A stretch of 64,000 nt of DNA from an uncultured Schlesneria sp. (lineage in GTDB: Bacteria > Planctomycetota > Planctomycetia > Planctomycetales > Planctomycetaceae): NCBI GenBank assembly GCA_903834925.1, contig CAILLA010000215.1, positions 1-64,000 on the forward strand. Direction: 5' to 3'. The notes beneath the pieces are model-generated. The model searched no databases, had not been told where the DNA came from, and saw only the letters and a program-made list of their open reading frames with translations. Positions 1-64,000 of the stretch are shown here, piece by piece. The translations under genes and the position numbers were made by a program. Numbering within the stretch: position 1 is the first letter of the stretch; every line of letters starts with the position of its first letter.

Positions 1-97
1 ATCAGAAATTCAAACGGAGGACCTGTCCCGTTGCGACGGCAACGATTGAATCGTTTCCGACGTATGCTCATCACGCGGAGCGATGATGGCTACTTTG
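1..97. repeat. Repeat family A, right part of a ~171-bp terminal-inverted-repeat element truncated by the window edge
   Basis: Ends in ATGCTCATCACGCGGAGCGATGATGGCTACTTTG, as in the copies at 1942-2112 and 40549-40841; internal GGCAACGATTGAATCGTTTCCGACG is shared. Confidence 0.85.
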
Positions 98-107
98 AAA
101 GAAATCC

Positions 108-136
108 TGAAACTTGACTCCATGAGTCAAGTTTCA
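108..136. repeat. Perfect palindrome TGAAACTTGACTC-CAT-GAGTCAAGTTTCA accompanying family A
   Basis: 13-bp arms; the same palindrome lies 10 bp from the family A copy at 31254, in matching relative orientation. Confidence 0.85.
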
Positions 137-258
137 GACCCGAAGAAGTCTATTTCATCTTCTCGTCTTTTCATCAGGGCAGAATATGACTCCTTGCCAG
201 CGCGTTTGCCGATAGCATAAGATAACGTTGATCCGTTTTTCGTGGTGAGGGACCTGTA

Positions 259-1773
259 ATGCTTCGAATGCTCAGTTCACCCAGGCGTCTTTGTAATGGA
301 CTGACGCGTCGGGAACTTATGGAAGTCGGTGGCACCGGATTGCTGGGTCTTTCGCTGCCGCATCTGCTTCAAGCCAATGCCGCCCGGGCGGCCGAAGTCA
401 CCGCGCCGCAAACCCCTGCGGTCCGAGACGGTTTTGGTGCCGCCAAACGATGTATCATCCTGTTTCTTTACGGCTCACCCAGCCAGATGGAAACGGTCGA
501 TATGAAGCCGAACGCACCGTTGGAAATTCGTGGCACTATGCGCCCGATTCCATCCGTTCTGCCCGGACTTGATGTCTGCGAACATCTGCCGAATATGGCA
601 CGGATGATGGACCGGACCACTGTACTTCGATCGATCCACCACGAATACCCGATTCACGGCGTGGCACACGCAATGACTGGTGTGCCAGTCATCGACGTGA
701 ATATGGAGCTGAGTCCGAACGATCCCAAGCATCATCCCTATTTCGGCAGTGCCGTTGAGTATATTGAACGACAGCGACGTGGCGGAATGGCGGCCTTTCC
801 GCAGAATGTGGCACTCCCCTTCCCCTTCAGTTCGCAACGGACGGGCGAAGTGTTTCGAGCCGGTCCTTACGCGGCCTATCTCGGATCTGCATACAACCCG
901 GTCTGGACCGAATTTGAAGGACAGGCTGACCGGTCGGTCTACAAAACATTACGCGACATGAATGTCGAAATCTTCGATCCCTACGTCGGCTGTAAACAAG
1001 ATTCGTACTTTCGGATGGCTTCGACCAGCCTGCCAGCCGAACTGACTCTTGATCGGGTTGATCGACGTCGAACTTTGCTGCAGCAACTGGATGACTCTCG
1101 ACGTGATCTTGATGCCTCGTTAAGCGGTAAATCGCTTTCCAGCTTTCAGCAGATGGCGCATTCGTTGATTCAGTCTCAATCTGTTGCCGCAGCCTTAGAT
1201 GTCCGCCAGGAGTCTGTGGAAACGCGAGAACTCTACGGGATGACGCTGTTCGGTCAGTCATGCCTCACTGCCCGTCGGATGCTCGATGCAGGAACGCGAC
1301 TTGTCAGCGTCTTCTGGGACGAATACGGCTTAGCCGGCGACGCCTGGGACACTCATTGGAACCATTACCCTCGGATGGTAGATCAGCTTCTTCCGGGTCT
1401 CGACAAGGCATTCTCAGGGCTTGTGCTGGATCTGGATCGTCGAGGTCAACTGGACGACACGTTAGTTGTCTGCATCAGCGAACATGGCCGAACACCGAAG
1501 ATTAGTAGCGCCGGAGGAGGAGGTCGCGATCACTGGTCTCAAGCCTATTCCGCACTGTTCGCCGGAGGCGGAATCGCACGAGGCCGTGTGGTCGGAGCAA
1601 CTGACAAACATGCTGGAGAAGTCGTTTCTAACCCAGTCGGGCCAAAAGATATCCTGGCAACAATGTATCACCTGTTGGGAATCGATCCACAAACGTTGCT
1701 GCCGGATAAATCAGGTCGTCCAACTCCACTGGTCCCGGAATCGAGTCGAGTGATCACGGAATTGCTGGCTTGA
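259..1773 (+). CDS. DUF1501 domain-containing protein (Tat-like signal)
   Basis: TRRELMEVGGTGLLGLSL N-terminus; sulfatase-like motifs SPSQMETVDMKP, SEHGRTP, GRDHWSQAYS typical of DUF1501. Confidence 0.9.
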   Translation: MLRMLSSPRRLCNGLTRRELMEVGGTGLLGLSLPHLLQANAARAAEVTAPQTPAVRDGFGAAKRCIILFLYGSPSQMETVDMKPNAPLEIRGTMRPIPSVLPGLDVCEHLPNMARMMDRTTVLRSIHHEYPIHGVAHAMTGVPVIDVNMELSPNDPKHHPYFGSAVEYIERQRRGGMAAFPQNVALPFPFSSQRTGEVFRAGPYAAYLGSAYNPVWTEFEGQADRSVYKTLRDMNVEIFDPYVGCKQDSYFRMASTSLPAELTLDRVDRRRTLLQQLDDSRRDLDASLSGKSLSSFQQMAHSLIQSQSVAAALDVRQESVETRELYGMTLFGQSCLTARRMLDAGTRLVSVFWDEYGLAGDAWDTHWNHYPRMVDQLLPGLDKAFSGLVLDLDRRGQLDDTLVVCISEHGRTPKISSAGGGGRDHWSQAYSALFAGGGIARGRVVGATDKHAGEVVSNPVGPKDILATMYHLLGIDPQTLLPDKSGRPTPLVPESSRVITELLA

Positions 1774-1840
1774 TGCGGTGTATCTTTGAGTTGTAGGGAG
1801 TGGCGGCTAGTCTAGTGGTTAATCGAAAGTGTGAATCTAT

Positions 1841-1925
1841 GTGCCACTGCTTGACCGTCCTCGGTCTAGCAGTGCTCTTCGACCGGCGAAAGGAAAAGAT
1901 ACCCCGTCTCCGACGACTCCAACGA
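1841..1925. repeat. Repeat family B, partial copy
   Basis: GTGCCACTGCTTGACCGTCCTCGGTCTAGCAGTGCTCTTCGA followed by diverged CGTCTCCGACGACTCC; compare 37408-37505. Confidence 0.75.
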
Positions 1926-1941
1926 ACGTTTCAAGTCAGAG

Positions 1942-2112
1942 CAAAGTAGCCATCATCGCTCCGCGTGATGAGCATTGTTCGAGAACCACGCGAATACCAA
2001 TTGGCACGTTTTCAAATCAGGATTTCAAACGACATATCTGTCCCGAAGCTAAGGCAACGATTGAAATGTTTCCGACGCATGCTCATCACGCGGAGCGATG
2101 ATGGCTACTTTG
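1942..2112. repeat. Repeat family A, complete 171-bp element with 34-bp perfect terminal inverted repeats
   Basis: CAAAGTAGCCATCATCGCTCCGCGTGATGAGCAT at 1942-1975 is the exact reverse complement of 2079-2112. Confidence 0.92.
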
Positions 2113-2265
2113 GGAAAAGCCCGACTCAGTGGATTCGAATCCCAGTTGAGTAGTTTCACAAATCACTATTCAAAATCTGCAACGCTATTACTCACTGAAT
2201 ATTCCACAATCCGCAACCGGTCTTGTAAAATTATTGTGCTCGCCTGAGTCAAGAAGGAATCCAAC

Positions 2266-3258
2266 ATGCCCGCCAACCCCGCAGTCACTCACATCGCGAA
2301 AACGCTGGCTTACACAAGCCCATTATTGTCCTGCAGGTTCGATCCGACCGGAAAATACGTTTTCGCCGGCGCCGAAGATTTCAAAGTCGTCCGCTGGGAA
2401 CTGGCGACCGGCACAAAAGTCGAACTCGCCGGACACGAGAGTTGGGTTCGCGGTCTGGCCTTCTCGGCAAATGGTGACACGTTAATCACAGGTGGCAATG
2501 ACGGGCGACTGATCTGGTGGGCGGCGGGTGCCGAGTTGCCTGTTCCGATCCGAACAATCCAGGCACATCAGGGCTGGATTCGCGCTCTTGCTGTCAGTCC
2601 TGATCGTCGATTGCTTGCGTCCTGTAGCAATGATCACAAGGTAAAACTTTGGTCCCTCGCTGATGGTAGCTTAATCCGAGAATTCATCGGGCACGAGCGA
2701 CATGTTTATAATGTCGCGTTCCATCCCGATGGCAAGCACTTGGTTTCAGGCGACATCACGGCAAAATTCCTGCATTGGGAAATTGATTCGGGCAAACAAG
2801 TCCGTAGCTTCGCGATTGCCAGTCTCAGCAAGTACGACCCCGGTTTCATGGCTGATTACGGAGGCCCGTTCTGCCTCGAATTCGCGGCCGATGGAAATCG
2901 GCTTTTCGCAGGGGGAATTACGAACGTCACCAATGCCTTTGCGGGCGTCGGAAATCCGATCATCTCGCAAATCGACTGGGCGGAAGGAAAAGAGGTCGTC
3001 GGACATCTCAGCAAGGCAGGAATCCAGGGGACGACCTGGGGAATGATGCCGCACCCGGAAGGATTTTTGATCGGAGCAACAGGTGGCCAAGGTGGCGGCC
3101 ATCTCTTCTTCTGGAAACTCGATCAGAAGGATGAGTTTCACTCCTTGAATCTCGGCAACACAGCTCGAGATATGTCCCTCCACCCCGATGGCCTGCAAAT
3201 CGCGACCGCGCACCACGACAAGAATTTGCGTTTGAGTCTCATGGCACCGAAAGCGTAA
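2266..3258 (+). CDS. WD40 repeat domain-containing protein
   Basis: Repeated WD-type blades (GHESWVRGLAFSANGDTLITGGNDGRLIWW, LLASCSNDHKVKLW); RBS-like aaggaa upstream. Confidence 0.88.
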   Translation: MPANPAVTHIAKTLAYTSPLLSCRFDPTGKYVFAGAEDFKVVRWELATGTKVELAGHESWVRGLAFSANGDTLITGGNDGRLIWWAAGAELPVPIRTIQAHQGWIRALAVSPDRRLLASCSNDHKVKLWSLADGSLIREFIGHERHVYNVAFHPDGKHLVSGDITAKFLHWEIDSGKQVRSFAIASLSKYDPGFMADYGGPFCLEFAADGNRLFAGGITNVTNAFAGVGNPIISQIDWAEGKEVVGHLSKAGIQGTTWGMMPHPEGFLIGATGGQGGGHLFFWKLDQKDEFHSLNLGNTARDMSLHPDGLQIATAHHDKNLRLSLMAPKA

Positions 3259-3264
3259 CAGGCT

Positions 3265-3292
3265 CGTAGCATGGGCTTCAGCCCGTGCTACG
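3265..3292. repeat. Hairpin CGTAGCATGGGCTTCAGCCCGTGCTACG between convergent genes
   Basis: Near-perfect inverted repeat; the core is shared with the insertion at 40571-40689. Confidence 0.7.
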
Positions 3293-3371
3293 CAACAACA
3301 AGCAGGTGGGTGTACCCACAGGACCACACAGAAGAGTCCAAAAAGAGGTATTTTAACCCACCTTACAACTT

Positions 3372-3674
3372 TCAGTGTTCGGCTTTGGCCTTGACCAAAT
3401 ACGGCTGGCTACCAGCGTTATCAAATAGATGTTGGTATCCCGCAGCAGTCAACGCCATCTTCTCTTGCTTCGCAACCCACCACAGCAAAACCCCGACGCT
3501 CAAGAAGAGTGCCGAGATCATTCCCATCATGAAAAGAATGCTGATCATGTAGGCCTTAGGCTCGGGAGCATCAGACGCTTCCAAGGCATACTTACACATC
3601 GGGCAGGCCCAGGCGTTTGAAGCTTGTGCCAGAACGATTGTGGCAAACGCGATCGACTTCAGTGTGCGATTCAT
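3372..3674 (-). CDS. Small membrane protein with CPMC motif (hypothetical)
   Basis: ORF 3372..3692, likely start MNRTLK at 3674; signal-like N-terminus, ACPMCKYA, one TM helix; last gene of the cox cluster. Confidence 0.7.
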   Translation of the reverse strand: MNRTLKSIAFATIVLAQASNAWACPMCKYALEASDAPEPKAYMISILFMMGMISALFLSVGVLLWWVAKQEKMALTAAGYQHLFDNAGSQPYLVKAKAEH

Positions 3675-3684
3675 AAAATTAACC

Positions 3685-4161
3685 TCAAACATCCGCGCCA
3701 GGCCAAATGTAAAGCATCACATAGATGATAACACCCGTCACTGAGACGTAAACCCAGACAGGGAATGTTATCAAGGCAATTCGACGATGCCGAGCCCAGT
3801 CCTGCTTCCAGGCTCGAAACAATGTGATCGAAGCGAGTACGGGAACTGCTGCCGCCAGAATCACATGTGTGACCAGGATCAGCAGGTAAACGATCCCAAT
3901 CGCAGTCCCCTTATGGCCGAAACGCTTGCCCGGTTCGCCCGTATAGGCATGCAGAGCAAAGTGATAGGCCAGGTAGCACCCGAGAAAAATGATCGACGTC
4001 GCAAACGCAGCAATCATCGTCCGGGCATGAGCTGTCCGCTGACCCCGTTTGATCAGCCAATAGCCAGCAATCAGCATGATTCCCGCCAGGCCGTTGAGGC
4101 CTGCGTTAACCGCCGGAAGCATCGCTGCCCAGTAAGGAAGTTTGTCCACGAGTTGTCGCAC
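3685..4161 (-). CDS. DUF420 domain-containing membrane protein (cytochrome oxidase assembly-associated)
   Basis: LPAVNAGLNGLAGIMLIAGYWLIKRG and conserved His/Tyr in TMs typical of DUF420; next to SCO. Confidence 0.82.
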   Translation of the reverse strand: MRQLVDKLPYWAAMLPAVNAGLNGLAGIMLIAGYWLIKRGQRTAHARTMIAAFATSIIFLGCYLAYHFALHAYTGEPGKRFGHKGTAIGIVYLLILVTHVILAAAVPVLASITLFRAWKQDWARHRRIALITFPVWVYVSVTGVIIYVMLYIWPGADV

Positions 4162-4164
4162 GCC

Positions 4165-5010
4165 TTATTCGGTGGTTTTCTGGTCTGTTTTCGGAATTTT
4201 CAAAGAGGCAATTTGCTTGATTTGTTTCCGCAACTTAGCCATCGCTTCTTCGCCCTTCTGAGCATTAAATTTCCCGATCACTCGACCGGTTTTATCGACC
4301 AGCATGATGTTTGTTGAGTGAATGATTTCAAACCCGGGCTTGCGATCCCGGTCTTCTTCTTCCTGAACGGGCACCAGGAAGCTGCGATGAATCAAATCGT
4401 AAATTTCGGATTGAGGCCCGGTCAGAAACTTCCAGCGGCTGAAGTCAGCCTTCAGTTCCTTTCCGTAGATTTTCAGGACTTCGGGAGTATCTCGCTCGGG
4501 GTCAACGGTCAGTGAGACAAGATTAAAATCGTAATCTTTCAATCGATCTTGTAGTTCCCGCATTTCCATGCTGACTTTGGGACAAGGTCCGCGGCAAAAA
4601 GTAAAAATGAATGAAATGACAAAAGGTTTGCCAAGCAAATCCGCTTTTGTCACCGTTTGGCCTTCGGTATCGGTAAATGAAAAGTCTTCAATCCCGGCGG
4701 GGTCCCAAGGGTTTTCATCTTCCTCTTTCGTCACTTCGCGAGGCAAGAATGTGCCATCCTTTTGAGGGATTAACTTGATTGTTTTCCCGCTTGGGTCAAT
4801 CACCTCCTGAGGTTCATTCTCTGCCATTTTATTGTTGGTGCGAGGCTCTGATTTCGCGAGATTCATCCGTCTCCATTGATACCAGCTGAAGATGATTCCA
4901 ACCAGACACAGTGCCCATGCGATCGACCCAATCCATAATATCGAATTGGAACGTTGTGGAACGACATTTTGATTGTCGCCGTTCGCCGGATTGATGTTGG
5001 TGTCTGTCAT
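4165..5010 (-). CDS. SCO family protein (SCO1/SenC-like copper chaperone)
   Basis: TFCRGPCPKVSMEM (CxxxCP), SLTVDPERDTPEVLKIYGK, distal HSTNIMLVDKTGRVIG. Confidence 0.93.
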   Translation of the reverse strand: MTDTNINPANGDNQNVVPQRSNSILWIGSIAWALCLVGIIFSWYQWRRMNLAKSEPRTNNKMAENEPQEVIDPSGKTIKLIPQKDGTFLPREVTKEEDENPWDPAGIEDFSFTDTEGQTVTKADLLGKPFVISFIFTFCRGPCPKVSMEMRELQDRLKDYDFNLVSLTVDPERDTPEVLKIYGKELKADFSRWKFLTGPQSEIYDLIHRSFLVPVQEEEDRDRKPGFEIIHSTNIMLVDKTGRVIGKFNAQKGEEAMAKLRKQIKQIASLKIPKTDQKTTE

Positions 5011-5034
5011 GTTCTTCTCGGTTGAGCGGCACTT

Positions 5035-5931
5035 CTAACGTGCATTATGGGCGGTTTGGCGACCTGTCATCCAGATGGCAATTGAAATATAGGCCACCGC
5101 GGAAGCAACCGTCACAGCTAGGCAAAGCGGAAACGAAGGAAGCCCGGCTACCGCATCAATATTTGGAGTGACCAGCCGGCGAAGACCAGCTGTACCGTAC
5201 GTGAGAGGATTCAGACGAATCACCCATGACAGCCAACCCGATTCTGGAGCCGGAAAAAACGACCCGGACAACAGCCACATCGGCATTAGGAACACGCTCA
5301 TGATCGCATGAAACCCATGTGTCGAATCCATCGGCCATGCGATCAGGTATCCAAGGGAGGTGAGTGCAAATGCGACCAATGCAAGATAGGCCAGCACCAC
5401 CGGAAAGTTGAACCATGTGAGGCCAGTAGAAATTGGGGGTGATAGTCCGACAAACGCAAGCAATGGGCCAATCGCTAAGAATAACACGGCCTGCATAACC
5501 GCTAAGATTGTTCCGCCAAAAACCTTGCCCAACACGATTGCGGTTCGCGAGACAGGAGCCACCAGAACTCCCTGCAAGAATCCTTCGCGACGGTCTTCAA
5601 TGATCGAGATTGTGGAAAAAATCGCGGTGAACATCACGATCATCACCGCGACACCAGGGAAAAAATATTCCTGATAGGAAATACCTGCTGGTCCTCGAAA
5701 CGATCCTTGCAGGCCTGCCCCGAACAAAATCCAAAAGATAAACGGTTGCCCGAGGGCACCGATAATCCGCGTCCGTTGCCGAAAAAAACGTACGAGTTCC
5801 CTTAAAGCCAGAGTATAGACGGCAAGGCTGATTGATGGTTCGCCGTGCGCAATATCAGCGTTTGAGTAATGAATGGATTCAGGAATCGCAATCGCTTTTG
5901 ACATAGTTTTTTTGAAACACTCGAAACTCAA
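5035..5931 (-). CDS. ABC-2 type transporter permease
   Basis: Multiple TM helices with IIEDRREGFLQGVLVAPVSRTAIVLGK and LMPMWLLSGSFFP typical of ABC-2 permeases. Confidence 0.9.
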   Translation of the reverse strand: MSFECFKKTMSKAIAIPESIHYSNADIAHGEPSISLAVYTLALRELVRFFRQRTRIIGALGQPFIFWILFGAGLQGSFRGPAGISYQEYFFPGVAVMIVMFTAIFSTISIIEDRREGFLQGVLVAPVSRTAIVLGKVFGGTILAVMQAVLFLAIGPLLAFVGLSPPISTGLTWFNFPVVLAYLALVAFALTSLGYLIAWPMDSTHGFHAIMSVFLMPMWLLSGSFFPAPESGWLSWVIRLNPLTYGTAGLRRLVTPNIDAVAGLPSFPLCLAVTVASAVAYISIAIWMTGRQTAHNAR

Positions 5932-6869
5932 ACAGGTTCATTTTCCCAAAACCGATGGCCCGTCCGCGAAATAAACACATCTTCTAACGTCGGTTTCGCT
6001 AGCGAGATCGCCGTGATCTCGTTCGGAAAAGCGGTCACAATATCTCGTAAAAGTTCGTGTCCCGCGTTCCCTTCAATTCTGATCGACTCGCCAATTTGAC
6101 GAGGAGTCAATTGAAATCGATTCGCAAGTTTTTCAGCAAGCGATTTTGGATCCAATGATTGTATCGTCAGGCAATCGCCTCCGACCGAAAGCCGCAATTC
6201 GTCCGGCTTTCCAATCGCGACCAATTCTCCCCGATGCAAGATTCCTAATCGATCACACCGATCAGCTTCTTCCATCAGATGAGTAGTTACAAGGATCGTA
6301 GTCCCTTCGTCACGTCGCAAGCGTGATAAATATTCCCACAAGTCATGGCGAGCACCTGGATCGAGGCCTGTGCTCGGTTCATCGAGCAAGAGGATACAAG
6401 GCTGATGGAGCAAGCTTTTCGCGACTTCCACGCGACGCTTCAGGCCGCCAGACAACGATTGAACAAGATCCCGAGCACGGTCCTTTAAGCCCAACCGGTC
6501 AAGAAGTTCGTCGATGCGAGATTTTGCAGTTTGCCCTGACATGCCATAAAGATGTGCCTGATGCAGCAGGTTTTCCGCAACCGTCAACTTACCATCCAGG
6601 CTGGGCGACTGAAACGTTACACCGATCAACTGTCGGACGGATCGGGATTCGGTCGCCACATTCTTTCCGAGTAGAGTCGCTGTGCCAGACTGGACTGGAA
6701 GAAGAGTGGCCAACAGCCGGAATAACGTCGTTTTCCCACCACCGTTCGGACCGAGCAATCCAAAGATCTCGCCGGTTGAAACCGTGAAACCGATGCCACA
6801 CAGCGCTTCATGATCCCCATAGCGATGACGAAGATTGCAAACACTGACGGCAATACGATCTGACATCAC
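5928..6869 (-). CDS. ABC transporter ATP-binding protein
   Basis: Walker A GPNGGGKTT, signature LSGGLKRRVEVAK, Walker B ILLLDEPSTGLDP; overlaps the permease start by 4 bp. Confidence 0.95.
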   Translation of the reverse strand: MMSDRIAVSVCNLRHRYGDHEALCGIGFTVSTGEIFGLLGPNGGGKTTLFRLLATLLPVQSGTATLLGKNVATESRSVRQLIGVTFQSPSLDGKLTVAENLLHQAHLYGMSGQTAKSRIDELLDRLGLKDRARDLVQSLSGGLKRRVEVAKSLLHQPCILLLDEPSTGLDPGARHDLWEYLSRLRRDEGTTILVTTHLMEEADRCDRLGILHRGELVAIGKPDELRLSVGGDCLTIQSLDPKSLAEKLANRFQLTPRQIGESIRIEGNAGHELLRDIVTAFPNEITAISLAKPTLEDVFISRTGHRFWENEPV

Positions 6870-6886
6870 ATCCTCAATTGGACTGG

Positions 6887-7255
6887 TCAGTGGTGACCAC
6901 CTTGGTGGGCGACAGCGGCTTCATGCTCAGGATAGTCATGAAGCTGCGGGATATCTTGGACATAGTAACTCGCGCCGATATCGGGTCGCAATGAAATTGG
7001 TATCGCCAAGGCGATGATTGTGGTTGGAATTAGCAGAAGATACTTCCAGGCTCGTTCAAACTTCAGGTGCATAAAGTACGCCATCACGCACAATGCCTTG
7101 GCCACAGCGACGGCCAGAACGATCGCACCCAGCAAGATTTTACTTGGCAAATGAATAATGTCGGCAACAACCGAAATCAAAGTGAACACGCACAAGGCGC
7201 AAAACACTTTAAAGTAGGTACTACCATGAGATTCATGATGTTCGTGTTCGGACAT
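6887..7255 (-). CDS. Cytochrome c oxidase subunit IV family protein
   Basis: Short 3-TM protein with KALCVMAYFMHLKFERAWKY; between cox genes. Confidence 0.85.
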   Translation of the reverse strand: MSEHEHHESHGSTYFKVFCALCVFTLISVVADIIHLPSKILLGAIVLAVAVAKALCVMAYFMHLKFERAWKYLLLIPTTIIALAIPISLRPDIGASYYVQDIPQLHDYPEHEAAVAHQGGHH

Positions 7256-7343
7256 GGCATTTGGCTTTCAATTCAAATCCAACGCGTTGTTGGAGCATTT
7301 CCAGTGGCAATAATGATTTCGAACTTCGTACGAATGATCGAAA

Positions 7344-8453
7344 TCAGATGATGTACAACAGAGGGAATAGGAAGATCCAGACCAGGTCAACGAAGTGCCA
7401 ATACAGGCCGACGTTCTCGACAAAGGTCGCGTCATTGATGCTCAGCCGATGGCCCTTCATCAGAATCACCAAAAACATATACAGACCGATGATCACGTGA
7501 ATTGCGTGGAAACCTGTCATCAGAAAATAGTTTGAGGCAAACAGATTTCCATAAAGGATCGGGTGCGATGGAGCCAGTCCGCGCGCTAATGGCTCAAGTT
7601 CATTGTCCTCTTTCAACAACGCTTCAATCTTGCCGTTGACCTCTTCCAAGCTGACGGGAGCGTACTTACTGGAAGGATTGTCTTCCTTACGAATGTCGTC
7701 GAACTTGGCGTAGTCAACGTCCAGCGAAAGATTGCTGCGAACATGTTCTTTCAGGCTCACATATTCCGCGACGAACTTCGAAAGTCTATTCGCTTCTTTC
7801 AATTGTTGCACTTCGACTGGTGTCAGTCCCGATGTTGACGCCGTCAGCTTGGCAATTCTTGCATCCAGATCAGCCTTTTGCAGTTCTCGTGTTTTTGGAA
7901 CTTCGAGCGGAGGCAGCTTTTTGTCGGCACTCAATGTCCGATTGGTTTTTTCAATTTCCAGGTTTGCTGCTGCAGTCGCAACGACAGCATCTGCCTGCAA
8001 TCTTCGGTCCGCGAGCTGTCCAAACTGTTTGACAACTTTGTCCATTGCCTGGCGGTTATTTTCAGGAATGTGACCAGGCAGAATGTCATGCTGGAACTTA
8101 CCCGCATATTCAAGGCTCTTGATTCCGAGGAACAAACAACCCAGTAGAAGCGTGTAGAGCATGAATCGCCAGGCTTTCGCGTACTGGTGCGAGAGCAGGC
8201 AGTCGTGTGAAACGACAACAAAATAGCTGGATACGATCAAAACGAACGTATTGATTCCCCCGAACGCAATGTTGATGTGCGTTACATGCGTATCCGTTGG
8301 CCAGCCGAGCGACCCCATGCGCATCACGATGTAGGTGCCGATAAAGGCTGTGAAGAACATGATTTCTGTACCGAGAAACAACCACATCCCGAGTTTTGCA
8401 TTCGAGATCGGAATACCCATCTTCAGGGTCGGAGCAGGAGCAGCGTGTGTCAT
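7344..8453 (-). CDS. ctaE: Heme-copper oxidase subunit III with a large soluble insertion
   Basis: [65 protein letters not shown] conserved; ~170-residue charged insertion between them. Confidence 0.92.
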
Positions 8454-8531
8454 TTCAGTCTCATTCGCAACATAAGTCTTGACCCCCGATGCAGTTCATT
8501 AGCGGGCAGTCAGCAGTGACAAAATCAGGTT

Positions 8532-9479
8532 CTAAAGTCGTTCAAGCAGTCTCAGGTGATCCCAAGTCAGCGTCAGTAACAATACGGGCAAGTAAATTAA
8601 CGAGGTCCAAAGCACTCGGCGGGCACTCGTCCGGGTTTCATTCATGGCGAACAGCACCGACGCGATCAGGTATGCAGACCCGAGCAGCATCGCGACGGTG
8701 GTATAGGTCGAACCTGCCAAGCCAAAATGACTCGGAAGCAGACTGATCGGGATTAGACACAACGCATATGTTATCGCGAGTAAACCCGTAATGTGGGGCA
8801 TCGATTTGCCCCCAGGCAACATTCGCAATCCAGCCCGGCAATAGTCGTCTCGGTGCAACCAGGCGATCGCAAAAAAATGAGGGAATTGCCATACAAACAG
8901 GATCGCAAATAATGCAAACGCATTCATATCCAGCGATGCGCCAGAGGCTAACCACCCCAAGACAGGAGGCAAGGCTCCAGGTATTGCACCCACAGCCGTA
9001 CAAAGCGAAGTCACTCGTTTGAGCGGTGTATAGACACCCGCGTACAACACGAATGTGATTGCGGTCATCATCGCCGTGGCCGAATTCACGGTCAGCGCCA
9101 GGTATGTAGTGCCGACACAGGCCGAGACCAGTCCAAACGTCAGGACTTCAAACGGAGACAGTCGACCGGACGGAAGCGGGCGATTCATTGTTCGCCGCAT
9201 TCGGCCGTCGGTCACCCTCTCAATCCACTGATTCACTGCCGACGATCCAACGGCAACAACGGCGATACCAAGACACGCGTGAAACAACGTGCCCGAAACG
9301 GCAGTCGTTTCCATCCCCAGCACAAACCCGCACGATACCGTCAATAAAACCATTAACGAGATACGTGGTTTGGCGATTTCCACGTAGTCGGAAACTCGGG
9401 CCAAAATGGATGCAATCAAGCTGTCATGTGACGGCTTCGCAACATCGGGACAGACAGGCAGCGGCGAGATTGCACTCAT
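8532..9479 (-). CDS. ctaB: Protoheme IX farnesyltransferase (heme O synthase)
   Basis: UbiA-type motif NQWIERVTDGRMRRTMNRPLPSGR; cox cluster context. Confidence 0.95.
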   Translation of the reverse strand: MSAISPLPVCPDVAKPSHDSLIASILARVSDYVEIAKPRISLMVLLTVSCGFVLGMETTAVSGTLFHACLGIAVVAVGSSAVNQWIERVTDGRMRRTMNRPLPSGRLSPFEVLTFGLVSACVGTTYLALTVNSATAMMTAITFVLYAGVYTPLKRVTSLCTAVGAIPGALPPVLGWLASGASLDMNAFALFAILFVWQFPHFFAIAWLHRDDYCRAGLRMLPGGKSMPHITGLLAITYALCLIPISLLPSHFGLAGSTYTTVAMLLGSAYLIASVLFAMNETRTSARRVLWTSLIYLPVLLLTLTWDHLRLLERL

Positions 9480-10462
9480 GTCACCGCTCCCGCAACAGAG
9501 TTTCCTACGCTAATCGACGCTGGTTGGTTGTTGTGCAATGGCCGAAGCGCACTACAACAAACAACGGTTAATACACTGGTCATCAGCGTCAAAAGACCGA
9601 CCACCTTATGCAAAGAACAAATCACGATCTGAGGAAGTGAGTCCTGCTGGGCAACAACTCCCCAGGAAGGAATACCGTATTTGACATACCAGGTCGCTAA
9701 GCCGATCAATGACTGAGCAACGGTGAAACCAACAAGTGCTGTCACGCATTTTCTAAGATAATTTGACTCGGTTCCGCGAACCGACATCGCGAATAACGCT
9801 GTGGCAAACAGGACAACCAAGGCAAACCACGGATGAACCATCCATGCCCAGGCGAACCCTTCATATTCACGCAAATGACGCAGAAAACCACCCATCACGT
9901 ACTGCGCGAGCAACGAACCGAGCAGCAATTTTGCAGCGAATGATACTCGGCGACTCATCGCGTTCGATGTCAGTCGGGAGCGCTCATCCCAGCCTTTGCT
10001 CGTAATCAGAATCAATACGGCCATCAGACTGAAGACAAATGCCGCGAAGTCACCGTGGACGAGTGCCAACGTCTGTTTGTCGAGTCGGACTCGCGCTCCA
10101 CCCAGCATCCCTTGGGCAAATACGGCAGCAAAAATCATTGCTGCAACAAGCCGGACCTGTCGGCGACGATCCAATGCCCAGGTGGCAATAACGAGAGACA
10201 GACTCAGCAACCCGATCACCATTCCAGCTAGCCGATGACCATGTTCGACAAACTGATCCCGCGCAGAGCTGAGCCATGGATAGGCCAGCATGTTGTATCC
10301 ATCCGACGATGGCCAGTCGGAAAAGACCATTCCAGCCTTGAGCGTTGTCACGATGGCTCCAGTCGTCACAGGCAATAGCAGCGTCAGCGCGGCGATCAGC
10401 CACGCTAGACGATGCAGCAAGACGGGTTGTGACGGTGGATTCATCGGAGGGTTTGACGTCAT
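9476..10462 (-). CDS. ctaA: COX15/CtaA family heme A synthase
   Basis: 8-TM pattern, EHGHRLAGMVIG and LHKVVGLLTLMTSV motifs; overlaps ctaB start. Confidence 0.9.
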   Translation of the reverse strand: MTSNPPMNPPSQPVLLHRLAWLIAALTLLLPVTTGAIVTTLKAGMVFSDWPSSDGYNMLAYPWLSSARDQFVEHGHRLAGMVIGLLSLSLVIATWALDRRRQVRLVAAMIFAAVFAQGMLGGARVRLDKQTLALVHGDFAAFVFSLMAVLILITSKGWDERSRLTSNAMSRRVSFAAKLLLGSLLAQYVMGGFLRHLREYEGFAWAWMVHPWFALVVLFATALFAMSVRGTESNYLRKCVTALVGFTVAQSLIGLATWYVKYGIPSWGVVAQQDSLPQIVICSLHKVVGLLTLMTSVLTVVCCSALRPLHNNQPASISVGNSVAGAVT

Positions 10463-10486
10463 GAGTTAGAGTTAGAAACAAAATCG

Positions 10487-12310
10487 TTAGTGGTGTTCTT
10501 CTGCAGCAACGCGTTGTGCAAGCGGCACATATTCGGTTTGCATCAAGAAATCTTTGTCGCCACTGACAGGTGAACCGTATTCATAGGGACCGTGATAGAC
10601 GATTGGAAGCACATCGAAGTTGCCGTGCCCAGGTGGCGATGGAGCTGTCCATTCCAGTCCGTTTGCACCCCAAGGATTGCGACCGCATTTGGGTCCAAAA
10701 TACATGCTGTAGAAGAAGTTTCCGAGCAAAAGGAACTGAGCCATTCCCATCAAGAAGGCCGATGCCGTCATGAACTGATTCAATGGGAGCAGGTGTTCGA
10801 GATAGGGGAAGTGATACGGGTCGGCATACCGACGTGGCATACCTGCGATACCCAGCATGTGCATCGGATAGAAAGTGCAGTTAAATCCGATGAACGTCAG
10901 CACAAAGTGAATCTTGCCGACTGTTTCGTTCATCATCCGCCCATACATTTTGGGGAACCAGAACTGGATCGCACCAAATACTCCGAACAACGTTGCACCG
11001 AAAATCACATAGTGAAAGTGGGCCACAATGAAGTAGGTATCATGAATGTAAATATCGACTGGAACAGCAGCCATAAAAATGCCGCTCAAGCCACCAATAA
11101 TAAACATGGACACAAACGCGATGCAGTACAACATCACCGTGTTGAATTGCACCCGACCGCCCCAGATCGTTCCAATCCAGTTGAAAGTCTTAATTGCCGA
11201 GGGGAGTGCGATCATGATCGTGCTGACCATGAATGTCATTCCCAATGCGGGGTTCATACCGCTGATGAACATGTGGTGGCCCCAAACGATGAATCCCAAG
11301 CCCGCGATCGCCGCCATCGAGTAAACCATTGGCTTGTAACCAAAAACTGGCTTGCGGCACATGCATGCCAGCATGTCAGATACCATTCCCATCGCCGGAA
11401 GCAACATGATGTAAACGGCGGGGTGCGAGTAAAACCAGAACAGGTGCTGCCACAACAGTGTTTGACCACCACCAACCGTAGGTGGTGCATTGTTCACAAC
11501 GATGCCTGAGGGAACGAAGAAACAAGTCCCCAGCAATCGGTCTGCCACCATCATGAAGCCTGCCGCAGTCAGCACAGGAAGTGCAAATGCCTGAAGGATT
11601 GCGGTAATAAACATCGACCAGATCGTGAGCGGCATCCGGAACAGCGTCATGCCAGGTGCTCGCATATTGATAATGGTGGTCATGTAGTTGACCGAACCCA
11701 TCATCGATGACACACCGACAAACGTCAGTCCCAACAGCCACAATGTCTGTGCATCACCCGAACCCGGTGCAGCCTCGCGCAAGAGTGACAGTAGAGGATA
11801 AGATGTCCACCCTGCCGCTGGCCCACCACCGTACATGAAGAAGCTGGCACCGAACAAAAAGATGGCTGGCCACATGAACCAGTAACTGAGCATGTTCAGC
11901 GTCGGAAACGCCATATCATCCGCACCAATTTGCAGCGGAATCAGAAAGTTACCAAAGGCACCGGCGAGCACAGGGATGATCACCAGGAAAATCATCACGG
12001 TCGCGTGCATGGTAAACAGCATCGTATAGGCATCAGGAGAAATCTGGCCTCCGTCCGCCCCGAACACCGTATCACCAAAAATTGGCATTCGTTCCCAAGG
12101 GCGAGCCAGCTGCCAGCGAACTGCCAGAGCAAGTCCCCCCCCTACCATCATCATCAGCAGGGTTGTGATCAGGAATTGCTTTCCGATCATCTTATGGTCG
12201 GTCGAAAAGACGTATTGGGAAATAAAGCTCTGCTTGTGAGCGTGATCATGACCATGCCCGCCGTGATCGGCGTGATCTGCATGATCGATTGTAGGATTGA
12301 GAGTGCTCAT
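10487..12310 (-). CDS. ctaD: Cytochrome c oxidase subunit I
   Basis: WQHLFWFYSHPAVYIMLLPAMGMVSD, GHHMFISGMNPALG, HDTYFIVAHFHYVIFG. Confidence 0.97.
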   Translation of the reverse strand: MSTLNPTIDHADHADHGGHGHDHAHKQSFISQYVFSTDHKMIGKQFLITTLLMMMVGGGLALAVRWQLARPWERMPIFGDTVFGADGGQISPDAYTMLFTMHATVMIFLVIIPVLAGAFGNFLIPLQIGADDMAFPTLNMLSYWFMWPAIFLFGASFFMYGGGPAAGWTSYPLLSLLREAAPGSGDAQTLWLLGLTFVGVSSMMGSVNYMTTIINMRAPGMTLFRMPLTIWSMFITAILQAFALPVLTAAGFMMVADRLLGTCFFVPSGIVVNNAPPTVGGGQTLLWQHLFWFYSHPAVYIMLLPAMGMVSDMLACMCRKPVFGYKPMVYSMAAIAGLGFIVWGHHMFISGMNPALGMTFMVSTIMIALPSAIKTFNWIGTIWGGRVQFNTVMLYCIAFVSMFIIGGLSGIFMAAVPVDIYIHDTYFIVAHFHYVIFGATLFGVFGAIQFWFPKMYGRMMNETVGKIHFVLTFIGFNCTFYPMHMLGIAGMPRRYADPYHFPYLEHLLPLNQFMTASAFLMGMAQFLLLGNFFYSMYFGPKCGRNPWGANGLEWTAPSPPGHGNFDVLPIVYHGPYEYGSPVSGDKDFLMQTEYVPLAQRVAAEEHH

Positions 12311-12370
12311 AATCTGTCTGCTTTTCGTTCACTTCGACGTTGGAATGTTTGCAGTGCGTTCAGGTCTCTA

Positions 12371-13183
12371 TTATTCCGCTGGCTTCCGATAACCATCATC
12401 AAATTGCTCTGCCGAGGCTTTGTCTTTCCACGCTTCAAAGTCGTCAGCCGATTGTGCAACCAGCATTGCTTTCATTTTGTAGTGCCCCCATCCGCATAGC
12501 TCGGCACACAGCATTTCATAATTACCCGGCATTGTCGCATCGAACCACACGGGGATCATTTTTCCCGGTACGGCATCCTGCTTGACGCGAAGCATCGGGA
12601 CGAAGAATGCATGTTGCACATCGTCGGTTCGCAGAGTGATCGAGACCAGGCCACCCGTGGGAACATGGAGTTCGTTTACAGAGTAGATGTCGTCAGGCTG
12701 TGGGGTTGGCTTCAGAGGCTTGCCGTTAGCGGGATAGCGAATCCGCCATTCGAATTGACGTGCAGTCACTTCCGCAACAACAGTGATAATCTTAGGAGAA
12801 CCGTCCTTCTCTTTGGCAAAACCCTTCATGCGGTATTCGGCCCAAACATCCAACTGGTACAGAGCAATGAACAGCAAGACGGCTGATGGAACAATTGTCC
12901 AGATCACTTCCAGGCTATGGCTTCCGTGAGAAAACCAGACTTTTTCATCGGCCTTGATTGCAGCTCCGCGCCACAGTGCGTAACCCAATGCAGCACTCGT
13001 GCCTACGAATGTCACAGAAACGATGACCAGAATCAGATAGAACAGGTCATCGATTTTTCCCCCAAGCGTCGAATACGCATTTCCATCACCAGGAAACCAC
13101 CAATGCATTGCAGGCGAAATCCAGGAAACGATGAAAATAATTACTGAAGTCAGGGTGAAAAATACTGCCCAAAACTTGCCCAC
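12371..13183 (-). CDS. ctaC: Cytochrome c oxidase subunit II
   Basis: CuA site CAELCGWGHYKM; RQFEWRIRYP; two N-terminal TM helices. Confidence 0.95.
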   Translation of the reverse strand: MGKFWAVFFTLTSVIIFIVSWISPAMHWWFPGDGNAYSTLGGKIDDLFYLILVIVSVTFVGTSAALGYALWRGAAIKADEKVWFSHGSHSLEVIWTIVPSAVLLFIALYQLDVWAEYRMKGFAKEKDGSPKIITVVAEVTARQFEWRIRYPANGKPLKPTPQPDDIYSVNELHVPTGGLVSITLRTDDVQHAFFVPMLRVKQDAVPGKMIPVWFDATMPGNYEMLCAELCGWGHYKMKAMLVAQSADDFEAWKDKASAEQFDDGYRKPAE

Positions 13184-13354
13184 GATATTTGCCTTATGTC
13201 TTTTGCTGGAGTTCCGGCAACCAACTGTCGTCGACTTTTAAATCCAATCGCTTTTGTGTCATTTCATCAATCCAAAGCTGACACTTGGATAATGAACAAG
13301 TTGCGCGTGAATTCGATTGTCACACAGGTTGTTTTTGCCTGATCTGCCCTAAAT

Positions 13355-14908
13355 TCAATTTGCCGGTTTCTCTTCGTTCTTTGCTACGACTTCTGCTGGG
13401 TGCTTGACAGCGGTTGGCTGCTTTTGCTGATACGGAAGACTCATTACATAATTGACAACATCCCAAACTTGCGGATCTTTGAGCACAGTTTCACCGAAGG
13501 CTGGCATCGGAGTCCCCTTGATGCCGGCACGAATCCGACGAAATAGATCGAGAGGCCGGCGACCACCACGGTATTGACCAAGGGTCAGGTTTCGTGGTTT
13601 CAGGGGATTTCCCCATTCGTCATGAAGTCCACGTTTTTCAAATTTGACACTGGTGCCGGGCTTATCCCAGAAATCCTCAGTAGCTGCTCCATCACCGCGA
13701 CCGGTTGGACCATGACACGTATAACATTTGGTGGTGTTAGACATGTAAAGCAATCGACCTCGTTCACGAGACTCAGGAGTATCTTCAACTCGTTGGCTCG
13801 TTGGAACTACCGAGACTTCGGGGGTTTCAGACTGGGTCCATGCCGCAGCCAATAAATTGGCCGTTTCTTCGATAGCTCCATCAAGTTCTTTATCATCGAC
13901 ATATTTTTTAAATGCTGCCGCCGCTTCTTTCTTAGCCTTGGATTCGCTCAATGGCTTTTCCGCTTCTTCCTTGTTCCTTTTCTTTTCTTCATAAGAGGCT
14001 TGTGCCTTCTTAATCGAATCCACGATAACTGATTCCGAATAATCGTTTGTCAATTCTTCAACAAATCGCTTCTCAAACTCGCCCCGGATTGCCAGCCACC
14101 GTACGTATTCAACAACCGCTGTCGTCTCTCGCTTACCCAATAGGAGAAACGAAGGCATATACGTTCCAGGAATGCCATACTGGACAATTCGATGCAAATC
14201 ATCCCGAGTCGCTTTCTCTTGCGACTGAGTCGATGTGAACTTGAATTTACCGTTTCGATAGTCTCGTGGACGTGGATTCAAGAATTTTCCAGTGGGTCCA
14301 TCTCCATCGCCTGTGACGCCATGGCAGTGCATGCAATTCTTCATGTAGACCACTCGGCCCAGTTGCATGTCTTCTCCAAACGCCACAATGAATCGGTCAC
14401 CAGCAACCGGCGCGGTCGATGCACTTGCCAGTTGCAATGTTTTGGTAACAGCATTAAAGCTTTTTACTGTCGCTTCCGCGGATTTTCCGCCAGCCTGTGA
14501 TCCAGTAACCCAAAGCAAGCTTGCCCCTTTTGCTATCTTGCCTGCATCCCCATCGAGTGTCACTGAGAAAGCGCCGGCCGGTCCATCGTTGGCGGCAACG
14601 GTTCCCTTGACTCCACCATAATCAACGGGAAAACGTTCCCAGGCAACGAGTTTTTCGGGAGTACCGAAATCCTCTGTCAGCGTCTTCACGACCGCTTTGT
14701 TCGCCTCGGGAATCAGGTCTTCAGTCGTCGGGCGGTACTTGAATTTAGCCTGCGGCGCTTCGCCACATCCTGAATTGATGACCGCCAGACCAAACGTGAC
14801 CAGTACGTTAAATCCCGTACGTGTGAAACGTGGCATCGAAATCGGAAAATTCTCGCGAAACATTATCTGCACCGTCAGTGCTAAAACGTCGAACCCAGAT
14901 TTACACAC
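13355..14908 (-). CDS. Diheme c-type cytochrome
   Basis: Two CXXCH sites (CMHCH, CYTCH), likely start MPRFTRTGFN with lipoprotein-like NSGCGE. Confidence 0.88.
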   Translation of the reverse strand: MCKSGFDVLALTVQIMFRENFPISMPRFTRTGFNVLVTFGLAVINSGCGEAPQAKFKYRPTTEDLIPEANKAVVKTLTEDFGTPEKLVAWERFPVDYGGVKGTVAANDGPAGAFSVTLDGDAGKIAKGASLLWVTGSQAGGKSAEATVKSFNAVTKTLQLASASTAPVAGDRFIVAFGEDMQLGRVVYMKNCMHCHGVTGDGDGPTGKFLNPRPRDYRNGKFKFTSTQSQEKATRDDLHRIVQYGIPGTYMPSFLLLGKRETTAVVEYVRWLAIRGEFEKRFVEELTNDYSESVIVDSIKKAQASYEEKKRNKEEAEKPLSESKAKKEAAAAFKKYVDDKELDGAIEETANLLAAAWTQSETPEVSVVPTSQRVEDTPESRERGRLLYMSNTTKCYTCHGPTGRGDGAATEDFWDKPGTSVKFEKRGLHDEWGNPLKPRNLTLGQYRGGRRPLDLFRRIRAGIKGTPMPAFGETVLKDPQVWDVVNYVMSLPYQQKQPTAVKHPAEVVAKNEEKPAN

Positions 14909-14923
14909 AACCCAATTGTGGGT

Positions 14924-15820
14924 TTATTTTCCCAGTTGGGAAGGAGTCACCTTAATTGTCAATTCATTGTCACCCGGCTTAATCGTGACCAGCAGGGCCT
15001 TTTCCAGCAATCCACCTGCTTCATGCCAAACTTTAAACTCGTGCTTGCCAGCCGGGAGATCCTTAATCTCAAATGTTCCGTCTTCACCGCTGACTACAGC
15101 GTAAGGGTGGTCGATCGGCAGATGATAAGCGTTCATCCAAGGATGGATATCGCATCCAACCTTTATCGGCTCTTGCTCGGCTTGTTTATAGTCCATCGGC
15201 ACGCCGACAGCATTGTTTTCACCGACAACGGAATTGAATTGAACAGTTTTCTTGCCGTAAGTATGCGTGTTGTGAGCAACAGCGTCGCTGTTCAGAATCT
15301 TGACGGTTTGGCCGACTCGAGCAATCATCGCATGTGGCTTGAAAACACAAGACTTCTGGTCAAAGATCAAGCTCGCTTCAGGAGCCGGACTCGATCCCTT
15401 CGGCGCTTTTCGAAGATAGATAAACACATTCGCAAGCCCACCATCCTTCACCAGGATCGTTTCATTGGGCGCCTCAACAGCGGCACACACATCTTTGTCT
15501 TTAACGTCGCTTCCCTTGAGGTACAGCGGCGGCAGCGGAGTAAAGGGGCCAGCAAATTCGACTTTGCCTCGCAGTGTTCCAACGCCTTCGCTCGATGCCG
15601 TGTCTGTCGCTTCGACCGCGGCCGGCGATGTTGACTCGGCCGCGTCACCACCAACCGTGCTTGGTTTGTACTTCACAGTTGGCTTCAGGTTTGCACCATT
15701 GACCAGTTCACCGCAACCGGATGTCAATAATACCGATCCTGCGAACAACAGACCAATCGTGGCACGCATGACGCGATGTTTCGTGAGAGTAAACGGATTT
15801 CCAAAAACGGGGGGTACCAT
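14924..15820 (-). CDS. Cupredoxin-like / carboxypeptidase-regulatory-like lipoprotein
   Basis: LTSGCGE lipobox; VAHNTH and GCDIHPWM candidate type-1 Cu ligands; GTFEIKDLPAGKHEFKVWHE regulatory-like repeat. Confidence 0.78.
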   Translation of the reverse strand: MVPPVFGNPFTLTKHRVMRATIGLLFAGSVLLTSGCGELVNGANLKPTVKYKPSTVGGDAAESTSPAAVEATDTASSEGVGTLRGKVEFAGPFTPLPPLYLKGSDVKDKDVCAAVEAPNETILVKDGGLANVFIYLRKAPKGSSPAPEASLIFDQKSCVFKPHAMIARVGQTVKILNSDAVAHNTHTYGKKTVQFNSVVGENNAVGVPMDYKQAEQEPIKVGCDIHPWMNAYHLPIDHPYAVVSGEDGTFEIKDLPAGKHEFKVWHEAGGLLEKALLVTIKPGDNELTIKVTPSQLGK

Positions 15821-18800
15821 TATTGTCCACCTCCTGCCGCAGGAGCGGATGGGGCAGGTTGTGAAACTGCCTTGCCTTCGCGTTCCAACAATTTGTGATA
15901 GTTAATCAATGCGTCTCGCAGCGAAATCGTCTGTTTCAATCCGTCGTCACCAAATTGTTCTGGATATCGAGGCTGCGCTCCTGGCCCCTGTGGTGGCAAT
16001 GGAACAGGCATCGAAGTGTATGGTGTCAACCAGTTCGGCTTGTACAACCACAATAGTGTCCAATCAGGTCGCAACCGATCCGCCGCCAAATCCAAGTTTG
16101 GTCCGCGGATGTCTTTCGCTGGGTCAGAAATCTTAACCTGATTCCCGCCGACCGAGTGACACTTGATACACAACGGAACATTCAGCATCTTCCAAGACTC
16201 TGACAGATAATCACCCGTCTTTGCCGGGAAAGCGGCATGGAATTCCGCATCTCGCTTCTGCAGATAACCCGGTTCACGTTCTGGAATCAGTTGATAAGGA
16301 TATGGGGTCCCATCCACAGCGGCAAAGTAGTTGGCGAGTGACTGAGCCTCGTCATCACTCATGTTGAACCGAGGCATTCGCAACACGGTCGTATGGCGAA
16401 TCTTGCCCGGATTCTTGAGGAAGTTGAACAACCAGGGGGTCTGAACCTTGATTCCTTCTTTGTAAAGCGGAGGAGGAGCCATCTGCCAAGCCAAGGAGCG
16501 TTCTTTGGCTTGCTTCGTATCGACCAATCGATCGACCAGCCACTCGGCATACTTGCCACCGCGAGCTGGCAGAAGAGCATCCAGATTCGTTGCGGGGAAG
16601 ATGAACTTGTAAGTCGGCAGGAAATCTTTGCCAGCCAGCTTCAATGTTTCCCAAAGCTCGACGACGTACTCCTGGTCTTCAGGTGGATCTTCAGGATTCG
16701 GTGCACTGGTCACTAATCCATGCAGTTCCAACATTGAGAGCGTCTTCTTCTCGCCGTCGACAGTCACAACTTTCTTCGCACCGGTCAGACCGTTTCGAGG
16801 AGGTCGCAATTCCATCAGCAATTTCACAGCTTCAGGATATTCACCTGAAGTATCCGTAGCTGCCAGACTGTCAACATCTGCGGCGTAGCGAATCTTTGGC
16901 ATCTCAAGGATATGACAACCGGAGCAGTTGTACTGTTCAATCAGTTGCTCGCCACGAATCTTGGCCCCAGCTGGCCCACCTGGGTTATACAGGTATTCCG
17001 TTGCAGGAGGTTCAGCGATCAAGCCAACAACAAACGTCGCAATCGCATCGATTTCACTTTCAGACAGAGGGAACTTTGGCATCCGCAAGCGATCGTCATA
17101 AGCGGATTTCGTTTCGACCGTCTTGTAATCATAACTTCGAGGTTGACGCAGCTTTTGCCAAAGGAATCCAGGCCGACCGTGATGAGTCAAGCTTTCATAG
17201 TAGAATGCTGCGGAGAGTTCACGATCTTTTTCCTCTTCGTTTTTGAATTCATCTCGTTTTGCCTGCCCGATCCCTTGCTCAACCCGGGCGAGCATCGAAC
17301 CGTCAGGACTAATCCGCAAAGTCTCAGATCTTCCGTCTCGCAATACCGTAACTGTTGCTTCTTCTCCAACAACAGTTCGACTGAGGCGATCCTGCAATTC
17401 TGCAGGAGTCTTCACTTCGACTCCATTGAAGTTCGAAATAATGTCATCTAACCGCAGTGCGTCACCACTTGGTCCATGACCTGGCTTGATGTTCGAAACG
17501 CGGACACCCGACTTCGATTCAAGTTTCAGTCGAGCAACTTGCTTGTCATCAATCGCTTCAAACTCAACACCCAAGCCTGGGTTTCCGTGATGATGCAAGT
17601 ACTCATGAATGTGTTCGAACGCCAACCGTGAACGATCCTTCTTGCCCCAGTCCTGCAATGCCGTTCCAACGGGCCGACCATTCTCAAACTTCGGGATTTC
17701 ATGGCAGCCATAGCAGCCATACTTCGTGATCGTCTTACGTCCAACGTAAGTCAACTTACGCTGCTTCCACTCCTCGGCAGAAAACTCACCACCATTATCA
17801 ACAAGTTCAATTTCATCGGTCTTGATGTACTCGCCCGGAATGGGGTATTTACCTGTCTTCAGCAATTCTGTGATTTGAGCTGACGTCAGAATTTTCGCGA
17901 GCATCGATCGAATTAGCGAATCCAAATCTGAATCATCAATGGCCGGCGTTTCATAGGTGGCAGTTGGCTTAAAGCTCGCGGGATCGCCTTCGACTTTCAA
18001 CAGGAAGGCTGCGATGTCAGCTGCCGGATCGATCTTACCATCATTTGTCGTCTCGGCATCAAGATACAGATTCGGCATCTTTGTCCGAGCGTGGTAACGT
18101 TCTGGCTCGCGAATCCATGTATACAGCCAATCAAAGCCAACTTTGCCCTCTTTCAGCTTGGCATGAACTTTCGAGAGTTCTGGACCAAACGTGGAATTCA
18201 TTCCAGGAACGGCTTCATGCGAGTGACAAACCACGCAACCTCGGGTCGCGAACAAGCTTTGCCCTCGAGCTGCATCCGGCTTATATCCTTCCGCGGGCGA
18301 CAAGGTTGGGAACGGAGCGGAATTCGCTTGCAGGTAATGCGCTACAGCAGCAATTTCAATTGGTGTGTAGGCGTGTGCGGTCGCATCTTGCTGGTTATCA
18401 AGCCCGAAGAATTGCGGCATCTTCGTCGTTGGACGGAACCGCTTAGGCTCTGCTGTCCAATGAGCGACAAATCCGACGTCGGATTTCGAGGCCGAATATT
18501 TTAACGATGGTCCGACCTTTCGCATCTTGCCTGCCACTTGAAGTGGATCTTTGGCAATCTTTTCGGCTTCTTCAGGTGTGGATGGCTCTAGGCGAAGATC
18601 TGGACCAACGATCTTTGTGCCGTCGTAGCCAGAGATTTCATGACAGCCGAAACAACCGTATGTTTTGACGAGTTGATAACCCTTGAACACCTTGGGTGCA
18701 GTCGCGCCAAACTTTTCATTGACGCCGAGTTCTGTAACGTTCACATGGCACTTAATACAGCCAGATTCCTCGAACCGCTGGGGATACATCGGGTGTTCCC

Positions 18801-19902
18801 AGAAGTGATTATCAAACCATTTGTGGTCATGTTCCCATCGCGACATTTCCGCTGGATCGTTGGGGGTATGCGAGGCATTCGTGAACGATGTCCCAGAGCC
18901 CTGTCCTTCATGGCAAACCGTACAACCAAACTTCGGCAACGGATGAGGGCTGGCTGAGGTCAGATAAAGATCAAGACGAGGATGCGAGGCGTAAGGATGA
19001 GGATAGTTTCCATCCTTCTCGAGTCCGTGAGGATAACCAGGGTTAGTACCAGCATTCACTGAATCGATCATGGCATGACATGTTCGACAACGATCAAACC
19101 GGGAAACCTTTGACATTCCTCCCAGATCGATTTCGAGTTTTGGCATCCAATCCTGAGTAATTCGCTCGCGGCCATTGAAACCGTCGACGATAGGAAGCTG
19201 CATCAACTGTAACTTGAGGCTTTTCAACGCTCCATCAAGACCAGTGGACTTACCTTCCCAGTTTGTTTTCTGAGGGGCAATTTTGTTGAGCGACGCATCA
19301 ATCAAGGTGATTTGTGCTTCGGCAGCCTTTTTCGCCGCTTCTGCGGCATCGCGATCAGCCGTCAATTTTGAAACGGCTGCTTTGGCCGTGTTCGATTCGT
19401 AGGACAATTCAACGAACTGGGCTTCCTTCTTCTGGACGTCCCCTTCGATCGTCGCAAATTCTGACTCCAATTTTGCCAATTGTGGTGCAGGCAAATTGTT
19501 ACTGACTGCAAGATTATAATTCGCTCGAACAACGTCACGCTCCGCACGCCGCAATTTTAACGCGCGCATGTGATTGTCGAGTTTTTCCTTTGCGGTCTTC
19601 GCGGCGGCCTGAAGGCCTTCAAGTTCCTTTTCATGTGTCTTGACCGATTCCTTGGCCGCATCGACCTTTTCCGCTAGCCCTTTTACGTTCTCTTGGAACG
19701 CAGGATCGTTCTTAATTTCATTTTCACGGGTTTCGTCGCGCTTTGCCTGATAGGCAAAAGCCTTGCGTTGAAACGTCCGCCATTCGTCGTTGTAATCGGC
19801 CCACATCATCCACAATGTAACGACGAAAAGGAGTGCCGCACTGGCGAAAAACACCTTATGCATCGTCTTGGGACTGCGAAGATAATCGTCGGTCGCCGGC
19901 AT
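15820..19902 (-). CDS. Large octaheme c-type cytochrome with N-terminal TM/coiled coil and PDZ-like domain
   Basis: Eight CXXCH motifs (CRTCH, CTVCH, CIKCH, CFGCH, CVVCH, CYGCH, CSGCH, CIKCH); GVRVSNIKPGHGPSGDALRLDDIISNFNGVEVKTPAELQDRL PDZ-like segment. Confidence 0.92.
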   Translation of the reverse strand: MPATDDYLRSPKTMHKVFFASAALLFVVTLWMMWADYNDEWRTFQRKAFAYQAKRDETRENEIKNDPAFQENVKGLAEKVDAAKESVKTHEKELEGLQAAAKTAKEKLDNHMRALKLRRAERDVVRANYNLAVSNNLPAPQLAKLESEFATIEGDVQKKEAQFVELSYESNTAKAAVSKLTADRDAAEAAKKAAEAQITLIDASLNKIAPQKTNWEGKSTGLDGALKSLKLQLMQLPIVDGFNGRERITQDWMPKLEIDLGGMSKVSRFDRCRTCHAMIDSVNAGTNPGYPHGLEKDGNYPHPYASHPRLDLYLTSASPHPLPKFGCTVCHEGQGSGTSFTNASHTPNDPAEMSRWEHDHKWFDNHFWEHPMYPQRFEESGCIKCHVNVTELGVNEKFGATAPKVFKGYQLVKTYGCFGCHEISGYDGTKIVGPDLRLEPSTPEEAEKIAKDPLQVAGKMRKVGPSLKYSASKSDVGFVAHWTAEPKRFRPTTKMPQFFGLDNQQDATAHAYTPIEIAAVAHYLQANSAPFPTLSPAEGYKPDAARGQSLFATRGCVVCHSHEAVPGMNSTFGPELSKVHAKLKEGKVGFDWLYTWIREPERYHARTKMPNLYLDAETTNDGKIDPAADIAAFLLKVEGDPASFKPTATYETPAIDDSDLDSLIRSMLAKILTSAQITELLKTGKYPIPGEYIKTDEIELVDNGGEFSAEEWKQRKLTYVGRKTITKYGCYGCHEIPKFENGRPVGTALQDWGKKDRSRLAFEHIHEYLHHHGNPGLGVEFEAIDDKQVARLKLESKSGVRVSNIKPGHGPSGDALRLDDIISNFNGVEVKTPAELQDRLSRTVVGEEATVTVLRDGRSETLRISPDGSMLARVEQGIGQAKRDEFKNEEEKDRELSAAFYYESLTHHGRPGFLWQKLRQPRSYDYKTVETKSAYDDRLRMPKFPLSESEIDAIATFVVGLIAEPPATEYLYNPGGPAGAKIRGEQLIEQYNCSGCHILEMPKIRYAADVDSLAATDTSGEYPEAVKLLMELRPPRNGLTGAKKVVTVDGEKKTLSMLELHGLVTSAPNPEDPPEDQEYVVELWETLKLAGKDFLPTYKFIFPATNLDALLPARGGKYAEWLVDRLVDTKQAKERSLAWQMAPPPLYKEGIKVQTPWLFNFLKNPGKIRHTTVLRMPRFNMSDDEAQSLANYFAAVDGTPYPYQLIPEREPGYLQKRDAEFHAAFPAKTGDYLSESWKMLNVPLCIKCHSVGGNQVKISDPAKDIRGPNLDLAADRLRPDWTLLWLYKPNWLTPYTSMPVPLPPQGPGAQPRYPEQFGDDGLKQTISLRDALINYHKLLEREGKAVSQPAPSAPAAGGGQ

Positions 19903-19991
19903 GATACCGAACCCATCCTTATTATGTCGTCAGCGGAATAACATATCGCTCAGTTACGAATGTCAGTCTCGCACATTTCGACCAATCGCCA

Positions 19992-21377
19992 TCAAATATT
20001 GAAGAACCACTCTGGAATTGCCACGATGTATTTTAGATTCACTGCCCATCGCAAAACCATTTTGATCGGCAATGACATCATCATCAGCATCAGGTTTGCC
20101 AAGACCATATATCGCAAGAAACCCATCTTGATATAGAACTTCTTGAATACGGTCGCTGCCATAATATTCGGCAAAACGACAAGGTAGAACGCAACCCCAA
20201 CCAGGCCCAGCCATTCCCTCAGCAGGATGATTGGCGCCTGCTGGGCAAAGGAGGCACCTGGAGGAACAACGGGCAGCGGTTGACCAAGCCCTTTGATCCA
20301 GAATAATTCCGACAAGTTAATGTTGTTGAGCAATTCCAGCTTGTGAACGTCCCAGAACTCATACGGACTGAAAAAGTTCCAGTTCGGGCCTCGCAGGAAC
20401 GTCCCGAGAACGATCATTGCTACCCACAACGGCAAGAACCCAAACAAGAAGGTTGACACAGCAAACTTACGTTCATTGAACGTGTAATAGCCGTTACCTG
20501 CCTTGTTAAAGTCGATGTAGGGAACCGCCATCAGCCCGACAAGAATCACGCTTGGCAACACCACCCCGGCCATCCAAGGGTCGAAGTAAACCAGCATTTC
20601 CTGAAGACCGAGGAAGTACCAGGGAGCCTTAGACGGATTCGGGGTCTTTGCGGCAGATGCGGGTTCTTCCAGAGGAGCCTGAAGAACAATACCCCATGCA
20701 ATCAGGACTGCGGTCACGAGGACCATACAGACGAGTTCGGTGTAAACAAGATCTGGCCAAGTCAGAACTTTTTCGTTGTTTTCCTGTTCGAACAGCGGTC
20801 GACCTGCAGCTTTACGCTCGTCGTTGTCGACCGACTTTTTGAAGTACAACCAAGTGAAAAAGCCGACAATATAAAGCATCGCGACGATTGGCACATTGTC
20901 TGGCTTTCCGACAATCTGGCGGAAGTCGTAATCTGTAACGCTTAACGCAAGAAACAGAATCGATAAATTCAGCAAGATCCATCCGGCTGTGGGAGTCGTC
21001 CACCACTTTCTCAGGACGATCATCAGCACGTACAGACTGGTTGAGCCAATAAAAAACGCAACCGGATTAGAGGCTCGATTGATCGGCTCTTTGAGGATCT
21101 CGGGCATCTGTAACGAGAATTGCTGAGGATTATTTGAGCCGGTCAAGTGCGTGATAGCAACCATCAGCAGCATCCCGGCATACACAGCCCAAAACGCAGC
21201 AACGGGGATTTGCTCCCCTTTTCCCAAGATCCCGCCGAGGCTCAAGCGACAGTTGCCATCAAGGGCATAGCTGCGCCTTACCCAGTAGGCATTCATCAGG
21301 AACATCAACAGGTAAACCCACCCCAGACCGTAAATGACCGAGGAAGTGAGATCGGGATTATGCTGTAAGTGATTCAT
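19992..21377 (-). CDS. Cytochrome b C-terminal (subunit IV/PetD-like) protein with extra TM helices
   Basis: PSKAPWYFLGLQEMLVYFDPWMAGVVLPSVILVGLMAVPYID matches the PEWY-type Qo region; extra TM segments at both ends. Confidence 0.88.
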   Translation of the reverse strand: MNHLQHNPDLTSSVIYGLGWVYLLMFLMNAYWVRRSYALDGNCRLSLGGILGKGEQIPVAAFWAVYAGMLLMVAITHLTGSNNPQQFSLQMPEILKEPINRASNPVAFFIGSTSLYVLMIVLRKWWTTPTAGWILLNLSILFLALSVTDYDFRQIVGKPDNVPIVAMLYIVGFFTWLYFKKSVDNDERKAAGRPLFEQENNEKVLTWPDLVYTELVCMVLVTAVLIAWGIVLQAPLEEPASAAKTPNPSKAPWYFLGLQEMLVYFDPWMAGVVLPSVILVGLMAVPYIDFNKAGNGYYTFNERKFAVSTFLFGFLPLWVAMIVLGTFLRGPNWNFFSPYEFWDVHKLELLNNINLSELFWIKGLGQPLPVVPPGASFAQQAPIILLREWLGLVGVAFYLVVLPNIMAATVFKKFYIKMGFLRYMVLANLMLMMMSLPIKMVLRWAVNLKYIVAIPEWFFNI

Positions 21378-21472
21378 AGTACTTGTTGTCTGCCACCCAA
21401 TGTTATGAGTGAATCATGTTTCCAGTTTGCCGAAATCGACGAAAGCTAACCCAAATCGTTTGGCCAGACGCA

Positions 21473-22246
21473 TTACAGCGGCTGGCTGATACCACCATCC
21501 TTACGGACTCGCCAGAAGTGAATCGCAATCAACAGCGACACCACCAGTGGGATGGCAACGCAATGAAGAATGTAAAACCTGTTCAACGTCGCTTCACCGA
21601 CAAATCGGCTACCTAAAAGCAGGAAACGAGCGTCACTACCATTGGTAATCAGGTCATAGCCGCCAATATTCAACAGCTGAGCACCGGGGCCTTCATAGCC
21701 GAGGAACGGGGTCGCACGAGCCATGTTCGAACCGACGGTGATTGCCCAGATCGCCAGCTGATCCCAAGGCAACAGATATCCTGTGAACGACAAGAGCAAC
21801 GTTAAAACCAACAGCAGAACACCGATCACCCAATTGAATTCTCGCGGCGGTTTATAACTTCCAGTGAGGAAGACTCGGTACATGTGCAGCCAGACCGTAA
21901 TCACCATCGAGTGGGCAGCCCAACGATGGACCTCTCGCATGATTCCCAATGTGGTTACGTCACGTAGAGCTAAAATATCGTTAAAAGCAAACTCGAGCGT
22001 CGGGCGGTAGTAGAACATCAGCAAAACGCCGGTGATCGTTTCCACGAGAAAAAGAAAGAAGGTGATCCCACCCATACACCATGTGTAGGAAAGGGCAATC
22101 CCCTGCTGCTTAATCGAAACCGGATGCAGATGCAGAAAGAAATTGGTGAGCATCACCACAACGCGGTTGCGGCGATCAACCGGTGCAGGATGCCGAAAGA
22201 TGCTCTTCCAGATCTGCGAGCCGCGAATGTAGTCACCAACAGACAT
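21473..22246 (-). CDS. Cytochrome b N-terminal (cytochrome b6-like)
   Basis: WCMGGITFFLFLVETITGVLLMFYYRPT, REVHRWAAHSMVITVWLHMYRVFLTGSYKPPREFNWVIG heme-ligand pattern. Confidence 0.95.
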   Translation of the reverse strand: MSVGDYIRGSQIWKSIFRHPAPVDRRNRVVVMLTNFFLHLHPVSIKQQGIALSYTWCMGGITFFLFLVETITGVLLMFYYRPTLEFAFNDILALRDVTTLGIMREVHRWAAHSMVITVWLHMYRVFLTGSYKPPREFNWVIGVLLLVLTLLLSFTGYLLPWDQLAIWAITVGSNMARATPFLGYEGPGAQLLNIGGYDLITNGSDARFLLLGSRFVGEATLNRFYILHCVAIPLVVSLLIAIHFWRVRKDGGISQPL

Positions 22247-22313
22247 CGAACGATCCCCGACTGAATCCCACCAAACTCACAAAACACACAATCTGCTTGG
22301 CCAACAAGATGGC

Positions 22314-23438
22314 TCAAACAACTTCAACGTAAGAAGTTGTATCTGTCCACTGACCCATTTCTTCCTGGAACTTCACGCTCTTGTTGACTTCCAGCATCCC
22401 GTCTTCAGCAATCCGTAACCCCATTCGCTCAAGTGGCCTTGGAGCAGGTCCTTCGAAGTTGATACCTGTCATGTAAAAACCAGAGCCGTGACATGGGCAT
22501 TTGAATTTCTGCTCACCATCGAGCCAGTTCGGCGTACAACCCAAGTGTGTACAAACCGATGCCAGTGCGAAAATCATATTGCGACCTTCGTACTGATCAG
22601 TATGCACAACCCAGATCCCGAACTGGTCTTTCCATTTATTCGAAACGGTATTCAGTGGGTAATCCGACAGTGGACCAACCTTGAACTTTGAGGGTGGCTC
22701 GACCAATACGTTCGGGAACATGAAACGCGCGATGCCGAGTGTCCAGATCCCGCCGATTCCAGCCACGGCAGCCCAGGCCGCCATGAACGGCGATAACAAA
22801 GCACCCCAAGCAAGAGCACCTAAAGCGATCAGAAAACCGCTCTCTAAAAGATAACCGAAAAGGAAGCAGATCGCACTGAATGAGGCCACCGTGGCGAAAC
22901 TCGCCATACCACGTCGAACTGCAGCTGGCTTGCCAGCTTTCGATGGCGGCTTCGCCGGCATCGGCGGAGCAGCCACTGGGGTAGTTGGCTTCGCCGCGAC
23001 CGCAACGGGCGCTGCAGTTGGACCAGCCGCCGCCTTGGCTTCACGCATCTTCTGAAGCATTTCCTGAGGCGAAAGCTTCGGCCCGGCAACCGCTGCGGGT
23101 GCTGCACCGGCGACCGGGGTCGTCCCAGCCGCTGGAGCCAAATTTGCGGCGGGAGTGGTGACTGCTGCCGAAGGCGTTGCTGCTGGTTTTGCACCACCAG
23201 AACGAATCGCAGCCATGATATCTTTTGTCGATGTCGGCTTAGGGCCAGGAGCCGCCGCAGGCTTTGGAGCAGCTGCAGGCGTCGACGCTGCCGCAGGGGC
23301 CGATTCAGGAGCAGCAATTGGCGCTGGGGTTTCCGGCGCGGAAAGCGGTGTCTCCGTGGGAGCAGCGGCCGCCGCTGCTGCTTTTTGAGCACGAATTTTA
23401 GCGAGGATATCGGCAGTGGAAGGTTTTTTCTCTTCCAT
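22314..23438 (-). CDS. Rieske 2Fe-2S protein with ~170-aa Ala/Pro-rich N-terminal extension
   Basis: CTHLGCTPNW and CPCHGSGF Rieske motifs; low-complexity N-terminus precedes the TM helix. Confidence 0.95.
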   Translation of the reverse strand: MEEKKPSTADILAKIRAQKAAAAAAAPTETPLSAPETPAPIAAPESAPAAASTPAAAPKPAAAPGPKPTSTKDIMAAIRSGGAKPAATPSAAVTTPAANLAPAAGTTPVAGAAPAAVAGPKLSPQEMLQKMREAKAAAGPTAAPVAVAAKPTTPVAAPPMPAKPPSKAGKPAAVRRGMASFATVASFSAICFLFGYLLESGFLIALGALAWGALLSPFMAAWAAVAGIGGIWTLGIARFMFPNVLVEPPSKFKVGPLSDYPLNTVSNKWKDQFGIWVVHTDQYEGRNMIFALASVCTHLGCTPNWLDGEQKFKCPCHGSGFYMTGINFEGPAPRPLERMGLRIAEDGMLEVNKSVKFQEEMGQWTDTTSYVEVV

Positions 23439-23788
23439 GTTGCTTTAGACCCGGAACGAGTAATACATGATCAGAAAGGACGATGCCGCCTTGAATAAAG
23501 GCGCGTCTGACGGATTCTGGCAACATCCATTCCAGCTGACAACTAACCGTTCACAACCCGATCGCAATTTCTCAGAAGCAAGAAAGATTTACAGCCCGAA
23601 GACTTGGGGATTCTCGCTTCAAGGAAGATACCTTAAGCAACTGGCGGTAATTGCCTGAACCGAGCTGCTTGGTAAGACGCTGTGATTGTACAATCTCTTC
23701 GCGAACTTCCCAAAATAGTGGCAGCCGTCCATAATCGACTTGCAGTCATATTTGCACAATGAATTGAGCTCCGAAAGAATCCGTTCCG

Positions 23789-24928
23789 ATGACGCTTGAA
23801 CGCCGACGTGAGGTTTTAGGCCGTGTGAAAACCTTGGTCGTCAAAGTGGGGACCAACGTTCTTTCGACCGACGATGATCGTCTCGATGCCGATCGAATCG
23901 CTTCATTAGCCGAGCAGCTCCATCGAATTTGCCAGTCGGGTTGCAAGCTTGTACTGGTTTCCAGCGGAGCGATCGGAGCAGGAATGGGGTTGCTGGGGCT
24001 GAAAGAGCGGCCGAAAGATCTGTCACATCTTCAGGCTGCTGCGGCGACGGGACAGGCTCATTTGATCCATATCTACGACAAGGCCTTTCGCCCTTACGGA
24101 TACCATGCTGCTCAGTTGCTGCTGACCGCCAACGACTTTAAGGGTCGAGGCCGTTACCTTAATGTGCGCAATACGTTACGCACGCTGGCTGAGTATTCCG
24201 TGATTCCGATCATCAATGAAAATGATTCGGTGAGTACTGCGGAAATCAAATTGGGTGATAACGACCGTCTTGCAGCGATGGTCGCGGGGCTGATTCAGGC
24301 GGATCTCTTGATTATTCTCTCGGTGGTGGATGGGTTGCTGACCGGTGATCCGACAAATCCGGCCAGCGAACGGATTCCACTCGTGGAAAAGTTCGATGAC
24401 AACCTGCTGAATCTGGTGGGGGCCTCGAAAAGTACCCGAGGGACGGGAGGGATGGGGACAAAGCTGGAAGCGGTCCGAACGGCGACGGCCGTGGGTGTCA
24501 ACGTCATGATTGCGAATGGTAAACGTCCGAATGTTCTCGATGAACTTCTCTCCGCAGCCGACGTTGGGACGCTGTTTCTTGGTGAAGGAGACGGAGTTTC
24601 CGCCTGGAAACGCTGGATCGGTTATACGCTGCCTCCGAAAGGGCGATTGGTGCTCGACGCGGGTGCTCGGCGGGCGGTTGAACAACAGGGGAAGTCGCTG
24701 CTCGCCATCGGAGTGGTCCGGGTTGAAGGGGAATTCGCCAAAGGGGAAGTCGTATCTCTCGTGGACCAGTCGGGGGAAGAGTTTGCACGGGGGCTAACCA
24801 ATTACGATTCTTCAACAGCGGGTTCGATTGTTGGGAAACGAACGGACGAGATCACTCGCGAACTTGGTTCAATCCCGTACGATGAAGTGATTCATCGCGA
24901 CAACCTGGTGGTCACGAGTCAAAAGTAA
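23789..24928 (+). CDS. proB: Glutamate 5-kinase
   Basis: [43 protein letters not shown]-type motif, C-terminal PUA domain. Confidence 0.96.
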
Positions 24929-24973
24929 GGTTTCCCTGTTCAATGCAAGCCTCCTGCGCCGTGAAAAAGATTC

Positions 24974-26518
24974 ATGCCTGATCCGCAACGCCTACATTCG
25001 GCTATCGGTCGCGTTTACCTGGTGGGTGCCGGTCCTGGCGATCCGGGGCTACTGACCTTGCGCGGTGCGGAATGTCTGGCACGAGCCGATCTGGTGCTGT
25101 TCGACGGCCTGGTGAATCCGCTTCTGTTACGTCATTCGCATGCCTTGGCGGAACAAACTTGCCGGGTCGATGGTCCGGCGGGCCGAGTTTTGCGCCAGGA
25201 CGAAATCAATCGGCGGCTGATTGAAGCAGCTCGCTCGGGCAAAACGGTCGTTCGACTGAAGGGTGGCGACCCGTTCATTTTTGGTCGAGGATCCGAAGAG
25301 GCGGCTGCTCTTTCGGATGCGGGAATTCCGTTTGAAGTTGTTCCCGGTATTACGGCTGCGACCGGAGCAGCGGTTTATACGGGGATCTCGCTGACTCATC
25401 GGGATCATGCTTCTGCTGTTGCGTTTGTCACGGGGCATGAAGATCCAACGAAGTCAATATCGTTGGATTACCTTGCTCTTGCGAAATTCCCTGGCACTCT
25501 TGTGTTTTACATGGGGCTGCATCGACTGGGTGCGATCGCTCAGTCGTTGATTGAGGCGGGAAAGCCCATGTCCACCCCCGTCTGTGTTGTCAGTCGGGCG
25601 ACGACACCAAGACAGCGAACCGTGACGGGGACCCTGGCCGAGATTGCGTCGCTCGCCATCGCCGCCGAACTGCACGCTCCATCGCTAGTAATCGTCGGCG
25701 ACTGTGTCCGGCTGCGGGAACAGGCAAGATGGTTCGAAGATCGTCCCTTATTCGGGCAGGTGATCGGAATTCCTCGACCGGAAGAACAGGCGGATGAGAC
25801 GGCGCTTCGCGCCGTGGAACTCGGTGCGCAGCCGGTTTTGCTTCCCACAATCGAAATCGTACCTCCCGAGAGCTGGGGCGAAGTCGATGCAATTTTACCG
25901 CGATTGAACGAATTTGATTGGATCGTCTTCACCAGCGTGAATGGAGTACACGGCCTGCTCGATCGTTTATGGGAATCTGGCCGAGACATGCGTTCGGTCG
26001 CCAGGGCTCGGTTCGCGACGATTGGACCAAGCACGGCTGCGGCACTCGAAAAATATTCGTTACGAGCGGATCTTGTTCCCTCGGAATTTCGCGCCGAAGC
26101 CCTTGCCCGCGAATTATGCCCCCAAGTCGCTGGGAAGAATGTGCTTTGGGCGCGTGCCAGTCGCGGACGGGATGTCCTTCCCACCGAACTGACTGCAGCA
26201 GGAGCCAATTTGACTCAACTGGTCGTTTATCAGAATTGCGATGTGGACCAATTGCCAGTGAGTTCGCTGCAACAGATCGAGCGAGGCGAACTAAACTGGA
26301 TTGGGTTATCGAGCCCCTCGATCGCTCGAAGTCTCGCGCGTCTTTTGACCGATGAAGCGAAAGTCTGGCTGGGGAATAAAACGAAATTGGCGTGTATCAG
26401 CCCGGTGACGACTGCTGCAGCCAAAGAGGCGGGGCTTCCGATCGCTGCGGAAGCGAAGGAATACACGTGGGAAGGCTTATTTCAGGCAATGATCGCTGCA
26501 AACCGCGAAACGATCTGA
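24974..26518 (+). CDS. cobA-hemD: Uroporphyrinogen-III C-methyltransferase / uroporphyrinogen-III synthase fusion
   Basis: VYLVGAGPGDPGLLTLRGAECLARADLVLFDGLVNP, VRLKGGDPFIFGRGSEE; C-terminal HemD half DWIVFTSVNGVHGLLDRL. Confidence 0.94.
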   Translation: MPDPQRLHSAIGRVYLVGAGPGDPGLLTLRGAECLARADLVLFDGLVNPLLLRHSHALAEQTCRVDGPAGRVLRQDEINRRLIEAARSGKTVVRLKGGDPFIFGRGSEEAAALSDAGIPFEVVPGITAATGAAVYTGISLTHRDHASAVAFVTGHEDPTKSISLDYLALAKFPGTLVFYMGLHRLGAIAQSLIEAGKPMSTPVCVVSRATTPRQRTVTGTLAEIASLAIAAELHAPSLVIVGDCVRLREQARWFEDRPLFGQVIGIPRPEEQADETALRAVELGAQPVLLPTIEIVPPESWGEVDAILPRLNEFDWIVFTSVNGVHGLLDRLWESGRDMRSVARARFATIGPSTAAALEKYSLRADLVPSEFRAEALARELCPQVAGKNVLWARASRGRDVLPTELTAAGANLTQLVVYQNCDVDQLPVSSLQQIERGELNWIGLSSPSIARSLARLLTDEAKVWLGNKTKLACISPVTTAAAKEAGLPIAAEAKEYTWEGLFQAMIAANRETI

Positions 26519-26545
26519 TGCCGAACGTCCGCCAAGAAAACCAAA

Positions 26546-27535
26546 ATGCCTGACTTCCTGGACGAACTTCGCGACGGACTGAAACGGTGCGACATCGGGC
26601 ATTCCCGGCTGTTAGTGGCGGTTTCCGGTGGTGCGGACAGTGTCGCACTTCTGCGTGGACTGGTCGATCTCTCTTCAGAATTCTCACTGGAATTGTTTCT
26701 TGCGCATCTCAACCATCATTTGAGAGGCGCAGATAGTGACGCGGACGCACGCTGGGTCTGTGATCTCGCGATGACCCTTAATATTCCGTGTGAAATCGGG
26801 GAAATTCCGGAAGGGATTCTGCCGGCAGATGCCAGCGGAATGGAAGAACAAGCTCGGCGACTTCGGTATGATTTTCTTGACACCGTAGCGGCAAAATTCG
26901 AATGTCCAGTAATCGCTCTGGCCCATACCGCCAGTGATCAGGCAGAAACGGTGTTACATCACCTGTTTCGCGGGACGGGAATTGCCGGACTGTGTGGCAT
27001 TCCACCCGTAAGACAAACTGCTTCAGGTCGCCGTCTGGTCCGTCCGATGCTCGCCATCAATAGGGCACAGGTCGAAGCTTTTCTGCATGAACAAGACCAA
27101 GCTTTTTGTACGGATCATTCCAACACAGACACGGCGATGACCCGAAACAAGCTTCGGCATGTGATCCTCCCCCTGCTCCGCGAGCAGATCAATTCCCAAG
27201 TCGATGCCGCACTTTGCCGACTGGCCGAACAGGCGACGGAAATTGACGAGGTCCTTCATCATGCGGCATCGCAATTACTCGCACGTTGCCTGATGGATCT
27301 GCAGCCAGACTCATGCCATCTTGATGTCAGTGTATTAGCCGACCAGCCGAGACATTTGATCCGTGAGATGTTTTGTGCGCTCTGGCAAAAACAGGACTGG
27401 CCACGTCAGGCGATGGGGTTTGCCCATTGGAACCGCCTTGCCGACATGCTTATCACTCGAAAATCGGTCGATTTTCCCAACGGAATCGAAGCCCGGTTTC
27501 ATTCCGATCGCCTGCTGGTTCTTCGCCGGGTCTGA
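26546..27535 (+). CDS. tilS: tRNA(Ile)-lysidine synthetase
   Basis: PP-loop VAVSGGADSVALLRGL; LAHLNHHLRGADSDAD; RNKLRHVILPLL. Confidence 0.94.
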   Translation: MPDFLDELRDGLKRCDIGHSRLLVAVSGGADSVALLRGLVDLSSEFSLELFLAHLNHHLRGADSDADARWVCDLAMTLNIPCEIGEIPEGILPADASGMEEQARRLRYDFLDTVAAKFECPVIALAHTASDQAETVLHHLFRGTGIAGLCGIPPVRQTASGRRLVRPMLAINRAQVEAFLHEQDQAFCTDHSNTDTAMTRNKLRHVILPLLREQINSQVDAALCRLAEQATEIDEVLHHAASQLLARCLMDLQPDSCHLDVSVLADQPRHLIREMFCALWQKQDWPRQAMGFAHWNRLADMLITRKSVDFPNGIEARFHSDRLLVLRRV

Positions 27536-27644
27536 CTGGGTAATGACCGTCAAATCGATGCGCGAAATCAGTTGACAGACGGTCTGGGTTCCGATGGCAA
27601 CCAACGGGGAGCACGATTTCCGTTGGTCGAACTGCCGACGCATC

Positions 27645-27747
27645 GGTTCTTGTCCCGGAGGGACAGCAGCAATTAGCCGGTGGTTGAGCGCAGCGACACC
27701 ACCGGATGTGTTGACCAAACAACGTCTGGAATCCTGGAAGGATTCAA
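27645..27747. repeat. Repeat family D, copy 1 (REP-like)
   Basis: ATTAGCCGGTGGTTGAGCGcAGCGACACCACCGG ... CTGGAATCCTGGAAGGATTC; inverted copy at 27805-27895. Confidence 0.75.
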
Positions 27748-27804
27748 GAAAGAATTTGCAGGTGAGTAACATGTGGACGAAAGCTCAACGGACTGAACAA
27801 TGAT

Positions 27805-27895
27805 TCTAGCATCCTTCCAGGATGCAATTTTAAAATCGCTCGTAAACCTGTGGTGTCGCTTCGCTCAACCACCGGCTAATGGCTTTATTTCTTCC
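27805..27895. repeat. Repeat family D, copy 2 in inverted orientation
   Basis: Contains GTGGTGTCGCTTCGCTCAACCACCGGCTAAT, the reverse complement of copy 1 core; GCATCCTTCCAGGATGC hairpin. Confidence 0.75.
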
Positions 27896-28152
27896 AGGAC
27901 ACAAGAAAATGTAAACAAGCCGCGAATTTTTCCGTTCGAAAAGTTGTTACCCACGTTGGGTTGCAACGGTTATAACGGGACAAGTTCTCTCGGACGCATC
28001 AAGAACTACGTTCCCATTCATGGAAAGATGTCTCACAACCCGTTAGCATGCCATCCCTTTCGCCGGGTTCACTGGCGGCTGGCCGTCAGTGACGGCAACG
28101 GAGTCGTTCGCAAGGATGCGCCTTCTCAATACTTCTAATGGTGGAAACAACA

Positions 28153-29799
28153 ATGAGTGGTGGAAACAGTGAGAGTGTGGCACCCAACGCACAGCGTCTG
28201 CTGTGGGCTGGGTTTATGGCGATTCTCGCCGCAGGTGTCGGTTTTGCGATTCGCGGAGGAATTTTCGACAACTGGCAAGCTGCGTACGGCTTTTCGAGTA
28301 CGCAATTGGGTGCAATCGGTGGTGCTGGTTTTTCGGGATTCTGTTTCGGGATCATCATTGGCGGCGTGCTCTGTGACAAAATTGGTTACGGAAAATTGGT
28401 TGCGACCGCATTTGCTCTGCATGTTTTGTCGGCTGTCGTGACATTCGGCGCTTCGACTCCTGATAACGCTTATAACATGCTGTTCTGGGGGATGTTTCTG
28501 TTTGCTTTGGCCAACGGATGCCTGGAAGCGGTCGCTAACCCACTGGTGGCAACCCTCTTCCCGAATAATCGAACCCACTACCTGAACATTCTGCATGCCA
28601 GTTGGCCAGCCGGATTGATTCTCGGTGGAATCCTAGGATGGGTTCTGGACGACCGTATGAAGCTGGACTGGAAGCTTCAATTGTCGTTGTATCTGATTCC
28701 AACCGTGATCTATGGCATTATGTTCCTTGGTCAAAGCTTCCCAAAATCAGAAGCGTCGAAGAAGGGTCTGAAGCTGGGTGACATGCTCCAGGACGTTGGG
28801 ATTCTCGGTGGTCTTGTTGTTTGCTTCCTGTTGTCGATGTTCCTGGGCGACGTTCTTAAGGGCATTCCGAATTTGGGTGAAGACAACGCCAAATACATCG
28901 GGTACGCCGTTGGTGCAGGGTTATTGCTCGCAGTGGGATTTATTACAAAGTTTTCCATGGGGTCGATTCTGCTGTTCATACTGTTCATCACTCATGCACT
29001 CGTTGGAGCTGTTGAGCTGGGGACTGACGGCTGGATTCAGAACATCACAGGAAACATCCTGTCGTCAGAACAAGGTAAAATTCTGTTCGTGTTTACATCG
29101 GCATTAATGTTTGCCCTGCGGTTCTGTGCCGACTTTATTGAAAAGAAGATCGGTGTCTCGCCAGTCGGGCTTCTGCTCACTTGTGCAATCCTGGCCTGTA
29201 TTGGTCTGAACCTGACCAGCCGAATCGACGCATTTGGAGGTGCAATTCTCGCGTTGACTGTCTACGGCATTGGAAAAACGTTTTTCTGGCCAACCATGCT
29301 CGCTGTTGCTTCTGACCGGTTCCCCCGAACGGGCGCGATCGCGATCAGTATCATGGGTGGAATTGGAATGATGTCGGCAGGTTTGATCGGTTCGCCAGGT
29401 CTGGGATATTTCAAGGACCGTTATTCAGGCGAAGCACTGCAAAAGGCCGATGCTGCTCTCTACGCATCCAGCAAGGCCGAAAAGTCGAGTAAGTTCCTGA
29501 TTTTCCCGGACGCTTACGGCCTGGATGGCAAGAAGCTTGGTGCCGCACAGAAAGAACTGGACAAGATTCGTGAAGAAGGTACGACGGGCGAAGCCGCGTT
29601 GGCAAAACTGTCGCCGGATGACCGCAAGTTGATCGAATCCAGTATCAAGGGTGACCGAGATACTCTGGTCGCTGATTCTTGCATCCCAGCAACGATGGCA
29701 GCAATTTACCTCTGCCTGTTGATCTACTTCAAGGCCATCGGCGGTTACAAACCGGTGACGATTGAATCCGGCACGTCGCTGGGAACAGCCGAAAGCTGA
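28153..29799 (+). CDS. Major facilitator superfamily transporter
   Basis: ~12 TM helices, [43 protein letters not shown] starts at 28138, likely start MSGGNS at 28153. Confidence 0.88.
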
Positions 29800-29847
29800 C
29801 TCTGAGCCTCGTTCCAAATAACGAGGTTACGAGTTGAACTTCTCTTC

Positions 29848-29886
29848 AGCCGGGAGTATCTGAGATGATACTCCCGGCTGTTTTTG
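29848..29886 (+). terminator. Intrinsic terminator downstream of the MFS gene
   Basis: AGCCGGGAGTATC-TGAGAT-GATACTCCCGGCT followed by GTTTTTG. Confidence 0.9.
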
Positions 29887-29949
29887 CACTGAGTTTGACC
29901 GTGTGAACTTCATCGCAACCATTCAATCGGAATCCAACGAAAATTAGAG

Positions 29950-31128
29950 ATGATCGATCTTCTCAACTGGCTTCCGGACGAACTGCAAAAACTGTCCGAT
30001 GAAGGACTGTTTCGACGTCGTCGCGAGGTCAAGCCAATCGGGGAAGGACGAGTCTTAATTGATGGACGCGAAGCCTGGGACTTCGCGTCGAATGACTACC
30101 TCGGTCTTGCCAACGATCCGCGCGTTATCGCGGCGGCAGCGGAGGGACTTCGTTCACACGGCGTCGGCGCAAAAGCCAGTCCGCTGGTATCGGGCCGAAC
30201 TGATCTGCACGTAACTCTTGAACGCGTATTAGCCAGGTTCGAAGGGACAGAAGCCGCAATCCTGTTTCCAACTGGCATGGCGGCTAACGTCGGAACTGTG
30301 GCGGCATTAGCAGGTGCCGGCGATGCGGTTTTTTGTGATCGCTGGAACCACGCCAGCCTTGTTGACGGTTGCCGACTGTCTGGAGCCAGACTTCGAGTCT
30401 ATCGGCACGATGAACTACATGGGTTACAGCTCTCGCTTGCTCGCGAGTCAGCTCGGCGCAAGTTTCTGGTCACCGACAGTGTTTTCAGCATGGATGGCGA
30501 CCTGGCCCCGCTTCCTGAATTGTGCGAGATCGCAGAAAAGCATGAAATGACCATAATTCTTGATGAGGCTCACGGGACAGGTGTCTTTGGCGAACGAGGT
30601 CGTGGTGTTGCCGAACTTCTGAATGTGGAAGACCGGATCGGGGTTCGAATCGGCACGTTGAGCAAATCCATTGGATCGCTTGGCGGCTTCGTGACCGGTA
30701 GCCAGATCTTGATCGATTTCTTATGGAACAAAGCCCGAACGCAGATTTATTCGACTTCGCTTCCGCCAGCGCTTTGTGCAGCAGCGACGGCGTCCTTGGA
30801 GATTATCCAGTCAGAGTCGTCACGCCGTGATCGGCTTCACACCCTCTGCCGACTGTTTCGAGATCAACTTGCCAGCGTCGGTGTCGTCCCCTTCCCCGGC
30901 TCCGTCGGGCCGATTGTTCCCATTGTTCTGCAAGAGCCTCAGGCGGCCATGAAGGTTGCCGAACGATTGCTGGAACACGGATTTCTGGTCGGAGCGATCC
31001 GACCTCCGACGGTTCCGCGAGGAACATCACGACTTCGTGTCACGTTGCATAGCAACCTGCCAGAGGAAATCGTGACGAATTTGGCTGCGAAAATCGGTGA
31101 ATTGATACCTTTGTTCCGTTCCATTTGA
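29950..31128 (+). CDS. bioF: 8-amino-7-oxononanoate synthase (alpha-oxoamine synthase family)
   Basis: SNDYLGLANDPRV, DEAHGTGVFGERGRGV, GTLSKSIGSLGGFVTG PLP motifs. Confidence 0.92.
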   Translation: MIDLLNWLPDELQKLSDEGLFRRRREVKPIGEGRVLIDGREAWDFASNDYLGLANDPRVIAAAAEGLRSHGVGAKASPLVSGRTDLHVTLERVLARFEGTEAAILFPTGMAANVGTVAALAGAGDAVFCDRWNHASLVDGCRLSGARLRVYRHDELHGLQLSLARESARRKFLVTDSVFSMDGDLAPLPELCEIAEKHEMTIILDEAHGTGVFGERGRGVAELLNVEDRIGVRIGTLSKSIGSLGGFVTGSQILIDFLWNKARTQIYSTSLPPALCAAATASLEIIQSESSRRDRLHTLCRLFRDQLASVGVVPFPGSVGPIVPIVLQEPQAAMKVAERLLEHGFLVGAIRPPTVPRGTSRLRVTLHSNLPEEIVTNLAAKIGELIPLFRSI

Positions 31129-31156
31129 GTCGACAAACATCGCGACCCAGGGACCG

Positions 31157-31201
31157 AACCCCACCCCCTCCACGGGGGTGGTCAATGGGCCTTTGCCCTA
31201 G
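31157..31201. repeat. Left arm of a ~45-bp inverted repeat bounding a 1.1-kb cassette
   Basis: AACCCCACCCCCTCCACGGGGGTGGTCAATGGGCCTTTGCCCTAG; near reverse complement of 32236-32282. Confidence 0.82.
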
Positions 31202-31214
31202 ACTTCTTCGAGTT

Positions 31215-31243
31215 TGAAACTTGACTGATTGAGTCAAGTTTCA
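31215..31243. repeat. Palindrome TGAAACTTGACTGATTGAGTCAAGTTTCA accompanying family A
   Basis: Same as 108-136, 10 bp outside the family A terminus. Confidence 0.85.
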
Positions 31244-31253
31244 GGATTTCTTC

Positions 31254-31424
31254 CAAAGTAGCCATCATCGCGCCGCGTGATGAGCATGCGTCGGAAACGA
31301 TTCAAGCGTTGCCCTAGCGTTGGAACAAAGACTTCGTTCGAATTCCTTTTTTGAAAACATGCGGATTGGAATAAGACTGGTTCTCGAACAAGGCTCATCA
31401 CGCAGAGCGATGATGGCTACTTTG
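31254..31424. repeat. Repeat family A, 171-bp copy in reverse orientation
   Basis: CAAAGTAGCCATCATCGCgCCGCGTGATGAGCAT ... GCTCATCACGCaGAGCGATGATGGCTACTTTG. Confidence 0.9.
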
Positions 31425-31550
31425 GTCTGAGGCAAAGCCTCTATGGAGTCTGAGAATTGGCAACGGAATCGAAAATATGTTTTTCTAAGGCCCATTAACC
31501 GGCTTTGCCCGTTTAATGACCGTTGCCCGAATATTCGTTGACTTGCCCGT

Positions 31551-32012
31551 TTATTCGGAAAGTCCATTCTCAACGATGGCTTTTGGCTTTGCAATGCGCG
31601 GCTTGCTGAGCAGCAGATACGCCGAGAGCAGAGTCAGCGGGATGACGATGGACCAGTAGGGGGAAACAGCAGCGATGGAGTCGGAAGTTGTATCAGAGCA
31701 GGTTGCAACGCCCATGTGGCCGACCCGCCAAACCCACTGGCAACCCTCGTACTCGGTTTCAAATGAATACTGATTCTCATACGCAAAGAACAAGAACCAT
31801 TTAACGTATTTCACCGGAGGTTTGCCGATTTGATAACTGCAACTTACATTTCCACCCCACGAAATAAGACGAATCATGGATGATTCACTAGGGAAGCATT
31901 CCATAACATCTGAGATGCCAAAACTCCTTACCCATCCCACTGAGAACACGCACACCATCACCAGCGTCACAACGCCGATCTTTCGTCGCCATGGCTTGAA
32001 TAAGTCGCCCAT
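31551..32012 (-). CDS. Small membrane protein, planctomycete hypothetical family
   Basis: PWRRKIGVVTLVMVCVFSVGWVRS N-terminal TM and SPYWSIVIPLTLLSAYLLLSKPR C-terminal TM, a layout I recall from multicopy planctomycete hypotheticals. Confidence 0.75.
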   Translation of the reverse strand: MGDLFKPWRRKIGVVTLVMVCVFSVGWVRSFGISDVMECFPSESSMIRLISWGGNVSCSYQIGKPPVKYVKWFLFFAYENQYSFETEYEGCQWVWRVGHMGVATCSDTTSDSIAAVSPYWSIVIPLTLLSAYLLLSKPRIAKPKAIVENGLSE

Positions 32013-32235
32013 GATTCACGCTCGATGTCGGAATTCCACTTAAGATTGACCCGCTTCCGCGTAACCAACGATCGCTGGGTGCTTCCCTGCGAAGGCCACA
32101 TACGCTCCGTCAAACTGCCGATTGCGATGTCCGTCATGCGATACTGCCGTGGAATAACCTACCACAACCTGATGTTGGTAGAAAATCAACGTTGAGTATT
32201 GAATTATCCTCGATTCGATTGCACGTTAAAAGACG

Positions 32236-32282
32236 CTAGGGAAAAAGGCCCGGTAACCACCCCCGTGGAGGGGGTGGGGTTT
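32236..32282. repeat. Right arm of the ~45-bp inverted repeat
   Basis: CTAGGGAAAAAGGCCCGGTAACCACCCCCGTGGAGGGGGTGGGGTT. Confidence 0.82.
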
Positions 32283-32455
32283 CGTTTTTATCGCGAATAT
32301 GTTCGATATTTCCTAGCGAAGTATTTCCTAGTGAAGTTGATCGGTCGGCCAATGTTTGAGTTCCGTCGGGGCTTTTGCTAACGTCGGCAGTAGAAATCAC
32401 CTTGCCATTGCTTTGCTGATGTTGGGATCACTGTAGACCTTACGTCCCCGGATAA

Positions 32456-32797
<342 letters not shown>

Positions 32798-32885
32798 CAA
32801 AAGATGCGAGAATCAATTTCTCGCTAACGATCCTATAAACTTCCATCCCCCCTTCCCTTATGATTCACACCCTTGGAGAAAATTT

Positions 32886-33920
32886 ATGGCAACTCGGAAG
32901 CTGGTCCTTGCTTTTACGGTCCTCTTCGCAATGGGGGCTTTGTTAGTCGCACAGTCTCAACCGGTCCCCAAAACGGGACTTGGAATGACCGAAGCGGCCA
33001 ATGGGTATCTCGCGGCAATTACGCCTGACCAAGTCAAAGTGACGTCATTCAAATACGACGACCCTGAGCGATTGAACTGGCACTTTATTCCCCGTGAAAG
33101 AAAGGGATTGCCACTCAAAGCTCTGGAAGGGGCACCGCTCCAGGCCGCTCAAAAACTGATCCGCAGCGGTCTGTCGGAAGCGGGCTACGATCAGGCGTTG
33201 AACGTCATGAGCCTTGAAGAAGTGCTGTATCTGATTGAACCAGGTGAACGAGCTTATCGACGTGATCGCCGCGATCCCGGCAAATACTACATCAGCATTT
33301 TCGGTACGCCGTCTGAAACTGGCCTGTGGGGCTGGCGAGTCGAAGGGCATCACCTGTGCCTCAATTTCAGTATTAAAGACGGCAAAGTGATTGGAAGTAC
33401 TCCCGAGTTCTTCGGAGCCAACCCTGGCACGATCGAAGCTGGTAAGGGACGAACGATCCGTGTCCTGGGACCTGAAGAGGATATCGCTCGTCAGATTCTG
33501 AAACTTTGTAATCCGGAACAACAAAAATTGTGCTGGATCAGTAAGGAAGCACCCGGAGAAGTTCCGTTAGGTCCTGTTGCTGCACAACCTAATCCACAAG
33601 CTGTTGTTGGTGAAGCGGTCGGTCTTCCTGTCAGCAAGATGTCTGATGACCAGAAGAAATTGTTGCAGGAACTTTTGGGTGAATACCTGAAGAACCTTCC
33701 TGCCGATGTCGAAGCCGAGCGTCGCAATGCCTTGAATTCGGCAGGCTTGGACAAGATCACATTTGCCTGGTACGGCGAGCCCGATTTGCATCAGGCGCAC
33801 CACTACCGAGTTCAGGGGCCAACCTTCGTCATCGAATACAACAACACTCAGAACAACGCCAATCACGTCCATTCGATGTGGCGAAACCTCGCCGGGGATT
33901 TTGCGCTCCCAGCGAAATAA
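32886..33920 (+). CDS. DUF3500 domain-containing protein
   Basis: WHFIPRERKGLPLKAL, YYISIFGTPSETGLWGWRVEGHHLCLNFSI, AHHYRVQGPTFVIEYNNTQNNANHVHSMWR. Confidence 0.9.
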   Translation: MATRKLVLAFTVLFAMGALLVAQSQPVPKTGLGMTEAANGYLAAITPDQVKVTSFKYDDPERLNWHFIPRERKGLPLKALEGAPLQAAQKLIRSGLSEAGYDQALNVMSLEEVLYLIEPGERAYRRDRRDPGKYYISIFGTPSETGLWGWRVEGHHLCLNFSIKDGKVIGSTPEFFGANPGTIEAGKGRTIRVLGPEEDIARQILKLCNPEQQKLCWISKEAPGEVPLGPVAAQPNPQAVVGEAVGLPVSKMSDDQKKLLQELLGEYLKNLPADVEAERRNALNSAGLDKITFAWYGEPDLHQAHHYRVQGPTFVIEYNNTQNNANHVHSMWRNLAGDFALPAK

Positions 33921-33976
33921 CCGTCAGTGATTGAAGGGGGGACCAGTTTTCGTTTTTACGGCGAAAATAAAGCCAA

Positions 33977-34018
33977 GTGCCACTGCTTGACCGTCTTCGG
34001 TCAAGCAGTGCTCTTCTA
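33977..34018. repeat. Repeat family B, hairpin half, between convergent genes
   Basis: CACTGCTTGACCG-TCTT-CGGTCAAGCAGTG perfect 13-bp stem; its end reaches the stop codon of the 34016 gene. Confidence 0.82.
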
Positions 34019-34600
34019 ACCAATCTCGAACTTCGCTCCTAGCACTTTGGTAAATTCTCTGAGCCAGGCAGGATGAGCCGGCCATGCGGGGGCTGTGACA
34101 AAGTTTCCGTCAACGTAGGCCTGATCAACGGGGACTGCCACATATTGCCCCCCTGCTGCCGTGATTTCCGGACCGCATGCGGGATAGGCGGTACAGCGTC
34201 GACCTTTGATGACTCCGGCAGCGGTCAGCAGTTGAGCACCGTGACAGATCGCAGCGATCGGCTTCTGATCTTTGGCGAACGTACGGATCAGATTCAAAAC
34301 GTCTTCGTTCAAACGCAGATACTCGGGTGCCCGACCACCTGGGATCACCAAACCGGCGTAATCACTGGCTTTGATTTCGGCAAAGGTTTCATTCAGCGTG
34401 AAATTGTGGCCCGGTTTTTCGCTGTAGGTCTGATCCCCTTCGAAATCGTGGATCGCAGTCCGAACTTTATCTCCGGCTTTTTTGCCGGGACAGACTGCGT
34501 CAACGTGATAGCCGACAAACGACAACGCCTGAAATGGAACCATGATTTCGTAGTCTTCGACGAAGTCTCCTGCGAGGAGCAATAATTTCTTGGTTGGCAT
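34016..34600 (-). CDS. DJ-1/PfpI family protein
   Basis: [58 protein letters not shown]. Confidence 0.94.
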
Positions 34601-34686
34601 TCGATTAAACCCTTTGCTTTCGAAATATGTTCTAACGTCGACGGAAAGACTACCCTACTCCGTTAACGTTATTCCGTGAAATTATT

Positions 34687-34787
34687 TTGTGCCACTGAAT
34701 CGGAGTCTTCTCCGACGCAGTGTCTTTGGCCTTTTGGTCAAAACATAAGAGCACTGCTTGACCGAAGACGGTCAAACAGTGGCACAA
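34687..34787. repeat. Repeat family B, complete ~101-bp copy (reverse orientation)
   Basis: TTGTGCCACTG ... CAGTGGCACAA termini with internal 13-bp hairpin and CGGAGAAGACTCCG-type hairpin. Confidence 0.85.
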
Positions 34788-34803
34788 GATTAATAGCCCA
34801 CGG

Positions 34804-35718
34804 TTACCTCTGTCTTTTGCGGCGAACTCGCATTGAGAGAAATTCTCCCAACGCCTTCTGGTAGGGTTGCTCGGTCGTCAGTGACAGAAAGTCGATTCCT
34901 GCCGAACCGCATTGTTTGATCAGGCCCTCGCGGAACGCTTGGAATCGTGACAGATACAGTTTTCGCAATCGGTGTGGATCGGCGAGGATCTCCTGGCCCG
35001 CTTTTTCGAGGTTTCGGAATTGAGTTGGCTGGGTATATGGAAACTCTTCCTCTTCCGGGGCTGTGATTTGAAACAGAATCACTTCATGACGTGCCATCCG
35101 AAGTTGCTTCAAAGCCGCAGCAAATGATTCGAGATTATCAAAACCGTCGGTGAACAGAAACACGAGACAACGACGCTTCAATGACGGCAAAATCTGAGCG
35201 ACGATGTTGCCAAGGCTTCCTTCCTGGCCAGGACGACGAGCTTGCAGCAACCTGACGATCTGGCCGAAGGTCTCGCGGTTCGTTGAGGGTTCCCAGCGAT
35301 CTTTCACTTTCGTGTCGAATGTGATCAAGCCGCATCCGTCACGCTGGCTGAGCAATAGATAGGCAAGTGCTGCCGCTAATTGCCGAGCGTAGTCGAACTT
35401 GCTGATGGTCTTACCGCGAAACGCCATGCTGCCCGAACAGTCGACCAGCAGGTAGGCGCGAAGATTCGTTTCTTCTTCGTATTCCTTGACGTAGTAATGG
35501 CCAGTCTTTCCAAAGGCTCGCCAGTCAATATGCCGGATTTCGTCACCGGGGTAATACTGCCGGTGCTCAACGAATTCGACACTGGACCCTTTGAACGGGC
35601 TTTTGTGTTGCCCGATCATGTAACCTTCGACAATCATCTTGGCGACGACTTCCAGCCCGCCGAAGCGGGCGAGTGCCGTCGGATCGTCAAGCGATGCCAG
35701 GGTTTTTGAGCCGAACAT
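34804..35718 (-). CDS. DUF58 domain-containing protein
   Basis: GSSVEFVEHRQYYPGDEIRHIDWRAFGKTGHYYVKEYEEETNLRAYLLVDCSGSM. Confidence 0.95.
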   Translation of the reverse strand: MFGSKTLASLDDPTALARFGGLEVVAKMIVEGYMIGQHKSPFKGSSVEFVEHRQYYPGDEIRHIDWRAFGKTGHYYVKEYEEETNLRAYLLVDCSGSMAFRGKTISKFDYARQLAAALAYLLLSQRDGCGLITFDTKVKDRWEPSTNRETFGQIVRLLQARRPGQEGSLGNIVAQILPSLKRRCLVFLFTDGFDNLESFAAALKQLRMARHEVILFQITAPEEEEFPYTQPTQFRNLEKAGQEILADPHRLRKLYLSRFQAFREGLIKQCGSAGIDFLSLTTEQPYQKALGEFLSMRVRRKRQR

Positions 35719-35746
35719 GAAATGACGCGTTACAAAAGGAGATCAC

Positions 35747-37222
35747 TCAAAGGAATTGAACTCGTTGGTCTGGTTGCACTCGCCAGTATTCCAGAATCGC
35801 ATCGACGAAGGGAATTCGCGATTTTGTGGGATTCATTATTCCAGCAGCTTTCTTTTCCGCCGGTTTTTTCTCCGGGTCAACAGGTCGTTGGACCGGCTGT
35901 TCGACAATCGGCTTTCCTTCGGCCAATTGCTTTTTAATTCCTTCGAGGGCCAGGTTCAGTTGTTTATCTACGAAGGTTGTGATTGGAACAGTCCCCTCTT
36001 TGCGGATGACTTCGCGGTCACGACGCGAAACTTGCAGGTCATGCAATTCCTGGTCCGACATTTTCTGCTCGTAGCCCGGATCGGGCATAACGCCCCATTC
36101 GTCTTTTTCCGTCGATTTAGGGAACCGGTGAATGTTCTTTCCGCTGGGCCGATGATAACTGGCCGTCGTCAGCTTCAGAGCACTCTTGCCCCCTTCAAGT
36201 TCGACAACGTTCTGTACGCTCCCTTTACCCCAAGTCCTTTCACCCACAATAATCGCTCGCTTATAGTCCTGCAGGCAGGCGCTGACGATTTCGGCGGCTG
36301 ACGCACTGTATTTATTGACGAGAATGGCCATCGGGAAACCGCTGAATGTTCCCGATTTCTTGGCCTCAATGAAATGTTCTTCCGTGTTGCGTCCCTTGGT
36401 GCTGACGATGACACCATTCGAAATAAAGAAATCGGCAATCGCGGTTGCAGCGGTCAAAAGGCCACCGGGATTCGTCCGCAGATCCAGCACCAGCGCCCGC
36501 ATCCCTTCTTTCTGGAGCTTGATTAAGGCGTCGTGGAGTTCCTCGGCACTGTTGCGTCCGAAGCTGGTGAGCTGGATGTACCCGATTTTTTCTTTTTCAT
36601 CGAGCATGAATGACCATTCTCCTTTGGCGTCGTAATGATCACCGAGAACGGTTGGAGTCTTGATCACATCACGAGTCACTTCGATCGTTTCAGGCGTATC
36701 TGATCCTTCGTGCTGCAACTTAATCTTGACCACGACCCCTGGCTTTCCTCGCATAAGCGAGATCGCAGAATCCATTTCACGACCTTCCTGGAATTCGGCC
36801 GTCGGTTTGTCATTGATTTCCAAAATGCGATCACCAGCAAGTACCCCGGCTTTAAAAGCCGGAGTCCCCGGTAGAGGGGACATCACCATCAACTGGCGAG
36901 TCCGTGGGTCGATGGTGACCTGGATACCAATACCACCGAATTCCTGTTCGACATGCTCGGTAAAGCTTCGCAGTTCCTGCTTGTCGATGTAGGACGAATA
37001 GGGGTCGAGCTTCAGTATCATGCCACGCATGGCGGCTTCGATTAACTCGCGTTTGTCGACCTGAGTGACGTAATTGCGATCGATCTGCTCGAAGGTATCT
37101 ACGAAGACTTTCATCAATTCGTAGTAGTCATCTTCCGTTGCTGCACGGGCCGAATTCACAAACAACCCACTGCCGACCACGATCAGCAGAACCGCCAACC
37201 CAAATCGCCGCCACTGCATCAT
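35747..37222 (-). CDS. S41 family peptidase (C-terminal processing protease)
   Basis: PDZ segment GIGIQVTIDPRTRQLMVMSPLPGTPAFKAGVLAGDRI; LDLRTNPGGLL; NKYSASAAEIVSACLQDYKRAIIVGERTWGKGSVQ; ORF opens at 37273. Confidence 0.95.
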   Translation of the reverse strand: MMQWRRFGLAVLLIVVGSGLFVNSARAATEDDYYELMKVFVDTFEQIDRNYVTQVDKRELIEAAMRGMILKLDPYSSYIDKQELRSFTEHVEQEFGGIGIQVTIDPRTRQLMVMSPLPGTPAFKAGVLAGDRILEINDKPTAEFQEGREMDSAISLMRGKPGVVVKIKLQHEGSDTPETIEVTRDVIKTPTVLGDHYDAKGEWSFMLDEKEKIGYIQLTSFGRNSAEELHDALIKLQKEGMRALVLDLRTNPGGLLTAATAIADFFISNGVIVSTKGRNTEEHFIEAKKSGTFSGFPMAILVNKYSASAAEIVSACLQDYKRAIIVGERTWGKGSVQNVVELEGGKSALKLTTASYHRPSGKNIHRFPKSTEKDEWGVMPDPGYEQKMSDQELHDLQVSRRDREVIRKEGTVPITTFVDKQLNLALEGIKKQLAEGKPIVEQPVQRPVDPEKKPAEKKAAGIMNPTKSRIPFVDAILEYWRVQPDQRVQFL

Positions 37223-37407
37223 CTCGTTTCCTTCGCTCAAATTCGATCTGTCGTTCCCTCGATTTGCTCGCATCCAGCATCGCTGGATTGTGAATCTTCA
37301 ATGAACGAAGAATACGTCGTTCACCTCGTAGCGGCAAGACTCGCTTCAAGGATGTCTGTTTTTGCGGTGGAGGCTTCCAGCCTCGGAGCATGTTTTTTAT
37401 ATGGTTC

Positions 37408-37505
37408 TTGTGCCACTGTTTGACCGTCTTCGGTCAAGCAGTGCTCTTCGATCATTAAAAAAGGCGAAGACACTGCTTCTCCGAAGACTCCTAAGGAGTG
37501 GCACA
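37408..37505. repeat. Repeat family B, complete ~98-bp copy
   Basis: TTGTGCCACTGTTTGACCGTCTTCGGTCAAGCAGTGCTCTTCGA ... GACACTGCTTCTCCGAAGACTCC ... AGTGGCACA. Confidence 0.85.
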
Positions 37506-37540
37506 GGGCGATCTCAAAAGGTCCCAGATCTGTTAGCAAA

Positions 37541-38986
37541 TCAAGCCTCAATCAGTTTCTGAATCGCATTCGTCGCCGCTTCAATCACCGTTTCAAGACA
37601 TCCTTGAGCGAGCACGGAAACTTCCTCTTCATACAGTCCCAAACCGTAACTTGTTGATTCAGGCAGATACCAGACGGTCGAGCCATTGGCAATCGTTCCG
37701 ATGATCAAGGCGACATTCGGAAACCGTTCTCGTAGCGTTCGTTGCAGGATATTGTAGTGTTCGCCGTCCAAAGCCAGCCAAATGGCACTACCGATCCGCC
37801 AAGCGATCACCGGATACGGATAGCTTTCGCCCGGCGGCAGCGGCGCGAATCGAATCAAACGCCGAGTGGTTCGTTCGACCATTGCATGAGCATTTCGAAT
37901 CGCTTCGGCATCCCCTTTCGCGATGGCGTCATGTTCTTCAGCCCGATACTGCAATACTTCCTGTTCAAGGTCGGCATGCGAAGGGAGATCATTGCGATAT
38001 TTCAGCGGAACGATGTCTCGCCGATCGTTCCATTTTGAATGTTGTGAGGCACGATCGACAGGTTCCGGCGAGTACTTCCAGATGCCGAGTGTCGCACCAG
38101 AAATCACTGGCCCGACATATTCAAATGTTTCACCGGGAGGTGGCAGTGATTCCAAGGCTGCCAGTGCAGCATATCCCAATTGCCGACCGTTCTTGTCCGC
38201 CACTTCGACATCGCCAATAAAGCCATGCTTCGGACCAATGTCACCGGATGCCCCCTGGATAAACAGACATGGAACGTGGGTTGCCCCTTCAATGACTTCC
38301 CGCATTGCGCCGATATAATCGGGGCTAATCAGCGTATTTTCCCATGCCAATGTGGTGGGATGACAGGCATAGTTCACGAACGTTGCGATCGGGGAGCCCG
38401 TGTCGGAAGTGACGCGACCAACCATGACCGTGTCGTCGGTCACGCCGTTTGGGTTGTACCCGCAAACGTATTGGCCTCGTTCGCAGTCTAAGAAATCCCG
38501 ATTCTGCGCCAGGCTGCATTTTCCCTGACCATAAACAATCGACGCCGAGACACAATGACTCTGCGACTCCCGAATCAGGTCGCTGATTTTCCTGGCAAGA
38601 TCGTTCAGGTATGGCTCAATCAAGTCGCCCCCAGGAAGGTCCTTGCGTTCTAACCCCATCAGCCCCGCACCATGTGTATGGGAAAAGAAGACGATCAGTG
38701 CTTCGCGACCCAAGCCGGTTGCTGAACTGATCGAGTCGAGCAGCTGATTCATTTCCTTCGGCCACAGCAAACAGTGATCCAGAGCAATCAGCACTTTGGG
38801 TGGTTGTTCGTCATCAGAAAGGCTCTGTAAGTAAAGGACAGTCGCCGTCAAAGGCCGATGCACGCCGGTCGACCGGTTGTGTGTCGCCGCTCCCCACATT
38901 CGATGGAATGTCCCGACAACAGGAGTGACATCACAGCGAGCGACACCGGCAAGACAACGACTTTGAGGGGTTTCGACTCGGATCAT
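37541..38986 (-). CDS. Neutral/alkaline ceramidase N-terminal-like domain protein
   Basis: GVARCDVTPVVGTFHRMWGAATHNRSTGVHRPLTATVLYL, HTHGAG, NYACHPTTL, GASGDIGP. Confidence 0.85.
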   Translation of the reverse strand: MIRVETPQSRCLAGVARCDVTPVVGTFHRMWGAATHNRSTGVHRPLTATVLYLQSLSDDEQPPKVLIALDHCLLWPKEMNQLLDSISSATGLGREALIVFFSHTHGAGLMGLERKDLPGGDLIEPYLNDLARKISDLIRESQSHCVSASIVYGQGKCSLAQNRDFLDCERGQYVCGYNPNGVTDDTVMVGRVTSDTGSPIATFVNYACHPTTLAWENTLISPDYIGAMREVIEGATHVPCLFIQGASGDIGPKHGFIGDVEVADKNGRQLGYAALAALESLPPPGETFEYVGPVISGATLGIWKYSPEPVDRASQHSKWNDRRDIVPLKYRNDLPSHADLEQEVLQYRAEEHDAIAKGDAEAIRNAHAMVERTTRRLIRFAPLPPGESYPYPVIAWRIGSAIWLALDGEHYNILQRTLRERFPNVALIIGTIANGSTVWYLPESTSYGLGLYEEEVSVLAQGCLETVIEAATNAIQKLIEA

Positions 38987-39120
38987 GAATGCGATTTCCA
39001 GACGAGCTTATCAACCTGCGATATTATGCGAGCGACCGAGCCGCCAACGATCAGAATACTCTACGCGATGCAGAGATGTCAGGCATCCGAACGCGTGTTG
39101 CTCGATTGGCGTGCGACAAG

Positions 39121-40443
39121 TTATCTCGAAATGTGCTGTGTGCTCACGACGCAATTTCGGTCGTCGAATAGATTCAAATAAAAGGCTTTGGCTTCGGGAG
39201 GAATCTGTGCTGCGGCCCTGCCCTTCTCTGCATCGATCATCGCTGGTGATTGTTCCCATTTGCGGTCCTGCCAACGGCCGGAATCCACGGTAAAATTCAA
39301 TTCCGCTTTGGTGATTGGGACCTCGGAGTTAAACGTTGCCCAAAGTTCGTTTTCGCTTTGTCCTTCTCCGGTAATCTTGGGAAGTGGTTTTCCCTGTCGA
39401 AGAATCGAATTGGCAAAAATGTGGATTTCTTCTGGATTTTCACCGGCGGGTCCATGTCCGTGCGGCATGCGAACTCGCAGACAGAGATCGCGCTGGCCTT
39501 TTGGAAGTAAATACGATTTCTTCCACGAGTCCATCGGGTATGCGAAATCATTTGTGCCATTCACCCATAGGATTGGCATTTTGGCCTGCGGCAGGTAAGC
39601 AGAAGGGTCCCATTGACGCAGCCACAACCCGGCCTGTTCGGTTCCGAGTTTTTCAAAGGCCGGAAGCCAGACGGAATTTTCGCCAAGAAACCCGCACCCA
39701 TATACGGGAACCGCAAACTTGAATCGCGGATCAACCCCGATTACGACACATGTTAAATAACCTCCCCAGGAAATCCCTGTCACACCGATCCGGTCGGCAT
39801 CGACTTCGGGGTAAGATCGAATCAACGAGTGTGCCAGGATTGCCGCACTGGTTGCCTGGTACGTCCACTGATCTTCGATGGCGTCGTTCAGTTGGCCAAA
39901 GCTGGCGTCCCAGCCCGCAGGGCCCCCTTGCTCGTGACGTTTCCAGTTCCCATAAGTCCCAACCGGAACACAACCACACAGATCCATGGCAATCGCCGCG
40001 TAACCGCGTGAGTTCCAAACTTTGACCCACCGGTCAAATGCAGTACCGCCCCCACCGTGGATCAAAACCATCGCGGGATATTTTGCTTCGGCGGCGGACG
40101 CTTTCTTCTCGGGTATTCCGTAATAGGCGAAGACGCGGGTCGGTTTCCCTTTGTGGTTCAAACCTTGATAGAAAAACGACTTGACGCCATCGGCAACAGC
40201 TTCAGTGGCTGGAAAAACTTCGGGGGCTTGCGAAAGTGCTTCAAGATTGAAATGAACTTTTGGTGAGGGCTTGATTGCGACTTGATCTTTGGAATCCTGG
40301 GCTGTTGAAATGGACTGCCATCCGATGCCAAGCAATCCGAGCACTACGCCAAGCCATACTGTTGAGGAACGAAACTTCGACACGGAAATGCTCCCTTGGG
40401 AAAACTCATCAAACATCAGGATGCCGTATCTTCTAGCAAGCAT
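39121..40443 (-). CDS. Alpha/beta hydrolase (acetyl xylan esterase / prolyl oligopeptidase-like), secreted
   Basis: AMVLIHGGGGTAFDRWVKVWNSRGYAAIAMDLCG; GITGISWGGYLT-type nucleophile elbow (GVTGISWGGYL); likely start MFDEFSQG. Confidence 0.88.
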   Translation of the reverse strand: MLARRYGILMFDEFSQGSISVSKFRSSTVWLGVVLGLLGIGWQSISTAQDSKDQVAIKPSPKVHFNLEALSQAPEVFPATEAVADGVKSFFYQGLNHKGKPTRVFAYYGIPEKKASAAEAKYPAMVLIHGGGGTAFDRWVKVWNSRGYAAIAMDLCGCVPVGTYGNWKRHEQGGPAGWDASFGQLNDAIEDQWTYQATSAAILAHSLIRSYPEVDADRIGVTGISWGGYLTCVVIGVDPRFKFAVPVYGCGFLGENSVWLPAFEKLGTEQAGLWLRQWDPSAYLPQAKMPILWVNGTNDFAYPMDSWKKSYLLPKGQRDLCLRVRMPHGHGPAGENPEEIHIFANSILRQGKPLPKITGEGQSENELWATFNSEVPITKAELNFTVDSGRWQDRKWEQSPAMIDAEKGRAAAQIPPEAKAFYLNLFDDRNCVVSTQHISR

Positions 40444-40548
40444 TCACAAGATACGCGATGGATTTGAGAGTGACCGAACGTCGCATGGTCGACTTCGTTA
40501 GGATTCGAAATTTGACTTCACGGGGTCATCAAGTTTCAGATCTTTTTC

Positions 40549-40841
40549 CAAAGTCGCCATCATCGCTCCGAGGTTGTCAGTTTTTGTAAGTTGAGAATGG
40601 TAAGCCACAGCCCGTAGCATGGGCTTCAGCCAGTGCGACACAACATCTTGTGCGGGCTAAAGCCCACACTACAAAAACTGACAACCTCTCCGCGTGATGA
40701 GCATTGTTCGAGAACTTGCCAAATTTCAATTGACATGTTCTCAAATCAGAAATTCAGTCGGAATATCTGCCCCGAAGCGTCGGCAACGTTTGAATCGATT
40801 CCGACGCATGCTCATCACGCGGAGCGATGATGGCTACTTTG
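40549..40841. repeat. Repeat family A copy interrupted by a second element
   Basis: CAAAGTCGCCATCATCGCTCCG | insert | CTCCGCGTGATGAGCAT ... ATGCTCATCACGCGGAGCGATGATGGCTACTTTG; about 169 bp after removing insert and duplication. Confidence 0.9.
40571..40689. mobile_element. 119-bp MITE-like insertion with 18-bp TIRs and 5-bp target duplication
   Basis: AGGTTGTCAGTTTTTGTA ... TACAAAAACTGACAACCT perfect TIRs; CTCCG at 40566-40570 and 40690-40694. Confidence 0.85.
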
Positions 40842-40983
40842 GTCTGAGAACGCGTCCTTCGAATCGTCATGCGATTTGATGTCGTCCTTGTGACGAGTGG
40901 GGCCCGGAGAATATGCTAGAATATTGATGCATGACGTTGTTCGTCGTGAAACGTGTTTTTTCCTATCGTGTACGGGGTTACTG

Positions 40984-43900
40984 ATGGATCGGTTCGTCAG
41001 ACTGGTACTCCTATGGCTGATATGCCTTGGATTGTCCGTGGGGTCGGTCGGTTGGACGAAAGACTCGTCGGAATTTGACGAATCGTCCCTCGAGTTCTTC
41101 GAGAAACAGGTTCGTCCAATCCTGGTGGCGAAATGCTTCGAATGCCATTCGAACGGCAAAGGTTCACTGAAAGGGGGATTGGCTCTTGATTCTCGCGATG
41201 CGCTCCTCAAGGGAGGCGACACGGGGCCAGGCGTGACGCTCGACAAACCGGCTGAGAGTCTGTTTGTCTCCGCTATCAATTATGGCGATGTCTATCAGAT
41301 GCCGCCAAAATCAAAACTGCCAGCCAACGAGATCGCCGTTTTGACACGCTGGGTCGAAATGGGGCTGCCATGGCCAAAGGAAGAAGCGTCGAAAGCAGGG
41401 ACAGTCAAACCTTTTGATCTGGCCTCGCGAACTTCCGAACACTGGTGTTGGCAACCGGTCAAAAAAACTGACCCGCCGAAGATTCAACAGTCAGATTGGC
41501 CGATCACTGACACCGATCGATTTATTCTCGCGAACCTTGAAACCAAGGGGCTGAAGCCTGCTCCCCCTGCCGACAAGCGAACGCTACTTCGGCGAGTTTA
41601 CTTTGATCTGGTCGGTCTTCCTCCCTCTCCAGAGGAGGTCGAGCAGTTTGTTCAGGATCAGCGGCCCCAGGCATTGGAAATCGTCGTCGACAGATTGCTT
41701 GCTTCTGTCCATTTTGGCGAACGCTGGGGTCGGCATTGGCTTGATCTGACGCGGTATGCAGAAACTCGGGGGCATGAGTTTGAACCGGTGATCCCTAACG
41801 CATGGCAATTCCGCGATTACGTCATTCGAGCACTGAATGCTGACGTTTCGTTTGATCGATTCCTCACCGAACAAATTGCCGGTGACTTGATTGAACCACG
41901 CTGGCGTGCGACCGTAGATTCCCAATCGCCCCCTCCCCTGCCGATTAATGAATCTCTCATAGGTACAGGTTTTTGGTTCCTTGGCGAAGAAGTCCATTCT
42001 CCTGTTGATATCCGCAAGGATGAGACCGACCGTATGGACAATCGGCTCGACGTGTTGTCGAAGACATTTTTGGGTCTGACAGTCGCATGTGCCCGATGCC
42101 ACGATCACAAGTTTGATGCGATTTCGCAACGCGACTATTACGCCCTGGCGGGCTTTGCAATCAGTGGGAGCTATCGACAGGTGCGTGTCGACACTGCCGA
42201 GCAGCACCATCAGGTCGCATTACAATTGGAGGAACTTCGATCTAAAGCTCGACGCGAGATTGCCGGGAAACTTGTCGAACGTGCGCAGCCTGTACTTGAT
42301 AAGCTCGATCGTTATTGGCTGACTGCAAAGCAAGCGCTCGATGAGGGCGTTTCGATTACAGCAAATCCGACCGAGAATCAGTCGCAGGTGACTGGTTACG
42401 ATGTTATTCAACGTCTGGCAACAGACAATCAGCTGGATTTTGCCCTGTTGAAGCAGTGGTGCATCGAGTTAAACACAGCAAAAGAACAGCCTAAGCACCC
42501 CTTATTCCGACTGTTTGCTGGGGGGTTGAACAATCCTGCGAGTGGCTCTGGTCAACCGACAGGACCAGATGTTAACCCCGTAGCTGGCCCTGCCTCACCG
42601 ATTCCAGGTCTTGTCGTGGATTTCGGAGATCCTACAGCCGACGTGGCAATGCAGGACGGCGTCTCATTTGGATTGAAGCCAGTCACCCGAGGTCAATTGA
42701 TTTTGGGTACCGAGAAATCAAGCGTTTCTGTCACGACGATTGGTGGCTGGGAGCGGGATTTGTTCTGGAAGAACATCAAACTCGCACCGGGGACCGAAGT
42801 CGATAACGGCACACTAGGAGCTTGGCAAGAATACGGAAGGATGGTCCGGACTCCGGAATTCACTTCAACCAAACGGAATGTCTGGTATCTGATTAAAGGT
42901 TCTGTTCGAGCTTATGCCTCGGTCAACTCGCATCTGATTGTGGTAGGCCCGCTGCACGGCGCTGTGTTTCGAGAATACAAACACGCCGACGATCAGTGGC
43001 ATTGGGTCCCACACGATTTATCTCAATATACTGGTCACCGGATGCATGTAGAGTTTACACCTGCTGATGATGGCCCCTGTTCAATTGCGATGGTCGTGCA
43101 AAGTGATGCAGCGCCGTCTTCGCCCGATCAGATGTTTTCCCATTCGAATGATTTCGGAAATGGCGAAAAACCTGGAGCCGAACGAATCGCATCCTATCTG
43201 GCCGCATTTCGTACGGCAGCGAATTCGATCGTAGCAGACAAACTCAATCAACAGCCGGCAGCCGCAAATCCTGTTCAGTCTGCCAGCGACAAAGGGGCAT
43301 TTGCTCAACTTGCGAATTGGATTGTGACGCACCAGACGCTCTTTTCGCTCGGAGAAAACAAATCGCCAGTAGACGGCCTCGCCGAAGCGGAAGCAGCACT
43401 CGCCAAGCAAGTTCAATGGGAATCAAGGCTTGCTCCTGCAATGCTGGACGGGAACGGCGTCGATGAGTTCCTTCTTGTACGTGGCAACTCAAACACGCCC
43501 AAAGAGCCCGTATCTCGCAGATTCCTTGAAGCGTTTCACGGTCACGAAAAGACAATTTTGACTGAAAAAGGGGATGCGAAGACGAGTCCATTTTCGGGCA
43601 GTGGTCGTCTTGAACTTGCATACGAGATGCTTCGTAGCCCGCTTGTTTCTCGCGTCGCCGTCAATCGGATCTGGCATCATCTCTTTGGACGCGGGATCGT
43701 TCCCACGGTCGACAATATGGGCGTCCTGGGGCTTCCTCCATCACATCCGGAATTACTGGATTATTTGGCAGCTCGATTTGTCCGCGAGGGCTGGTCAACA
43801 AAGTCCATGATTCGATTACTGGTTCTCAGTCGGACATACCAGATGTCGAGCCACCCAACAGAGGCAGACGCCGTCGATCCCGATAACGAATTTTGGCATC

Positions 43901-44457
43901 GAATGCCGATCAAACGACTTGAGGGGGAAGTGATTCGCGACTCGCTTTTGGCTGTTTCAGGTCGTCTCAACCCGATAGCGTTTGGTCCCAGTATTCCGAT
44001 CCATTTGACGGAATTCATGCAGGGACGCGGTCGTCCAGGCAACAGCGGACCGCTCGATGGAGATGGTCGACGGAGTATCTATATCTCTGTCAGACGCAAT
44101 TTCCTGTCGCCGATGATGCTGGCCTTTGATACTCCATCGCCGTTTTCAACGGTCGGTCGACGGACGGTGTCGAATGTCCCTTCTCAGGCACTGATACTGA
44201 TGAACGATCCGTTTGTGATCGAACAGGCGAATCGCTGGAGCGAACGACTTCTGGCCGATCCAACGCAATCTGTCCAGCAGCGACTGGACCAACTTTACTT
44301 GACGGCTTTCGCCCGTAAACCGAATGCTTCCGAATCCTCCGAAGCGATCGCGTTTCTGAACTCCCAGGGGGCTGAACGGTCAGAAAATCAACGCGCGGCT
44401 TGGAACAACCTTTGCCACGTGATGTTCAATCTCAAAGAATTTGTCTTCGTCGAATGA
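40984..44457 (+). CDS. PSD1 / planctomycete cytochrome C domain protein (DUF1549, DUF1553)
   Basis: FEKQVRPILVAKCFECHSNGKGSLKGGLALDSRDALLKGG; DRFILANLETKGLKPAPPADKRTLLRRVYFDLVGLPPSPEEV; RVAVNRIWHHLFGRGIVPTVDNMG; ORF opens at 40897. Confidence 0.95.
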   Translation: MDRFVRLVLLWLICLGLSVGSVGWTKDSSEFDESSLEFFEKQVRPILVAKCFECHSNGKGSLKGGLALDSRDALLKGGDTGPGVTLDKPAESLFVSAINYGDVYQMPPKSKLPANEIAVLTRWVEMGLPWPKEEASKAGTVKPFDLASRTSEHWCWQPVKKTDPPKIQQSDWPITDTDRFILANLETKGLKPAPPADKRTLLRRVYFDLVGLPPSPEEVEQFVQDQRPQALEIVVDRLLASVHFGERWGRHWLDLTRYAETRGHEFEPVIPNAWQFRDYVIRALNADVSFDRFLTEQIAGDLIEPRWRATVDSQSPPPLPINESLIGTGFWFLGEEVHSPVDIRKDETDRMDNRLDVLSKTFLGLTVACARCHDHKFDAISQRDYYALAGFAISGSYRQVRVDTAEQHHQVALQLEELRSKARREIAGKLVERAQPVLDKLDRYWLTAKQALDEGVSITANPTENQSQVTGYDVIQRLATDNQLDFALLKQWCIELNTAKEQPKHPLFRLFAGGLNNPASGSGQPTGPDVNPVAGPASPIPGLVVDFGDPTADVAMQDGVSFGLKPVTRGQLILGTEKSSVSVTTIGGWERDLFWKNIKLAPGTEVDNGTLGAWQEYGRMVRTPEFTSTKRNVWYLIKGSVRAYASVNSHLIVVGPLHGAVFREYKHADDQWHWVPHDLSQYTGHRMHVEFTPADDGPCSIAMVVQSDAAPSSPDQMFSHSNDFGNGEKPGAERIASYLAAFRTAANSIVADKLNQQPAAANPVQSASDKGAFAQLANWIVTHQTLFSLGENKSPVDGLAEAEAALAKQVQWESRLAPAMLDGNGVDEFLLVRGNSNTPKEPVSRRFLEAFHGHEKTILTEKGDAKTSPFSGSGRLELAYEMLRSPLVSRVAVNRIWHHLFGRGIVPTVDNMGVLGLPPSHPELLDYLAARFVREGWSTKSMIRLLVLSRTYQMSSHPTEADAVDPDNEFWHRMPIKRLEGEVIRDSLLAVSGRLNPIAFGPSIPIHLTEFMQGRGRPGNSGPLDGDGRRSIYISVRRNFLSPMMLAFDTPSPFSTVGRRTVSNVPSQALILMNDPFVIEQANRWSERLLADPTQSVQQRLDQLYLTAFARKPNASESSEAIAFLNSQGAERSENQRAAWNNLCHVMFNLKEFVFVE

Positions 44458-45908
44458 GGTCTTTCATGTTTCCCTGCCAGCGATATCTCGCACAGCCAGT
44501 CTCTCGTCGCGAACTGTTGTTACAGTCCGCACAGGGTTTTGGGACCGTAGCTCTTTCATCAATGCTCGCTCAAAGCGGCTCTGCTTTTGCGTCCAGCGGT
44601 AATTCCAGTTCGCTCGCGGCACGTGCAACGCATTTTCCCGCCAAAGCGAAAAATGTCATCTTCCTGTATATGGATGGCGGGCCGTCACAAGTCGATACGT
44701 TTGACCCCAAACCAATGCTCGACAAGTACGATGGCCGTGCCCCGCACGAGGTGATTGGAAAGCTGGAACCGACCCAGTTCGCGAATATCGGCAAGGTGCT
44801 GAAATCCCCCTGGAAGTTTCGCCAATACGGCGAAAGTGGTATTCCGGTCAGCGATCTTTTCCCGCATGTCGCAACGTGCGTCGATGAACTGGCGGTCGTG
44901 CGGTCGGTGGTGGCTCCGTTCTCGGAACACACCTTCGCCAACTATTTCTTGCATACGGGCACTGGTGTGCAGGGACGTCCCAGTCACGGAGCGTGGGTCA
45001 GCTATGGACTTGGTTCCGAGTGCGATGATCTTCCCGCATTTGTGATCTTGAACGGAGGCTTAATCCCCCCAGGTGGTATGGATTGTTTCGGAAGCGGATT
45101 TTTACCCGCCGCATTTCAAGGATCGGTCTTCACGACGGGTGAGGCGCCCGTTGCAAACATTCGCCCAAGCGAGAAGACTCGCGAACTACAAGAAGCGAAA
45201 CTCGCTTTGATGAAACGTCTGGACCAGGGGCGTTTGCAACAATTGGGTCACGTTGACGCAGTCGAATCGGCCATTTTCAACTACGAACTCGCCGCACGAA
45301 TGCAACTTGCAGTTCCAACACTAATGGACATGCAGGACGAATCGAAGTCGACGCAGGATGCTTATGGTCTGTCGGACGACTTCGCCAACACACGAACCTA
45401 TGGACGGCTGTGCCTTGTGGCACGGCGACTCGTTGAACGAGGTGTTCGGTTCATCGAGTTAACCTGCCCGTCAGGCAACGGCGACCGATGGGACCAACAC
45501 GCAAACCTTGTCGACGGGCATACGAAGAATGCTCGTTCGGTCGATAAGCCAATCGCGGCCTTGATTCAGGACCTGAAGCAACGAGGCTTGCTGGACGAGA
45601 CATTGATCGTCTGGTGCGGTGAGTTCGGTCGGACACCGTTCGCTCAGGGAGGCGACGGGCGCGATCACAATCCATTCGGCTTTACGATCTGGATGGCCGG
45701 TGGAGGAATCAAAGGAGGTACGATCCACGGAGCGACAGACGAATTCGGTTACAAAGCAGTCGAAAACAAAGTCGAAGTCCACGACCTGCACGCGACGATG
45801 CTGCATTTACTGGGTGTTGACCATACTCGACAGACATTCCGCTTCGGCGGTCGCGACATGCGTCTGACGGATATTCATGGGCATGTCATCCATGAAATCT
45901 TGAATTAA
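44454..45908 (+). CDS. DUF1501 domain-containing protein (Tat-like signal)
   Basis: SRRELLLQSAQGFG; FLYMDGGPSQVDTFDPKP; GEFGRTPFAQGGDGRDHNPFGFTIWMAGGGIKGG; start overlaps PSD1 stop (ATGA). Confidence 0.94.
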   Translation: MRSFMFPCQRYLAQPVSRRELLLQSAQGFGTVALSSMLAQSGSAFASSGNSSSLAARATHFPAKAKNVIFLYMDGGPSQVDTFDPKPMLDKYDGRAPHEVIGKLEPTQFANIGKVLKSPWKFRQYGESGIPVSDLFPHVATCVDELAVVRSVVAPFSEHTFANYFLHTGTGVQGRPSHGAWVSYGLGSECDDLPAFVILNGGLIPPGGMDCFGSGFLPAAFQGSVFTTGEAPVANIRPSEKTRELQEAKLALMKRLDQGRLQQLGHVDAVESAIFNYELAARMQLAVPTLMDMQDESKSTQDAYGLSDDFANTRTYGRLCLVARRLVERGVRFIELTCPSGNGDRWDQHANLVDGHTKNARSVDKPIAALIQDLKQRGLLDETLIVWCGEFGRTPFAQGGDGRDHNPFGFTIWMAGGGIKGGTIHGATDEFGYKAVENKVEVHDLHATMLHLLGVDHTRQTFRFGGRDMRLTDIHGHVIHEILN

Positions 45909-45970
45909 TCGACTTTGATGCAAAACTCTTTCTCGATTCGAAAGAAAATATCAAGCAGGTCGATCCCCAT
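45905..45970 (-). pseudogene. Possible truncated acyl-carrier-protein-like ORF
   Basis: ATG 5 nt after bestrophin stop encodes MGIDLLDIFFRIEKEFCIKVD then stop; resembles the helix II segment of ACP-like proteins. Confidence 0.35.
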
Positions 45971-45974
45971 GGTT

Positions 45975-46862
45975 TTAGCCACCGACTTTCGTGTCTCGCA
46001 CATCGCAAAGGACGGTTTCGATTCCCTGGCAGTAGTTTTCGATCGGCAAGTCGTTTGTGGTGAAGCCGAATGGATCTTCGATCTCGACGCCAATTTCTTC
46101 GACACCGAACAGGATGTATGACGTCAGAAGAGTTGCGGGAATTGTGGCCCAACCAAAGTCCTTGACTAATGCGAATGGCAGCGTGAAGCAATACACGATG
46201 AGAACTCGACGCAGATGTACTGCATAAGCGAACGGTAACGGCGTGGAATGGATTCGTTCGCAGGCCCCGCAATAGTCGATCAGTAATTCAACGTTATGAT
46301 CAAGAGAGTTAAGTTGTAAGCTGTCGATCAGACCTCGCTCACGCGCTGAAAGGATTCTTGCCGTAATCAGATTCGCAATAGCGAGTGGTGGATGTTTCGA
46401 AGCTTCGATCCGCGATACATCGGATGAGGAGACATCGCGTAGGGTTGTTCCCAGGCTGGCGGTTTTGTGAAGACGTTGCTTCACGGCGAAGGGAAATGCG
46501 ATGGTCAAACTGATGATCTCGCGCATCAGTGATTGGTCCGCCGCCAGCCATTCGCTTGTTTGTCGGGTGAGATTTCGGCACTCGTTGACGATCCCGCCCC
46601 ATTGCTTGCGACCTTCCCAAAATCGGTCATACGACGAGTTCGTACGAAAGACCAGCAATAACCCCAGCGCCGTTCCAATCAAAGAATGGACAGTGGCCGG
46701 GATCGCCATGTTCTGGCAAAAACCGGGACCAAAGTGGAACAATACGACAATCATCGCAGCCCAGAAGAAGCTTGCCATGACCCGGAACAGGATCTCCCGG
46801 ACCATCGAGCCTTCAATATCCAGCAGGTGGCTGGTCCATTGACGAGGATCGTACTGGGTCAT
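45975..46862 (-). CDS. Bestrophin family membrane protein
   Basis: LGLLLVFRTNSSYDRFWEGRKQWGGIVNECRNLTRQ; GVEEIGVEIEDPFGFTTNDLPIENYCQGIE. Confidence 0.95.
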   Translation of the reverse strand: MTQYDPRQWTSHLLDIEGSMVREILFRVMASFFWAAMIVVLFHFGPGFCQNMAIPATVHSLIGTALGLLLVFRTNSSYDRFWEGRKQWGGIVNECRNLTRQTSEWLAADQSLMREIISLTIAFPFAVKQRLHKTASLGTTLRDVSSSDVSRIEASKHPPLAIANLITARILSARERGLIDSLQLNSLDHNVELLIDYCGACERIHSTPLPFAYAVHLRRVLIVYCFTLPFALVKDFGWATIPATLLTSYILFGVEEIGVEIEDPFGFTTNDLPIENYCQGIETVLCDVRDTKVGG

Positions 46863-48136
46863 TTCTTCTCGATCCGATAAAGATGCGTTTTTGACCGCAA
46901 GACTAACGATTTCCCGACGACGGCAGGCGAAGCAACGAACCCACTGTCGAGTTTATTATCCGCGACCTGTTCGAACTCACGACTCGCTTTGAAAACGGGG
47001 ATCGAGCCGGATTGCGAGAAGCAGTAGATGAGTCCATCAGCCAGCAGTGGAGATGCCCAATAGTCTCCGGCCAGTCGCTTGGTCCAGATCTCGGTACTCG
47101 TCTTTGCATCAAGGCATGATGCCACACCGCCGTCATTCATCATAAATAACAAATCACCGAAAAGGATTTGCGAAGGGCGTTTGGGGACCGATTTGTTCGT
47201 TCGCCAGACGATGTTTTCCGTGATATCCCCTTTCCCTTTTGGTGAAACAGCGACGAGCGGATTCGGGCCATCAGCGGTTGAAATGTAAAGCAATCCGTTT
47301 CCGTACAGCGGACGACCGGCGGCATTCATTCCCCCATGACGAACCGTCCAGACAGGTTCGCCAGTCTTTGGATCGTAGCCAATCGTTGCCGAGGCAAACG
47401 GACTGACCAAAAGCTCGCGCCCATCCGCTTCAATCAGAATTGGGGTCGAGTAAGCCTTTTTAGCGTCGCCGTCTGTCGTCCCGAAATCCACGTTACGGTC
47501 ACGTCGCCAGACGGTTTTTCCTGTCATTTTATCAAGTGCCGTAATGTACTGGACGTCATACCCATCGAACGTCAGGTAGAGCAATCCGTTGTAAACGACT
47601 GGTGACGAGCCTGGGCCGCGCCAGTGATCGCATTCCAGGTCAAGTCGTTCCCAGATCTTCTTGCCGGTCTTCGTATCAAGGCATGCGGTGCCGTAAGTCC
47701 CGAAATGGATATAGACGCGGCCTTCTTCAATGTACGGAGTTGGTGAACCGTAACTGTTTGTCCCGTGCGTGAACTGAGGTTTGTCCACTTCAAACAGTTT
47801 CAGATCGTGAATGACGTTCCCCGTATCGAAGTCGATACAGACTGCGGAAAGGGCAATTGGTTTATCAAGCTTTGGCTTTTCAGGAGTGACATTCTGAATT
47901 TCTGGAGCATTGGTGACCCAGATTTGTTTGCCCCAGACGACCGGTGACGACCACGCTCGACCAGGAACGGGTGTCTTCCAGACAATCTCGGGTGAACCTT
48001 CGCCGAATGTGACAGGCAGGCCTTTCGCCGTTGTCGTTCCATCCCCACGCGGCCCGCGGAACTGATTCCAGTTGCCATCATCGGCAATCAAGGTTTGACA
48101 AGCCAGAATGGCAAGTGAAAGAACAGTCAATCGCAT
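46859..48136 (-). CDS. PQQ-binding-like beta-propeller repeat protein
   Basis: WNQFRGPRGDGTTTAKGLPVTFGEGSPEIVWKTPVPGRAWSSPVVWGKQIWVTN; ORF opens at 48367, signal-peptide start at 48136. Confidence 0.92.
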   Translation of the reverse strand: MRLTVLSLAILACQTLIADDGNWNQFRGPRGDGTTTAKGLPVTFGEGSPEIVWKTPVPGRAWSSPVVWGKQIWVTNAPEIQNVTPEKPKLDKPIALSAVCIDFDTGNVIHDLKLFEVDKPQFTHGTNSYGSPTPYIEEGRVYIHFGTYGTACLDTKTGKKIWERLDLECDHWRGPGSSPVVYNGLLYLTFDGYDVQYITALDKMTGKTVWRRDRNVDFGTTDGDAKKAYSTPILIEADGRELLVSPFASATIGYDPKTGEPVWTVRHGGMNAAGRPLYGNGLLYISTADGPNPLVAVSPKGKGDITENIVWRTNKSVPKRPSQILFGDLLFMMNDGGVASCLDAKTSTEIWTKRLAGDYWASPLLADGLIYCFSQSGSIPVFKASREFEQVADNKLDSGFVASPAVVGKSLVLRSKTHLYRIEKK

Positions 48137-48420
48137 AGGAGCCTCTTTCAATAGCGGCAAATTTGGCGAGAGTTTTCGTGTGAACTTAAGCCCACTTAAC
48201 TTACCGTCGATTGCTTCACGAGAGAAGCGAACTCGCATCACGTCAAGATTCATGCCGAATTGATTCTCGATCCCGGCGGAGTCGTTAACCGCACCAGATC
48301 GATGAAGGAATTGATCGAATATGTTGATGTTTGGGTGGCTTGTTCCCTCCTTCACAGCCGGTATCATTCACGACGATAGACAAAAAAAGCGTTTTCGTTC
48401 GGATGTGTGAGCCTTTCGCC

Positions 48421-50652
48421 ATGACTAACCCTGCCGATTTGATGTCGTCGCTGACCGGTGTCCTCCGGCAGTACTGGGGTTATGACTCGTTTCGACCGCT
48501 GCAGGCCGAGGCCATGCGCGCCATCCTGGAAAACCGTGACTCGGTTGTTGTTCTGCCGACCGGCGGTGGTAAATCGATCTGCTTTCAGGCTCCGGCAGTC
48601 GCTTTGCCGGGCTTAGCGGTGGTTGTTTCGCCACTGATTTCGCTTATGAAGGACCAGGTTGATGCACTCACCGAATGTGGTATCCCCGCCGCATGTGTGA
48701 ACAGTTCGATGAGTAACTCTGAACGCTTGCAGGTGGCGAACCGGATTCGTAGCGGTGAACTCAAGCTGCTGTATGTCGCTCCCGAGCGACTCTGTACCGA
48801 CAAGATGCTCGATTTTCTTGAAACGAGTCAGGTCTCGTTTTTTGCCATCGATGAAGCCCATTGTATTAGTGCCTGGGGGCATGATTTTCGGCCTGAATAC
48901 CGAATGCTGCAACAATTGAGGTCCCGCTTTCCTGGTATTGGCGTCCATGCCTATACAGCCACCGCCACAGAACATGTTCGACATGATATCTCAGAACAAT
49001 TGGGGCTTCGTGAACCTGAATGGCTGATTGGTTCGTTCGATCGTCCGAACCTCGTTTACCGAGTGCAGCGGAAGTCGGACGTGGTGAAACAGATCCGCTC
49101 GGTGATTGATGCTCACCCGAATGAATCCGGAATCGTCTACTGCATTTCGCGTCGTGAAGTCGACGAGACCGCCGAGCTGCTGTCACGAGCTGGTTACAAG
49201 GCTCGACCCTATCATGCGGGGTTGTCCGACGCTGATCGCATCAGGCATCAGGACGCATTCCTGAACGAAGACACTCACATTATCGTTGCGACGGTCGCAT
49301 TCGGAATGGGGATCGACAAGTCGAATGTGCGTTATGTCATTCATACTGGTGCACCGAAATCGCTCGAACATTACCAGCAGGAGACAGGTCGAGCGGGTCG
49401 CGATGGGCTTGAAGCGGAATGCTGGTTGTTATGGACGAGCGCCAACTTCATCACTTGGCGGAGAATGCAGGAAGATCTTCCCGATGACGCCAGGGCCCAG
49501 GCTTATGAAAGCCTGAAAGGGATCGAACGGTTTTGTACGGGGGTCGTCTGTCGACATAAGGCATTGGTCGAGCACTTCAACCAATTGTACGAAGCGAGCA
49601 ACTGCAAGGCCTGTGATGTTTGTCTCGATCAACTTGATCTCGTCGCCGACCCGTTGATTGTCAGTCAGAAAATCCTGAGTTGCGTTGTGCGGGTCAAAGA
49701 AAGTTTCGGTGCCGATTACGTTGCACAGGTCCTCGTCGGTTCGAAGGACGCTCGAATCCTGGGTAACGGACACGATCAGCTTTCGACGTATGGATTGTTA
49801 AAGCAAGAGAAAAAAGAGACCGTACGTGATTGGATCGAACAACTCAGCTCACAGGGTTTTCTGGTGCGAGTCGGTGAGTACAACACATTGAAGGTGACAG
49901 ACGAAGGTTGGAAGCTATTAAAAGGTCAGGCATCGGCACGGCTGCTCAAACCGTCCGCCAACAAGAAGTCGGCAGCCGACAAGAGTTCGAAAGTCGATGC
50001 CGCGTCGTGGGAGGGTGTCGATCAACAACTGTTCGAAGTACTGCGTGGGCTGCGGCGTCAAGTGGCCGAAGGTCACGGCGTCCCCCCATTCGTGATTTTC
50101 GCGGATACGACGCTGCGAGACCTCGCCCGTCGGCGTCCCACCACGATGACCAATTTCCGTCAGATCCACGGTGTCGGCGATAAGAAGACTGCCGACTTCG
50201 GGACGCTGTTCACAGACGCGATTCGCGAACATTGCCAGCAACAAAAACTTAGCGTCGATGTGATGGGCTCAGATGCAGCAACCGGTTCATCCGCTCCTGC
50301 AAAGCCACAGCCGCCGGTCGTCAACTCGGACGTCGCCGTTTCGCTTTCGGCTGCGAAACAACTCGCCTTCGACCTGTTCCGTGAGGGCAAATCGATTGAT
50401 CACGTTGCGACGGTGACAGCTCGTTCCCCATCCACGATCAGTGATTATCTGTCCGAATTCATTGCCATCACCCAACAATGCGACCCTGCCCCCTGGGTCA
50501 ACGAGTCCGTGTTTCAGCGAATTCGCGAAGCCGCGAGGACCGTGGGGATTGAACGGATGAAACCGATCTTTGAAGCCTTGGGTGAGACGGTCACTTACGA
50601 TCAAATTCGGGTTGCCCTCGCATGCATGCGGAATCTGCCACCAGTTGGTTGA
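48421..50652 (+). CDS. recQ: ATP-dependent DNA helicase RecQ
   Basis: FRPLQAEAMRAILENRDSVVVLPTGGGKSICFQ; DEAHCISAWGHDFRPEY; QETGRAGRDGLEAECW; HRDC and HTH-like C-terminus; ORF opens at 48331. Confidence 0.95.
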   Translation: MTNPADLMSSLTGVLRQYWGYDSFRPLQAEAMRAILENRDSVVVLPTGGGKSICFQAPAVALPGLAVVVSPLISLMKDQVDALTECGIPAACVNSSMSNSERLQVANRIRSGELKLLYVAPERLCTDKMLDFLETSQVSFFAIDEAHCISAWGHDFRPEYRMLQQLRSRFPGIGVHAYTATATEHVRHDISEQLGLREPEWLIGSFDRPNLVYRVQRKSDVVKQIRSVIDAHPNESGIVYCISRREVDETAELLSRAGYKARPYHAGLSDADRIRHQDAFLNEDTHIIVATVAFGMGIDKSNVRYVIHTGAPKSLEHYQQETGRAGRDGLEAECWLLWTSANFITWRRMQEDLPDDARAQAYESLKGIERFCTGVVCRHKALVEHFNQLYEASNCKACDVCLDQLDLVADPLIVSQKILSCVVRVKESFGADYVAQVLVGSKDARILGNGHDQLSTYGLLKQEKKETVRDWIEQLSSQGFLVRVGEYNTLKVTDEGWKLLKGQASARLLKPSANKKSAADKSSKVDAASWEGVDQQLFEVLRGLRRQVAEGHGVPPFVIFADTTLRDLARRRPTTMTNFRQIHGVGDKKTADFGTLFTDAIREHCQQQKLSVDVMGSDAATGSSAPAKPQPPVVNSDVAVSLSAAKQLAFDLFREGKSIDHVATVTARSPSTISDYLSEFIAITQQCDPAPWVNESVFQRIREAARTVGIERMKPIFEALGETVTYDQIRVALACMRNLPPVG

Positions 50653-50658
50653 ACTGAG

Positions 50659-52089
50659 TTAAGCCGCGCGGCGGAGGACCGGAATTTCCCGCAGATCGAC
50701 CAAGTCGTGGATGTTGCCGCGAACCGGTTGGCTCTCGAACCGACCATCTTGTTTTTCGATTCGCATCATCACACTTGTCGTGGGGCCAAGCATCGTAGAG
50801 ATGACTTTGCTGCTCACTTCGGAATTCGGAACGACCGACACCTTAAACCTCTGCAGGATCGTCGGCAGGGTTGTTTTCAGGATGAGCATCGCCAGGGGAG
50901 CACCAATACACATCCGTGGACCCGCTCCGAACGGCAGGTATTCGTACGGCGACGGATTCGTATGCAACCACCGGTCTGGCTGAAATACGTCTGGATCAGT
51001 ATAGATACCTGGCATGTGATGCGTCATAAATTGGCTGAAGACGATTCCCGCTCCCGGTGCCAATTTGAATGGCCCGAGCTCGACTGGTGTCGCTGTGACA
51101 CGTTGCGAGTACGACGAGGCTGGTAAGACTCGCATGCTCTCTTTGATTGTTCGTTCGACAAACGTCAGCTTTTCAGTCTGTTCGAGCGACGGAAATCCAC
51201 CCGTCAGGTGCGTTGAAATCTCGCGATGAAATTTATTCATTTCGGTCGGATGTTGAGCCAGCAAGAATAGTGTCCACGAGAGCGAATGGGCTGTCGTGAG
51301 GTGGGCTGCGGCGAACATCAGGGCCGCAGAACCGACCAGTTCTTCGTCGGAAATACTTCCTTCGCTGTCGTGTGCATTGATCAAAATCGAAAGAGCATCC
51401 GTGCCGCCAGAATTTTCTTTCCTCAGCCGGATCATGTCCAGAATTTCGGCTTCGAGTTTGCCGGCATAGGCGAGCAAGTCGCCGTAGCGACCGGCAATCG
51501 TTGGGTCTGCGACGAAGGCACCCATTCCGAGCTCATGGTTGAGGTGAACCCATTCGTCGATCATATGACCGATTTTGTAGGCGACTTCCGGTTGATCGAT
51601 GCCAAAAAGAATGCTGCTGGTCAACCGCAACATAAAGTCGGTCATGTCGCGGTTAATATCTCGTTCGGTCCCCGGCACCCAGTCGGCGAGCATCGACTCC
51701 ACTTCAATTTTAATCGAAGGGACATAATTCAAGATCGCTTTCTTCATGAAAGCATCCATTACCATTCGGCGGTTTCGCTTGTGCTGTTCGCCGTTCATGC
51801 TAAGCAACCCGGATGTCAGCCGACGTTGGGAAGAATTTCGCGATCCTCGAATAGCGAAGAACTGCGAATGGAACGTGTTCATGTCGCTGAGCACCTGATG
51901 GTTGAACTCAGGCCCGAACACGAAATAAATCCGTTGCCCCTGTTCTTCCATCGCACAGACGTTGCCATGCTCTGCATGCAACCTGCGTAAACACGCGATT
52001 GGGTCATCCGGGAAGTCCATCAGCCGTCCATGGGTGATCGGCAGAGGTTCGTCCGCACAGCGAGCGATGGTCAAATTCGTGTTAATCAT
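50659..52089 (-). CDS. Cytochrome P450
   Basis: Heme-binding PFGAGPRMCIGAPLAMLILK; KESMRVLP ExxR; AAHLTTAHSLSW I-helix. Confidence 0.95.
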   Translation of the reverse strand: MINTNLTIARCADEPLPITHGRLMDFPDDPIACLRRLHAEHGNVCAMEEQGQRIYFVFGPEFNHQVLSDMNTFHSQFFAIRGSRNSSQRRLTSGLLSMNGEQHKRNRRMVMDAFMKKAILNYVPSIKIEVESMLADWVPGTERDINRDMTDFMLRLTSSILFGIDQPEVAYKIGHMIDEWVHLNHELGMGAFVADPTIAGRYGDLLAYAGKLEAEILDMIRLRKENSGGTDALSILINAHDSEGSISDEELVGSAALMFAAAHLTTAHSLSWTLFLLAQHPTEMNKFHREISTHLTGGFPSLEQTEKLTFVERTIKESMRVLPASSYSQRVTATPVELGPFKLAPGAGIVFSQFMTHHMPGIYTDPDVFQPDRWLHTNPSPYEYLPFGAGPRMCIGAPLAMLILKTTLPTILQRFKVSVVPNSEVSSKVISTMLGPTTSVMMRIEKQDGRFESQPVRGNIHDLVDLREIPVLRRAA

Positions 52090-52670
52090 GAGAATCGTCT
52101 ACCTTGACTTCTAAACGAACGCATCCTGCGATCGAGGCAAGGGATTATTTAGCAATTTCTGTCGATGACCACTAGGGGGACTGGAAAAATCGGATCGTTC
52201 GCGAAGAAAATTCGTTAGGAAACGTTTTTGCCATCTGATCAAACAACGTCTCTGATCCGTCGCTAAAATTCTGGAACGTACCACGTCCATTTGGAACGAC
52301 CATTGCTCCGCTGGTAGAGAGTGTGCCCAAAACTGCCAGTTGATTGTGACTGACTACCTCGCGAGACCAAATAATCGAAGTCGATCCTGGTCTTGATTTT
52401 CCGGCTGAATGGGTTGGATAAGCCGTTTCGGTAGATTTCTTGAGCGATTTCTGTGAACAATCCCTAAAATACGAGAAATTCGGAGGTAGGATTTCAACAA
52501 ATGGTAAACTTTGCCGGTTCGAATCGAGATTGAATATCCGCGGAACCGATTTTGAAATGGTGAAACCCGAAGAGGGTTGGCATATTTGAATCACAAGCGA
52601 CGTGGCGGCTGGATCAGTGGTACAGTTTTGGCAATTTTTTCAATCGCAGTGAGACATCGTTCAGGAAACC

Positions 52671-54356
52671 TTGCCCATGATGACAAACGGATTGATCGGG
52701 ACACATTTCCGCCTGTTGCCCGTTACGGCATTGTTGATGACGTTTTCAATGATGGTTGCAAAGCCAGGTTTGGCGCAATCCCCTGGATTCTTGGCCCCAC
52801 CTGTGCCGTTGGGGTCGCCGAATGTCGTCGTCGGACCAGTGGCGAACCCGTTTGGGACGCCGCCAATCGCCATCGGCCCTGCCCCGGCAGGGTATCCGCT
52901 TTATCCACAGTTTGTTCCCGTAGCTCCGTATCCTCCACCGATGGTCGTCTATCCCACAGTGCCGTATTCGGTTCGTCGACCGACACCGTTTCAGAATCGT
53001 ATTGCTACAGCACCGGCTCAAACACCTTTGGTCTCGCAAAGGACTTATGGGGCTGCACCGATCGCGCCGATTGCGGAACAGCCTGCACCGATCGGAAACT
53101 TACGACTTACTGTCAGTGAAAACTTTCTGAATCGCCTGGTTGCACGCGACGAAACCAAACCAGGGGAAGTTCGAGATTTTATTCTTGGTGCACAGGTTTC
53201 TGGACGACAGACGACTGCAACACGGGTTCGGTTAGATTTGCTTCCTGGTGCTGCGAGTGCCCGTGGCACATTGGTCTTGAATGGCACCACCCAAAGCGCG
53301 ACAACCGGCGTGACTCCGCAGGCGATGGTCGATGTTGCCAGCCAGCAAGAGTTCGTTGCTGTAAAAGAGATCTTTTTTGATGGAATGCAGTTTTCGACTC
53401 GACATGCTGTGGTTCATGTTCGAGCCAAGAATCAGACTTTAGGTGCCGTCACGCCACTGACCGGGACCTTATTTGGAGGGATTGCGAACCGGATCGCCTA
53501 TCGTGAGGCAGAACGTCGTCGACCTGAAGCTGAAGCGGTTGCTCGCGACCGTGTCGCCGAACGTGTCTTTCCGGAATTCGACAATGCAATCGACAAGCAA
53601 CTTGCGACCGCAAACGATCAGCTCGAATCAAAGGTTCGTCGGCTTCTACGAACGGTCAACTTGATGCCGACTTTGCAGCAAGTGTCATCGACCGATACGG
53701 CAATATCCTACTCGGTTCAAGTGGCAACGGAATCCCCAACAACTTCGACACCCGCTTTCGAAGGCCAACGAAATCTCGATCGTGGATTAAGTCTGATGGT
53801 TCATGAAAGCCTGTTGAACGCACTGGTCGCTCGTTCCGGGCTGAAGGGGATGAAAACAACCGATCGTGAAATCAAGGCTTTAATTGCCCCCTATGAATAT
53901 AAATCGGGCAAAGACGAATTAGTTTCCGCTCAGCCACCGGCTGGTTTGCCAGGAATGGATAACGTCGTCACAGACATCGAGTTTGACGAGAATGATCCGC
54001 TGACGATTCGACTGGAGCAAGGCCGGGCCTTAGTCACCTTACGCGCGAAATTCAGGCCAGCAGGACAGGACGTTTTGCCCGCATTGGCCGTGACAATTCC
54101 GTATTCCAACGAACTTGTGGGCGATAAATTTGTTGTCACTCCTGGCAAAGTTCAAGTCGCTGTCATCGACAAGGATGATGAATCCACCGTACCACCACTT
54201 GCCATGAATCTGATGTCAAATGCCATCGAAGCCAGTCTTTCAAAGCTCGCCATCGACAGAGCTTTACCCGCATCGTTATGGCCACTTGGCGGACAAGTCC
54301 CTCAAATCGTCGGGGTTCAGACGCAAGACGGCTGGGGCGCGATTTCGGTTGAATAA
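52671..54356 (+). CDS. Secreted planctomycete hypothetical protein with internal repeat
   Basis: Signal peptide-like N-terminus, Pro-rich linker, long conserved-looking ORF, clear terminator downstream. Confidence 0.8.
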   Translation: MPMMTNGLIGTHFRLLPVTALLMTFSMMVAKPGLAQSPGFLAPPVPLGSPNVVVGPVANPFGTPPIAIGPAPAGYPLYPQFVPVAPYPPPMVVYPTVPYSVRRPTPFQNRIATAPAQTPLVSQRTYGAAPIAPIAEQPAPIGNLRLTVSENFLNRLVARDETKPGEVRDFILGAQVSGRQTTATRVRLDLLPGAASARGTLVLNGTTQSATTGVTPQAMVDVASQQEFVAVKEIFFDGMQFSTRHAVVHVRAKNQTLGAVTPLTGTLFGGIANRIAYREAERRRPEAEAVARDRVAERVFPEFDNAIDKQLATANDQLESKVRRLLRTVNLMPTLQQVSSTDTAISYSVQVATESPTTSTPAFEGQRNLDRGLSLMVHESLLNALVARSGLKGMKTTDREIKALIAPYEYKSGKDELVSAQPPAGLPGMDNVVTDIEFDENDPLTIRLEQGRALVTLRAKFRPAGQDVLPALAVTIPYSNELVGDKFVVTPGKVQVAVIDKDDESTVPPLAMNLMSNAIEASLSKLAIDRALPASLWPLGGQVPQIVGVQTQDGWGAISVE

Positions 54357-54360
54357 AAAA

Positions 54361-54391
54361 ACGAGCCCCGACATCGTCGGGGCTCGTTTTC
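54361..54391. terminator. Bidirectional intrinsic terminator
   Basis: AAAAAA ACGAGCCCCGA-CATCG-TCGGGGCTCGT TTTCC between convergent genes. Confidence 0.93.
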
Positions 54392-54418
54392 CAATCTTCT
54401 TGAAGGACAATCGCCCGA

Positions 54419-54748
54419 TCAAACGGCAATGTCCAAATCATGCATCTGCAGGACCTGGTCGAGTTTCGTGATCTCAAGAACTTCACGAATGTCGGCCGAA
54501 GGGTTGTACAAATGGACTTCGATCCCTTTTTTCCGGATTGAGGCCAATAGCCCAAGCAATCCGCTGGGAATCAATCGAACTCGCGTCAGATCAAAGGCCA
54601 AAACCTGACAACTGTGCGCGTGAATAATTTCCAGCAATTCATCGCGACAGTCTGCAACATTCATGTCGTCAATCACTTCCCGTCCACCAAACCCGATGAC
54701 GGTGAGTTCACCCGCCTGGTAGACCTCAAGATTCGAAATTGCACGCAT
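54419..54748 (-). CDS. STAS domain protein (anti-sigma factor antagonist-like)
   Basis: VIGFGGREVIDDMNVADCRDELLEII; VLAFDLTRVRLIPSGLLGLLASIRKKGIEVHLYNPS. Confidence 0.88.
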   Translation of the reverse strand: MRAISNLEVYQAGELTVIGFGGREVIDDMNVADCRDELLEIIHAHSCQVLAFDLTRVRLIPSGLLGLLASIRKKGIEVHLYNPSADIREVLEITKLDQVLQMHDLDIAV

Positions 54749-55216
54749 TCAGAATTTCCTCCAAAAAACAAAACAAAAATCAAAACTGGACCTGAGATAC
54801 AGCTGGCAACGAAACCAGCGAAAAAAACACGCCTCGAAAAAAATTGATGCGTGAGAAGTTCAATTACAGCAACATTCATTCCCGCTGTCGAGAATTCAAA
54901 ACGACTTGTATTATTGCCAAAGGTGTTGCCGTTCATCTTTCGCGGAGAATTCTCATTTCGGCTTATGGCGCTTGAAAAGTCGATTTTTGTCCTTCGCGCC
55001 TGCACATTGAATCGTCTCTGAGAAGGTCCGAAAATCGTCATCGAGGTTCGACGCACTTACCGGATGCAGGCAATTAACGCAATATTTGCAATAAAATCTG
55101 TCAATAAATCAACAGCCTTCTGGCCAACAAGTTATGGAACGACCTTGCCTCGCAGATTTGACATCTTATAATTCTGGCACGTGTGGTGAATCCAATTTTT
55201 TCAGGAGCAATTGATT

Positions 55217-55549
55217 ATGGCCGTAACATTGACCGAGAAAGCTGCGAGCGAGATCAAGCGAATCCGAGCGGAAAGCAAGATTCCTGACGAATTTGTTTTG
55301 CGAGTCGGCGTCCGTGCTGGTGGCTGTTCCGGATGGGATTATTCGTTCAACTTCGACGACACTCAGGACACGACGAAAGACTTCGTTTCTGAGCAGCACG
55401 GTGTGAAGTTGGCCGTTGATAAGCGATTCGATCTGCACCTGGACGGAACCGAAATCGACTTCATTGATGACCTGAACCGTCGTGGCTTCAAGTTCAACAA
55501 TCCAAACGCCCAGAAGACCTGCGGTTGCGGAAGTAGCTTTGCGATGTAG
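55217..55549 (+). CDS. HesB/IscA family iron-sulfur cluster assembly protein
   Basis: [19 protein letters not shown] and C-terminal CGCGSSF. Confidence 0.95.
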
Positions 55550-55588
55550 AATCCGGTTTCGACCGTTTCATCATTCAAGGAATCTGCG

Positions 55589-56221
55589 ATGGGAACGCTG
55601 GAAATCGTCAAATGGCTAGCAGATGCATGCTATGGGTTTCTGGCGCTCAATTTTCTGTGGGGACTGAGCCGTGTCGTTCTGGTTTGGAGACGTCTCAATC
55701 AGCTTTCCTTCCGTTCGTTAAAGGCGGAAACAGAATTTGTCGACGACCTTGAGGGTTTGTTGAATTCGCGTCAGTACAAAGAAGCGGCAGAACGTTGCGA
55801 TTTTGATTTTCGCGCACTGCCGCGTCTTTGTTTGCTGATGCTCATCAATCGTACTCAGCCGTTTCATCAATTGCGGCAAACGATTTCTTCGAATGTACAA
55901 CGACATATTATTGGTGATCTGGACGATCACATGGGGTCTCTTGTGACCGTTATTAAAAGCGGACCTTTACTGGGTCTGTTCGGAACGGTTTTGGGCATGA
56001 TGGCCGCATTTGGACGGATTGGAACAGGCGAAAAAGTGCAGCCGTCGCAGATCGCTGACGAAATCAGTGTTGCGCTGATCTGTACGGCGATGGGCTTGGC
56101 CACAGCGATCCCCCTGGGTTACATCCTGTCGTACTTTAGTATCAAACTTCGCACCTTGCAGGACTCACTGGAATCCAACGTCGCCCGGATTTTACAGCAC
56201 TTTCGTCATCACGAGGGTTAA
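55589..56221 (+). CDS. MotA/TolQ/ExbB proton channel family protein
   Basis: SGPLLGLFGTVLGMMAAFGRIGTGEKVQPSQIADEISVALICTAMGLATAIPLGYILSYF. Confidence 0.94.
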   Translation: MGTLEIVKWLADACYGFLALNFLWGLSRVVLVWRRLNQLSFRSLKAETEFVDDLEGLLNSRQYKEAAERCDFDFRALPRLCLLMLINRTQPFHQLRQTISSNVQRHIIGDLDDHMGSLVTVIKSGPLLGLFGTVLGMMAAFGRIGTGEKVQPSQIADEISVALICTAMGLATAIPLGYILSYFSIKLRTLQDSLESNVARILQHFRHHEG

Positions 56222-56224
56222 ACT

Positions 56225-56719
56225 ATGGATCGTCCCTCCGCTGGTCCACCTGCAACTCCTCTGGACGACGTCGACGAGCCCCTCTTCCCTCGCCGCCGAT
56301 CTCATAATGAAGCCAACTTCGATATCACAGCGATGATCGATTTGGTCTTCATGCTCAATATTTTTTTTCTGGTCACGACCGTTGTCACTGCGCAGGGAGA
56401 GATGGACCTTCCGGTCGTGCGGCATTGTATCCCGACAGATCCCGAAGAGTCGGCGTTGATCACACTGGTTTCGCAGAATCCCAATTCGGTAACTGTCTAT
56501 TTGGGAGATGGTCCTCAGGGCGAAGGGCTGACAGAACGAGAAGAACAGTTGCAGGCGGTCCGTCGTTCCGTCGAAGAAGGTTCGCGAGCGGGAAAAAAAA
56601 TTATCCTGCTCAAAGCAGAGCGGTCGGTTAAGCTGCGGGATGTGAAACGGATCGCCGCTGCGGCTACTCGGGACATCACAGGCATGGAACTACGGATGGC
56701 CGTGATCGAAAAGGAATGA
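56225..56719 (+). CDS. ExbD/TolR family protein
   Basis: NFDITAMIDLVFMLNIFFLVTTV, periplasmic domain; coupled to the ExbB gene. Confidence 0.93.
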   Translation: MDRPSAGPPATPLDDVDEPLFPRRRSHNEANFDITAMIDLVFMLNIFFLVTTVVTAQGEMDLPVVRHCIPTDPEESALITLVSQNPNSVTVYLGDGPQGEGLTEREEQLQAVRRSVEEGSRAGKKIILLKAERSVKLRDVKRIAAAATRDITGMELRMAVIEKE

Positions 56720-56725
56720 CTTGAA

Positions 56726-57355
56726 ATGGTCCTGTTCCGATGCCCCCAGTGCGATCGCCAATTGAAGTCGTATCCCGATCGCATCGGTCGGCAAACTCGC
56801 TGTCCTGAATGCCGCACGGTGTTCAAGATTCCTGGAGAATCGCCCGCAATACAGGGACAACGTTCGAAGCGGACATTCGTGGACGCAGAGGCGAACGAAG
56901 GGCGGATCTCCAAGCCAACCACGAAAATTAATCATGAAGAATTGATCGATATGACGGCGATGGTTGACATCGTCTTTTTTCTGTTGATCTTCTTCCTCGT
57001 CACATCCATGTCAGGCATTCAATCTTCAGCTCCGTTGCCGCGACCGGAATCAAACAACGATGAAGGAGCGGCGAGTAGCCGGCAGTCGGTCGATCCACAA
57101 CGAGACCCCAATGCCATCGTAGTCAAGATTGGAAAAGATGATTCGATTGAGATCGACGGCGTTCCCTATCGGGAAATCAGCGATCTGACCGACCGCTTGA
57201 TCAAATTGCGAAGTTCGGGTGGAGACGAGACAAGCATGCTTGTCCTGGGAGACGGCGATGCGAGCCACGGGGCCGCAGTCGCGGTACTCGACGCAGGATA
57301 CGAAGCGGGGATTAACAAACTGCAGCTGGCCGTCATTGACGATGGGCAGGAATGA
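56726..57355 (+). CDS. ExbD/TolR family protein with N-terminal zinc ribbon
   Basis: LFRCPQCDRQLKSYPDRIGRQTRCPECRTVFKIPG (MJ0042-like) then ELIDMTAMVDIVFFLLIFFLVTSM. Confidence 0.92.
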   Translation: MVLFRCPQCDRQLKSYPDRIGRQTRCPECRTVFKIPGESPAIQGQRSKRTFVDAEANEGRISKPTTKINHEELIDMTAMVDIVFFLLIFFLVTSMSGIQSSAPLPRPESNNDEGAASSRQSVDPQRDPNAIVVKIGKDDSIEIDGVPYREISDLTDRLIKLRSSGGDETSMLVLGDGDASHGAAVAVLDAGYEAGINKLQLAVIDDGQE

Positions 57356-57374
57356 TCTCATGGCGAAGATCGCC

Positions 57375-60293
57375 TTAGGCTTCGGACTGGTTTCCAATCC
57401 CGCGTTCGATCGAAGGTTGACCAATGTTTTCGGCCACAGGGGGTGGCGAAGATTGTTCGCCATGTCTTCTCAGCGAGATCAGCGTCATGATCGCTGGTAA
57501 CACGACGACAGAGATCAGCAGGCAACTTCCGACACCGACTGACGATACAACGCCAATGCTCTTCAGGCCCCGATGCGGCGCAATGATCATGCTGCCGAAT
57601 CCGACCATGTTCGTAAAGGACGTCAGAATCAGCGAGTTGATCATGCTGGGCGACGACACGTAACGCCGGCCTGACTGTCGGCGATAATCGTGCATCACAT
57701 GGACTCCGTTATCCACGCCGATTCCGAGAATTAACGGCAGGATGATCAGGTTCGCAGGATTGAGATCAACTCCTAACAACCCCATTGTCCCCAGCATCAG
57801 AGCCGCACCGGCTAATGGTGGCAGCAAAGCCAAGGCGATGTTTCTCAGCCCTTCAAGGTCAACTATGGCAACAAGCACGATCGTTGTGATGACATAGGCG
57901 ATTCCAAGTTGTTCGTAGCCAAGCTGTTTTCCCATCGATTTTGCGATGTATGCCACCACAGCCACTCCCGCCATCGGCGCCAGGACCGCAATTAAAGTGT
58001 TACGCAGATTGAGAAAATCGAGCACCAGCACGAGATAGATCGCCAGTAGCGCATAGACTGCGACCCGTTTGTAACTTTGCCAGATTTGCTGTGACGCCTC
58101 GTAGTTCTGAAGCGGTACGCCAGTCACTTCGGGATCAACCTGACGGACGGCATTGACGAATTGTTCGAGTGGTTCGATATCCCAGATTTCGTATCGAGGG
58201 TGAATTTGCAGCGACCACCGACCCGGCCGAGCGAATCGCGAAACGACGGCAGAAGGGAGGTCCCCCAGAGTCACTGGCTCGGGGTTTGAAACCGCTTGCA
58301 GGCCCCGGAATCTCGCAAGAAGGTCGGCCTTCATCTGCATCTGATAGTCTGTCAAAATCGCGGTTTGCTGATCCATCGGCAGTCGGTCCAGCGATTCAAC
58401 GATTTGGGAGATCTGTTGTTGAATACTGGCGTTTGTCGAAGCGGGCGCCTCATCCAGCGATGCTGCAAAACGTTCTAACCTTTCGCGAATCAAGACGGGG
58501 TCAATGCTTCCCGCTTCGGGCCATTCGCTGGGAAGATCAGACAACAGCGCATGGATCCCTTGGATCAAAAGCGCTTTGTCCGACGGTTGCTGCGGCAGGA
58601 CCGAAGCGACTTCGTCCACGTGATGGACTTCAGGCAGTGCTTCAAACCGTTTCTTAAGATCGAGTGCCTCGGCAGGGCTGTTGGCCGTTGTGACCGCAAA
58701 CAACGTGCGGCTGTTTGGCTCATGCACCAGCCTTTTCTGCAGTTCAACCGATGGAATCCCATCCGCTTGCAGGTGAAGCAGGTTGTAATCGTACTTGACC
58801 CTCATCCCGTACCACGAAAGCCAAGCGATTAACGCAACCGATGTGACCGTGACGGCCAGCGGCCAGCGCGAAGTGACCTGGCTGATCACGTTTAACTTCA
58901 GCGGAGCTGGTAGACGTTTTGGGTCGGTATGGCGATCGACGAGCGAAATGCTTGACGGCATCACAAAAAATGCCGACAGAGCACAAAGCAGGATTCCCCC
59001 TCCGGCAATCATTCCAAGCTCGGCGATACCCAGAAAATCGGTCAGGATCGCACAAAAGAATGCCAATGAGGTTGTGGTGGCAGCGGTAAGAATCCCCGGC
59101 CCCACGTCTTGTGCCGTGGCGATCAATGCCGGACGCAGATCCTGCCCTTCATGACGAAATTGAAGATATTGGGACAAATACAAAATGGCATAATCGCTTC
59201 CCAACCCAACGAGCATTGTCACGAAGGAAACCGACAGGATATTCAAGTGCCCGACTGTCGCTGTTGCGAACCCGAATCCCAACGCCGTTCCAACGGCGAG
59301 CATTAACTGGCCGAGTAACGGGTGTTTCACCCCCCGAAATCCGACTACCAGTAACAGCCCGACGCCGCCGAAGGAAATGATCGACTGCCAGATCATTGAA
59401 TCCTGCGACGAACGCATTTCGTCCCGCTCAAGCGACGGAATCCCCGTGATTCCCAATTTGGCATGAGGATATTTGCGACTCGCTTCCGCCAGTAATGCTT
59501 CCATTCGATCGACCGATTTGTCCGTCCCGTCAAATCCGGTCGCCTTCTGTACCGGCTGAGCCTTCAGAAAACCCATCGTTCTTTTGTCATTGGTCAGGTA
59601 GTGAACCTCAGCCGCTTTTCCCAGCGATTGCTGGTCCATTGGCATGGTCAACTGCCAGGGTGAAACAAACTGATCGGGATTCTTAATGAATTGTGCCAGA
59701 CTTTGCACAAAGCCCTCTGCCACTCGTAACACTTCCGCTGTCGATTGAACATCACCCGATTCGACCGCACGAGCGACCTGCGGCTTAAGATTCGTAAAGA
59801 CCTGGTTCAGACTATACATCTGCCAGCGACCCTTCAGAATCGGGCCGAAGCTTTCGAGCCAGTTGATCAGACCGTCTAACTCTTTGGGCGACAGATACTG
59901 CAGCCCCTTCGACGCCAAACCTCGCTGATCGACCTTGTACAGCACGTCGCGAAAGAATTCGGGTTCGCTTTCAACCTGTGTTCCGAGTTCATCCAGGATC
60001 GCGTCGATTTCATCAGGTTCATCGGCTTCGACGACGACAACGATGTCATTGGAATCGCCAAAGTCTTTCGTATATTTGATCCACCGCTGCTGATAATCGG
60101 CTTTAGGATCAATCAGATCGGACCGATCCGTTTTGAATTTCAGGTAGAGTGCGGAATAGCCAGCGGACGCCGCTGCGAGCAATAGGACAAGAAACAGCGT
60201 CAAGCCGGGAGCGAGAGTCACCGTCGAGGTGATCGCCTTCAATAATCGAGTGACGAGTGCCCCTTGCGAGTGGTTTGAAACGTCGTCAGACAT
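57375..60293 (-). CDS. MMPL/RND family transporter (HpnN-like)
   Basis: Two repeats of 5-6 TMs with GLGSDYAILYLSQYLQFR and GIGVDNGVHVMHDYRRQ signatures. Confidence 0.9.
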   Translation of the reverse strand: MSDDVSNHSQGALVTRLLKAITSTVTLAPGLTLFLVLLLAAASAGYSALYLKFKTDRSDLIDPKADYQQRWIKYTKDFGDSNDIVVVVEADEPDEIDAILDELGTQVESEPEFFRDVLYKVDQRGLASKGLQYLSPKELDGLINWLESFGPILKGRWQMYSLNQVFTNLKPQVARAVESGDVQSTAEVLRVAEGFVQSLAQFIKNPDQFVSPWQLTMPMDQQSLGKAAEVHYLTNDKRTMGFLKAQPVQKATGFDGTDKSVDRMEALLAEASRKYPHAKLGITGIPSLERDEMRSSQDSMIWQSIISFGGVGLLLVVGFRGVKHPLLGQLMLAVGTALGFGFATATVGHLNILSVSFVTMLVGLGSDYAILYLSQYLQFRHEGQDLRPALIATAQDVGPGILTAATTTSLAFFCAILTDFLGIAELGMIAGGGILLCALSAFFVMPSSISLVDRHTDPKRLPAPLKLNVISQVTSRWPLAVTVTSVALIAWLSWYGMRVKYDYNLLHLQADGIPSVELQKRLVHEPNSRTLFAVTTANSPAEALDLKKRFEALPEVHHVDEVASVLPQQPSDKALLIQGIHALLSDLPSEWPEAGSIDPVLIRERLERFAASLDEAPASTNASIQQQISQIVESLDRLPMDQQTAILTDYQMQMKADLLARFRGLQAVSNPEPVTLGDLPSAVVSRFARPGRWSLQIHPRYEIWDIEPLEQFVNAVRQVDPEVTGVPLQNYEASQQIWQSYKRVAVYALLAIYLVLVLDFLNLRNTLIAVLAPMAGVAVVAYIAKSMGKQLGYEQLGIAYVITTIVLVAIVDLEGLRNIALALLPPLAGAALMLGTMGLLGVDLNPANLIILPLILGIGVDNGVHVMHDYRRQSGRRYVSSPSMINSLILTSFTNMVGFGSMIIAPHRGLKSIGVVSSVGVGSCLLISVVVLPAIMTLISLRRHGEQSSPPPVAENIGQPSIERGIGNQSEA

Positions 60294-60356
60294 GAAAAGT
60301 CCTGGAGGTCTGAATTGTTCTCGAATTCGAGAGTTGGCGTCCCTGCAACGGCCTGA

Positions 60357-61523
60357 TCATCGTTGTGCCTGCGTCAAATCATGATATCGATGTAACCCAG
60401 CGTTTTGACGGGCCAGCTTCTTGAGGAAGGAATCCGGACTTAAATCCGCCCCAATCCCAAATTCGACAACGTGAATCAAGGCTTTCCGCTTGTTGCCTCG
60501 CTTCAGATCAAAAAGGTCTTTGGCGCTCAATTCGGGTGCGTCCGCGTCAGTTAATAAGTAGATCACCTCAGGATCATAACTGAGCGCAAGTGATATCGCA
60601 CCCATTCGGTTGGTGCCCGAATCTGGCTGGATTCCGGTCAGGAATTGCTTGGCCAATCGCAGGTTGACCGAGGTCGCGGGCAACAGTCGGGTTCGTTCGC
60701 CCTGTCGATTCATCGTATGATTTGTCAGGTTAAAAAAGATCACCTGAAACTGCGACGTGGGCGTCAGTTCTTGCAGACTATCCCAGAGTTTCTGTCGTGC
60801 GATTTGCATGGCATCGTGCTGACGCATGCTCTCCGACGCATCAATCACATAGACGACCCGCTTGGCCGAGGCCTTAATGCCGAAGAAGCTTGTTTGATGC
60901 CCACCCGTTCCTGATGCGCCACCCTTTCCAGGTTCCTCTCCAGCACCTTGACCATCGGAATTGCCAGGATTCGACGCCAAGCCATTCCCATTTTCGTCAC
61001 TTGTTGATTTACCAGCAAATGCTGCCGGTTCTCGATTCTTGACCGTGGAAGAGTGCAGATCAGTCTGATTGAAATTGATTGACTCAATATTGTCTTGTTG
61101 ATTTCGATTTGCGACTTTCAATGACGAATGCAGTTCCGGATCGATCGGATTCGGATTCTCTTGCGTTGCCCCAAAGACGGTTTGCGGATCGGTTTCAGCC
61201 ACCGTCAGCAATCGCGGTTGTTCTTTTGCAGACTGCATTTCGACCGTTTTGTGAACCTCATTCGAACCGTCCGATTCTGCATCGGGGATCACCGAATCGG
61301 TGGCCCGCCCCCTGCCTCCGGGTTCTCCTGATCCTGCCGAACCTCCTGGAATCCAGGTTGCTGACCAGTTATCGCCATTCCCTGATTTGCCGTTTCCTTG
61401 GCCAGGCGAACGAAACTCGAAAAACTGCAGCAGGACAAACAGGACGAATGCGTGAAACGATAACGACACCAGCAACGTTTTTCGCCACGGTCTCGTGCGA
61501 ACCTTTCTCGCTGGGGCTGTCAT
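60357..61523 (-). CDS. vWA domain protein with N-terminal TonB-like membrane anchor
   Basis: RRVVYVIDASESMRQHDAM-like MIDAS (KRVVYVIDASESM); N-terminal KTLLVSLSFHAFVLFVLLQFFEF with SxxxH; Gly-rich linker; ORF opens at 61559. Confidence 0.88.
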   Translation of the reverse strand: MTAPARKVRTRPWRKTLLVSLSFHAFVLFVLLQFFEFRSPGQGNGKSGNGDNWSATWIPGGSAGSGEPGGRGRATDSVIPDAESDGSNEVHKTVEMQSAKEQPRLLTVAETDPQTVFGATQENPNPIDPELHSSLKVANRNQQDNIESINFNQTDLHSSTVKNREPAAFAGKSTSDENGNGLASNPGNSDGQGAGEEPGKGGASGTGGHQTSFFGIKASAKRVVYVIDASESMRQHDAMQIARQKLWDSLQELTPTSQFQVIFFNLTNHTMNRQGERTRLLPATSVNLRLAKQFLTGIQPDSGTNRMGAISLALSYDPEVIYLLTDADAPELSAKDLFDLKRGNKRKALIHVVEFGIGADLSPDSFLKKLARQNAGLHRYHDLTQAQR

Positions 61524-61788
61524 TTCAAGAACATCCTTCTGGTGCACTGGCTGTTTCAATTCGCCGAGATTCCTTCAATCGTCTCCTGGAACCGCAATTT
61601 GGGTAATCTTCCACATCTTCCACGTGTCTGGCTACCTCAAAACGACCAGATTTGCCCTCGGACATCAATGTCCCCACAAGATGCCAAATCCGCCTTTCGG
61701 CAACCTGCCAGTCAAGTTTTTGTAAAAACTCGTGTGGAATTTACGTAGCAAGCTCGATTCACTACTTGAATCGGTGCAAGTCCCGGTT

Positions 61789-61977
61789 CTATGATGCTGT
61801 GAACGCAAACCTCGACATGAAGTCACGTAAGCGAAAATGTCCGCCAACCTGAATGACGGGCAATCGGTCCCTTTCGAACTTTTCAGCCGAATTTGCCTTT
61901 CCACAAAAAGTCACTTCAACAACTGTCGCAAATACTATGGCAGAGAGTATAACCAGAGGATTCAACTTGATCTTCAC
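61789..61977 (-). CDS. Candidate small secreted protein
   Basis: MKIKLNPLVILSAIVFATVVEVTFCGKANSA-EKFERD resembles a signal peptide with AxA-like cleavage; only 62 aa. Confidence 0.3.
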   Translation of the reverse strand: MKIKLNPLVILSAIVFATVVEVTFCGKANSAEKFERDRLPVIQVGGHFRLRDFMSRFAFTAS

Positions 61978-62039
61978 GGACTTTGCTCAATAGCCGCACG
62001 CCAGGTCGGCGATTCCCATTACAAAACAGGAGCTGCTTC

Positions 62040-62858
62040 ATGCTTTCTACGACGAAACATCGTACTGTCCCAGTTTGGCTGATGATTGTTCTACTGACCG
62101 TTTCGATGGGAATCTTTTCACGGCCGATCATGGTTCATGCTCAGGCGGATGATGGTGCCAAACCCGCGTCATCGGAGCCCGCTGCAAAAACAGCTGACAG
62201 CCCCCGAAGCCAATCGATGTTGATGTGGATCATTCATACGTCTGGCTGGATCGGTGCGTTCATCCTGGCGATTTCCATTTACTTCATCGCGACGGTGATG
62301 CAGTTGTTTCTCGAATTGCGTTCCCCGGTCGTTGCTCCGCCCGAACTGATGGAAGAGTGTGAAGCCTTGCTGGTCAAACGCGACTTCAATGGCATCTATA
62401 AAGTTGCAAAAGAAAATACCAGTGAACTGGGACAATTGATCGCGACCGGAATGGTGGGGTTGTCCACGGGTCTCAGTGACGCCCGCGAAGCCATCGATCG
62501 TCAGGGTGAAGTCATCACCGTCGAAATGGAAAAACGGATCAGCATGCTCGCCGTGATTGGTACCCTGGGGCCACTGATCGGTCTGTTAGGAACTCTCAAA
62601 GGAATGATCGGAAGCTTCAGCGTCATCGCCATGTCGGATACGCAATTGAAGGCCAGTGAAGTCGCCGGTGGTATTTCCGAAGCTCTGGTGCTGACGTTTG
62701 AAGGGGTCGGACTGTCGGTTCCGGCAATCTACTTCTTCGCCCTGTTCAAGAATCGTGTCGCCAGCCTGAGCGTCCAGACGCTGAATGCAGCTGATGAATT
62801 TATTCGCCGCCTGCATGCTGCCGCACACAAGAAACCAACCACTGAAGCCGCTTCCTGA
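62040..62858 (+). CDS. MotA/TolQ/ExbB proton channel family protein with N-terminal signal/extension
   Basis: LAVIGTLGPLIGLLGTLKGMIGSFSVIAMSDTQLKASEVAGGISEALVLTFEGVGLSVPAIYFFALFKNR; ORF opens at 61983. Confidence 0.94.
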   Translation: MLSTTKHRTVPVWLMIVLLTVSMGIFSRPIMVHAQADDGAKPASSEPAAKTADSPRSQSMLMWIIHTSGWIGAFILAISIYFIATVMQLFLELRSPVVAPPELMEECEALLVKRDFNGIYKVAKENTSELGQLIATGMVGLSTGLSDAREAIDRQGEVITVEMEKRISMLAVIGTLGPLIGLLGTLKGMIGSFSVIAMSDTQLKASEVAGGISEALVLTFEGVGLSVPAIYFFALFKNRVASLSVQTLNAADEFIRRLHAAAHKKPTTEAAS

Positions 62859-62878
62859 AAATTATCGAGGAGGATGGA

Positions 62879-63334
62879 ATGTCAGATCATAATTCCGATA
62901 GAGCGGAACCGAACCTCACGCCACTGCTCGACATGGTCTTTCAATTGATCACGTTCTTTATGCTCGTGATCAATTTCAAAGGGGCGTCAATGGATCTGTC
63001 GTTGAAGCTGCCTGTGCTGGGGTCGGCTCGTCCGCTGGAACGGCATGGCAAGCTTGAACCACTCTTGCTCAACATTGACACCGATGGACGAGTGACCGTC
63101 CAGGGCAAAAAAATTGACGTCGAACAATTCATCACGAAAGAGGCCCGCGTCCTCAAGAATCAGTTACAGATTTTGGGAACACCGATCGAAAACGGAGAAT
63201 TACCCGTTCCGGTGATCGTTCGAGCCGACCGGTCGGCACCGTTTCATCTGGTCAACCGGATTCTGAAACTCTGTCAGGAACAAGGGTATCGCCAGTTCTC
63301 GTTGAGCGCGATGACGCGCGAGGAGAAACACTAA
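62879..63334 (+). CDS. ExbD/TolR family protein
   Basis: AEPNLTPLLDMVFQLITFFMLVINF; PVIVRADRSAPFHLVNRILKLCQEQGY. Confidence 0.92.
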   Translation: MSDHNSDRAEPNLTPLLDMVFQLITFFMLVINFKGASMDLSLKLPVLGSARPLERHGKLEPLLLNIDTDGRVTVQGKKIDVEQFITKEARVLKNQLQILGTPIENGELPVPVIVRADRSAPFHLVNRILKLCQEQGYRQFSLSAMTREEKH

Positions 63335-63335
63335 G

Positions 63336-63887
63336 ATGCAGCGCAGTCACAGCCAGCGCCGACGTCGACGCAAACGCGATCAGGGTTCGGTCGAGATGAA
63401 TCTCGCCGCCATGCTCGACATGGCGTTTCAGCTCTTGACGTTTTTCATCCTGACCTTTCGGCCCGCACCGATCGAAGGCCAATTGTCGCTGAATCTGCCT
63501 CCGCCAGTACCAGTCACGACCCCGGAAGCGAGTGCCACGGGTGGTACGGGGATCGAAAACGTTCTCACAATGGAAACATTGCATTTGCACGTTGTCGCCA
63601 ACGATCGAGGGGACGTTTCCGAATTGAGAGTCGAATTGAATCCTGTCGTTCAAGGCAAGCTGGACGAGGCGAACATTCAGCGTCTTGACCAGAATCTGCA
63701 TGCGAAATTTGCCGTGAAACAGATTCCGTTCGATCGGATTCAGATCGCCGTCGATGGCAGGCTTCGATACGGTGAACTGATGAAGATTATTGATGTCTGT
63801 CACCGTCAAAAACTGCCCGATGGTTCGGCCATGCAAAAAATCAGTTTTTCTGAAGTCGACGTCGGAGCAAGCTCCAGTCCGAAATGA
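63336..63887 (+). CDS. ExbD/TolR-like protein
   Basis: SVEMNLAAMLDMAFQLLTFFILTFRPAP; C-terminal RYGELMKIIDVCHRQKL. Confidence 0.88.
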   Translation: MQRSHSQRRRRRKRDQGSVEMNLAAMLDMAFQLLTFFILTFRPAPIEGQLSLNLPPPVPVTTPEASATGGTGIENVLTMETLHLHVVANDRGDVSELRVELNPVVQGKLDEANIQRLDQNLHAKFAVKQIPFDRIQIAVDGRLRYGELMKIIDVCHRQKLPDGSAMQKISFSEVDVGASSSPK

Positions 63888-63895
63888 GGTAGATC

Positions 63896-64000
63896 ATGCG
63901 CCGTTACACTGCTCGTCCCTACGGAGGTTCCGTCTCCGGCACGCGACTTTTGTCGATGCTGATGGCGATTCTTGTTCTTGGGATGCTCTATAATCGGTTG
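63896..64000 (+). CDS. Partial CDS, N-terminally TM-anchored protein (runs off window)
   Basis: ATG at 63896 opens MRRYTARPYGGSVSGTRLLSMLMAILVLGMLYNRL to the window end, directly after the ExbD gene. Confidence 0.6.
   Translation, partial: MRRYTARPYGGSVSGTRLLSMLMAILVLGMLYNRL

Follow-up and report, generated by a model that had tools for sequence, protein, structure and literature searches.

The window (the whole analysed stretch of 64,000 nucleotides) carries a gene for a membrane-anchored protein with a vWA domain, with genes for motor subunits of the ExbB/ExbD type on both sides of it. The features of the locus are as follows:

55589 to 57355, plus strand: second motor cluster of ExbB, ExbD and an ExbD with a zinc-ribbon-like N-terminus (Pfam)
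57375 to 60293, minus strand: HpnN-like RND lipid transporter, 972 aa (NCBIfam HpnN, E = 8.3e-156, below cut-off)
60357 to 61523, minus strand: coding sequence of the predicted vWA transducer, 388 aa, ATG at 61523 (open reading frame list, Pfam, starts of orthologues)
60366 to 60902, minus strand: vWA domain, residues 208–386 (Pfam VWA_3, AlphaFold2 Rossmann-like fold, Foldseek matches)
60828 to 60842, minus strand: MIDAS motif D228-A-S230-E-S232, completed by T304 and D326 (all five invariant in the alignment)
61350 to 61367, minus strand: D-box-like strand W53-SATW-I58, 29 residues past H24, whose order of hydrophobic and polar residues matches that of the D-box in TonB (PMC10907165)
61422 to 61484, minus strand: N-terminal transmembrane helix (AlphaFold2 helix 14–34)
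61452 to 61466, minus strand: S20-x3-H24, candidate TonB/TolA-like motor-binding motif (43/43 homologues, 0/171 control reading frames; invariant columns)
61524 to 61982: intergenic region that separates the vWA gene from the divergently oriented ExbB operon, an order kept in five relatives (L037–L041)
61983 to 62858, plus strand: motor subunit of the ExbB/TolQ type, reading frame listed with a TTG start (Pfam MotA_ExbB, E = 1e-22)
62879 to 63334, plus strand: ExbD subunit 1, transmembrane Asp present (Pfam ExbD, E = 4.4e-21)
63336 to 63887, plus strand: ExbD subunit 2, transmembrane Asp present (Pfam ExbD, E = 3.1e-12)
63896 to 64000, plus strand: start of p335, a 335-aa partner protein that runs to 64903 of the contig (L001:3897-4904)

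The orthologues of the vWA protein start with MITTARKV or MLTTARKV, which fits the ATG at 61523, and a TTG start at 61559 (12 additional amino acids) was dropped since the orthologues open at the ATG. The preliminary description had given the protein basic N-terminal residues, a transmembrane segment with S-x-x-x-H, a Gly/Ser/Asn-rich linker and a C-terminal vWA domain, and all of these were confirmed. The N-terminus is basic, residues 36–206 are Gly/Ser/Asn-rich and disordered in the AlphaFold2 model, and Pfam VWA_3 matches residues 222–377 (E = 1.8e-9). Pfam found no domain besides vWA in this protein and no TonB/TolA C-terminal domain. In the AlphaFold2 model, which was built from six sequences (the structure-prediction alignments were shallow, with 6 and 4 sequences), the domain at 208–386 is alpha/beta with pLDDT values mostly between 70 and 90, and Foldseek showed its similarity to solved vWA domains, e.g., CLCA1 (6pyo, target-normalised TM-score 0.79). 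Membership in the sortase-target family TIGR03788 was rejected, as the match covers the vWA domain only and reaches 48.6 bits against a cut-off of 551.65.

Homologous loci were collected across the order, and they yielded 43 vWA homologues and 171 other open reading frames with an N-terminal transmembrane segment. Ser-x3-His lies within the N-terminal hydrophobic segment of all 43 vWA homologues, always with an offset of +4 from Ser to His, and in none of the 171 control frames from the same loci; its occurrence in the vWA homologues exceeds chance. The alignment of 37 sequences, which share 25–76% identity with the query, showed that S20 and H24 are the sole invariant residues outside the vWA domain and the only ones in the first 200 residues, while within the domain D228, S230, S232, T304, D326 and six more residues are invariant. 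The conservation of Ser and His had been chosen beforehand as a point on which the preliminary description could fail; both residues proved invariant in orthologues as well as in distant homologues. The spacing is the same as in TonB (Ser16/His20) and TolA (Ser18/His22), and a structural precedent for the Ser/His contacts has been published (PMC12215075). Of the complete SHLS motif, the Leu and the last Ser are unconserved among the vWA homologues, and in Ton, too, these two positions show weaker conservation (PMC12215075).

The maximum-likelihood tree of the vWA domain groups the window protein with nine others (L037–L045) with support of 100/99, apart from the homologues linked to TPR genes. 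An ExbB gene is found nearby in 15 of the 43 homologous vWA loci, and the other 28 have none within the fetched flanks; with about seven ExbB genes per genome, well under one locus of 43 would be expected by chance, with the reservation that the loci share phylogenetic history. The 15 linked loci present three arrangements: divergent, co-directional (L044) and, in other genera, vWA-TPR-ExbB-ExbD(-ExbD). Within the clade of the window protein, seven of the ten tree rows show the pairing, and two gene orders occur: L001 and L037–L041 have the divergent one and L044 the co-directional one. No ExbB lies near the gene in L042, L043 and L045. The three nearest relatives, and likewise genomes G055 and G138, retain the divergent ExbB-ExbD-ExbD-p335 operon as a neighbour of the vWA gene; G070 has the same vWA and motor genes, but in co-directional order. 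In G043 about 445 kb separate the vWA gene from the p335 cassette. The linkage of orthologues to ExbBD, the other point on which the earlier proposal had been open to refutation, was thus found both in this clade and more widely. The gene had also been placed between two ExbB/ExbD clusters, which is true in this window (55589–57355 and 61983–63887), but only the cluster at 61983–63887 is a conserved neighbour.

Residues 53–58 (WSATWI) fit the pattern of the TonB D-box, the ExbD-binding strand, described by Loll et al. 2024 (PMC10907165). The distance from His is 29 residues, compared with 25 in E. coli TonB according to the D-box peptide coordinates. The pattern is found in nine of the ten members of the window clade, at +26 to +30 from His, and in 13 of the 37 sequences of the whole set, against 4.1 expected from shuffles. 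Homologues beyond the window clade mostly have a conserved RxVGI island in the D-box position, and the evidence for a D-box outside this clade is weak.

In the adjacent motor operon, orthologues suggest that ExbB starts at an ATG at about 62040 and not at the listed TTG. TolQ is its best NCBIfam model, and T204, T238 and P247 align with the channel residues of TolQ/ExbB (solved TolQ). The motor residues are intact, with Thr/Thr/Pro in ExbB and the transmembrane Asp in both ExbD subunits. TonB Ser16 and His20 touch Ser34 and Trp38 of ExbB (PMC12215075). In the comparison with solved structures the profile aligned TM2–TM3 only, with TM1 outside it, and mapping by eye suggests that S98, a TM1 Ser conserved in ExbB of this type, could match Ser34 and that the counterpart of Trp38 appears to be replaced by aliphatic or Met/Phe residues. 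The fourth gene product, p335, has no Pfam or NCBIfam match. Its predicted structure is of low confidence (mean pLDDT 46.7), and a Foldseek search with it yielded nothing beyond weak similarity to OB folds, without a hit at E <= 0.001; p335 can be described as a two-transmembrane protein with a possible OB-like domain. It is the fourth gene of an ExbB-ExbD-ExbD-p335 cassette in 20 of 20 other sampled loci, and in all 20 the cassette has no adjoining vWA gene, so it can do without such a neighbour; together with the 28 vWA loci that have no ExbB in the fetched flanks, this makes the pairing of the vWA protein with this motor not obligatory. Weaker relatives of p335 occur in almost every genome of the order.

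The HpnN-like gene follows 63 bp downstream in the same orientation as the vWA gene and separates the latter from the cluster at 55589–57355. Only the closest relatives share this adjacency, and for this reason a role of the vWA protein in envelope lipid or outer-membrane maintenance, at which this neighbour hints, is a guess. The motor cluster at 55589–57355 is missing beside HpnN in the three relatives closest to this genome; these retain only the type found at 61983–63887. Its ExbB is moreover, at 55589–57355, without the TM1 Ser found in the ExbB of the other cluster. On both grounds the 55589–57355 cluster was set aside as the cognate motor, although the recurrence of the two cassette types as neighbours in G101 and G130 leaves it some chance of being so. 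The ExbD at 56726–57355 has an N-terminal zinc-ribbon-like segment (MJ0042-type CxxC) with sub-threshold matches to PF13719 and TIGR02098. The two types of ExbB-ExbD-ExbD cassette lie close together in this genome and are again neighbours in G101 (L135:5333-9354, 36 bp apart) and, in convergent order, in G130 (L127:5945-12023).

The whole genome contains seven ExbB and nine ExbD genes. Searches of this 99.99% complete genome found neither TonB_C (PF03544) nor the Plug domain of TonB-dependent receptors (PF07715), while positive controls matched. Among 150 genomes of the order, TonB_C was found in 23 and Plug in 37, while the vWA protein as a query matched 148, a few of these matches being weak and possibly due to generic vWA domains. 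It is therefore unlikely that these motors serve canonical Ton import here, except through domains that have diverged beyond the reach of the models. The genome also encodes a vWA paralogue of the TPR-linked type without an adjacent motor (C245:60205-60792; L056:9697-10788), and a TPR-type ExbB/ExbD pair lies apart from it at C146 (L081). In G073, which belongs to the same genus, this type of vWA paralogue, a TPR-type motor and a TPR gene are found side by side. Judging from gene order, a vWA-TPR-motor operon seems to have been split in this genome (C245 vs C146).

With seven ExbB genes available, the vWA protein could be coupled to a different ExbBD motor, e.g., the TPR-type one at C146, and its adjacency to the present operon would then be incidental. 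Same-clade loci without a nearby ExbB and the distant cassette of G043 are in line with this, and Ton and Tol motors are able to replace one another in E. coli (PMC12215075). Against it, the pairing recurs in most rows of the window clade in two different gene orders, and the ExbB of the cluster at 55589–57355 does not have the TM1 Ser. We regard coupling to another motor as unlikely.

The vWA protein might also do without a motor and act as a membrane-anchored scaffold in adhesion or assembly, with SxxxH having some other role in the transmembrane helix. vWA domains are commonly passive, metal-dependent binding modules, and 28 of the 43 homologues have no motor gene nearby. However, a motor is present at the other 15 loci, His is costly in a transmembrane helix and yet Ser and His are the only invariant residues of the anchor, and their spacing is identical to that of TonB and TolA. 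A scaffold uncoupled from any motor is quite improbable.

Predicted force transducers with a vWA domain, the topology of TolA/TonB and an SHLS anchor have been described by Williams-Jones et al. 2025 (MBE msaf138, PMC12204202), Planctomycetes included. In the preliminary description the protein was taken for a new class of ExbBD-energised transducer with a vWA domain in place of the TonB C-terminal domain; the mechanism stands as the best reading on the comparative evidence, whereas the label of a new class does not, as such transducers with the SHLS anchor had already been reported from Planctomycetes. The window protein shares with them the transmembrane helix with Ser and His, here the Ser-x3-His part of SHLS, the disordered linker, here with the motor-box-like WSATWI, the vWA fold at the tip, and synteny with tolQ-like and paired tolR-like genes. 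The published gene set of the PVC bacteria is vWA-TPR-ExbB-ExbD(-ExbD), in which the TPR gene is frequent but not obligatory (PMC12204202). The window protein differs in having no TPR neighbour, its motor being the divergent ExbB-ExbD-ExbD-p335 operon, in its linker of about 170 residues, Gly/Ser/Asn-rich, compared with about 100, and in the separate position of its clade in the tree. The TPR-family gene (F2) had no match at the window locus or in the window clade, and it is present in 17 other vWA loci and as a split copy in L076. What is new here is the separate clade without a TPR gene that is tied to the p335-type motor cassette, together with the quantified invariance of Ser and His and the presence of a predicted vWA transducer in a genome without TonB and plug domains.

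The likeness to TonB of the Ton system consists of a single N-terminal transmembrane helix, S-x3-H, a D-box-like strand, an unstructured linker and adjacent ExbB/ExbD genes, while the vWA tip in place of the TonB C-terminal domain, the lack of a recognisable receptor plug in the genome and the unconserved Leu and final Ser of SHLS are different. TolA of the Tol-Pal system (TolQRA) has the same anchor motif and topology, and the adjacent ExbB is nearest to TolQ among the NCBIfam models; however, the window protein has no TolA/TonB tip, and no TolB or Pal genes were seen in the surrounding operon. A place in the second family of Williams-Jones et al., TPH-vWA, in which a membrane-tethered vWA protein adjoining a TolQ-like gene replaces ExbD and rotates inside the TolQ-like pentamer, would agree with the architecture and the ExbB-type neighbour, but this family is without SHLS, has a transmembrane Asp and has no ExbD genes nearby (PMC12204202), and the window protein, with SxxxH, no transmembrane Asp and two adjacent ExbD genes, is its reverse, so this reading has practically no chance of being right.

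Taken on comparative sequence evidence, the reading of the protein as a putative ExbBD-coupled transducer is well supported, and it is quite probable that the protein transmits force from the inner membrane, as a member of the proposed vWA class, and is powered by the ExbB-ExbD-ExbD motor encoded next to it. Judging from the invariant Ser and His and from the structures of TonB and TolA, S20 and H24 would dock on TM1 of ExbB in the way of TonB Ser16 and His20, and the periplasmic domains of ExbD may capture the WSATWI strand in the same way as the D-box of TonB. Proton flow would then turn the ExbD pair and pull the linker, and the vWA domain, probably through its metal site, would grip a putative partner in the outer membrane or the cell wall.

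A second family with the Ser/His anchor was found through genome G052, in which the gene after the p335 cassette encodes, in place of a vWA protein, a 333-aa Ser/His-anchored protein (L123:7862-8863). The C-terminal domain of this protein is apparently beta-rich and unrelated to vWA or TonB. Its homologues occur in 124 of the 150 genomes of the order, including the present one (C263:10948-11901; L156:8892-9905), and among 16 sequences His is invariant and Ser nearly so. The family had no match in Pfam, NCBIfam or the PDB sequences, and no motor adjoins it at the 15 other loci examined. It looks like another transducer with a swapped tip, and it merits a separate study.

Tentatively, and with the balance leaning somewhat against it, planctomycetes may largely have exchanged the TonB/TolA tips for different C-terminal domains while keeping a shared Ser/His anchor: a vWA tip, of which the window clade would form a system of its own, linked to the motor of the ExbB-ExbD-ExbD-p335 cassette, and a previously undescribed beta-rich tip present in the majority of the order's genomes. 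On this view the ExbBD motors of planctomycetes would power processes in the envelope that have nothing to do with TonB-dependent import. The vWA transducer has a match in most of the sampled genomes of the order, and canonical TonB and plug domains are sporadic there. The locus itself is a compact unit of one predicted transducer, one motor, two ExbD subunits and one partner (p335), in a genome without TonB. Should the force-transducer reading hold, transducers of the TonB type would have exchangeable tips, and the metal site of the vWA domain would offer a handle for finding a partner in the outer membrane.
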